A stretch of DNA of 38,928 bases, taken from the NCBI GenBank assembly GCA_013178165.1, contig JABLXG010000002.1:1-38928 (forward strand). The letters run 5' to 3'. Numbering within the stretch: the stretch's first letter is position 1; every line of letters begins with the position of its first letter. Under the pieces are notes generated by a model. That model searched no databases. It had not been told where the DNA came from and saw only the letters and a program-made list of their open reading frames with translations. Positions 1 to 38,928 of the stretch are shown here, one piece after another. Made by a program: the position numbers and the translations under genes. This DNA comes from Anaerolineae bacterium. Lineage in GTDB: Bacteria > Chloroflexota > Anaerolineae > Aggregatilineales > Ch27.

Positions 1-372
1 GTTGGTGTGTTCGTTGGCGTGTTGCTCGGCGTCAACGTTGGCGTGTTCGTCGGCGTCGCCGTGGGTGTATTCGTCGGTGTGTTCGTCGGCGTTGCTGTGT
101 TGGTTGGTGTGTTCGTTGGCGTGTTGCTCGGCGTCAACGTTGGCGTGTTCGTCGGCGTCGCCGTGGGTGTATTCGTCGGGGTGTCGGTCGGCGTTGCCGT
201 GTTGGTTGGTGTGTTGGTTGGCGTGTTGCTCGGCGTCAACGTCGGCGTATTTGTCGGTGTCGCCGTGGGTGTATTCGTCGGTGTGTTCGTTGGCGTTGCC
301 GTGTTGGTTGGTGTGTTGGTTGGCGTGTTACTCGGCGTCAACGTTGGCGTGTTCGTCGGCGTGCTCGTTGGC
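1..372. repeat. 102-bp tandem repeat inside the coding tail
   Basis: The core GTTGCTCGGCGTCAACG recurs at 21, 123, 225 and, with one change (GTTACTC), at 327, giving an exact 102-bp spacing. The units differ by only a few substitutions. Because 102 is divisible by three, each unit encodes a 34-residue block on the minus strand. Within each unit there is a finer 12-18 bp Thr-Pro periodicity. The array begins before the window, so the copy number is unknown. The long plus-strand open frames over it are by-products of the repeat. Confidence 0.93.
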
Positions 373-1733
373 GTATTCGTGGGCGGTGCAGTGGCGGTAC
401 TGGTGGGCGTAGCTGTGGGACTGCCGCCTGTCAGCGGTATATAATTGTGAACGTAGTAGTCGGCGTTTAGATCTGCCGCCAGAACCAGCAAACCGGTTGT
501 CGCATTCACTGTTTGTTTGGTCGAGGTCGGATCGTAGAGATGGTTATACGTGTCATCCTCGATGAATGGCGTCCCCTTCCCCTGAGGGAAAGAGATGTTG
601 TCCAGGCTGGTTTGCTTGTAATAAATGGCCGTCAACGCTTTGCCAGAATTGATCGTCCCACCGCCGGTCTGCACGGCAGCAAAGATGTATAACTGCCGGT
701 TCTGCTCGTCAATGACCACGATGGGGCGGGTGTGATCATCGCCGACCCGGCCAAATACATAGTTGTTCCAGTTGTCAGCGTTATCCAGTACCAACAGGAA
801 GATCAACGGCGCATTCGGGTTCGGGTTCGGCAGGTCGCTGAGGGAAGTCTTGACCACCGCGAACACGCGCCCACTGGAATCGGCAGCCAGCTGTTTGACA
901 TTCAGATGATCGTCGGCTGTCTTCGGTCCCTGGATCGCTGTCCGGCTGGCCTGCCACACGTTGTCAGGATCGCCGTCACGATGTACAGCGAAGAAGATCG
1001 CATCGCTAACCTGGTTGCTCCACATCACCCCGATCTTGGAATCGTAAGCGATCACAGCGGCGATATCGTCGCTGCCAACCGTCGTGCCGTTGACCGGCGG
1101 GATGAACGGCGTCCCCCAGGTCAGGTCATTCCCCACCGTGCGGTTGACATAGACTCTGGCATTTTGCGTATACGCCACCCATAGCTTGCCGGTGCTGTCC
1201 TTATCCAGCACGATCGCTTCCATCCCGGCACTGGTGATGGTGACCGGGAAGCCGGAATCAAGCACGTAGGTCTTGCTGGCGCTGTTGTAGCTGTAGCGCA
1301 AGATACGGGCGCTATCGGCGCTGGTGGAATTGCCCGGCCCGGCAGTGGCGATGTACAGGCGCGTCCCATCCCACAGGGCGTCAGCATGGGAGTTGTTGCG
1401 CTCGTCCACCAGGACGCCGGTATCCGCCCAGGTGTGCGTGGACACATCGTAACGGTAGATACGGTATTCCTGGCTGGTACGATGAAACAACACACCCCAC
1501 CACAGACCGTCATTGAACCACAGTTTGCTCTGGGGTTTTTCACCGGTAGGATGGGTGACGCCGCTGGCGTAGTAAGCGTGATCGCGGTAGCCAACATCGA
1601 TAGCTATCCCGGCGAAGGCACTGCCCACCAGCCCAAAAGCCAGGATAAGTACCAGGTTGATAACAAGAAGTATGCTGCGCCTGGGCAGGCGCCGCCGCAA
1701 CCAAAACTGTAAAACATCATTAAGAGTGTTCAT
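1..1733 (-). CDS. Secreted beta-propeller-like protein with Thr-Pro repeat tail (3' end off window)
   Basis: An open frame starts at ATG 1733, overlaps the upstream stop as ATGA, and stays open to the window edge, so the C-terminus is missing. About 577 codons are visible. The N-terminus has a basic stretch (LRRRLPRRS) and then a hydrophobic segment ending in SAFA, a Sec signal or anchor. Residues ~45-420 read as a repetitive WD/sialidase-like extracellular domain (phrases such as [30 protein letters not shown]). I infer a beta-propeller but cannot assign a family. From about residue 430 the protein becomes almost pure Thr-Pro-Asn ([10 protein letters not shown] type), the low-complexity linker common in surface proteins of Chloroflexota. 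It is the last visible gene of the polysaccharide operon, so a surface or matrix role is likely. The function is unknown. No annotated catalytic residues were recognised. Confidence 0.8.
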
Positions 1734-2908
1734 CGACTATCCTCCACCACATAAGGCCGTACCAACCGATAAATCTCAGCCAGATCCGCCGGATAAGGAT
1801 GGCGAATCTCATGCGCCGTCCGGCCCCTGAACAGGCGTAGCAGCAGCTCACGCTCACGCAGCGAGGCCGACTCCAGTAACATGTTGCGTCGTTCCGGGAA
1901 AGCGTAAAGCGATTGCTGATAGGCGATCCACAGCGCGCGGCGTTCGTAGGTCAGCGATGCCGCCATGCGCCGGGCGATCTCCGCCGCTTCCACCGGCAGG
2001 ACGGCCGTCGGGCCAGGGGCCACCGTTGCCAGGAACAGCCGGTCGAGCGGCGCCGATCCCTGCCAGAGGTGGTCGCGGAAGATCAGTTCCGGCGCGACCC
2101 GCGATTGGCCCAGCAGCGGATAGCCGCCCTCCAGGCTCAGTCGGTGCAGCCAGCCGGCGGCGATCCCGCCCCCGCGCACGGACTCTGGCAGCGCCCGGTA
2201 CAGGCGCTGGTAGAGCCGCATGGCCCGGATGCGATTACGATCCGCCCGCGGGATGCGCGCCCAGAACGCCGGCAGCTGGCGCAGGTGCCAGCTCCAGACC
2301 TGCGTCATACCGGAAAGCCCGTATAACAGGCCATCTTCCGGCGAAACAATCGTCCATTCATCGGAGAGATAATGCGCCCCGGCGGCCATGAATGGCAGCA
2401 GTGTTTCCGTCTTACCGCCTTTCTCCCAGCCGGTGACCAGCACCCCGATGCCCTCATAGACAAACGCGCCTGAATGAAGCAGCACGTAGCCCTTCGCCAG
2501 CAGTCGCAGGCCCAGAATGGGCACCAGCAGCGGGATCACACTGACGCCGCGCTCGCACAGGACTTCGCCTGACTCACCCAGCGCCCCAAAATCGATCTGC
2601 GTGCGGTGGCCGAATTCATCCAGGCGGTAGAAGTGGGCGTCATCGAAGGCAGCGTCATTCAGGCCAATGGTGCGCAGCGTCCCGACTGGCGGGAGCTGAT
2701 CGACGAAGGTCACGGTGATGTCTGGCCCGGCGGCGGCGCTACCCGTTGACGGCCCCAGCACGCGGCGAATCGCTCGCAACGCCGATTCCGGCGGATCAAT
2801 CAGGCGGATGGAGACCAGGCCATGCAGGACATGATCGACCACCCGATGGTGGCCGTTGCCGGTGGCCGGCATAGCGAGCGTTTGGGGAGCGAGCTTGGCT
2901 ACAGACAT
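1730..2908 (-). CDS. HPr kinase-like P-loop protein
   Basis: A 392-residue protein with a P-loop, GWEKGGKT (residues 160-167). It is preceded by a strand with a conserved-looking His in LLHSG (145) and followed by LSDEW with D183, the order seen in the C-terminal kinase domain of HprK and HprK-related proteins. It is longer than a bare HprK domain and has no recognisable N-terminal DRTGG-like domain. HprK relatives of this sort occur in polysaccharide and peptide-modification clusters, and the substrate cannot be inferred from sequence. The start overlaps the end of the phosphotransferase gene by 10 bp and the stop overlaps the next ATG (ATGA), so translation is probably coupled. I read it as an HprK-related small-molecule or protein kinase of the operon. 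Confidence 0.75.
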
Positions 2909-3981
2909 TGCAGTACCACCTCAAGGTTTTTGGAAACCCAGCCCTCATCCCAGGCACGGGCCGGATTCTGAGCCAGATACAGTGCCAGATAATGCAACCA
3001 GTACAGCAGCAACAGGGCGTGCCCGGATTCAGTCTCAACAGCCGGGGCAACGACCGACTCGGTCAGCAGCACCCGCTCCATTGGCGTCCAGCCTTCGCCG
3101 CGCAGCAGACCGCTAACGGTCGGCCCCATCTCCCGCTGCCCGGCCAGCAGCTTACGCCGCTGGAGGAGCAGGTGCAGGATGTCGAACGCTGGCAATTCCT
3201 GCGGTGCGGCGCGATCCCAGTCCACAATGCCGTTGATTGCGCTGCCATCGGCCCTGACCAGCAGGTTGCTGGCCCAGAAATCGCCGTGAATCCAGCTTAC
3301 CGTCAGCGTCTGGCCGGTCAGGAAAGCGTGCAATTCCTCCCTCACACGCTCCAGCGCCCCCTCATGCAGACGGGCGCGCGGCCGGTTGACCACCACCCGC
3401 AACAACGCGCCCATTGGCCGCTCGACCCAGCGCTCAAGTGCTTCCGCATCGACCCGAACCTCAGCTGCCGTGCGCCGATGTAGCTGGGTAATGGTCCGGA
3501 GGGCGGCGCGATGCAGGCGCTCGTCGGCGGCTCGGTCATGCAGCAACAGGCGCGCTTCGATGCCGGGCAGGGCACGCTCGACAAAATAGGGCTGGCCGTC
3601 AAGCTGGCCGCTCGCCAGCGGCTCCGGAGTCAGAGCCAGCCAGGCAGTCAGGCGCTCATCGGCACGCAGCATGCTCAGGATCGCTGCTTGGCAGCGCAGG
3701 CTTTCCGTCCCGGTGGCGCTGCACGGCAGTTTGATGATGGCCGCCGGTGCACTACCCTCCGGCCCGACCGCCAGCACGATCACGTCGGTCAGCGTCCAGT
3801 CGACCCGCCCCACCCGCCAGGTCTCCGGCCCGGGCAACCCCGGCAGCGGCGGGAGCGCCCGCAGGATAGCCGGGGCCATCCCCACGACCCGGCGCAGCGC
3901 ATGGCGGTTGATCCAGCGCCGCCAGGATTTGCCCAGCCGCGGCATCCATTGCAGGCCCAGCGCTGATGCATTGACGCCCAT
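2899..3981 (-). CDS. APH/choline-kinase-like phosphotransferase
   Basis: A 360-residue protein. Brenner's motif IHGDFWASNL (231-240) carries the H-x-D-x4-N catalytic signature of aminoglycoside/choline/homoserine kinases, followed by the Mg-binding D254 in GIVDWDRA. A plausible ATP-contact Lys is K84 in AIIKLP. The start at 3981 is chosen because GAGGAGG sits 7 nt upstream; a longer open frame extends to 4068 but overlaps the flippase gene. The gene lies 10 bp after the flippase stop. In a glycosyltransferase operon the likely substrate is a sugar or lipid-linked alcohol rather than an antibiotic; that is inference. Confidence 0.82.
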   Translation of the reverse strand: MGVNASALGLQWMPRLGKSWRRWINRHALRRVVGMAPAILRALPPLPGLPGPETWRVGRVDWTLTDVIVLAVGPEGSAPAAIIKLPCSATGTESLRCQAAILSMLRADERLTAWLALTPEPLASGQLDGQPYFVERALPGIEARLLLHDRAADERLHRAALRTITQLHRRTAAEVRVDAEALERWVERPMGALLRVVVNRPRARLHEGALERVREELHAFLTGQTLTVSWIHGDFWASNLLVRADGSAINGIVDWDRAAPQELPAFDILHLLLQRRKLLAGQREMGPTVSGLLRGEGWTPMERVLLTESVVAPAVETESGHALLLLYWLHYLALYLAQNPARAWDEGWVSKNLEVVLQCL

Positions 3982-3991
3982 GCCTGCCTCC

Positions 3992-5578
3992 TCAACCCAC
4001 ACGGGTGAACACACGCCGGGCGCTACGCACCAGCGGCCAGCGGCCCAGTTCCGGGAACATCTGCTCAACGGCCAGCGCCCGCCAGCTCACGGCCAGCACA
4101 ACCAGGCTGCCCGCCGCCCCCAGCAGCACCGCCAGCGGCAGGCTTTCAGGCAGGAGGGCGATCTGCAGGCCCAGCAGCGCCAGCGCCACCAGGGCAGCCG
4201 TGCCATAGACGACCGCGTACTGGCGGCGGAATAGAGAGATGCCGGTGTAGCGCCACAGGCCATACTGCTTGAGCAGATTATGCACAATTAGTGTCGAGGC
4301 TGAGCCGACCGCCGCCCCCAGAACGCCATAGGGAGGGATCAACGCCAGGTTGACGATCACGTTGACCACGGTAGCGGCTACATCCACAGCCACCGTGAAG
4401 CGCAGCCGCCCGTATACCTTAAGCGTCAACCCGTTAAAGCCCAGCACCGTGTGGAAGAAATAGCCCAGCGAGAGCAGCGCCATGATCGGCACTGAATCGG
4501 CGTAGCGCGGGCCGTACACCTGCACCGTCATCGTCCCGGCAAAGCAGAAGGTCAACAGGAAAATCGGCAGCGAAAGCACGGTCATCCACAGCGCCGTCTG
4601 CCAGTACAGATCGGCCAGGGCGCCATGGTCGCGCCGGGCGTACAGGCGCGCCGCCAGCGGCGTGTATAGCAGGGCAAAGGTCAGGATCACGCCCTGGTTC
4701 AGGCGGGCCATCGGCAACACGGCGCGGAAGCTGGCCACCGCCTCCGTATTGTGGAAGTAACCCAGCAGCAGCGCGTCTGAAGACTCGATCACCAGCCAGA
4801 CCAGCACCGAAGCCAGCAGCGGGACGGCGAAGCCATAGATTTCGCGGACCGGGTAGCGCAGGGCGCGCAGCTGCAGCCCGGCCAGCCAGCCCTGCCCGCG
4901 CAGGGTGCGGGCGAACATCACCCCGTACAGCGCCATACCAACGAGACTGATCAGCAGGTACCCGATCGTCAGGAACAGCACGTCAGCCTGCAGAGCGGTC
5001 AGAGCCACCACCAGCGCCAGCCGCAACCCCGGCCCCAGCACCGACTGGCGGAAGAAGATCACCCGTGGGCTGGCAAAAGCCGCGAACAGATTGGTCAACA
5101 GCCCGTCCAGGGCCTCAATCGGAATCAGGAAGGCCATGATCGCCAGCAAGCTCAGCGCCGCCGGGTCGTCAGTGGGCTTGAGGTCAAAGACGTTGATCCC
5201 CACGTTGAGACCGGTGGCTATGACCAATCCCAGTCCGATCACGGTGGCAAAGGCCAGAACCAGGGCGCCGAGCAGCCGATCATGCTGGCGATGCTCGCGG
5301 TATAGCGGGATGAAGCGCGAGAGGGTATCCGGCAGGCCGAACATCGCGATCCCTTTGCACAGCAGGGCGAAGGACAGCGCATAGCTGAAGGCGCCAAAGT
5401 CGGCCTTGCTCAGGGCGCGCACCAACAACACCTGCGCCCCGAACTCCATCACCTGAGCCAGGAGCTTGCCCACCAGCAGCAAGCTCGATCCGCGGATGTG
5501 GTGGGCGGTAGCGCTATGCGCTTCTGCGGGCGCCGCCTGCGCCGCCACGACAGGCAAGGATTGGGCGGCTGTACTCAT
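3992..5578 (-). CDS. Wzx/MurJ-like polysaccharide flippase
   Basis: A 528-residue, very hydrophobic protein with about 12-14 predicted membrane spans. It begins with a cytoplasmic Ala/Gln-rich leader and the typical opening of the family (SSLLLVGKLLAQVMEFGAQV, then VRALSKADFGAFSYAL). It belongs to the polysaccharide-biosynthesis/MOP flippase family, which moves undecaprenyl-linked repeat units across the inner membrane. The ATG at 5578 overlaps the upstream stop (ATGA). Being embedded between glycosyltransferases and kinase-like proteins, it is the export step of this surface-glycan pathway. No Wzy polymerase or initiating sugar-phosphate transferase is visible in the window. Confidence 0.9.
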   Translation of the reverse strand: MSTAAQSLPVVAAQAAPAEAHSATAHHIRGSSLLLVGKLLAQVMEFGAQVLLVRALSKADFGAFSYALSFALLCKGIAMFGLPDTLSRFIPLYREHRQHDRLLGALVLAFATVIGLGLVIATGLNVGINVFDLKPTDDPAALSLLAIMAFLIPIEALDGLLTNLFAAFASPRVIFFRQSVLGPGLRLALVVALTALQADVLFLTIGYLLISLVGMALYGVMFARTLRGQGWLAGLQLRALRYPVREIYGFAVPLLASVLVWLVIESSDALLLGYFHNTEAVASFRAVLPMARLNQGVILTFALLYTPLAARLYARRDHGALADLYWQTALWMTVLSLPIFLLTFCFAGTMTVQVYGPRYADSVPIMALLSLGYFFHTVLGFNGLTLKVYGRLRFTVAVDVAATVVNVIVNLALIPPYGVLGAAVGSASTLIVHNLLKQYGLWRYTGISLFRRQYAVVYGTAALVALALLGLQIALLPESLPLAVLLGAAGSLVVLAVSWRALAVEQMFPELGRWPLVRSARRVFTRVG

Positions 5579-6801
5579 GAGCGCCCTTCCTTCCAGGCCA
5601 GCACCTGCCGCCGCCAGATACGGGCTACCACATCCGCGCCGACCGCACCCGGCAATCGTGTGCCATCGACGATCTCGGCGTTGGCGATCCGCCGCTGGAG
5701 CGCCAGGTAGTCCTGTCGCTCGGCCTCCAGATGAGCGGGATCGTGCTCGCCCTTGCGGGCGTACATCACCGCGCCGGGGACATCCAGCACCAGCACCAGA
5801 TCGGGTGGCGGGAGCAGGTGGGCGCGCAGCCAGCGCGAGGCCGCCATCAGCGGCGAGAGCCTCTGGCGCGGTGGCAGCAGGGCATCATAGGTATAGCGGT
5901 CGAAGATCACCAGCCGCCCGCGCGCCCGGTGAACCAGCGCGGCCAGATAGTTCGCCCACAGAACAAGCAGAAAGACAAGTCCACGCAGCGCCCGCGGCTG
6001 CAAACGCGCCACCAGCGGCACGCGCTCCTCGCTCAGACCCATGTACAGCGTGCGTACGGGGAAGTAGAAACTGCGCTGCACGGCCTCTACAACGGTCGAC
6101 TTGCCCGCGCCATCCGACCCCAGCAGGGCCACGTTCAACCCCGGCGGATGACTCCGGCCCGGCAACCGGCGCAACACACGGTTCAGTGCGCCGCCCCAGC
6201 CAAGTGTCCGCCGGGCGAGCCAATGCGTGGCGAACTGTAACAGGCTATCCCAGTCGCCCGCACGCGCGGCGGCAATCAGGCGTTCCACCGGCCAGTCGCC
6301 CGGCAGGATGGCGGCCAGCGGGCCATCAGGGCGAGCCGTCAGGCTCAGGGTCAACAGGTGAGCGCGTTCTGCTGGCCCGATTCCGCCGGAGATCAGCAGG
6401 CAGCGCAGCAGCAACACCCAGAAGGCATCGTCTGGATCAGGGCTGTATGCCGTTCCCTGGCGCAAACGGCGCTCCAGGATGCCCGCGCTGGTTTCCGCGG
6501 GAAAAATCAGGCGCATCCCGTACGCCAGGCGGGTTAACACATTAACGCGCACCCAGCAGCCCGCCGGGGCAGCGTAGGCCAGCCACTCACGCCGGGTGGC
6601 CTGGTGCTGGCTGGAGAGGGGCAGGAAATCCAGCGCTGCCAGGGAGCATTCAGCCAGCTCTCTGTCGGCTGATCCCACCAGCACGTCCAGCTCCTCGCCT
6701 GCCGCACCGGGTAGCTCGCCCTGGTACAGCACGCACCAGCGCACCCCTGCGCTTTCCAGAGCGGCAAACCACGATTCGGTCAAAGATTGCGTCTTATTCA
6801 T
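5575..6801 (-). CDS. Thymidylate-kinase-like protein with N-terminal extension
   Basis: The C-terminal ~190 residues form a thymidylate-kinase-like P-loop domain: NVALLGSDGAGKSTV (Walker A), VIFDRYTYD (the DRY substrate motif), VLDVPG (Walker B-like) and a lid element ARKGEHDP. The first ~215 residues resemble the nucleotidyltransferase-like or sugar-phosphate-sensing region found in uncharacterised proteins of this architecture (EELDVLVGSADRELAE). With 408 residues it is about twice the length of a housekeeping Tmk, so it is probably not the essential dTMP kinase. The start at 6801 follows AGAGG by 4 nt and lies just after a hairpin; starts at 6804 and 6840 are also open. The stop overlaps the flippase ATG. 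The substrate is unknown. Confidence 0.75.
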   Translation of the reverse strand: MNKTQSLTESWFAALESAGVRWCVLYQGELPGAAGEELDVLVGSADRELAECSLAALDFLPLSSQHQATRREWLAYAAPAGCWVRVNVLTRLAYGMRLIFPAETSAGILERRLRQGTAYSPDPDDAFWVLLLRCLLISGGIGPAERAHLLTLSLTARPDGPLAAILPGDWPVERLIAAARAGDWDSLLQFATHWLARRTLGWGGALNRVLRRLPGRSHPPGLNVALLGSDGAGKSTVVEAVQRSFYFPVRTLYMGLSEERVPLVARLQPRALRGLVFLLVLWANYLAALVHRARGRLVIFDRYTYDALLPPRQRLSPLMAASRWLRAHLLPPPDLVLVLDVPGAVMYARKGEHDPAHLEAERQDYLALQRRIANAEIVDGTRLPGAVGADVVARIWRRQVLAWKEGRS

Positions 6802-6810
6802 CATGCCTCT

Positions 6811-6828
6811 GGGCCTGCGCTCAGGCCC
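6811..6828 (-). other. Intercistronic hairpin
   Basis: Seven-bp perfect arms GGGCCTG and CAGGCCC enclose a 4-nt loop, 2 bp past the stop of the beta-helix gene and directly before the ribosome binding site of the kinase-like gene. There is no T-tract, so it is more likely an mRNA-processing, stabilising or translation-modulating element than a terminator. Confidence 0.5.
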
Positions 6829-6829
6829 A

Positions 6830-8191
6830 TCAATCGGCAATCCAGGTCCATGACGGCGGTACGGTGTAAGCCACGCTGATTGTCTGCCCCGCCGCCAGGC
6901 GAAAACTGCCGCCCGGCAGGCCGGTGGATCGTCCGGCGATGGCGACGTCGCTCACCACCCCGCCGCTGAGATAAACCGTCACCGGAGCGTGGAACGGGTT
7001 AACCAGCGCCACGCTGCTTTCCGGCAGCGGCGGCACTTCCAGCGCACCGCCGCCCAGACTGTCGATCTCCACGGCGGAGCACGTCGGGCCGACGGCGTAC
7101 ATCGCTGCGGCGACGTTATGAATGTGGTTGGCGCTACACCTGGTCTTGGTTACATGCCGCGCCAGGTGTACGCCATAACGGAAGCGGATCGGCCCGCCCA
7201 GCGTAAAGACCTTGTTGCCCACCACCGTCAGCTTGCTGATGCCCGCCGGAACATCGCTTTCCACAAAAATGCCGTCGAAGGCGTTGTCCTGTTCCAGCTG
7301 ATCGCCCAGGATCGCATTGCCGGAGATCAGGAGTTGCCCCCATGGGCCGGAGTCGGCCTGTGTGGTGCGAGTGACGACGATCCCGTGCTGGCGGTTGGCG
7401 TTCAGATCGTTGGCCGCCACAATCACGCTGTAGGCCGTCTGCGTGATCAGGATGGCCGCCCGGCGGTTGCCGTACAGATCGTTGTTGACCACCCGCACTC
7501 CGCCGTTATGGATTTCCACGCCATACTCACAATCATGGATGTAACATTGCGCCAGGACATGATCGGTGCCGTTGATGTCCAGTAGCACCCCCGCCCCATC
7601 GCAATCGCTGATCCGGCAGCCGGTCACACTGTCCTGGCTGGCCCGGTTGGCCATACCGGAAAACCCGATGCGCAGCCCGTGCCCCCGGCAATCGTGGATG
7701 TACAGGCGCTCGAAGGTGCTGTAGTAGGCGGTGGTGAACAGCCCCTCCCCGCCCTCCGGGCAATGCTCCCGGTTGCCATCGATGGCGAAGTCGGCCAGAT
7801 GCACCCGCCCGAAGGCGTAGGCTCCGGCCCGACCCGCCGCCGCGTCGGTCAGGACGGGACCACGGCTGCCATCGCCCAGCCGGATCGTTGTCACGTTCAT
7901 CCCCGCACCCAGCAGGTTGGCCCCATCGCGGAGCAGCAACGGGCCATCGACGCGGTAGACGCCCGCTGGCAGGAAGACATGACCGCCGCCAGCCGTGCTG
8001 CACGCATCAATGGCCGCCTGGATGGCCGGGCGATCATCGGCCAGGCCATCGCCCCGCGCGCCATATGGCATGTGGCACACGTTGAGGGCCAGGCTATCCA
8101 GGCGTGCCGCCAGCGCCTGATCATTGGCGTTCCAGATCAGCCGTCCTTCGTTTGGCGTGGCCGCAGCAGCGACTTCACGAACGGTCATCAT
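6830..8191 (-). CDS. Pectate-lyase-like right-handed beta-helix protein
   Basis: A 453-residue protein. Its N-terminal part has the Pectate_lyase_3 signature: YGARGDGLADDRPAIQAAID, then GGGHVFLPAGVYRVDGPL. This is followed by many short parallel-beta-helix rungs (residues ~140-370; phrases like VTGCRISDCDGAGVLL and NNDLYGNRRAAIL). Such proteins bind or cleave polysaccharides (lyases, GH28-like hydrolases, epimerases). I see no signal peptide at its own N-terminus (MMTVREVAAAATPNE), which is odd for a periplasmic glycan enzyme. The ATG overlaps the stop of a 71-residue Tat-signal ORF (ATGA). AGAGGTGG precedes the two adjacent ATGs at 8191 and 8188, and the second has better spacing. A role in trimming or modifying the exported glycan is likely. 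Confidence 0.85.
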   Translation of the reverse strand: MMTVREVAAAATPNEGRLIWNANDQALAARLDSLALNVCHMPYGARGDGLADDRPAIQAAIDACSTAGGGHVFLPAGVYRVDGPLLLRDGANLLGAGMNVTTIRLGDGSRGPVLTDAAAGRAGAYAFGRVHLADFAIDGNREHCPEGGEGLFTTAYYSTFERLYIHDCRGHGLRIGFSGMANRASQDSVTGCRISDCDGAGVLLDINGTDHVLAQCYIHDCEYGVEIHNGGVRVVNNDLYGNRRAAILITQTAYSVIVAANDLNANRQHGIVVTRTTQADSGPWGQLLISGNAILGDQLEQDNAFDGIFVESDVPAGISKLTVVGNKVFTLGGPIRFRYGVHLARHVTKTRCSANHIHNVAAAMYAVGPTCSAVEIDSLGGGALEVPPLPESSVALVNPFHAPVTVYLSGGVVSDVAIAGRSTGLPGGSFRLAAGQTISVAYTVPPSWTWIAD

Positions 8192-8403
8192 CCACCTCTT
8201 TCACCCGGCCGTTCCCCTCTGTGGCCGGGCAAATCGGCAAAGGGCCATGCAAGCCATCCAAGGGTCACATCTTCCTGCCCCCAGGCGACAAACCGGGGTC
8301 GTTCCGGCATTGCGCCAGCGATCAAGCCGCTACTCATGGCGAGTGCCAGCACGCCAGCGCAGCGCAGGAATTCCCGGCGTGACCACCGATCAACGGGCGA
8401 CAT
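8188..8403 (-). CDS. 71-residue Tat-signal mini-protein
   Basis: ATG 8403 has an excellent AGGAGG 6 nt upstream. The product begins MSPVDRWSRREFLRCAGVLA, with an SRREFL twin-arginine motif and then a hydrophobic core (VLALAMSSGLIAGA), that is, a full Tat signal. Only ~40 further residues follow before TGA, overlapping the next ATG by 4 bp. Nothing after the signal is recognisable. It overlaps the end of the glycosyltransferase gene by 14 bp. Either this is a genuine tiny exported protein, or it is the detached signal peptide of the following beta-helix protein after a frameshift. The strong ribosome binding site favours real translation. Confidence 0.65.
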   Translation of the reverse strand: MSPVDRWSRREFLRCAGVLALAMSSGLIAGAMPERPRFVAWGQEDVTLGWLAWPFADLPGHRGERPGERGG

Positions 8404-9562
8404 CGGGCGCCTCCTGAAGGAGCGGCGTCCGGCGCGGCACATCCCCGCCGCCAGGCCTGACGATCGACTGGTACAGCGCCAGCAAATCAGCCGTGCACGC
8501 TTCCCACGTCGGCAGGACGATTCCGCCTGCGTTCGCCTCGCGCTCCAGCGCCAGCAGCTCCAGTAACGCCCTGGCCACCGCCTCCGGCCCGGCGTCCGGC
8601 GGGACGGCCCGCACCAGTGGGTAGCGGGTCAGATCGCTCAGCGCCGAAGCATCATTCACCAGCAGCGGGCAGCCCAGCGACAGCGCCTCGGTTGCACCAA
8701 GACCTTGAGATTCGTAGTCGCTCAGCAGGGCCACCACGCCGGCGCTGGCCAGCAGGCGGGCCATCGCCTCGCGATCCGCGCCGGAGATCGCCCCGATCTC
8801 CACGCGTTCCGCCACGCCAAGCTTAGCCGCCAGCCGCCGCAGTTCTGGCTCGTATGGCCCGCTGCCGACAATCTGCAGCCGGGCTTCCGGCTGGTGGGCC
8901 AGCACACCGGGCAGAGCGGCGATCACGCGCTGGTGGCCTTTGTAGCGCTCCAGGCGTCCTACCGAGACGATCAGCCTGGCGGGCACGGCAGCCGGTTGCC
9001 GGGGGAGGCGTGGCAGGTCAGAGCCGTTCGGGATCACAACGATTCGGCCGGCGGGCAGCCGCAGCAGCGCACTGAAGTGGCGGCGCTCAAACTCCGAGAC
9101 AGCGATCAGGCGGCTGGCACGGACCAGCAACGGGCGTAACAGGCCGATCTGGGCGCCGCGCAACGCCTGGCGCAGCCGGGAGGAATGCCCGCCGCTGTGG
9201 AAGGTGAGCACATACGGTATCCGGGCGCGCAGGGCCGCCAGCATGGCCAGCGGCGCAACCAGGGTATGGTAGCCCTGGCAATGCACCACATCCCAGCGCT
9301 CCTCCGTGATCACGGGGATCAGGTCCGGCGCGAAATAGTAATCGCGCCCCGACGGCCAGGCCCGCACCCGCCGCACCGACACGCCCGCTATTTCCTCAAC
9401 AGGTAGTAACTGGCCTCCGCGGTCAGTGGTGAGTACGGTAACATCTATCCCACTGGTAGCCAGCCGGCTGGCTACCTGGTAGGTGTGCATCTCAGTACCA
9501 CCCACCAGCGGAAGATAGCGGGCGGTCACCTGCAGCACACGCAGGGGGGTATCAGTTGTCAT
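8390..9562 (-). CDS. Glycosyltransferase family 4
   Basis: A 390-residue GT-B enzyme. The N-terminal half opens LRVLQVTARYLPLVGGTEMH (GG loop for donor phosphate). The C-terminal half has RLIVSVGRLERYKGHQRVI and the E-x7-E type region around SDYESQGLGATEALSLG. Members retain stereochemistry and use nucleotide sugars to extend lipid-linked glycans at the membrane. The start at 9562 was chosen over an upstream ATG (9688) because homology begins here and the longer form would overlap the preceding gene; its ribosome binding site is weak. The donor and acceptor cannot be inferred. Confidence 0.9.
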   Translation of the reverse strand: MTTDTPLRVLQVTARYLPLVGGTEMHTYQVASRLATSGIDVTVLTTDRGGQLLPVEEIAGVSVRRVRAWPSGRDYYFAPDLIPVITEERWDVVHCQGYHTLVAPLAMLAALRARIPYVLTFHSGGHSSRLRQALRGAQIGLLRPLLVRASRLIAVSEFERRHFSALLRLPAGRIVVIPNGSDLPRLPRQPAAVPARLIVSVGRLERYKGHQRVIAALPGVLAHQPEARLQIVGSGPYEPELRRLAAKLGVAERVEIGAISGADREAMARLLASAGVVALLSDYESQGLGATEALSLGCPLLVNDASALSDLTRYPLVRAVPPDAGPEAVARALLELLALEREANAGGIVLPTWEACTADLLALYQSIVRPGGGDVPRRTPLLQEAPDVAR

Positions 9563-9590
9563 AAGAATTTCTACAAACCTTCTATTTGGA

Positions 9591-10598
9591 TTACGGCGCC
9601 GTCTCCAAGTAAACCTGTTCCCTGCCAGCCAACGCCTTCCCGGCGTGGTCGGGCTTGAAACGCCACAACTGCACCCTGCCCACCACATAACCAGCCGTGG
9701 TCCAGGCCAGCCCGGCGATGATCATGGCTGCGCGGGCAAGTCCTGCCCGTTCACCGCGCAACAGAGCCTCCCCCAAGCCACGCCGCACGCCATGCGGCAG
9801 CGTCTTAAAGGTGTAGGAGCGTTCGCTGGCCAGCCCGTCCCGGCTGCCCACAAAACGCGCCACCAGTGCCTTGGATAGCCCTTCGGCATAGCAGCGCGAC
9901 GTGAAGTATGCTACCCGCCCCCGGTTGGCCGGGACACGGTGCAGGACGCGCGCGCCTGGTTCATAGAGCAATACACCTTCCGTCCAGCGCTGCCGGACGC
10001 GGATGCACAGCTCGGTTTCCTCGCAGCCCAGCGGGCGTGTGCCAATGCGTCCAATTCCGTCCCGGAAGCCGCCTACGACCTCAAAGACCTCGCGCCGGAA
10101 GGACATGTTGCAGCCAATCAGGTTGCGCACCGGCGCGGTTGCCTCCGGCAAACCGCGATAGCTGCACCCGACCACCCATTGGAATTCCTCCGGCAACCAG
10201 GCCGGGCGGCCAGCGAGCCATAGCGGTTCGATCAGCCCGCCTACTCCCAGCACCGCCGGATCGGCATAAGCCGCGCTGAGACGCTCCAGCCAGTCAGGTG
10301 CAGCTACGGCGTCTTCATCCACAAAGGCAATGACCTCGCCCCGCGCCGCGGCGATGCCGCTGTTGCGTGCGCCGGATAGCCCCTGGGCCTGTCGGTTTTC
10401 CACGACCACAACGCTTTGAGGGCCAAACTGCTCACGGGAGCGCGCCAGCAACGCCGGATTGTGATCGATGACCACAACGATCTCCCGCGGCGGAAGTGAT
10501 TGCCGCTGCACTGAATCCACAGCGGCAACCAGCTCCTGCCAGCGTGCTTCCGTGTAAGCGCAGATGACCACACTGATGTCAGCAACCGCCTGAGCCAT
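9591..10598 (-). CDS. Glycosyltransferase family 2
   Basis: A 335-residue GT-A enzyme: ISVVICAYTEARWQELVAAV at the start, IAFVDEDA as the DxD-equivalent metal site, a CNMSFRR acceptor-side motif and the acidic CEETELCIRVRQ. A C-terminal hydrophobic stretch (ARAAMIIAGLAWTTAGYVVG) may associate with the membrane. GGGTGG lies 6 nt before ATG 10598; an in-frame GTG at 10607 is an alternative. It resembles succinoglycan-type family-2 transferases. It lies 12 bp after the preceding glycosyltransferase stop. Confidence 0.88.
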   Translation of the reverse strand: MAQAVADISVVICAYTEARWQELVAAVDSVQRQSLPPREIVVVIDHNPALLARSREQFGPQSVVVVENRQAQGLSGARNSGIAAARGEVIAFVDEDAVAAPDWLERLSAAYADPAVLGVGGLIEPLWLAGRPAWLPEEFQWVVGCSYRGLPEATAPVRNLIGCNMSFRREVFEVVGGFRDGIGRIGTRPLGCEETELCIRVRQRWTEGVLLYEPGARVLHRVPANRGRVAYFTSRCYAEGLSKALVARFVGSRDGLASERSYTFKTLPHGVRRGLGEALLRGERAGLARAAMIIAGLAWTTAGYVVGRVQLWRFKPDHAGKALAGREQVYLETAP

Positions 10599-10610
10599 AA
10601 CTGCCACCCG

Positions 10611-11453
10611 TTAGCGCCCGGCATCCAGGTACTGACTCGCCGCCACCGCGCCGACCGGCTCCTCGACAACCGTCGGCGGACGGCGGGTCAGGAAGCGTTC
10701 CCGCAGGATCGTCTTGAGGACGCGGATGCCCACCGGGATCGTTTTGAGGTTGCTCTGGCCGTGGATGCGCCGCGCTTCGAAGCTGGGCACTTCTGCTACC
10801 CGCAGGCCGCGCAGCAGGGCGCGCACGTTCATCAGTGTCTCGATCTCGAAGCCATCGGCATCCAGATCAAGCACCGGGACGACATGCGCCCAGAAGGCGT
10901 TATAGCCATAGCACAGATCAGAGTAGTTGCCGCCACACAGCACGCGAACCATCAGGACAAAGGCCAGGTTGCCCAGCCGCCGATACAGTTCCATGTCGGC
11001 GGTGCCACCGCCCTGCAGGAAGCGCGACCCCTTGACAAAATCCGCCCCGGCCAGTAGCGGGCCAATGTAGGACGGAATTTCGCCCGGATCGGTGGAGCCA
11101 TCCGCGTCGAGCATCACGATGATGTCGCCGGTCGCGGCAGCGAAGCCGGTGCGCAGAGCAGCGCCCTTGCCGCGCCCTTCCTGCATCAGGATGCGGATGC
11201 CCGGATGCAACTGGCGGGCAACCTCAATCGTGTTGTCTTTGGAGTGCCCGTCAACCAGGATGACCTCGTGCACCCACTGCGGGATGCGCGGCAGGACATA
11301 CGGCAGGTTCTCGGCTTCGTTCATCGCCGGGATGATCACACTGACCTTGATTCCCCCGGCCCGTTCAGGGGTCGCGTAGGGCGGCGTTCCCGCCGCGGTC
11401 TGGCGGCGAGTCCAGTTGCTGGCGAACATTGAAGAGGCAATTGAGAGTTCCAT
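10611..11453 (-). CDS. Polyprenyl-phosphate-type glycosyltransferase (GT2, DPM1-like)
   Basis: A 280-residue family-2 transferase: KVSVIIPAMNEAENLPYVL, EVILVDGHSKDNT, then IVMLDADGSTDP (DxD). The sequence GRGKGAALRTGF is typical of the dolichyl-phosphate-mannose-synthase-like branch, which loads a sugar onto polyprenyl phosphate. No C-terminal membrane domain is present. AAGGTGG with a 5-T spacer precedes ATG 11453; an upstream ATG at 11474 lacks such a site. It is the first gene of the operon that runs down to position 1. Confidence 0.88.
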   Translation of the reverse strand: MELSIASSMFASNWTRRQTAAGTPPYATPERAGGIKVSVIIPAMNEAENLPYVLPRIPQWVHEVILVDGHSKDNTIEVARQLHPGIRILMQEGRGKGAALRTGFAAATGDIIVMLDADGSTDPGEIPSYIGPLLAGADFVKGSRFLQGGGTADMELYRRLGNLAFVLMVRVLCGGNYSDLCYGYNAFWAHVVPVLDLDADGFEIETLMNVRALLRGLRVAEVPSFEARRIHGQSNLKTIPVGIRVLKTILRERFLTRRPPTVVEEPVGAVAASQYLDAGR

Positions 11454-11571
11454 AAAAACCACCTTAGAGATCAATCCTGCTCAGGTCTTGCTCCGGCCTG
11501 GTGAGTCACGGACCTTGAACGGAACATGACCGGCTGGCATCCTGCCACCACTCAATGTTATGCACAAGACC

Positions 11572-11585
11572 GTAATCCGGATTAC
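11572..11585. promoter_or_regulatory. Perfect 14-bp palindrome upstream of the glycan operon
   Basis: GTAATCCGGATTAC is a perfect dyad about 120 bp upstream of the first glycosyltransferase start. The region around it (11540-11700) is AT-rich relative to the coding DNA. No strong -35/-10 pair was identified. It could be a repressor or activator operator; the binder is unknown. Confidence 0.45.
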
Positions 11586-11655
11586 TAGCGATTAAAATGT
11601 TAAATCAAGGCAAAGCCTCATAAAAGGATTTAACCACATCCCGGTCGCCAGCCAG

Positions 11656-11685
11656 TCTCAAAACCGGTCACAAAAAATCTCAAAA
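11656..11685 (-). promoter_or_regulatory. Three 11-bp-phased direct repeats, candidate response-regulator site
   Basis: Read on the minus strand, TTTTGAGA (11685-11678), TTTGTGAC (11674-11667) and TTTTGAGA (11663-11656) begin exactly 11 bp apart. Direct repeats of one helical turn are the usual target layout of OmpR/PhoB winged-helix regulators, and one such regulator is encoded next door (11864-12541). The site lies between that gene's terminator and the glycan operon. Confidence 0.5.
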
Positions 11686-11750
11686 GACCATTTTTATCTC
11701 AATTATGGCGCTGGCCTGCCTCTGCTGCGTTTTTCCCGCCCGGCGCAGGA

Positions 11751-11807
11751 GCAAAACAAAGCCCCGACCGGAAGCGTGCCTGCACAGCCCGCTAGTCCGG
11801 TCAGGGC
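11751..11807 (-). terminator. Rho-independent terminator of the response-regulator gene
   Basis: On the minus strand the arms GCCCTGACCGGA and TCCGGTCGGGGC (11 of 12 pairs) enclose a 23-nt loop and are followed at once by TTTGTTTT. It lies 57 bp past the response-regulator stop and separates that gene from the glycan operon. Confidence 0.75.
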
Positions 11808-11863
11808 CTGCACTTCTGCCATGGCCCGGATTCCGCCGTACTGCTGCCACCTGTCACAGCGGT

Positions 11864-12541
11864 TCAACCGCTGAACAGGTATCCTTCCCCCGGAACTGTC
11901 TGAATATAGGTGGGACGGTGTGGATCTGGCTCAATCTTGTTACGCAGGCGGTACACCACATTCTTCAACAGTGCGCCGTCTACATCCCCCCGGTAGCCCC
12001 ACACCACATCGATGATGTACCCGGAATCGAGCACCTGATTGGTATGAGTCAGCAATAGCTGCAACACCCGGCATTCCAGGTAGGTTAGCCTGACCAAGGT
12101 ACCATCGGCGCGAATGACCTGCCGCCGCACCGGGTCCAGCCGAAAGGCCAGCGGCCCTTTTGTTTCCTGGCTCCCGGCACCCGTCCGGGAGTGCCGCAAC
12201 CATACCGCGATCTTGGCCAGGAATAGCGACGGGCTGAGCGGCTTGACGATGCATTCGTCCACTCCCGCTTCGTAAGCCGCCAGCACGTACCCCTCATCCC
12301 CTCTTGATGTCAACAGCAGCAGCGGGCTGGTAGTCTGCGGGCGTACCTGCTGGCAGAGCGCGATGCTGTCCTGCTCCTGGGCATAAATGTCGATAATGAC
12401 CAGCGCGTATGAATCTTCCTGCAGGCGTTTGCCTGCTTCCTGTCCTGTCCTGGCATGCGCCGCTTCAAGTCCCCTCTGGCGCAACGCATAAGTCCAGATT
12501 CCCCCGAATTCCGGATTATCACTGATCAGCAACACACTCAT
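11864..12541 (-). CDS. OmpR/PhoB-family response regulator (orphan)
   Basis: A 225-residue protein. The receiver domain occupies residues 1-118, with acidic-pocket D8 (normally a DD pair, here DN), phosphoacceptor D51 in VIIDIYA, T78 and K100 in VKPLS. The DNA-binding winged helix occupies ~128-224 (LTYLECRVLQLLLTHTNQV, then NVVYRLRNKIEPD and the terminal wing YIQTVPGEGYLF). A very good AGGAGGAG ribosome binding site lies 7 nt before ATG. No sensor kinase is encoded in the window. It has its own promoter and terminator and sits directly upstream of the polysaccharide operon, so it may control that operon (inference). Confidence 0.92.
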   Translation of the reverse strand: MSVLLISDNPEFGGIWTYALRQRGLEAAHARTGQEAGKRLQEDSYALVIIDIYAQEQDSIALCQQVRPQTTSPLLLLTSRGDEGYVLAAYEAGVDECIVKPLSPSLFLAKIAVWLRHSRTGAGSQETKGPLAFRLDPVRRQVIRADGTLVRLTYLECRVLQLLLTHTNQVLDSGYIIDVVWGYRGDVDGALLKNVVYRLRNKIEPDPHRPTYIQTVPGEGYLFSG

Positions 12542-12707
12542 TGACCGGCTCCTCCTGCTGTAGCAGCGTTATCTGTTGGGAGGGCGGCATTGTCGGCTAC
12601 GGTCTGGGCCAGGCAACAGATCGCCGGATGTCTGGTCAACTCCTTTTGTCTCGGACCGTACAGGCAATGACAGCAATACCAACGCAATGTTAAAATTTGG
12701 TTAGATC

Positions 12708-12736
12708 AGTCTAAATTACTAGTAACAGGAAGTCAA
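12708..12736 (-). promoter_or_regulatory. Sigma70-type promoter for the response-regulator gene
   Basis: On the minus strand TTGACT (12736-12731), a 17-bp spacer and TAGACT (12713-12708). The spacer contains the 10-bp palindrome TTACTAGTAA (12716-12725), a possible operator. The leader to the ATG would be about 160 nt; the rest of 12542-12707 shows nothing else I can name. Confidence 0.55.
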
Positions 12737-12774
12737 GCCTCGACTGGTACAAGATTTTCTGTCCAAGCTATCCA

Positions 12775-12815
12775 GACAACAAACCGGCGGGAGGCATCCT
12801 GTCTTCCTCCCGCCG
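12775..12815 (-). terminator. Probable terminator of the shikimate-dehydrogenase-like gene
   Basis: Perfect 10-bp arms CGGCGGGAGG and CCTCCCGCCG with an 11-nt loop. On the minus strand they are followed by GTTTGTTGTCT. It lies 132 bp past the stop of the dehydrogenase gene. The T-tract is interrupted, so efficiency may be moderate. Confidence 0.6.
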
Positions 12816-12946
12816 TTCTTCATAGAGCCGCAACCGCACAGTGCTACTGATAAGGCAGCACCCAGATTCGCGGGCCAATCGCCCCCCCACCTGCAACAAT
12901 CACCGGCGCCCTGTGTCATCCGGGCATGCGCTTCAGCAGTACCCCA

Positions 12947-13915
12947 TCACCTCCGGGCACTCTCCGCGACAGCCGCCAGCCGCTGGAAGAGCGCCTCGTC
13001 CAGATCAATGTGCAGCACCTGAGCCACCACCTGCGTCCAGCCGTGCAGGAAGTACAGCCAGCCATCTTCCACACGAATGTTACGTGACTCCACCTGGGCC
13101 AGCGCCTGATGCATAAAATCCAGCTCGCCCCGGTAGTTGAATTCCCAGGCGATGCCGTTGAGCGGGAACAAGCCGGCGTCAGTAATAGGCGAACCGGGGA
13201 TATCCTTGCCCATCCCGGTGGCATTGATCACAATGCTGTAAGGCGGCATGGCCGCCATGATCGCGTCATTCCTGACCGGGTCCTGGTTGCAGATGTACTC
13301 CACCTCGATGTCGGTCTTAAGCTGCTCGACCATCGCTTTCATGCTGTCCAACCGCCCCTGCGAGCGATTGACCACGACAAAACGTCGGGGCCGATCTGCC
13401 GCGTCAGGTTTGTTGATCAGGTGCAGCAGAGTAGCTACTGCCGATCCCCCCGCCCCAAAACACAGGACGTGTCCGCCCGTTCGACCGAAGTAGCCCTTGC
13501 CGATAATGGCGTCCAGACTCAAGCCGGCGGTGATCGGGTCTTTGGCGTGGCCTTCCAGCTGGCCGTTGCGCTTAGAGATACAGGAGACCTCGCCGCAGAT
13601 CTGGGCGTAAGGATCGGCGTAGTCGAACATATCGCGAGCCGCCTGGAAAAGGTCGATCTTGTGGGTGGTAACCAGTGCCCCCAGCGAGAGCGGATCGTAT
13701 TTGATCTGCGCGACGGCCTGGCGGTAAGCCTGCGGTTCGTCGTGAATCTTCAGATCGACCCCTTCAATCACGATCTCAGGCCGCCCCAGTTCCCGCATCC
13801 ATAAGGGGAAGACCTTCATGATCGACGACTTCCCGGTAGTCACGCCGATGAAATAGAACGTAGGGGTAGTCTTGGTCACGATCGTGTATCCGGAAACGGT
13901 TCGGGTTTCTGCCAT
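12947..13915 (-). CDS. Shikimate/quinate dehydrogenase-like oxidoreductase
   Basis: A 322-residue AroE-family protein. The N-terminal substrate domain has FIGVTTGKSSIMKVFP in place of the usual IGxPIxHSxSP, then GALVTTHK with the catalytic Lys (K86), and K125-D126 in GHAKDPITAGLS as the partner Asp. The NAD(P) domain has FGAGGSAVA (153-161), VVNRS and INATGMG (230-236). EFNYRG and LYFLHGW correspond to the C-terminal substrate loop, with His replacing the common Gln. It is ~45 residues longer than E. coli AroE and divergent at the shikimate-carboxylate site, so it may act on a related polyol acid. AAGGAG precedes the start. It stands alone, divergent from the regulators upstream of nosZ. Confidence 0.8.
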   Translation of the reverse strand: MAETRTVSGYTIVTKTTPTFYFIGVTTGKSSIMKVFPLWMRELGRPEIVIEGVDLKIHDEPQAYRQAVAQIKYDPLSLGALVTTHKIDLFQAARDMFDYADPYAQICGEVSCISKRNGQLEGHAKDPITAGLSLDAIIGKGYFGRTGGHVLCFGAGGSAVATLLHLINKPDAADRPRRFVVVNRSQGRLDSMKAMVEQLKTDIEVEYICNQDPVRNDAIMAAMPPYSIVINATGMGKDIPGSPITDAGLFPLNGIAWEFNYRGELDFMHQALAQVESRNIRVEDGWLYFLHGWTQVVAQVLHIDLDEALFQRLAAVAESARR

Positions 13916-14164
13916 CGTCCTGATCTCTCCTTGTCACTTCCGCCACAGCGCGTCCGGGCGTCACCGCAGTTGCCGGATGGCGTGAGTCAGACAGGCGCAT
14001 TGCGGAGATGAAAACGGGGAGGATAAGCGCACGTCCAGCCAGGCCAGGCGGCAGCGTCCGCAGGGCGTTGCCAACCCGGAAAGCGCCGGACACCCGGTTG
14101 CCCTGAATTGTTACCGGGGAGAACCGCCGTGTCAACCGTCAGGCAGCATGACTGTACAGTAACA

Positions 14165-14281
14165 TTAGGCCTGTCCTGACCGCCGGAACTGGATAGCAAT
14201 CAGGGTCATCGCGGCGGGGAAGACCAGGCTCCACAGCCCGGCTCCGGCCAGGACGATCAGCGGTCGGTCGAACGGCGCCAC
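14165..14281 (-). CDS. Possible 38-residue single-span membrane peptide
   Basis: A GTG-started frame encodes one hydrophobic span (residues ~7-29, LIVLAGAGLWSLVFPAAM) ending in basic QFRRSGQA. Third codon positions are strongly G/C, as in the neighbouring genes, which hints at real coding. No ribosome binding site is visible and no family is recognised. It could equally be a remnant of a longer gene. Confidence 0.25.
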   Translation of the reverse strand: MAPFDRPLIVLAGAGLWSLVFPAAMTLIAIQFRRSGQA

Positions 14282-14350
14282 AGCATGGTTGTGGGTGTCA
14301 GCCGGGCCGCTGTAACCGAAGCCACACCGACTCCCAATCGCTGGCGTATA

Positions 14351-14359
14351 TGTTACAAT
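14351..14359 (+). promoter_or_regulatory. Extended -10 promoter for the first CRP/FNR gene
   Basis: TG-T-TACAAT fits the extended -10 pattern TGnTATAAT. No -35 box is seen 17 bp upstream, as expected when the extended -10 compensates. It lies about 94 bp before the GTG start. Confidence 0.45.
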
Positions 14360-14452
14360 TCGGATGAGAGCGATCGTCTTTCGTATCAACTGACAGGACA
14401 GAGCCGCTGTACAGGCTTTTCAAACTGGCCGGGCCATGAGGATAGCGCCGCC

Positions 14453-15136
14453 GTGAATACCCCTTCCATTGAAGAAGAGCTTAAGGGCATCACTGCGCTC
14501 AGCGGCATCGCGCCAGAACGCCTGGCCGAACTGGCGAAGATGATGATCCGCCGCACCTATGCTCCGGGGGAGATCATCTTCCTGGAGGGTGAGCCGGCCA
14601 CCGGCATCTGGTTCATTGCCAGGGGGCGTGTGCGGATCATCAAACAGTCACTGCAGGGACGCACTCAGGCCCTTTGCCTGGCCAGCGCCGGCAAATGCTT
14701 TGGCACCTGTCCGCTGTTCAACCAGGAAACCAACCCCGCCAATGCACAAGCGGTCGATGAGGTTGTCCTGCTCATCCTGCCACGCCACGCCTTTCAGCAC
14801 ATCATTCAATATGAGCCGCGCCTGGTGGCGGCCCTGCTCCAGCTCTATAGCCGCCACTATGCCAATCTGGCACGTCTGAGCGAAGGACTCGGCGCCTGGA
14901 GCATCACTACTCGGATCAACGACTGCCTGCTGATGTACGCCGAATGGGACACCACGCCGCCGCTGATCCGCCTGACCCATGAGCGACTGGCCAACCTGGC
15001 CGGGACCGTCCGCGAAGTGGTGACCCGCCACCTGGCGCGGCTGGAGAACGAGGGAATCGTCCACCTCGAACCAGGCCAGATCGCCCTGCTCAAGCCCGAA
15101 AGACTCGAAGGCGTATGCCTGGCCGAAAAGGAATAA
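14453..15136 (+). CDS. CRP/FNR-family regulator, CRP-type helix (first of pair)
   Basis: A 227-residue protein. The effector beta-barrel (~15-120) contains YAPGEIIFLEGEPATGIWFI. The dimer helix is ~120-150 and the helix-turn-helix ~174-200 (LTHERLANLAGTVREVV). The recognition helix has R187-E188-x-x-T-R192, matching E. coli CRP R180/E181/R185, so a TGTGA-type operator is expected. Three cysteines cluster at C75, C82 and C86 where CRP would hold the cyclic-nucleotide phosphate, and the Arg/Ser phosphate-binding signature is not evident, so the signal is probably not cAMP. A GTG start is chosen because homology begins there; GAGG lies 11 nt upstream, and a longer frame from 14285 looks non-coding. 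It lies upstream of nosZ in the same orientation and probably controls denitrification genes (inference). Confidence 0.85.
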   Translation: MNTPSIEEELKGITALSGIAPERLAELAKMMIRRTYAPGEIIFLEGEPATGIWFIARGRVRIIKQSLQGRTQALCLASAGKCFGTCPLFNQETNPANAQAVDEVVLLILPRHAFQHIIQYEPRLVAALLQLYSRHYANLARLSEGLGAWSITTRINDCLLMYAEWDTTPPLIRLTHERLANLAGTVREVVTRHLARLENEGIVHLEPGQIALLKPERLEGVCLAEKE

Positions 15137-15170
15137 CCAGCTGGGGGCGCGTCTTCCGCCGAGGCAGCCT

Positions 15171-15186
15171 TGTGACTTAGGTTACA
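15171..15186 (+). promoter_or_regulatory. CRP-type operator before the second regulator
   Basis: TGTGACTTAGGTTACA matches TGTGA-N6-T(C/T)ACA, a near-palindrome whose left half is identical to that of the nosZ site. A -10-like GATTAT at 15206-15211 places the dyad centre roughly 40 bp upstream of the inferred transcription start, the class II activator position. It lies 45 bp before the ATG. Confidence 0.6.
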
Positions 15187-15231
15187 GACTGCCGGACGCA
15201 ACACCGATTATCCTGCTGAAAATAACCTGCC

Positions 15232-15939
15232 ATGCCGAGCAAATCCGTGACCATCTCAACGCGCACACTGGCGGACGTACCGGCGCTGGCCAGGCTTTCG
15301 CCCGACACGCTGGAGCATCTGGCGCAGCAGGCCATCATCGTCAGCCGTCACAAAGGTGAAGTCTTCTACCGGCAGGGCGACCCGCCAAGCGGGTTGTTCG
15401 CCCTGCAGGAAGGCCGGGTCAAGCTTTACCGCCAGTCGCGGGAACGGGTACAGATCCTGGCCTTGCTTATCCCCGGCGAGTGCTTTGGCGCAACCTCTCT
15501 GCCGGACGACTCGCCCTGTCCGTGCAGCGCAGAGGCCGTCACCCCGGCGACGGCGATCTATGTGCCGCCGGAAGCGCTGCGCTGCCTGTTTGAAACCCAC
15601 CCCGATCTGATGATCACGCTGCTGGAAATGATCTCCAATCAGTTGCGGCAGCTGGCTGCCCTGGTTCACGATCTGGCCTTCCGCGACGTCTCCGCCCGTC
15701 TGGCCCGCGTACTGCTGGCGCGCGCCCACGCAGAAGGCGAGGTCACCGCCGAGGGCCTGCGTATCGAGCGCGTGCTTAGCCAGCAGGAGCTTGCCGCGAT
15801 GGTCGGCACCGCCCGTGAAGTCATCTACCGCGCCATCCGCGACTTTGAGCAGGCCGGGCTGCTGCGCCAGACGCGCACCGAAATCCTCATCCTGAACCCT
15901 GCTGCCCTGGCCGCAATCGCCGAGCGGGAAGTCAGGTGA
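15232..15939 (+). CDS. CRP/FNR-family regulator, CRP-type helix (second of pair)
   Basis: A 235-residue protein: effector barrel ~20-120 (HKGEVFYRQGDPPSGLFALQ), long dimer helix ~120-150, HTH ~182-212 (LSQQELAAMVGTAREVIYR). R195-E196-x-x-Y-R200 copies the CRP DNA-contact pattern. Four cysteines, C84, C96, C98 and C118, lie in the effector domain, with C96-P-C98 a tight pair; together with the similar cluster in the first regulator this suggests redox, NO or metal sensing. Its own promoter carries a TGTGA operator and the gene directly precedes nosZ. The two paralogues may act in sequence or as a heteromer; that is inference. Confidence 0.88.
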   Translation: MPSKSVTISTRTLADVPALARLSPDTLEHLAQQAIIVSRHKGEVFYRQGDPPSGLFALQEGRVKLYRQSRERVQILALLIPGECFGATSLPDDSPCPCSAEAVTPATAIYVPPEALRCLFETHPDLMITLLEMISNQLRQLAALVHDLAFRDVSARLARVLLARAHAEGEVTAEGLRIERVLSQQELAAMVGTAREVIYRAIRDFEQAGLLRQTRTEILILNPAALAAIAEREVR

Positions 15940-15982
15940 CTCCCCGCCATCCTCCTACATTCTCCCCCGACAGGCCATGATT

Positions 15983-16025
15983 TGTGACTTGAGTCACATC
16001 ACGGGCGTCAGCTTGCTTACATACT
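15983..16025 (+). promoter_or_regulatory. nosZ promoter with perfect CRP-type operator
   Basis: TGTGACTTGAGTCACA (15983-15998) is a perfect dyad (TGTGACT/AGTCACA, 2-bp centre) and fits TGTGA-N6-TCACA exactly. A -10-like CATACT lies at 16020-16025. With transcription starting near 16032, the dyad centre (15990.5) sits at -41.5, the classical class II activator position. There is no FNR-type TTGAT-N4-ATCAA site here. The leader to the nosZ ATG is about 97 nt. Confidence 0.75.
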
Positions 16026-16128
16026 AAACATACCGTCTTGGTGCCTTTCGAGTGGGCAGTCCGCACCAGCCACGCCCGATCAGCGCCATCATTGTGCGCT
16101 GTCCAGACATCACGCAGGAGAGAAGCCT

Positions 16129-18117
16129 ATGAAGACGCATGTATCCCGCTTCAGCCTCGCCCTGACGGTCATCGCCGTCATCGTCACTGCCTTCTTCACC
16201 AGCACGCTCCGGCCCGGCTCTGGGGCCACCGCCCAGGGTCCGGACTGGCAGACCATCGCCCAGCAACGCGGTCTGACCGAAGAAGACCTGCGCGCCGCTG
16301 CCATGACCTACACTCCCAGCGGTATGCTGGACGAGTTCATCCTTTTTGCCTCCGGTGGCCAAAGCGGGCAAGTACTGGTGATCGGCGTGCCTTCCATGCG
16401 CCTGCTGCGCACCATCGCTGTGTTCACCCCGGAACCCTGGCAGGGCTACGGCTACGGGGCGATGGAAGAAGTCCTCGCCGGTGGCAACATTGGTGATCAG
16501 CAAGCCCTGTGGGGCGATTCGCATCACCCCGCCCTCAGCGAAACCGGCGGTCTGTATGACGGCCAATGGCTGTTCATCAACGACAAGGCCAACGGACGCA
16601 TCGCTGTAATTGACCTGCGCGACTTTGAAACCAAGCAGATCGTCAAGAACCCCCTGTTCCTCAACGACCATGGCGGCGCGTTCGTCACGCCCAACACCGA
16701 GTACGTGATTGAAGGCGGGCAATACGCCATGCCGCTTGGCGGCGCCTACGCGCCAATCAGCGACTACGAATCCGCCTACCGCGGCCTGGTAACCTTCTGG
16801 GCTTTTGACCGGCAGACTGGCCGCATCGACCCGAGTCGTTCCTTCGCGCTGGAACTCCCACCGTACTGGCAGGACCTGTGCGACGCCGGCAAGCTGGTCT
16901 CTGAAGGTTGGATCTTCTGCAACTCGTTCAACACAGAACTGGCCACCGGCGGCATTGAAAAGGGCAACCCTCCGTTTGAGGCCGGGGCCAGCCGCGGCAC
17001 AACCGACTTTCTGCACATCATCAACCTCAAGGCCGCCGAGCAGGTCTTCCAATCCGGCCAGACGGTCGAGATCAACGGCATGCAGGTCATCCCCCTGGAT
17101 GTTGCCGTGCAGAACAACCTGCTGTACTTCACGCCAGAGCCGCGCAGTCCACACGGGGTGGATGTCGCGCCACAGGGCGACTTCATCGTCATCTCCGGCA
17201 AACTGGACCCCCATGTTTCCATCTATAGCTGGGCGCGCATCCAGGCCGCTATCGCCGCCGGGCCAGCGGAGACCGACGCCTACGGCGTCCCGATTCTGGC
17301 TCTGGAAGATGTGCTGGAAGCCCAGGTTGAGGTCGGGCTTGGCCCGTTGCATACCCAGTTTGATGATCAGGGGTATGCCTATACCAGCCTGTTCCTAGAT
17401 ACCGCTGTCGCCCGCTGGAGCATGGGCGCAGAGGGCTACCGGCCTCAAGACGGCTGGACCCTGCAGGGCACTATCCCCGTCCAGTACAACATCGGCCATC
17501 TAGTCGTCGCTGGCGGCGACACAATCGCCCCAGATGGCCGCTATCTGGTGGCGCTGAACAAGTGGTCAGTTGACCGCTTCAATAACCTGGGGCCGCTCTT
17601 GCCGCAAAACTTCCAGCTCATCGATATCAGCCAGCCCGGCAGCCAGATGCAACTGCTCTACGACATGCCGATCACAGCAGCCGAACCACATTACTCCCAG
17701 ATCATCCGCGCCGACCGACTCAACGCCTGGGAGGTCTACCCGGAAGTGGGCTGGGACCCGATCACCCAGAGTGTCGATCCGAACGCCGTGGCACCCGGTA
17801 CGGAGGGCATCACCCGCGACGGCAACCATGTCACCGTGCGGATGACCGCCGTCCGCAGCCACTTCAACCCGGAGCATGTCGAAATCCAGGCGGGCGATCA
17901 TGTGACCTGGACGATCACCAGCCTGGAACGCGCTCGCGACGCCACACACGGCTTCGCCATCCCTTACTACGGCATCAACCTGAGCCTGGAGCCGGGGGAG
18001 ACAGTCACGTTCGAGTTCGAAGCGACACAGCCGGGTGTCTTTAGCTACTACTGCACCGAGTTCTGCTCCGCGCTGCATCTGGAGATGGCCGGCTATATGC
18101 TCGTCCAGCCCCAGTAG
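16129..18117 (+). CDS. nosZ: Nitrous oxide reductase NosZ, clade II (Sec-type)
   Basis: A 662-residue precursor of the periplasmic copper enzyme that reduces N2O to N2. The N-terminal ~36 residues are a Sec signal with no twin-arginine pair, the mark of clade II. The CuZ ligands are present as H132-H133 (GDSHHP), H181, H342 (SPHGVDV), H408 (GPLHTQFD), H457 (NIGHLVV) and H521; the 48-residue H133-H181 spacing equals that of Pseudomonas NosZ. The cupredoxin domain has CuA ligands H607, C642, C646, H650 and M653 in CTEFCSALHLEM, with Glu where Pseudomonas has Trp, a backbone-only ligand. AGGAGA precedes the ATG. It heads an operon of nos accessory genes behind a CRP-type promoter. Confidence 0.98.
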   Translation: MKTHVSRFSLALTVIAVIVTAFFTSTLRPGSGATAQGPDWQTIAQQRGLTEEDLRAAAMTYTPSGMLDEFILFASGGQSGQVLVIGVPSMRLLRTIAVFTPEPWQGYGYGAMEEVLAGGNIGDQQALWGDSHHPALSETGGLYDGQWLFINDKANGRIAVIDLRDFETKQIVKNPLFLNDHGGAFVTPNTEYVIEGGQYAMPLGGAYAPISDYESAYRGLVTFWAFDRQTGRIDPSRSFALELPPYWQDLCDAGKLVSEGWIFCNSFNTELATGGIEKGNPPFEAGASRGTTDFLHIINLKAAEQVFQSGQTVEINGMQVIPLDVAVQNNLLYFTPEPRSPHGVDVAPQGDFIVISGKLDPHVSIYSWARIQAAIAAGPAETDAYGVPILALEDVLEAQVEVGLGPLHTQFDDQGYAYTSLFLDTAVARWSMGAEGYRPQDGWTLQGTIPVQYNIGHLVVAGGDTIAPDGRYLVALNKWSVDRFNNLGPLLPQNFQLIDISQPGSQMQLLYDMPITAAEPHYSQIIRADRLNAWEVYPEVGWDPITQSVDPNAVAPGTEGITRDGNHVTVRMTAVRSHFNPEHVEIQAGDHVTWTITSLERARDATHGFAIPYYGINLSLEPGETVTFEFEATQPGVFSYYCTEFCSALHLEMAGYMLVQPQ

Positions 18118-18134
18118 GCAAGCTCATCACAAAC

Positions 18135-18165
18135 GGCGGGGGATGCCAGATAAGCCTCCCCCGCC
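18135..18165 (+). other. Hairpin between nosZ and the nosB-like gene
   Basis: Perfect 8-bp arms GGCGGGGG and CCCCCGCC with a 15-nt loop, and no T-tract. It is probably an mRNA-stabilising or partial-attenuation element that lets nosZ be expressed more strongly than the accessory genes. Confidence 0.5.
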
Positions 18166-18197
18166 ACCGTCCGCAGAATCATCAAAGGAAAGGTTCG

Positions 18198-18887
18198 ATG
18201 GCGGCTAACTACATCGAAAGCATGGCGAATCGCACCGTCGAGCGTCCGGCCAGCGGCGAATCGCGAGCACGACAGCTGGCAGCCCGCCTGCCCTCGCTGA
18301 CTTATGTCCTAGCGGCGGGCCTGCTGCTAGCCTCAATCGCCCTGCCCTACTGGAATATGACCCTGCTCGCCCCGCAGTATCCCGGAGGCCTGTACGTACG
18401 GGTCTTCGTCAACCGCATGACCGGCGACGATGATCCTGTGCTGGATGAAGTCCGCGAGATCGACAATCTCAACCATTACATCGGGATGCGCCCGCTGGCG
18501 GAGGCTGCGCAGTTCGAGCGCTCGATTGCTGTCCCGGCTCTACTCCTGCTCGCGGGGCTGCTGGTGGTGGCCGCCTTCTGGCGGCGGCGCTGGGGCTGGT
18601 TACTGGTGGTGCCGCCGCTACTTTTCCCGATCGTGTTCCTGGCGGATATGGCCTACTGGCTCAACAACTTTGGCCAGAACCTGGACCCCTACGCGCCGTT
18701 TTCCAGCGCCATTCAGCCATTCACACCACCTATCCTCGGTGAAGGGCTGGTCGGGCAGTTCCGCACGATTGCTGCGCTGGATACAGGTTGGTTCCTGGCG
18801 ACAGCAGGATCGCTACTGATCCTGGCCGGGCTGGTCACTACCCTGGTCCAGGCCCGCCGGGGACACCCTGGAAGAGGAGCGGCCTAG
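18198..18887 (+). CDS. nosB: NosB-like membrane protein
   Basis: A 229-residue protein with a basic cytoplasmic N-terminus and about four spans (~33-50, ~112-128, ~133-152, ~196-216). The first external loop carries NLNHYIGMRPL, and I recall similar His-Tyr-containing phrases from the proteins between nosZ and nosD in clade II clusters. NosB is a conserved but biochemically uncharacterised membrane protein of those clusters; the symbol rests on position, topology and this motif. AAGGAAAGG lies just before ATG. Its stop is 1 bp before the next start. It may link the quinone pool or electron transfer to NosZ, which is inference. Confidence 0.7.
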   Translation: MAANYIESMANRTVERPASGESRARQLAARLPSLTYVLAAGLLLASIALPYWNMTLLAPQYPGGLYVRVFVNRMTGDDDPVLDEVREIDNLNHYIGMRPLAEAAQFERSIAVPALLLLAGLLVVAAFWRRRWGWLLVVPPLLFPIVFLADMAYWLNNFGQNLDPYAPFSSAIQPFTPPILGEGLVGQFRTIAALDTGWFLATAGSLLILAGLVTTLVQARRGHPGRGAA

Positions 18888-18888
18888 A

Positions 18889-21255
18889 ATGCTCAGGCGG
18901 CGGATTGTGTACGCCAGATGGCTGGCGCTGAGTCTTCTCCTGCTGGTCGCGGTGTTACCTGCCCGCGCTGGTAGCGGACAGCGTCTGATTGTTGCGCCGG
19001 GTGGCCCATACCTCTCCATCGCCGCTGCGCTAGCCGCCGCCGCGCCGGGCGACATCGTCGAGGTACGCGGGGGCATACACCCGGCTCCGCTGGAGATCAC
19101 TGTACCCGGTGTCACGCTACAGGGCGTGGATAATCCGGTGATCGATGGCGGTGGGCAAGGCAGCCTGGTCATCATCGCTGCACCGGATGTTTCCCTTCAG
19201 GGATTCACGCTACGTAACACTGGCCGCACACTCAGCCACGAAGACACTGCCATCGTTGCCCAGGCCCCGCGGGTCACCATCGCGGATAACACGCTGGAGA
19301 ACGTGCTGTTCGGCATCTACTTTGCCAACGCGAACAACGGCGTCGCCCGCAACAATGTCGTGCGCGGCCTGGCCCTGGAGCCGTCTCTACGCGGTGATGG
19401 CATCCGGGTGTGGTACAGCAACCATGTCACGCTGGAGAGCAATACCGTAACCAACTCCCGTGACACGTTGATCTGGTATGCGCAGGACATCTTCATCACC
19501 GGTAACACGTTCTCCGGCAATCGCTACGGGCTGCATTTCATGTACTCCAGTCACGCGCGGGTCGAAGATAACACGTTCACCCACAACTCGGTTGGCTCCT
19601 ACCTGATGTATTCGGATGGTCTCATTCTGCGCCATAACACCATTGCCTACAGTCGGGGGCCAAGCGGCTACGGTGTCGCGCTCAAAGATATGGACGATGT
19701 TGAGATGACCGATAACCTGGTCATCGGCAATCGCACCGGACTATACCTGGATAACTCACCGTTCTCGGTCGACCGCTACAATACCTTCACCGGCAATGTC
19801 TTCGCTTTCAACGACCTGGGGGTCAGCGCCCTGCCCGCCGTCGCCCGCAACATCTTCCAGAACAACAGCTTCCTGGAGAACCTGCAACAGACCGGCGTGC
19901 ATGGACGCGGCACTCTGCAAGGCAACATCTGGCACCAGGACGGTCAGGGCAACTACTGGAGCGACTACAGCGGTTATGACGCCGAAGGTGATGGCATCGG
20001 CGACCGGCCCTACCGCGCCGAAAAGCTCTTCGAGAGTCTGGCGGATGCTTACCCGGTTCTGCGTCTGTTCACCTTCAGCCCGGCGGCGGGGGCGATCGAC
20101 TTTGCAGCCTCGGCTTTTCCATCCCTGCGCCCAGAACCGCGTCTGATCGACGAGGCACCGCTGATCCGCTACAACCTGCCAGCCAGTCTCCGGGATGACT
20201 CCGACACGGCTAACCTGCCATTCCTGCTGGGCGCTGGCCTTCTGGCTGCCATCGGGATCGGCGCTGTCGCCCTGGGATTCGCGCCCGGTCGCCCGGCCCC
20301 GGTCAGGGCGGCCATGACGCCGGTCAGCACAGAGAGGCTATCAGCAGTGAGCACAACGAAAGACACGCCGATGATCACCGTACACGATCTCAGCAAGTAT
20401 TACGGCGCCGTTGCGGCGCTGGAGGACGTGACTTTCAGCATCAGCGCGGGCGAAGCTGTGGCCCTGTGGGGCGCCAATGGCGCAGGCAAGACCACTGCCC
20501 TGCGCTGTCTGATGGGCGTGATCCCCTTCACGGGCCAGGTCACAGTCAACGGCCTGGACCCGCAACGCCAGGGCCGGGCTGTACGCAGCGCGATCGGCTA
20601 TGTGCCACAGGAAGCCGCTTTCTACGACCTGACGGCGCGGGAGGTACTGGCTTTTTACGCCCGGCTGAAGAAAGCGCCCGCGGCGCGCATCGCAACAGTG
20701 CTGGAACAGGTTGACCTGGCCGATCACGCCGATAAAACGGTCAGCGCGCTCTCCGGCGGCATGAAGCGGCGGCTGGCGCTGGCTGCCGCCCTGCTCGCCG
20801 ACCCGCCTATCCTGCTGCTGGACGAGCCGACAGCCAACCTGGACGCACAATCCCGCCAATCCTTCCTGCAGCTTGTTCGTGAACTGAACCGTGCCGGTAA
20901 GACGATCGTGTTCTCCTCCCACCGGCTGGAAGAAGTGGCGACCCTGGCAGAGCGGGCGATCGTACTGGAGCGTGGGCGGCTCATCCGCGACTGCCGCCCA
21001 GACGAGCTGGCCGGGCTGCCGGGTGCAGCGCGTTGGCTGCGCGTATACCTGCCGCCTGACCGGCACGAACAGGCCGCCCGGTTGTTGGGAACACAGGGAT
21101 TCGCTGTAGCACCCAACGGTCAGGCCCTGTATGTGGGGGTAGGCGCGGGCAGCCGGATGCAGCCTTTGCGCCTGCTAGAAGCCGCGCAAATCCCGGTAGA
21201 AGATTTCGATCTGGTGGATGGGGAGGGCCTGACCCTCCCAGAGGACTTCGTATGA
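18889..21255 (+). CDS. nosDF: NosD-NosF fusion: periplasmic beta-helix, membrane span, ABC ATPase
   Basis: A single 788-codon frame. Residues 1-28 are a Sec signal. Residues ~40-390 form the NosD/CASH parallel beta-helix (repeats such as NTFSGNRYGLHFMYSS). Residues ~443-465 are a membrane span (FLLGAGLLAAIGIGAVALGF). Residues ~495-788 form a complete NosF-type ABC ATPase: Walker A GANGAGKTT (528-536), Q574, signature LSGGM (621-625), Walker B LLLDEP (642-647) and H678. NosD and NosF are normally separate proteins working with permease NosY in maturing the NosZ copper centre. The topology is consistent, with the helix outside, one span, and the ATPase inside. An internal GTG at 20347, with AGAGAGG 9 nt upstream, and ATGs at 20314 and 20371 could yield free NosF. 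The stop overlaps nosY (ATGA). Confidence 0.92.
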   Translation: MLRRRIVYARWLALSLLLLVAVLPARAGSGQRLIVAPGGPYLSIAAALAAAAPGDIVEVRGGIHPAPLEITVPGVTLQGVDNPVIDGGGQGSLVIIAAPDVSLQGFTLRNTGRTLSHEDTAIVAQAPRVTIADNTLENVLFGIYFANANNGVARNNVVRGLALEPSLRGDGIRVWYSNHVTLESNTVTNSRDTLIWYAQDIFITGNTFSGNRYGLHFMYSSHARVEDNTFTHNSVGSYLMYSDGLILRHNTIAYSRGPSGYGVALKDMDDVEMTDNLVIGNRTGLYLDNSPFSVDRYNTFTGNVFAFNDLGVSALPAVARNIFQNNSFLENLQQTGVHGRGTLQGNIWHQDGQGNYWSDYSGYDAEGDGIGDRPYRAEKLFESLADAYPVLRLFTFSPAAGAIDFAASAFPSLRPEPRLIDEAPLIRYNLPASLRDDSDTANLPFLLGAGLLAAIGIGAVALGFAPGRPAPVRAAMTPVSTERLSAVSTTKDTPMITVHDLSKYYGAVAALEDVTFSISAGEAVALWGANGAGKTTALRCLMGVIPFTGQVTVNGLDPQRQGRAVRSAIGYVPQEAAFYDLTAREVLAFYARLKKAPAARIATVLEQVDLADHADKTVSALSGGMKRRLALAAALLADPPILLLDEPTANLDAQSRQSFLQLVRELNRAGKTIVFSSHRLEEVATLAERAIVLERGRLIRDCRPDELAGLPGAARWLRVYLPPDRHEQAARLLGTQGFAVAPNGQALYVGVGAGSRMQPLRLLEAAQIPVEDFDLVDGEGLTLPEDFV

Positions 21256-22103
21256 TCGACCTGAGCAACGTTCAAACCATCGCCCGCAAAGAGCTGCGTG
21301 ACGCGCTGCGCAACCGCTGGTTCGTGCTGTACACGCTGGCGTTTGGCGGGCTGGCGCTGGCCCTTTCCGCGCTGTCACACCCCGGCGGCGGGCTGGCCAA
21401 TCTGGCTGGCTACGGACGCACGGCAGCCAGCCTGGTCAACCTGGTGTTGCTCTTCGTGCCCCTGATCGGCCTGACCCTGGGCGCGGCCAACCTGGCTGGG
21501 GAGCGGGAGACCGGCGCGCTAGACTACCTGCTCACCCAGCCGGTTACCCGTCCAGAGGTGTTGCTGGGCAAGTATGTCGGGCTGGCGGCGGCGCTGCTGG
21601 CCTCGCTGGGTCTGGGCTTTGGACTGGCTGGAGTCTTCCTGGCGCTGCGCGGACAGGGGGGCGATCCAGCCGGCTACATCGTGACGGTATTGATCGCCTG
21701 GCTGCTGGGCCTGGCGATGCTCAGTTTGGGGCTACTGCTCTCCATTGTGGCTCGCCGGACTTCGGGGGCGCTGGGCGCAGCGTTGTTTCTGTGGCTTGTG
21801 CTTGTCTTCATGGGCGATCTAGGGATCATGGGTGCGGCCATCATCACCCAGCTGCCGATCGAGCAGGTACTGCTGCTGGCCTCGCTCAACCCACTGCAAC
21901 TCTTCAAGACAGCCGCCATCCTGACCATCCAGGCCAACCTGGAGGTGCTCGGCCCGGCGGGTCTATACGCCACCGATCGCTTCGGCAGCGCCCTGCTGCC
22001 GCTGCTTGTGGGAGGATTACTGATCTGGATGGTGTTGCCGTTAGCTGGCGCGCTTATCCTGTTTGTGCGCCAGGGCAACAGACAAAAGGAGCACAGAACA
22101 TGA
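21252..22103 (+). CDS. nosY: NosY ABC-2-type permease
   Basis: A 283-residue membrane protein with about six spans. It begins with the cytoplasmic IARKELRDALRNRWFVLY element typical of NosY/ABC-2 permeases, then VLLFVPLIGLTLGAANLAGERETGALDYLLTQ-like family sequence around residues 68-97. NosY pairs with the NosF ATPase and contacts NosD, and the complex is needed for copper-centre assembly in NosZ. The ATG overlaps the nosDF stop, and its own stop overlaps the next ATG (ATGA), so the genes are translationally coupled. Confidence 0.93.
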   Translation: MIDLSNVQTIARKELRDALRNRWFVLYTLAFGGLALALSALSHPGGGLANLAGYGRTAASLVNLVLLFVPLIGLTLGAANLAGERETGALDYLLTQPVTRPEVLLGKYVGLAAALLASLGLGFGLAGVFLALRGQGGDPAGYIVTVLIAWLLGLAMLSLGLLLSIVARRTSGALGAALFLWLVLVFMGDLGIMGAAIITQLPIEQVLLLASLNPLQLFKTAAILTIQANLEVLGPAGLYATDRFGSALLPLLVGGLLIWMVLPLAGALILFVRQGNRQKEHRT

Positions 22104-22588
22104 AAAGCAGGTGGTTCCTGCTGGCACTGATGCTGCTGGTGGCAGCCGGATGCGGCCAGGTGGCAGCAGAAGTCCAGCCGGTTAATGATCTGGCAATCGA
22201 ACTGGTGGTTGAGCCTTCCCCTCCGGCAGCCGGAGAAGCGACGCTGATCATCACTGTCACCGATGCTTCCGGCACGCCGATTGATGGTGCGATAGTTCGC
22301 GCCCACGGGGACATGGATCACGCAGGTATGGAGTCAGTTGATGGCCAGACTGCCGAAAGCACTGCCGGCGTGTACCGGGTGCCGTTCACCTGGACGATGG
22401 GCGGCGGCTGGATTCTGGATGTGACCGTCGCCTTGCCCAATAATCGGGGGTCGGTCACCCGACGCTTTGAACTGTTTGTTGAGGCCGTCTCGCACGATAG
22501 CATCCTGCACGAATCCAGCGGTCAGGCTTCAAACGGGGACGACCAGCCCGTTGAGGCGCCAGCGGAGAAACACAGCACAGGCCACTAG
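22100..22588 (+). CDS. YtkA/FixH-like lipoprotein with Met/His cluster
   Basis: A 162-residue protein. The lipobox is at the end of the signal (LLVAAGC, C19), so it is probably lipid-anchored outside the membrane. Residues ~30-130 look like a YtkA/FixH immunoglobulin-like domain (EATLIITVTDASGTPIDGA). The loop HGDMDHAGM packs His, Asp and Met in a pattern suited to Cu(I)/Cu(II) binding. The C-terminal ~30 residues are hydrophilic and end in His (EKHSTGH). It is translationally coupled to nosY, which makes a copper-delivery or sensing role for NosZ plausible. It is not NosL by sequence; no nosL is visible in the window. Confidence 0.75.
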   Translation: MKSRWFLLALMLLVAAGCGQVAAEVQPVNDLAIELVVEPSPPAAGEATLIITVTDASGTPIDGAIVRAHGDMDHAGMESVDGQTAESTAGVYRVPFTWTMGGGWILDVTVALPNNRGSVTRRFELFVEAVSHDSILHESSGQASNGDDQPVEAPAEKHSTGH

Positions 22589-22613
22589 AAATCAGGGGAA
22601 TAGAGGATTAGCA

Positions 22614-23222
22614 ATGACTGGTAAAGAGACAACAAATATGTGGTGGGGCTGGCTGAAGCAGGTCGCTAACCCGGACAGCCAGTGGGGATGCCTGCTCCTG
22701 CCGGCAGGGGTCCTGACTTTTCTGGGTCTGATGACCCTGCCGCTGATCGCGATTGTGATCTTTATCGCCCTCCAGAGTACCTCCAGCGCCCCAGCTGCCC
22801 CGCCGCCGATCACGGCTGTCGCCTTCATGGAGGCAATCGCCACGCCTACCATCGATCTGCCAACTGCCACGCCAATCCTCCCGCCAGCGATTATCACCCC
22901 AGTGGTTGCGGCCGATCTCCCGGCTTACGCACCTGAGGCCGTGGCCGCCGGGGAGGCGGCTTACGCCTCGCTGTGCACGGCCTGTCATGGCCCGGACGCA
23001 CGCGGCCTGCCCAACCTGGGCAAAGATCTGGTCGACAGTGAGTTCGTGCGCAGCCAGAGTGACCGCGAGCTACAGCAGTTCATCATCATGGGCCGTCCAA
23101 TCTGGGACCCGGCCAATACAACAGGCGTTGACATGCCGCCACGCGGTGGCAACCCCGCCCTCAGTAACGAGGATATCCTGAACATCATCGCCTACCTGCG
23201 CAGCCTGCAATCCACACCGTGA
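22614..23222 (+). CDS. Membrane-anchored monohaem cytochrome c
   Basis: A 202-residue protein. One N-terminal membrane anchor (~27-53) is followed by a Pro/Thr-rich linker (ATPTIDLPTATPILPP) and a class I cytochrome c domain with CTACH (121-125). The distal ligand is probably M174 in DMPPRGGNPALS. AGAGGA is 6 nt before ATG 22614; a longer frame upstream overlaps the lipoprotein gene and looks spurious. As the last nos-operon gene it is the obvious electron donor to periplasmic NosZ (inference), comparable to the c-type cytochromes of other clade II clusters. Confidence 0.88.
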   Translation: MTGKETTNMWWGWLKQVANPDSQWGCLLLPAGVLTFLGLMTLPLIAIVIFIALQSTSSAPAAPPPITAVAFMEAIATPTIDLPTATPILPPAIITPVVAADLPAYAPEAVAAGEAAYASLCTACHGPDARGLPNLGKDLVDSEFVRSQSDRELQQFIIMGRPIWDPANTTGVDMPPRGGNPALSNEDILNIIAYLRSLQSTP

Positions 23223-23243
23223 ACGAAAACCGGTCAAAATCTG

Positions 23244-25079
23244 TTATTCGCGCAGATACAAAGGAAGATCAATAATCGCCCGCACTTTGCCAAATCGCCG
23301 CCGCCGGTATAGCAGCGCCAGCTTGAGCAGCCAGGCCGTCTGGTTATGCAGCAAATGCTGCCACCAGTGGGCTGGAACAAACTCTGGCAACAGAATAGTT
23401 GCCAGCTGGCCATCATCACTTTCGCGATCCACGCGATCCAGGTACTCCAGGAGCGGGCCAACCACCGAACGATAGGGGCTGGGCACTATAACCAGTGTAA
23501 CATCCTGCCCCCACCGATCCCATTCCCGCCGGATTCGCTCGCCATCGCCAGGGTTGATCTCCACGTAGACGGCCGTGACCCGGTTGGAGATCGAGCGGGC
23601 GTAGCGCAGTGCCTCGATCACCCCCCGGTGTACGCCGGAGATCGGCAGCACAACACGCGGCGTCCGCAGTGATAAGATATCCGGCGTTGCGTCACGCAGT
23701 GTTAATTCACGGGCGACCTCGCGATAGTGGGCGTTGATAGTATTGAACCCCCAGATAATCAACGGCAGCATCGCCATGACCATCCACGCGCCATCGACAA
23801 ACTTGCTGATACCGACCACCACCAGCGTGACCGACGTAGCCGTGGCTCCTAAACCGTTGATCAGGGCCTTCACTCCCCAGCCCGGACCGCGCGTCTGCAC
23901 CCAGTGGACGACCATCCCAGCCTGGGATAGCGTGAACGCCAGAAAGACCCCCACCGCAAACAACGGGATCAGCGCGTGGGAATCCCCCCCGAACACGATG
24001 ATCAACAAGCCGCTAAAACCAGCCAGCACCAGCATGCCGTTGGAAAAGACCAGGCGGTCGCCCAGCAGGGCGAGCTGACGCGGCAGGTAGCCATCTTTAG
24101 CCAGGATGGAAGCCAGGCGGGGAAATCCGGCAAAGCTGGTATTGGCTGCTACCACCAGGATCGCCAGCGTGGACATCTGAACCAATACATACAGGATATT
24201 ACGACCCAGCGCCTGCCGGACCAGAGCAGATAGAATCGTCTCATCCGGGCTGGCCACCACTCCGAAATACTGAGTCAGGCCAATGCTCCCCAGAAAGAGC
24301 ACGCCCATCAGGACCGTCATCATAATCAGCGTGGTATTGGCGTTCCTGATCTCCGGCGGTTTAAAAGCCGGGACGCCGTTCCCGATCGCCTCAATGCCGG
24401 TCAGCGCGGTACAACCGGAAGCCAGGGCGTGCAGCACAAGAAAGGTCGTCACCGGCTCCTGGGCAGGCGGAGCCGTCAGCTCGAATGCGCCGGGGCCGCT
24501 GACAGCAGCCCTGATCAGCCCCACAGCCAGCATCCCCAGATAGAAGAACAGGAACGTATACACCGGGATGGCCATCAACGTCCCAGATTCACGCAGGCCG
24601 CGGAGGTTGGCCAACGTGATCAGCGTCAGGAACAGCAGCGCCAGACCCGTTCGATACGGCCATAGCATCGGGAAGGCCGAGGCAATTGCCGCCACCCCCG
24701 CCGTCAGGCTGACGGCCGCCGTCAGAACATAGTCGATCAGCAGCGCTGCAGCGGCAACCAATCCAACCCATGATCCCAGGTTTTCGCGGGCAACCGTGTA
24801 CGATCCGCCGCCGCCGGGATACGCCTGTAACGCCTGCGAGTACGACAAAGCCACGATAGCCAGCAGAGCTGTGATGGCCAGCCCGATTGGCAGCATATAA
24901 GCCAGGCCTGCTGCACCAGCCACAACCAATCCCAGGTAAATTTCCTGGTTGGCGTAGGCGATGGACGAGAGTGCATCAGGCGAAAAAGCAGCCAGCGCCC
25001 GGACCTTGTTCAGTCGCTCGCCACCCAGTTGCTGTGTCGGTAGCGGTGGCCCGATCAGAAAATCCCGAATGTAGTGCAC
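23244..25079 (-). CDS. KimA-like APC-family K+ transporter
   Basis: A 611-residue protein with about 12 spans over residues ~30-450, then a ~150-residue cytoplasmic tail. Family features are FSPDALSSIAYANQE near the N-terminus, GGGGSYTVAREN, and SGCTALTGIEAIGNGVPAF. Size and architecture (APC core plus a universal-stress-like tail, ISGVHRGVIEALRYA and VTAVYVEI) match B. subtilis KimA, a proton-coupled K+ importer inhibited by c-di-AMP. The start is GTG 25079 with GAGGAG 8 nt upstream. It converges with the cytochrome gene and diverges from a CRP/FNR gene. The substrate is inferred from the family only. Confidence 0.8.
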   Translation of the reverse strand: MHYIRDFLIGPPLPTQQLGGERLNKVRALAAFSPDALSSIAYANQEIYLGLVVAGAAGLAYMLPIGLAITALLAIVALSYSQALQAYPGGGGSYTVARENLGSWVGLVAAAALLIDYVLTAAVSLTAGVAAIASAFPMLWPYRTGLALLFLTLITLANLRGLRESGTLMAIPVYTFLFFYLGMLAVGLIRAAVSGPGAFELTAPPAQEPVTTFLVLHALASGCTALTGIEAIGNGVPAFKPPEIRNANTTLIMMTVLMGVLFLGSIGLTQYFGVVASPDETILSALVRQALGRNILYVLVQMSTLAILVVAANTSFAGFPRLASILAKDGYLPRQLALLGDRLVFSNGMLVLAGFSGLLIIVFGGDSHALIPLFAVGVFLAFTLSQAGMVVHWVQTRGPGWGVKALINGLGATATSVTLVVVGISKFVDGAWMVMAMLPLIIWGFNTINAHYREVARELTLRDATPDILSLRTPRVVLPISGVHRGVIEALRYARSISNRVTAVYVEINPGDGERIRREWDRWGQDVTLVIVPSPYRSVVGPLLEYLDRVDRESDDGQLATILLPEFVPAHWWQHLLHNQTAWLLKLALLYRRRRFGKVRAIIDLPLYLRE

Positions 25080-25113
25080 GGCTGCAACTCCTCATATCCA
25101 CGTTACAGTCGCT

Positions 25114-25143
25114 GTTATAGCGCCTGCCCTGAGGAACCGCCAA
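25114..25143 (-). promoter_or_regulatory. Promoter for the KimA-like gene
   Basis: On the minus strand TTGGCG (25143-25138), an 18-bp spacer and TATAAC (25119-25114), about 35 bp before the GTG start. No c-di-AMP riboswitch could be recognised in the leader, which is too short for one. Confidence 0.45.
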
Positions 25144-25357
25144 CCGAGCCTTACGGCCCGATGTACTTGGATATTGCCATATCTACGCATTCACAATGTG
25201 TGGCCGGGCTCTACTCTGATCACATCCTGTATAAGTGGTCAGGCGTTGAATGGTCGCTGGCCCAGGGACGTTGCACGCCTCAACCCGGCGCAGTACGATC
25301 GCCTGTACCGCCAGAACCGCCGCCGACCCCGCGGCCCGCTTGTTATGAGGGTGATGC

Positions 25358-26116
25358 ATGCCTCCTTATCGCCGGACGCCGGTTGAGCCGGAATCAATCA
25401 CGCCCCAGATGTGCTCGATGGATTTGCGCCTGCAAATCCTCAAAGAGCTGCCTTTCTTCGCCGGGTTGTCGATGGACGATATTGGCAGCATCAACGCCCG
25501 CTTTCGCGAGCGCGGCTACGAGGCCGGAGAGACCATCTTTTACGCCGGGGATGCGGTCAAACGGCTGTACGTCGTCGCCTCCGGCAAGGTCAAGCTGTTG
25601 CGCCATACGCTCAGCGGCCAGACCGTCCTGCTAGACATCCTGGCCCCCGGCGAGTTCTTCGGCAATCTCTCCGCCCTTGGCGGCGATGTCTATCCCGACA
25701 CGGCCCAGGCCCAGACGCTGACCTGCACACTGAGCATCGAAGCCGAAGGCTTCCGCCAGATCATGACCATGTACCCGCCCATTGCCCTGGCGGTGGTCGA
25801 CATCATGGCTGAGCGGCTGCGCGCCGCCCATGAGATGATGCGCCAGCTCAGCGCCCATTCCGCCGAGCAGCGTATCGCCTATACCCTGCTCAAGCTCGGC
25901 GACAAGCTTGGCGAACCAGCGGACGTAGGTCTGCTGATCCAGACGCCGCTCTCCCGCGAAGACCTGGCAGCGATGGCCGGTACTACCATCGAGACTGCCA
26001 GCCGGACTCTGAGCCAGTTCAAGAAGGCCGGGCTGATCCGCAGCGGGCGGCAGTGGGTGGCCCTGGCCAATGTCGACGGCCTGCGGGCTATCGCCGAGGG
26101 TAACACTCCCCGTTAA
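25358..26116 (+). CDS. CRP/FNR-family regulator, FNR-type helix
   Basis: A 252-residue protein: effector barrel ~33-130 (YEAGETIFYAGDAVKRLYVV), dimer helix ~140-165, HTH ~198-226. The recognition helix IETASRTL has E212-x-x-S215-R216, the FNR pattern, so a TTGAT-N4-ATCAA-like site is predicted, unlike the pair upstream of nosZ. There is no N-terminal cysteine cluster for an Fe-S centre (only C19 and C123), so the signal differs from classical FNR. GAGGG lies 6-7 nt before ATG. It is divergent from the K+ transporter and upstream of the metal operon. The target is unknown. Confidence 0.88.
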   Translation: MPPYRRTPVEPESITPQMCSMDLRLQILKELPFFAGLSMDDIGSINARFRERGYEAGETIFYAGDAVKRLYVVASGKVKLLRHTLSGQTVLLDILAPGEFFGNLSALGGDVYPDTAQAQTLTCTLSIEAEGFRQIMTMYPPIALAVVDIMAERLRAAHEMMRQLSAHSAEQRIAYTLLKLGDKLGEPADVGLLIQTPLSREDLAAMAGTTIETASRTLSQFKKAGLIRSGRQWVALANVDGLRAIAEGNTPR

Positions 26117-26150
26117 CACCCCGATCTCACTCGGTTTCTGGAAATTGCAT

Positions 26151-26183
26151 GCCAATGGCCACCATTGGCGCAGTTAATTGCGC
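26151..26183. promoter_or_regulatory. Two adjoining dyads upstream of the metal operon
   Basis: GCCAATGG-CCA-CCATTGGC (26151-26169) is a perfect 8-bp inverted repeat. It overlaps by two bases a second dyad, GCGCA-GTTAAT-TGCGC (26168-26183). There is no T-tract. They lie 35 bp past the regulator stop and just upstream of the promoter of the chaperone gene, so they may be metal-responsive operators; a weak terminator is the alternative. Confidence 0.45.
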
Positions 26184-26190
26184 TGGATCA

Positions 26191-26219
26191 TGTGACTTGC
26201 CAGCGGAAAGCGCTATGCT
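26191..26219 (+). promoter_or_regulatory. Candidate promoter of the metal operon
   Basis: TGTGAC (26191-26196), a 17-bp spacer, and TATGCT (26214-26219), about 38 bp before the chaperone ATG. The -35 element coincides with TGTGACTTG, the same half-site found in the nosZ operator, but the right half of a dyad is absent. Confidence 0.4.
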
Positions 26220-26257
26220 GGCATCATAACCGTTGGAAGTGAAGCTGGAGGTTAACG

Positions 26258-26473
26258 ATGAAAACCATTCTCCGCAGTCAGGAACTCTCCTGTCCATCCT
26301 GCGTGACCAAGATCGAAAAGGCCCTCAAGGCGCTGGATGGCGTCACCGAGGCCAGGGTGTTCTTCAACACCGGCCGGATCGAAGTTGATCACGATGCTGG
26401 CACGGTCAAGACCGACGATCTGGTGAAAGCCGTCCGGGCGGCTGGCTACGAGGCGTGCGTCGCGCCCTTCTGA
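26258..26473 (+). CDS. Heavy-metal-associated (CopZ-like) chaperone
   Basis: A 71-residue single HMA domain with the metal site CPSC (C12-x-x-C15) after the first strand, and the ferredoxin-like fold pattern (KIEKALKALDGVTEARVFF, then AVRAAGYEA). A second Cys near the C-terminus (YEACVAPF) is unusual. GGAGG is 6-7 nt before ATG. It directly precedes a P1B-type ATPase that lacks its own HMA domain, so it probably acts as that pump's soluble donor or sensor. Cu(I) is likely; Zn or Cd cannot be excluded. Confidence 0.88.
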   Translation: MKTILRSQELSCPSCVTKIEKALKALDGVTEARVFFNTGRIEVDHDAGTVKTDDLVKAVRAAGYEACVAPF

Positions 26474-26562
26474 GGCGGGACGATCGACGATCGCGATTGC
26501 CCCCACCGGGTACGCCAGCCTGGCCGCATGAATCCATTGACCAAGGGAACCAACCGACAATC

Positions 26563-28512
26563 ATGACCTCACTACGCAATCTTCTGCAAAACCCCCGGCG
26601 GCTGCGCGAAGCATTGACCATCGGCAGCGGAACACTAATCGTAGCCGCCCTTCTGGCCGACAACCTGCCAGGCGGCTCGCCCTGGTACAATGGTTTGATG
26701 GCTGTTGCTGCCCTGGTCGCTGGCGCCGATATCGCCGTTCGCGCTGTGCGCAGCCTGTACAACCGCCACATCAGCATCGAACTGCTGGTGACCATCGCCG
26801 CTGGCGGCGCGCTGTTAATCGGCGAGTACTGGGAAGCAGCGGCCGTCACTTTCCTCTTCGTGTTGGGCGCCTACCTGGAAGCGCGTACCCTGAGCCGCAC
26901 CCGCCAGGTACTTCGGAGCCTGCTTGACCTGGCTCCGACGACAGCCATCGTCCTGCGTGACGGCCGGCAGGAAGAAGTCGCCCCCGCTGAGGTCACCTTT
27001 GGCGAGATTGTGCTGATCAAGCCGGGCAGCAAGGTCCCGGTCGACGGCGAGGTCATCGACGGGCGCTCCGCTGTGGACGAGAGCATGATCACCGGCGAGC
27101 CGATCCCGGCAGAGAAGCAGCCGGGTGCGCCGGTCTTCGCCGGGACAATCAATCAGGCCGGGTTGCTGCACGTCCGCGCCACCGGTACCGGGATGGACAC
27201 CACACTGGCCCGCATCATCCGTCGCGTGGAGGAGGCCCAGGATGAGAAGGCTCCCACCCAGCGCTTCATCGAGCGCTTCGCCAGGTGGTATACCCCCTTC
27301 ATCATCGCCCTGAGTGGGCTGCTCTATCTGCTCACGCGCGATGTGGAGCTGGCCCTGACCATCCTGGTTATTGGCTGCCCTGGGGCACTGGTCATCTCCA
27401 CCCCCGTCTCGGTCGTGGCCGGGATTGGTCGCGCCGCTAAGAGCGGCATCCTGATCAAAGGTGGCGAACACCTGGAGAACGCTGGCAAGATCTCCGCCCT
27501 GGCTCTGGACAAGACTGGCACCCTGACTGCCGGACGCCCGCGCCTGACGGACGTAGTCGCGCTGCAGCCGCTGGCGATTGCCGCTGGCACGGCCAGCGCG
27601 GAGATGGACGTCTCTTTCCCGCCGCTCGCCCCTCCCGCGCCAGGCGGCCGCTGGACGCTGGAGCAGGGTGAAGTCCTGCGTCTGGCCGCCATTGCCGAGG
27701 CTGGCTCCGAGCACCCCCTGGCCCGCGCTATTCTGGACGAAGTTGAAAGTCAGGAGGCCCTCCCGGCGGCAGGTAACTTTGAAACATTCACCGGCAAGGG
27801 CATCCAGGCCGAATATCAGGCTCAGATCATCCGCGTGGGAACCGCCGACTGGCTGTCCGAACTGGGTATCGCCATCCCGCTGGAAGCGCGGGACAGCCTG
27901 GCCCACCTGCAGGCTACCGGCAAAACAGCTGTCCTGGTCGCGGTCGATAACCTGACAATCGGCATCCTGGGCATTGCTGATACACTGCGCCCAGCGGCCC
28001 CGACCGCGATCCGCCAGCTCAAGGCGGCCGGTCTGCGGCGGATCGTTATGCTGACCGGTGATAACCGGGCCACCGCTGAGGCCATCGCCGCCGAAGCCGG
28101 GATCACAGAAGTCCACGCCCGCCTGTTGCCGGAAGACAAGCTGGAGGCAATCCGCCGTCTGCAGCGTGAAGGGCACGTCGTCGCGATGATCGGCGACGGG
28201 ATCAACGACTCCCCAGCCCTGGCCGCCGCCGATGTCGGAATCGCCATGGGGGCGGCTGGCACTGACATAGCCATCGAGACCGCCGATATCGCCCTCATGG
28301 CCGATGACCTGCTTAAGCTCCCGGAGGCTATCCGCTTCTCCAGAGCCACACTGGCCAACATCCACCAGAACATGCTGGTGGCGCTGGTAACCGTGACCGG
28401 CCTGCTGATCGGCGTGATCGCCGGAGAGGTACACATGGCCGGCGGGATGCTCATCCACGAAGCCTCGGTGCTACTTGTCATCCTCAACGGGATGAGGCTG
28501 CTGCGCCTGTAG
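26563..28512 (+). CDS. P1B-type metal-transporting ATPase with CPG motif
   Basis: A 649-residue pump. It has TGE (177-179, actuator), phosphorylated D316 in DKTGT, HP (384-385), TGDN (498-501) and GDGINDSPAL (544-553). The membrane metal motif is C272-P-G274 (VIGCPGALVIS), not the common CPC. The last span has HEASVLLVILNGMRLLR instead of the Met/Ser motif of Cu pumps, which is closer to Zn/Cd-type sequence. No N-terminal HMA domain is present; the preceding gene supplies one. A Pro-rich loop (~351-362, SFPPLAPPAPGG) is inserted in the nucleotide-binding domain. The ribosome binding site is weak (AAGGGA, 14 nt upstream). The substrate metal is undetermined. Confidence 0.88.
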   Translation: MTSLRNLLQNPRRLREALTIGSGTLIVAALLADNLPGGSPWYNGLMAVAALVAGADIAVRAVRSLYNRHISIELLVTIAAGGALLIGEYWEAAAVTFLFVLGAYLEARTLSRTRQVLRSLLDLAPTTAIVLRDGRQEEVAPAEVTFGEIVLIKPGSKVPVDGEVIDGRSAVDESMITGEPIPAEKQPGAPVFAGTINQAGLLHVRATGTGMDTTLARIIRRVEEAQDEKAPTQRFIERFARWYTPFIIALSGLLYLLTRDVELALTILVIGCPGALVISTPVSVVAGIGRAAKSGILIKGGEHLENAGKISALALDKTGTLTAGRPRLTDVVALQPLAIAAGTASAEMDVSFPPLAPPAPGGRWTLEQGEVLRLAAIAEAGSEHPLARAILDEVESQEALPAAGNFETFTGKGIQAEYQAQIIRVGTADWLSELGIAIPLEARDSLAHLQATGKTAVLVAVDNLTIGILGIADTLRPAAPTAIRQLKAAGLRRIVMLTGDNRATAEAIAAEAGITEVHARLLPEDKLEAIRRLQREGHVVAMIGDGINDSPALAAADVGIAMGAAGTDIAIETADIALMADDLLKLPEAIRFSRATLANIHQNMLVALVTVTGLLIGVIAGEVHMAGGMLIHEASVLLVILNGMRLLRL

Positions 28513-28625
28513 GCAGGCCCGGGGATCGCCATACCCCTGGCCATCCGCAGCAATCCGTACACCATTTACCCCGATCCCGGCAAGCGCCCCGGCCCATCCC
28601 ACCAGGGCGCTACCGTCGCGGGCGG

Positions 28626-28654
28626 TTGCCGCCCGACCTTTTCTCCCCTAAGAT
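28626..28654 (+). promoter_or_regulatory. Promoter of the PASTA-protein gene
   Basis: TTGCCG (28626-28631), a 17-bp spacer, and TAAGAT (28649-28654). The ATG follows at 28711. The preceding 28513-28625 contains no clear terminator with a T-tract and nothing else I recognise. Confidence 0.5.
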
Positions 28655-28710
28655 AGCAGCGTACACCATTCACTGCGCCCGGCGAGAAGCAGCCGGACAA
28701 GAGGAACACC

Positions 28711-29814
28711 ATGAGAATCGTGAAGATCATCGCCTGCCTGCTGGCGCTTGCCGGACTGCTCGATGTCATGCCCCTGATCATTCAGGCTCAGGATGGCCCG
28801 TCAGCGTTGGTCCCCGATCTCACCGGCCTCAGCGTCCCAGCGGCGGCTGCCAGCCTCAACCGGGTCGGCCTGGCGCTCGGCCCGCAGGCTGACCAGCTAT
28901 GGACGGAAGAAGCCGGATTGCCGCCGAACACGATCATCAATCAGAGCATCCCGCCCGGCCAGGCAGTTGCAACGGGCACCGCGATCGGGATCACCGTCCT
29001 GCGCTTGCCCAATGTCCTGCTGCTCTACGACGCGGAAGGCATCACCCTGATCAACCAGAGCGGCACAGACCTTGACCTGAACGGCCTGATTTTCACCGCC
29101 CTGGACGGCAACACACCCGCGACATTCCCGGCAACCAACTGGCTGTCCGGCCTCTCCGCGGGCGATTGTGCCCAGCTCTGGGCGGTACGCCGCACCGGCC
29201 CCTCGCGCCCGGCGGAATGCCAGGCCATCCAGCGCTGGCTGAGCACGGTCAATCCGGCGGTGCACTTCTGGACTGGCCAAAATGGCATGACCCGCTTCAG
29301 TGTGAGCTATGGCGGCGTCGAACGGGCGATCTGCCCCGGTGCGCTACCCGGCGCCGGGCAGCAACGCTGCGCCTTCTTTCTGCCGGCAAGCGCTTTCGCT
29401 GGCGACGTGACCGAATACATTTACCTGGCCTACACGGCTGGCCGTCTGATCGTGTTCAACCAGACCCAGGATCGCTGGATGCCGCTGCAGGGGGTGAAGC
29501 TCTACAACTACAACCCCAATATTGCCATCCGCGGCGCGGAGATCGCCATCGGTGATCCCAGCCTTTATGCGATCACCAACCCGGCGGCGGATGCTAGCCA
29601 GCTGGCGCCGGGGCAATGCTTGTTCTTCACCAACGGTAGCCCGGAGGCCACTGCGCCACCCCAACCCTGCGAGATAATTGCCCGCTTGGACATTGATCCC
29701 AGTCTGGTTTTCTGGGCTGCCGACTTTGAGGTGGGCAGCACCACCGATGGCCAGCGGCACGCCTGCCCGGCTGCCAGCGCGGGCAAGCTTACGCTATGCA
29801 TCATGCCCCGTTAG
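28711..29814 (+). CDS. Secreted protein with one PASTA domain
   Basis: A 367-residue protein with a Sec signal (cleavage near IIQAQD, residue ~27) followed by one PASTA domain (~30-97: VPDLTGLSVPAAAASLNRVGL, then NTIINQSIPPGQAVATGTAI). The remaining ~270 residues match no family I know. They hold eight well-spaced cysteines, suggesting disulphides, in a beta-rich domain (LLYDAEGITLINQSGTDLDL). PASTA domains bind peptidoglycan or beta-lactams, so cell-wall attachment is plausible. AGAGGA precedes the ATG. It stands alone and converges with the next gene. Confidence 0.75.
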   Translation: MRIVKIIACLLALAGLLDVMPLIIQAQDGPSALVPDLTGLSVPAAAASLNRVGLALGPQADQLWTEEAGLPPNTIINQSIPPGQAVATGTAIGITVLRLPNVLLLYDAEGITLINQSGTDLDLNGLIFTALDGNTPATFPATNWLSGLSAGDCAQLWAVRRTGPSRPAECQAIQRWLSTVNPAVHFWTGQNGMTRFSVSYGGVERAICPGALPGAGQQRCAFFLPASAFAGDVTEYIYLAYTAGRLIVFNQTQDRWMPLQGVKLYNYNPNIAIRGAEIAIGDPSLYAITNPAADASQLAPGQCLFFTNGSPEATAPPQPCEIIARLDIDPSLVFWAADFEVGSTTDGQRHACPAASAGKLTLCIMPR

Positions 29815-29904
29815 GCGGCTGGCCTACCGGAATCAAAAGCCGCCCCCCTGATCCCGTGGCGGGTGGCCGGTCGAACTATCCCTGCGTCAACGAGTGTCCC
29901 GATC

Positions 29905-31410
29905 CTAGCGGCTACCGGGATGCACCCCAAGCTCGCACTTGGCTCGCCAGCCATGCGCTGGCGCCCAGGGCGGCGGCGGATTGTTGCACTCGCCATCGCG
30001 CCAGACCTGCCCCGGCGCATTGACATAGATGTCTACATCCACAATCACCACCACAGCAGCAATGATCACCGTCAGGCCATCGTCGTCGCGAATGCCGCCA
30101 TCCACGCGCACGTGGTCGCCGACCCGCAACGCGATCAGGATCGGGTCCGCCGGATCAAGCGTGATCTCAAACCCGTAGATGACGATGACATTACCCCGGA
30201 TTTCCACCACCGGCCCTTCGATCACAATCACGATCGGTAAGTCCGCTTCGCCGCCCTGGTAGAACACGGTATCGGTATCCGTGACCGTCGATGCGCCAGC
30301 TGTAGCCGTCACTGTCGCCGTGTTCTGTTGCTGGCCTTCCACCGCCGCGGATGGCCCCAGGACGCACTCGAACCCGTCACCCGGCGCCAGTTGCTCCGGG
30401 ATGGTGCAGCCAGTCAGGGCAAAGGCGGGATCGGCCAGGGCAATGCCGGTCAGGGCGAGCGTGCCGTTGTTGGTCACCACCAGCTTGAACAGAACATCCT
30501 GCCCGACGGTCACACGCGGGCCAGGAGCCACATCGGCGTCATGCCAGACCGAGCCACCGTTGACCGAAACAAACTTCTCGATGTCCACCGCCGGGCGCTC
30601 GCCGCCGAAGTAATGGGCGCTGTCGGCGTCGCTGACCATCCCGCCGCCGAACTCCGCCGTGACCGAGGCTGTGTTGACCTGCTGGCCTGCTGCCACCGGG
30701 AACGGCCCGGCAGGGCACTCGAAGAACATGCCGGGCGCAAGCGTCGTGGGTACGGCGCAGGCCGCCAGGTAACCGGGATCGCTCAGGCGAATCTCGCCCA
30801 GCTCAACATCGCCGCTGTTGGTAACCATCAAGCGGAAGAATACCTGCCCATCCAGCGGGACGGACGGCCCCGGCGCGCTGTCAGCGTCCGCCCAGGTCAG
30901 CCCGCCATCAGTGGACACAAACTTCTCCAGGGTGATCGCGGGTCGGGCGCAGGTCGGACCGGGGATCGGGCCTGTCGCGAAACCGTTGCCATCTTTGATC
31001 GCCACACTGACCGTCCCCTCAGCAATGTTGCCGGAAAGCGTCAGGGTGTAGGTGCGGGTGTCCGTCACCAGCAGCGGCACATCCCACTTGATTCCATCAA
31101 TGCCAGTGGTCGGATCAGTACCAAAACTGACCCCGCGAGCCGGACTGTAGCCAACAACCTGTAATGGCGGATCGCAGGCTGGCAGACCCAGGTCAAAATG
31201 GCTCAGGTCGGGCGGCTGGCCCATCCCGGCCACTGTATAGGTGAAGGTCGTCTGGTCGGTAGTGTCGTTGTACACCCGGCCACCATAGCGCACCTCGAAG
31301 CTGCCCAGCTGCAGCCCACCATCTGGCCCCTGCGCCCATAGCGGAACCGGTACGGGCAGCAGGCAGAGCACGAGGATACCGAGTAACAGTGCACGACATT
31401 GTTGACCCAT
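29905..31410 (-). CDS. Surface protein with two DUF7507/DUF11-like repeats
   Basis: A 501-residue protein. The Sec signal is residues 1-~27 (LLLGILVLCLLPVPVPLWAQ). Residues ~28-155 form an N-terminal beta domain. Two tandem ~105-residue repeats open with the related phrases ITLEKFVSTDGGLTWADAD and VDIEKFVSVNGGSVWHDAD and contain LMVTNSGDVELGEI or LVVTNNGTLALTGI, the DUF11/DUF7507 pattern of bacterial adhesive surface stalks. The tail has VVEIRGNVIVIYGFEITLDP, resembling a DUF5666-type domain. GGAG 7 nt before ATG 31410 decides the start; an in-frame ATG at 31455 would hide the signal peptide. There is no LPXTG or other sorting signal. Confidence 0.75.
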   Translation of the reverse strand: MGQQCRALLLGILVLCLLPVPVPLWAQGPDGGLQLGSFEVRYGGRVYNDTTDQTTFTYTVAGMGQPPDLSHFDLGLPACDPPLQVVGYSPARGVSFGTDPTTGIDGIKWDVPLLVTDTRTYTLTLSGNIAEGTVSVAIKDGNGFATGPIPGPTCARPAITLEKFVSTDGGLTWADADSAPGPSVPLDGQVFFRLMVTNSGDVELGEIRLSDPGYLAACAVPTTLAPGMFFECPAGPFPVAAGQQVNTASVTAEFGGGMVSDADSAHYFGGERPAVDIEKFVSVNGGSVWHDADVAPGPRVTVGQDVLFKLVVTNNGTLALTGIALADPAFALTGCTIPEQLAPGDGFECVLGPSAAVEGQQQNTATVTATAGASTVTDTDTVFYQGGEADLPIVIVIEGPVVEIRGNVIVIYGFEITLDPADPILIALRVGDHVRVDGGIRDDDGLTVIIAAVVVIVDVDIYVNAPGQVWRDGECNNPPPPWAPAHGWRAKCELGVHPGSR

Positions 31411-31425
31411 ACAGGTACTCCAGAC

Positions 31426-31440
31426 GAGATGACTCATCTC
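31426..31440. promoter_or_regulatory. Perfect palindrome in the leader of the surface-protein gene
   Basis: GAGATGA-C-TCATCTC is a perfect 7-bp dyad 15 bp upstream of the ATG on the minus strand. It could be an operator or a translation-modulating stem. An extended -10-like TGGTTTAAT lies a few tens of bases further upstream. Confidence 0.4.
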
Positions 31441-31706
31441 AACAGGTGCGATCATGGCCTGATCTATTAAACCATACCTTTCTCATATCACCGCCGCCCG
31501 CCACCGGGAACAGGACAGAATTCCTACAGTCCTGCCCGGCGCAGGATGGGCGCGCTGGCAGATCCGCTGCCTATCCTGCTGGGTACAATGCTACAATGAG
31601 GATGTCAGCAACTCACCCTGTGAGCCTGGCTCTGCGCCTGACTGCCGGCGCTGAGGCTTCCTGTGGCGTCCGCGCTGGCGCCCCACCTGACAGGTAGAGA
31701 TGATCC

Positions 31707-32822
31707 ATGACCTCATTTGAGACACGAATCACCCTGGTGCCGGAGCAGTTCAGCGAGCGCGAACGCACCGTAGTCACCCACGGCCCGCTGACAGCGACAG
31801 CCTTCCGGTACGGCAGCGGCGTGTGCGCCCTGCGCCTGGAAAACGAGCATGGCGCGCTGACCGTGCTGCCCTACCAGGGCCAGCAAATCTGGGTGGCGGA
31901 GTTTGGCTGTCCGGGCGTGGCGCGGCGCAACATCACCATGCGCTCCGCCTTTGAGGAACCACAGCCCACCCGCGACTTCCTGGCCACCTTCGGCGGCTTT
32001 TTGCAGCACTGCGGCCTGACCGGTGTGGGCGGACCCTCGCCGCAGGATACCCATCCGCTGCATGGCGAGCTGCCGAACGCACCCTACCAGTCCGCTTATC
32101 TGGTAGCCGGCCAGGATGCCGCCGGCCCTTACCTGGGTATTGGCGGGAGCTACCGGCACACGGTCACCTTCTCCCACGACTATCTGGCGGAACCACTGGT
32201 CACGTTGCATGGCAGTGCAGCGGGTTTCCGCGTGGCCATGACGATCACCAACCGCAAGCGATCGGACATGGAGATGCTCTACCTGATGCACCCCAACTTT
32301 CGCCCGGTGGATCATGGCCGGGTGGTCTACTCCGCGCCGTGCACACCGCAGACCGTGCGCGTCCTGACGGCCATCCCCGCCCATATCCGCCCCCGCCCTG
32401 GCTACCGGGAGTTCCTGGAACGCCTGGCGGCAGACCCTGCCCTGCACCAGGTACTTGCCCCCGATCTGGCCTTTGACCCGGAAGTGGTCATGTTTATTGA
32501 CTATGTGGCAGACGCTGACGGCTGGGCACACAGCATGCTGGTGCACCCGGACGGCAGCGCCGAAGTTATCCATCATCGTCCTGCCGAACTGCCGCGAGCC
32601 ACGCGCTGGATCAGCCGCACCCCTGATCATGACGCCATCGCCCTGGCGGAGGCTGGCACTGCTGAGCCGCGGGGCTACCTGGGAGCCAGGGCTAACGGCC
32701 AGGTCAGGATTCTCAGGCCGGGGGAGCGTTTCTCCTGCGCCATTGAGATCGAAGTCCTGAACCCGGATGACGCCCGCCACCTGGAAGCGCACATCCAGGC
32801 TGTGCTCGCCGCCCATGCCTGA
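31707..32822 (+). CDS. DUF4432 / aldose-epimerase-like protein
   Basis: A 371-residue protein resembling the DUF4432 family of galactose-mutarotase-like beta-sandwich proteins: LTVLPYQGQQIWVAEFGCP, GGFLQHCGLTGVGGPSPQD, HPLHGELPNAPYQSAY and later LMHPNFRPVDHGRVVY, with conserved-looking His and Glu residues. Proteins of this fold act on sugars (anomer conversion or sugar binding); the activity here is unknown. The ribosome binding site is weak (AGAGATG). It is followed 83 bp later by a GH3 glycosidase, so a glycan-catabolic unit is likely. The 250-bp upstream gap has TACAAT repeats near 31583 but no clear -35. Confidence 0.7.
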   Translation: MTSFETRITLVPEQFSERERTVVTHGPLTATAFRYGSGVCALRLENEHGALTVLPYQGQQIWVAEFGCPGVARRNITMRSAFEEPQPTRDFLATFGGFLQHCGLTGVGGPSPQDTHPLHGELPNAPYQSAYLVAGQDAAGPYLGIGGSYRHTVTFSHDYLAEPLVTLHGSAAGFRVAMTITNRKRSDMEMLYLMHPNFRPVDHGRVVYSAPCTPQTVRVLTAIPAHIRPRPGYREFLERLAADPALHQVLAPDLAFDPEVVMFIDYVADADGWAHSMLVHPDGSAEVIHHRPAELPRATRWISRTPDHDAIALAEAGTAEPRGYLGARANGQVRILRPGERFSCAIEIEVLNPDDARHLEAHIQAVLAAHA

Positions 32823-32905
32823 TCGCACTCCCGCCCTGTGGGGCGGTATTCATGACAACCCGTCCGTGTTTGGGCAGCGACCTGCTGCAAGAAAGGGCTG
32901 TGCTG

Positions 32906-34459
32906 ATGGCTTCCCTGCAAGAGAAAATCGGTCAGATGTTGCTGGTAGGCTTTGAGGGCCTGCAAGCGCCGCAATACATCCTGGACTGGCTAACGGAAGG
33001 GCGGGTCGGCGGCATCATCCTGTTCGCCCGCAATGTCGCTACGCCGGAACAGCTGGCCGAACTGGTTCGCTCTCTGCGTCGCGCCGCCCGCCATCCCCTC
33101 CTGATCGCCATCGATCAGGAAGGCGGCATCGTCGCCCGCCTGCGCCACGGCTTCACCGAAAGCCCCGGCGCAATGGCCCTGGGGGCCGCCGATTCAGAGG
33201 TACTGGCGGAACGGGTGGCCGCCGCCCTGGGGGCGGAACTGCACGCGCTGGGCATCAACTTCAACCTGGCGCCCGTGGTAGACATCGGCCACGACAGCAG
33301 CAACCCCGTGATCAGCACCCGCACCCTGGGGATTGACCCTGCACGGGTCAGCCGGCTGGCCGTCGCCCAGGTGCGCGGCTTTCAAAGGGCCGGGGTGGGC
33401 GCCTGCGCCAAACACTTCCCCGGCCACGGCAACACGCCAACCGATTCGCATGTCAGCCTGCCAGTGGTCAGCGGGTCGGTCGATTTTCTGTGGCAGCATG
33501 ACCTGATCCCCTTCCGGGCGGCGGTGGAAGCCGGTATCGCCAGCGTGATGATCAGTCACGTCAAATTCGAGGCGATTGATCCTGATTATCCTTCCACCCT
33601 GTCCCCGGCTATCATCACCGGCCTGTTGCGGCACGAGATCGGCTTTGATGGCCTGGTCGTCACTGATTGCATGGAGATGCAGGCCATCACCCAGAACTAC
33701 GGTGCAGGTGAATCGGCGGTGCTGGCAGCGCTGGCAGGGGCTGACGCGATGTTCTTCTCCCACACACGGGCCAATCAGGAAGCTGCTTACAACGCCCTGC
33801 TGGACGCCGCCGAAAGCGGACGCCTGCCGCTGGAGCGCATCGAGCAGGCCATCGCCCACATCAACGCCTTCACCAGCCGCTACCCCGGCGGCGAACCGGG
33901 CGATCTGAGCGTCATCCGCCACCCGGATCACCTGGCCGTCTGCCGGGCCGCTGCCGAGGCCGGGACTGTGCTGGTCACCGCCGATCCGGCTTCCTTCCCC
34001 CTGCGTCCGGAAAGTCAGCGCATCGCTCTGGTGGAATTCGCCTCCCACCTGGAAACCGGCGCAGTAGACCAGAGTGGGCTGAGCGGGCTGGGCACGCTGT
34101 TGCACGCTCAGGCGCCGCGGATCATCCACCTGGCCCTCAACCCTGCCGAACCACAGGGCGAGACCCTGGAAGAAGCGCGGCGGATGGTCCGGGCGGCGGA
34201 TGTGGCCATCGTAGCCACGCGCAGCGCCCATTTGCTGCCCAAACAACGGGAAATCGCCCAGGAGCTACTGGACATGGCGCACCGCAGCATCCTGCTCTGC
34301 CTGCGCAATCCGTACGATATCGAAGTGCTGGACGGCCCGGATACGATTCTGTGCACCTGCGGCGACGCCATGCCCTCGTTGCAGGCGGCAGTGGACGCCC
34401 TGCTGGGCCGCTTCACGCCGACCGGTCGTCTGCCGGTGCCTGTCAAGGGGGTTAGCTAA
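32906..34459 (+). CDS. GH3 beta-N-acetylhexosaminidase-like enzyme (NagZ family)
   Basis: A 517-residue cytoplasmic enzyme, no signal peptide. GH3 landmarks: LIAIDQEGG (~67-74), NFNLAPVVDI, AKHFPGHGNTPTDSH (168-182, with the His of the flexible catalytic loop) and nucleophile D254 in VVTDCMEM. The C-terminal ~190 residues are an extra alpha/beta domain (GTVLVTADPASF), so the protein is longer than single-domain NagZ (~340) and resembles two-domain Gram-positive forms. MASLQEKIGQMLLVGFEG is the normal family start; ATG 32852 is open but adds an atypical leader. It is likely to release GlcNAc from muropeptides or chito-oligosaccharides, consistent with the importer downstream. Confidence 0.85.
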   Translation: MASLQEKIGQMLLVGFEGLQAPQYILDWLTEGRVGGIILFARNVATPEQLAELVRSLRRAARHPLLIAIDQEGGIVARLRHGFTESPGAMALGAADSEVLAERVAAALGAELHALGINFNLAPVVDIGHDSSNPVISTRTLGIDPARVSRLAVAQVRGFQRAGVGACAKHFPGHGNTPTDSHVSLPVVSGSVDFLWQHDLIPFRAAVEAGIASVMISHVKFEAIDPDYPSTLSPAIITGLLRHEIGFDGLVVTDCMEMQAITQNYGAGESAVLAALAGADAMFFSHTRANQEAAYNALLDAAESGRLPLERIEQAIAHINAFTSRYPGGEPGDLSVIRHPDHLAVCRAAAEAGTVLVTADPASFPLRPESQRIALVEFASHLETGAVDQSGLSGLGTLLHAQAPRIIHLALNPAEPQGETLEEARRMVRAADVAIVATRSAHLLPKQREIAQELLDMAHRSILLCLRNPYDIEVLDGPDTILCTCGDAMPSLQAAVDALLGRFTPTGRLPVPVKGVS

Positions 34460-34487
34460 ATCACCTAAACAAACTGCCCTAGATTGT

Positions 34488-34516
34488 TTGACACTATTGC
34501 CCAAATGGGGCATAGT
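34488..34516 (+). promoter_or_regulatory. Strong promoter of the importer operon with internal dyad
   Basis: TTGACA (34488-34493), a 17-bp spacer, and CATAGT (34511-34516). Inside the spacer TGCCC-AAATG-GGGCA (34498-34512) is a perfect 5-bp inverted repeat in the position of a repressor operator. The ATG of the binding-protein gene follows at 34570. Confidence 0.7.
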
Positions 34517-34569
34517 GAAAATGAAGCAATTTCCACATGTGTCTGCTTCACCAGGTACTGGAGGGGAAG

Positions 34570-36318
34570 ATGCGCAAACTAACAGTTCTGATCCTGCTGG
34601 CCCTGCTGCTGACCAGCGTAGCGCCGGTCATCGGGCAGGCCGGGCAAGCACCGGCGGGCACCTTCTATGGCGCCTGGCCGTACTTCCTGCCGCCCGACGG
34701 CCACCTGAACAGCTTCGCCACCGGCGGGCCAAGTGGCATCGGCCTGTACTATCGCTGGGTCGAACTGCCGATGGCCTACTTCCTGCGCGCCCAGGGCGAA
34801 TATGAACCCTGGCTGGCCGAGAGCTGGGAGTTCGAGGGCGATGAGGCGTTCGTCGTCCATCTACGTCAGGATGCCAAGTGGAGCGACGGCAGCCCTATCA
34901 CCGCCGATGATCTGGTTGGCACCTATGCAATTGGTCGTATCCTGCTGTGGAGCGACTTCAACTACGTTGGCGATGTAGAGAAAGTTGACGATTACACCGT
35001 CCGCTTCCATCTGTCCAACCCCTCGCTGCTGGCCCGCCACCTGATTCTGCGCACCACGATCCGTAGCATGGCCGTCTATGGCGACCTGGCCCAGAAAGCC
35101 ATGGAAGTCTACGCGAGTGGCGCCAACAAGGACAGCGAAAGCTGGCTGGCCCTGCAGACCGAGATCAAGGAATTCCGTCCTGAGGCCGTCGTCGCCAGTG
35201 GGCCGTTCATCTATGGTCTGGAGGACATCGGCGACAGCTTCATGACCCTTCACTGGCAGCCCAATAGCATCTTCTCCGAAACTGTCAAGTTCGGGGAAGT
35301 GAAGATCTGGTACGGCGAGACCGAGGCCGTAACCCCGCTGGTGCTGGATGGCAAGGTCAGCTACGCCACCCATGGCTTCCCGCCCGCGACTGACCAGGCG
35401 ATGATGGATGCCGGGCTGCGTATCATCCGTGGCCCCTATGGCTATGGCGCGGCAGTCTACATCAACCATGACAAGTATCCCTTCAGCCGGCCGGAAGTGC
35501 GCCGGGCGATGGCCATGGTCATCGACCGCGCCGAGAGCGCCTTCCTGACCAAGGGTCTCAGCGCCCTGCCCGTGCAATACATGGCGGGTATGGCTGATAG
35601 CCTGGTTGAGCTATGGCTGAGCGAGGAAGACCGGGCCGCCCTCAATACCTACCCATACGACCCCGCTGCGGCGGAGCAGTTGCTGCTGAGCATCGGCTTT
35701 ACCCGCGACGCCAATGGCAAGTGGCTGGATGACAACGGCGATCCGGTCGTCGGCGAGTACATCTTCCAGGCGGAATGGGCTGACTATGGCGCGGCTGCCC
35801 AGAACGCTGTCGAGCAACTCAACGACTTCGGCTTCCAGATCACCGGTCGCGCCGTGCAGTGGCAGCAACTAGACGAGGACCTCAAGGCGGGTAACTTCAC
35901 CCTGACGGTCCGCAGCTGGGGCGCCGCTTCGCCCTTCCCCAGTGACCAGTTCAACCAGGTACTCCGTACCTGGAACTACCCCGGTCTGGGAGAAGGCCAG
36001 AAGGGCATCAACTTCCCGATGGAGTTTGAATGGCGGGGCGAACAGATCGACTTTGGCAAGCTGATCGCCGATGCTGGCGCCGGCCTGGATCCAGAAGCGC
36101 AGCGGCCCTTCGTGGCCAAGGCTGCCGCGATCTACAACGACCTGCTGCCGGTCATCCCGCTGAGCGAGGCGCTGGCCAACAACCCGCTCAACGAGAACCT
36201 GGTCAGCGGCGCGCCGGCTGATGACGACCCGATCTGGCTCAACGGCGGCGGCTCCGTTGACAACTACATCACCTATCTGGTGATGAATGGCATCCTCACA
36301 CCGGGGCCGGAGGCTTAA
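34570..36318 (+). CDS. ABC importer solute-binding protein (SBP_bac_5, Opp/Dpp type)
   Basis: A 582-residue protein. It has a Sec signal (MRKLTVLILLALLLTSVAPV), no lipobox Cys near the cleavage site, then the family-5 binding fold: LAESWEF, VVHLRQDAKWSDGSPITADD (the family hallmark), and YINHDKYPFSRPEVRRAMAM. The family binds oligopeptides, nickel or oligosaccharides, and the ligand is not readable. GGAGGGG lies just before ATG 34570; a longer frame from 34537 masks the signal. A non-lipidated form is unusual for an organism without a periplasm-retaining outer membrane, so anchoring may be indirect. It is the first gene of the importer operon. Confidence 0.9.
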   Translation: MRKLTVLILLALLLTSVAPVIGQAGQAPAGTFYGAWPYFLPPDGHLNSFATGGPSGIGLYYRWVELPMAYFLRAQGEYEPWLAESWEFEGDEAFVVHLRQDAKWSDGSPITADDLVGTYAIGRILLWSDFNYVGDVEKVDDYTVRFHLSNPSLLARHLILRTTIRSMAVYGDLAQKAMEVYASGANKDSESWLALQTEIKEFRPEAVVASGPFIYGLEDIGDSFMTLHWQPNSIFSETVKFGEVKIWYGETEAVTPLVLDGKVSYATHGFPPATDQAMMDAGLRIIRGPYGYGAAVYINHDKYPFSRPEVRRAMAMVIDRAESAFLTKGLSALPVQYMAGMADSLVELWLSEEDRAALNTYPYDPAAAEQLLLSIGFTRDANGKWLDDNGDPVVGEYIFQAEWADYGAAAQNAVEQLNDFGFQITGRAVQWQQLDEDLKAGNFTLTVRSWGAASPFPSDQFNQVLRTWNYPGLGEGQKGINFPMEFEWRGEQIDFGKLIADAGAGLDPEAQRPFVAKAAAIYNDLLPVIPLSEALANNPLNENLVSGAPADDDPIWLNGGGSVDNYITYLVMNGILTPGPEA

Positions 36319-36340
36319 TCGCTTCATCCGCAAACTGGTC

Positions 36341-36364
36341 GACCGGGGGTCTAAGCCCCCGGTC
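36341..36364 (+). other. Hairpin after the binding-protein gene
   Basis: Perfect 9-bp arms GACCGGGGG and CCCCCGGTC with a 6-nt loop, starting 23 bp past the stop, and no T-tract. It probably protects or partly terminates the abundant binding-protein transcript ahead of the permease genes, a common arrangement in importer operons. Confidence 0.6.
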
Positions 36365-36426
36365 TGAGACCAAGCAGAAGTCTGAAGGATAGGCTGTTAA
36401 CAGCGTCAGTATGTCGCGTTTTCGCC

Positions 36427-36448
36427 GGGTGGGGGGCCACCCCCACCC
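36427..36448 (+). other. Second GC hairpin / G-tract stem
   Basis: Perfect 9-bp arms GGGTGGGGG and CCCCCACCC with a 4-nt loop GCCA. With the first hairpin it makes a tandem pair within 110 bp. It is followed by GTTCTCGTT, only weakly T-rich. The G-run could also form alternative structures. Confidence 0.5.
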
Positions 36449-36472
36449 GTTCTCGTTGCCGGTCAGCGGCGG

Positions 36473-36478
36473 TATAAT
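36473..36478 (+). promoter_or_regulatory. TATAAT -10 element before the permease gene
   Basis: A perfect TATAAT lies 81 bp before the permease ATG. The hexamer 17 bp upstream, TTCTCG, is a poor -35, so this would be an activator-dependent or weak internal promoter. Confidence 0.4.
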
Positions 36479-36558
36479 CACCGTCAGCCGGCGAGCAAGA
36501 GCGGGCCTGCCAGAACATGTTACGCCAGCTAGCGCCCAGTTGAGATACCACCTGACCT

Positions 36559-37641
36559 ATGGAAGCAACGACTTCTCCCCAAGCTGTTCGATCCGGATGG
36601 GCCGCGTTCTGGAAGGCAACCCGGCGCGCCCTGACTGGCTATACCGCGCGAACCATCCTGCAGGGGTTGCTAACCATCTGGGCGGTGATGACCTTTACTT
36701 TTGTGCTTATCCGCCAGATGCCTTCCAACCCGGTGCAGATCGAGGCGGAACGGATCGTCCGCGAAGAGCTGGTCTCGTACGAAGAGGCGTACAGCCGCGC
36801 CGCTTCGCTCTTCGACTTTGACCCCAACCAGCCACTCATCGAGCAGTACGTCGAGTACCTGGCCAAGCTCATCCGCCTGGACTTCGGCCAGTCGATCACC
36901 TCCGCCGGCACGCCAGTGCTTGACCAGATTCTGCAGTACCTGCCCTGGACGGTTTTTAGCGTCGGGCTGGGGTTGCTGATCAGCTTCACCATCGGCATCT
37001 TCGTAGGGATGGCCATGGCCTACTGGCGCGGCGGTATCCTGGACAACGTGGTGACCGCCCTCGCCTCCATCCTGTTTGGCATCCCCAACTACATCATTGC
37101 CCTGCTGATCATCCTGATTCTGGGGGTGCAACTCAAGGTTATCAATATCTCCGAGGCCCTGGGCCGGGTCGATCCCACGATCGAGCCGGGCTTCACGCCG
37201 GAATACATTGGCAGCGTGCTCAGCCACGCCGTACTGCCGGTGCTCACCTATGTCTCAGCAACAGTTGGCGGCTGGATTCTGACGATGAAAAGCAGCACTA
37301 TTGCTACCCTGGGCGAGGAATACGTCACGGTAGCTCACGCCCGCGGGCTGAGCCAGTGGCGTGTCCTGACCGCTTACGTGGGCCGCAACGCCATGCTGCC
37401 ACTGGTCACCCGCCTGGCCATCAGCATCGGCTTCGTTGTCGGCGGCAGTGTGATCATCGAGGATATTTACCGCTACCGGGGCCTGGGCAAGTTCCTGACC
37501 ACCGCCATTGTGGCCCGCGACTACACCTCGATGCAGGGCGTCTTCCTGGTGATCGCGGTCTCGGTGGTGGTTGCTAACATGCTGGCGGATGTCCTCTACG
37601 GCGCCCTTGATCCGCGTGTGCGCGTCGGAAAGGAGCAGTGA
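36559..37641 (+). CDS. Opp/Dpp-type permease (OppB family)
   Basis: A 360-residue membrane protein with about six spans. Family landmarks are TILQGLLTIWAVMTFTFVLIR at the first span, PNYIIALLIILILGVQL, EEYVTVAHARGLSQWRVL (the EAA-type coupling helix that contacts the ATPase) and GGSVIIEDIYRYRGLGKFL. It follows the binding protein by 240 bp with two hairpins between. No clear ribosome binding site precedes the ATG. The stop overlaps the next gene's GTG (GTGA). Confidence 0.92.
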   Translation: MEATTSPQAVRSGWAAFWKATRRALTGYTARTILQGLLTIWAVMTFTFVLIRQMPSNPVQIEAERIVREELVSYEEAYSRAASLFDFDPNQPLIEQYVEYLAKLIRLDFGQSITSAGTPVLDQILQYLPWTVFSVGLGLLISFTIGIFVGMAMAYWRGGILDNVVTALASILFGIPNYIIALLIILILGVQLKVINISEALGRVDPTIEPGFTPEYIGSVLSHAVLPVLTYVSATVGGWILTMKSSTIATLGEEYVTVAHARGLSQWRVLTAYVGRNAMLPLVTRLAISIGFVVGGSVIIEDIYRYRGLGKFLTTAIVARDYTSMQGVFLVIAVSVVVANMLADVLYGALDPRVRVGKEQ

Positions 37642-37643
37642 GC

Positions 37644-38831
37644 GTGGACCTGCAAAGCCTTGCCAGCCCCACCGGCCTGCTCATCGGCGCTCTATGTGGC
37701 CTTGTGCCGCTGATCATCGCCCTCCGCAACCGAACACCCCGGCCTGGCATCCTCGGCTTCCTGGCCTGCCTGCTGAGCGGGTTTGCCTGCAATGTGCTGG
37801 GCGGGCTGCCGATGATCCTGTTGACGGTTGCCGTAGTTGTTTCCTATACCTACACCGATCGGGATGATCCCTTTCTGTCACGGGCCGCCCTGGAAGAAGT
37901 GGATTTTGAGGAAACATTTGGCGCGATGGTCACCCGTCGCCTGGCCAGTCTCGGTCGTACTATCCGCGCAGCCAGCCGCGCCCTGGTCCGTAACAAAGCC
38001 GGGTTCCTGGGCTTTCTGGGATTGGTGTTCTTCTTTGTTCTAAACGTCTTTGGGCCGATGGTGATCCCTTATGATGGCCAGCCACACTTCTATGATCGCC
38101 GGCGCGAAGGCGCGATCAACCTGTTTCAGGGGCCATCGGCGGAATTCCCGCTGGGGTTGGACTGGCAGGGGCGCGATATCCTCTCGCATATTGTGCATGG
38201 CGGGCGTGCTCTGATCATCACCTCGGTGCAGGCGGGTGTGATCACCACGGTCATCGCCGTGATCCTGGGGGCCGTCGCCGCCCTGATCGGCGGCCTGCTT
38301 GACCAGATTCTCAACGCTATCGCCAACTTTATCCTGACCATCCCGCAATTCCCGTTACTGGTGGTCCTGGCCGGGCTGATCAGCTTTGAAGATCGCTTCT
38401 TCCTGGCGGTGCTGCTGGGCCTGCTGGATTGGCCGACTCTGATGCGCGCCGTCCGCGCCCAGGTGCTCAGCCTGCGCGAACGCGATTACGTAGAAGCCGC
38501 CTATGCCCTCGATCTGGGTCTGCCGCATATCGTCATGCGGGAAGTCCTGCCGCAGATGATCAGCTACATCGTCATCAACATGATCTTCTCCATCCGCGGG
38601 GCCATGTACGCCATCGTCGGGCTGGTCTTCCTGGGTATGGTGCCATTCACCGAACCGGACTGGGGCGTGATGATCTTCATGGGCCGTTCCCAGGGCGCGC
38701 TATTCTCGGCGGAGGCAGCCAGCATGCTGCTCTCCCCGGTGGTCGCGGTAGCCCTGTTCCAGCTCTCGCTGGTACTCTTTACCCGCTCGCTGGAGGAAGT
38801 CTTCAACCCTCGTCTGCGGGCTGGCCTGTAG
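37644..38831 (+). CDS. Opp/Dpp-type permease (OppC family) with extra N-terminal spans
   Basis: A 395-residue protein. The OppC core spans ~105-395 with FPLGLDWQGRDILSHIVHGG (the family's LGTDxxGRD) and the coupling helix EAAYALDLGLPHIVMREVLP. Ahead of it are ~85 extra residues with two to three hydrophobic stretches (LLIGALCGLVPLIIAL and GFLACLLSGFACNVLGG, then MILLTVAVVVSYTYT), which ordinary OppC proteins lack. GTG 37644 is preferred, with AAAGGAG 8 nt upstream; GTG 37638 overlaps the previous stop. Confidence 0.88.
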   Translation: MDLQSLASPTGLLIGALCGLVPLIIALRNRTPRPGILGFLACLLSGFACNVLGGLPMILLTVAVVVSYTYTDRDDPFLSRAALEEVDFEETFGAMVTRRLASLGRTIRAASRALVRNKAGFLGFLGLVFFFVLNVFGPMVIPYDGQPHFYDRRREGAINLFQGPSAEFPLGLDWQGRDILSHIVHGGRALIITSVQAGVITTVIAVILGAVAALIGGLLDQILNAIANFILTIPQFPLLVVLAGLISFEDRFFLAVLLGLLDWPTLMRAVRAQVLSLRERDYVEAAYALDLGLPHIVMREVLPQMISYIVINMIFSIRGAMYAIVGLVFLGMVPFTEPDWGVMIFMGRSQGALFSAEAASMLLSPVVAVALFQLSLVLFTRSLEEVFNPRLRAGL

Positions 38832-38842
38832 GAAACGCGCTT

Positions 38843-38928
38843 ATGTCCATCTCCGATTCCACCGTCCTCAGTGTTCAGGATATCTCGATCAGCTATCTGG
38901 CCCACCGGGGCAAGGTGCGGGCTGTCAG
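38843..38928 (+). CDS. Importer ATPase, 5' end only (OppD/DppD-like)
   Basis: The first 28 codons read VLSVQDISISYLAHRGKVRAV after a short leader, the usual start of an Opp/Dpp ATPase before its Walker A, which lies outside the window. AGGAA lies 9 nt before ATG and 11 bp separate it from the permease stop. Identification rests on this opening and its place in the operon. Confidence 0.7.
   Translation, partial: MSISDSTVLSVQDISISYLAHRGKVRAV

Follow-up and report, generated by a model that had tools for sequence, protein, structure and literature searches.

Does a single gene in the nos operon of an Anaerolineae bacterium encode both NosD and NosF and, if so, how would such a joined chain fit into a complex whose solved Pseudomonas version holds the two subunits in unequal numbers? 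NosDFY is the machine that assembles the copper site of NosZ, and the reduction of N2O, a greenhouse gas, depends on it; NosD and NosF are normally separate proteins. We addressed this question for a stretch of 38,928 nucleotides (contig JABLXG010000002.1 of assembly GCA_013178165.1, hereafter the window), for which the original prediction had proposed that a NosD–NosF fusion creates a tether through the membrane and fixes the two subunits at 1:1. The outcome of our analysis is mixed in this respect: the nosZ operon does contain a real fusion of NosD-TM-NosF type, while the membrane tether as a product of fusion and the 1:1 ratio as worded were not upheld. With high probability, nosD-F is the sole source of NosF in this genome, encodes it in covalent linkage to a membrane-anchored NosD, and represents the lineage-typical one-chain form of these subunits within NosDFY.

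Architecture of the Fused NosD-NosF Chain

The nosD-F gene (18889–21255, + strand) is an ATG-initiated open frame of 788 codons that runs without interruption from a signal peptide into a NosD beta-helix, across a single membrane helix at the C-terminal end of NosD and a disordered linker, and on through a complete NosF ATPase. The Sec-type signal peptide (residues ~1–27; 18889–18969) was assigned by eye together with a model helix at residues 2–21. The NosD beta-helix and its C-terminal helices occupy residues 32–409 (18982–20115), and profile searches matched this part to TIGR04247 (NosD; 393.2 bits against a cut-off of 300, residues 44–427) and PF05048 (149.1 bits). It is followed by a single membrane helix (residues 443–463; 20215–20277; hydropathy 2.21 over 19 residues) and by a flexible linker (residues 464–493; 20278–20367), which is not conserved in the alignment and has pLDDT values under 50 at residues 466–490. 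The NosF ATPase domain (residues 494–707; 20368–21009) matches PF00005 (ABC ATPase; 109 bits, residues 511–649) and, by sequence, the solved NosF chain 7o0y_B (E 2.6e-40), and it carries Walker A (GANGAGKT, 528–535), Q-loop (VPQE, 572–575), signature (LSGGM, 621–625), Walker B (LLLDEP, 642–647), D-loop (NLDA, 650–653) and H-loop (SSHR, 676–679) motifs. The small C-terminal domain of NosF (residues 715–777; 21031–21219) was delineated from the model.

The AlphaFold2 model of the product (mean pLDDT 88.8), for which 39 fused proteins were aligned, contains the signal helix, the beta-helix with its C-terminal helices, the membrane helix, the disordered segment, the ATPase and the small C-terminal domain, and in a Foldseek search this single model matched solved NosD (7o0y_A, 7osf_A) as well as solved NosF (7o0y_B/C, 7osf_B). 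Frame, profiles, motifs and model together confirm the predicted 788-codon frame with a Sec signal, NosD, one membrane span and the NosF motifs.

Judging from homology, the beta-helix would be exported by Sec and the membrane helix would stop transfer. The flexible linker of ~30 residues would give the cytoplasmic ATPase room to dimerize with another copy and to bind the NosY dimer, and ATP cycling would be passed via NosY to NosD, which would deliver what the NosZ copper site needs. We infer the topology, activity and subunit ratio of the chain, and a role in NosZ maturation is suggested by homology and operon context. Counting against the proposed topology is one fused locus (L088) that has no hydrophobic segment between the two domains, so that its NosF would end up on the wrong side of the membrane; the proposed topology does not account for this case, in which a deletion, an error or another topology may be involved.

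Context of the Fused Gene in the nos Operon

The operon in the window is of the clade II nos type and comprises nosZ, a nosB-like gene, nosD-F and nosY, all on the + strand. The Sec-dependent (clade II) nosZ (16129–18117; TIGR04246, 807.1 bits over 625) is followed, between nosZ and nosD, by the nosB-like gene (18198–18887), the product of which is a four-helix membrane protein of 229 residues that gave no Pfam or NCBIfam match in profile searches; its name was given by position (PMC3475470, PMC11409646), and homologues precede nosD in relatives. The start codon of the nosY permease gene (21252–22103; PDB 7o0y_D, E 6.8e-20) overlaps the nosD-F stop as ATGA. Further downstream, also on the + strand, are genes for a YtkA-like lipoprotein (22094–22588; PF13115, 49.3 bits) and for a membrane-anchored c-type cytochrome (22614–23222; PF13442, PF00034), the latter being a possible electron donor to NosZ.

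A side-by-side comparison with Pseudomonas stutzeri NosDFY (7o0y; 7osf for NosDFYL) revealed, by sequence and fold matches, a shared beta-helix NosD, NosF ATPase, NosY and adjoining nosZ. The locus has a NosD-family beta-helix, a NosF with complete catalytic motifs, an adjoining NosY and a nosZ in the operon; what differs is the usual form with NosD and NosF as separate polypeptides, a feature not essential to function, which is replaced here by one frame. By every sequence feature tested, the system in the window is NosDFY, except that two of its subunits are joined.

Another counterpart is provided by Thermomicrobium roseum, which has the same NosD-TM-NosF chain (WP_012643063.1) and shares the order nosZ, membrane protein, nosD-F, nosY. 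In T. roseum NosL is encoded after nosY, whereas no PF05573 (NosL) match was found anywhere in the genome of the window (98.6% complete). The YtkA-like lipoprotein gene occupies the place where T. roseum has nosL, and its product might be a stand-in copper chaperone. Two tandem Crp/Fnr-type regulator genes are located upstream of nosZ, and behind them, 127 bases before nosZ, lies an imperfect FNR-like palindrome, TTGAGTCACATCAC (15989–16002). A tandem array (102-base unit, 3.7 copies, 92% matches) occupies the edge of the window (1–385).

Occurrence in Anaerolineae and Other Chloroflexota

The NosD-NosF architecture is real and common in Chloroflexota and is not private to the genome of the window. 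A contig scan with a single-protein query returned only five loci. A class survey, in which the NosD part was searched in 396 Anaerolineae genomes and the DNA of the matches was then examined, yielded 79 loci with NosF adjoining NosD, 50 of them fused in one frame and 29 present as two genes (the latter including L089, taken from another collection and labelled Anaerolineae in its record). Eight more fused loci outside Anaerolineae (L095, L098, L099, L100, L103–L106) came from a phylum-wide sample. In the cultured isolate T. roseum DSM 5159, the fused chain (783 aa) is encoded on a finished replicon and is annotated as "NosD" only; besides this finished genome, the single frame is present in 57 other sampled genomes. 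Chance does not account for the fusion in the window, given the same architecture in dozens of relatives, and an assembly artefact as a general explanation is ruled out by these 57 genomes and the finished isolate genome. The architecture that the original prediction had described, as well as a junction free of stop or frameshift, recurs in many relatives including this isolate. Separate nosD and nosF genes were found in the alphaproteobacterial, bacteroidotal and haloarchaeal clusters examined, these outgroups being a few loci.

Other joined frames were also encountered. In five loci from other Chloroflexota (L107, L111, L112, L113, L114), NosD carries the nosB-like protein as an in-frame N-terminal extension and NosF is separate; NosD is joined to either neighbour (nosB-like or NosF) in different lineages. 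A single NosD-NosF-NosY frame (L055) was set aside as probably not real, in view of ambiguous bases, one of them at the NosF/NosY junction.

The fused protein is already in databases under the name NosD. This constitutes an annotation trap, since nosF seems missing in fused genomes (e.g., T. roseum) because the joint gene is called nosD. A Thermoflexus paper gives the full system as nosZDYL, without nosF (PMC8129789), which would fit a fused nosD-F. No published description of a NosD-NosF fusion was found in the literature, which was screened mostly at the level of titles and the first lines of abstracts, so that absence is not proven.

Origin of the Fusion

A C-terminal membrane helix is a feature of Anaerolineae NosDs, fused or separate, with L088 as the one exception. 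The separate Anaerolineae pairs (e.g., L010–L013, L089) are 51–60% identical to the fused chain of the window and their NosD likewise ends in such a helix; one of them (L010) also has a nosB-like gene before nosD, as in the window. Because separate NosDs of Anaerolineae carry the membrane helix, it is not a product of the fusion, and the proposal that fusion created the tether through the membrane had to be given up. In contrast to the NosD of the window, the proteobacterial NosDs checked (L090–L093) have no C-terminal membrane helix. For Bacillus azotoformans, the published account (PMC3475470) reports this helix on all five NosDs and a four-helix protein gene after nosZ, as well as a separate NosF and the gene order nosD-nosY-nosF.

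In the separate Anaerolineae pairs, NosD and NosF are encoded by two genes that often overlap (13/29 pairs, mostly as ATGA), and one small indel would join the two frames. Fusion would arise easily, since NosD in this phylum already ends in a membrane helix and a cytoplasm-facing tail and the two genes often overlap; a small indel between this tail and NosF is probably all that is needed. On a tree of NosD plus NosF, the fused/separate label switches at least 7–8 times, compared with a mean of 25.6 for shuffled labels, with whole clades uniformly fused and many families uniform in label.

Subunit Ratio of the Complex

In P. stutzeri, NosDFY is made of three separate proteins, with one NosD, two NosF and two NosY. 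This 1:2:2 ratio was derived by counting chains in PDB entries of the Pseudomonas complex (16 NosD chains in 16 entries, 30 NosF chains in 15 and 34 NosY chains in 17), and the claim that fusion fixes NosD to NosF at 1:1 conflicts with it: given this ratio, a plain 1:1 chain needs either a complex with two NosDs or NosF from some other source. An additional nosF gene at another locus, providing free ATPase, was rejected as such a source. In the genome of the window none was found, the best other ATPase match having only 37% identity and 142 bits, which makes the fused domain the only NosF of this genome. Nor was a second NosF-grade ATPase found in seven fused relatives, where the fused copy scored 221–350 bits and the others at most 154.

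A fused chain without another source of NosF implies two NosDs per complex. The base form that we favour has a NosY dimer carrying two fusion chains; in many lineages, an internal start may additionally supply free NosF. What counts against this explanation is the Pseudomonas complex with its single NosD for every two NosF, since two NosDs per core would be a new arrangement. The covalent link limits the number of NosDs on one ABC core and makes the NosDFY subunit ratio testable; the fusion also offers a natural single chain in which to follow how ATP use in the cytoplasm is relayed to periplasmic NosD.

The most serious competing explanation, to which we give a limited but appreciable chance, is that one gene has two products, the full chain and a free NosF whose translation begins within the linker; NosY2 would then carry a tethered ATPase next to a free one, and the 1:2:2 ratio would be kept. 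Of 34 non-redundant fused genes, 31 (13.6 expected) have an in-frame ATG either within the linker or where NosF used to start, and the Shine-Dalgarno energy is -4.8 kcal/mol for these ATGs vs. -3.3 kcal/mol for other in-frame ATGs (P about 1e-4), with the same direction in 13/16 families (P 0.012). In the window, a Shine-Dalgarno-like GAGAGG (20332–20337, + strand) precedes a candidate internal GTG start of a free NosF (20347–20349, + strand), and its duplex energy of -6.5 kcal/mol is similar to that of the operon's own starts (-5.8 to -8.6); other candidates are ATG 20314 and ATG 20371. Nevertheless, the best candidate in the window is a GTG and not an ATG, T. roseum has no linker ATG, and in family f16 such an ATG is either absent or lacks a Shine-Dalgarno sequence. 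Moreover, with the old NosF start set aside, the Met content of linkers (2.1%) does not exceed that of the tails of separate NosDs (2.6%). Linker Met enrichment as a proof of internal starts was rejected on this account, which leaves only the position of the old start and the Shine-Dalgarno signal; the signal as a whole may in part be left over from recent fusion. An asymmetric complex with a fused and a free ATPase on NosY2 where a linker start is present, with a symmetric two-NosD form in T. roseum and f16, is put forward tentatively, as the less likely arrangement; both modes, two-NosD and internal-start NosF, may be present. If true, translation signals within a gene would determine how many subunits NosDFY contains.

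It is improbable that the chain is made in one piece and that a protease then cuts the linker into separate NosD and NosF: the linker is indeed long, disordered and not conserved, but no conserved cleavage motif was seen in the alignment summary, and cleavage would not account for the retention of the fusion throughout whole clades.

Junction in the Window

The nosD-F junction in the window rests on one assembly, and of the families closest to it, f3 is fused while f2 and f5 have separate genes. A one-base assembly error concealing two ATGA-overlapping genes, as in f2 and f5, is still more improbable. Near relatives (L010–L013) do have separate nosD and nosF, and in frame +1 the stops at 20315, 20348 and 20372 all share bases with a start codon while none occurs between 20163 and 20314, so that a one-base indel at 20163–20314 would restore separate genes. 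However, the architecture itself is confirmed by the 57 other genomes and the finished one, and family f3, from the same taxonomic order as the window, is fused in 3/3 loci and falls together with the window on the tree, albeit with weak support (79/54).
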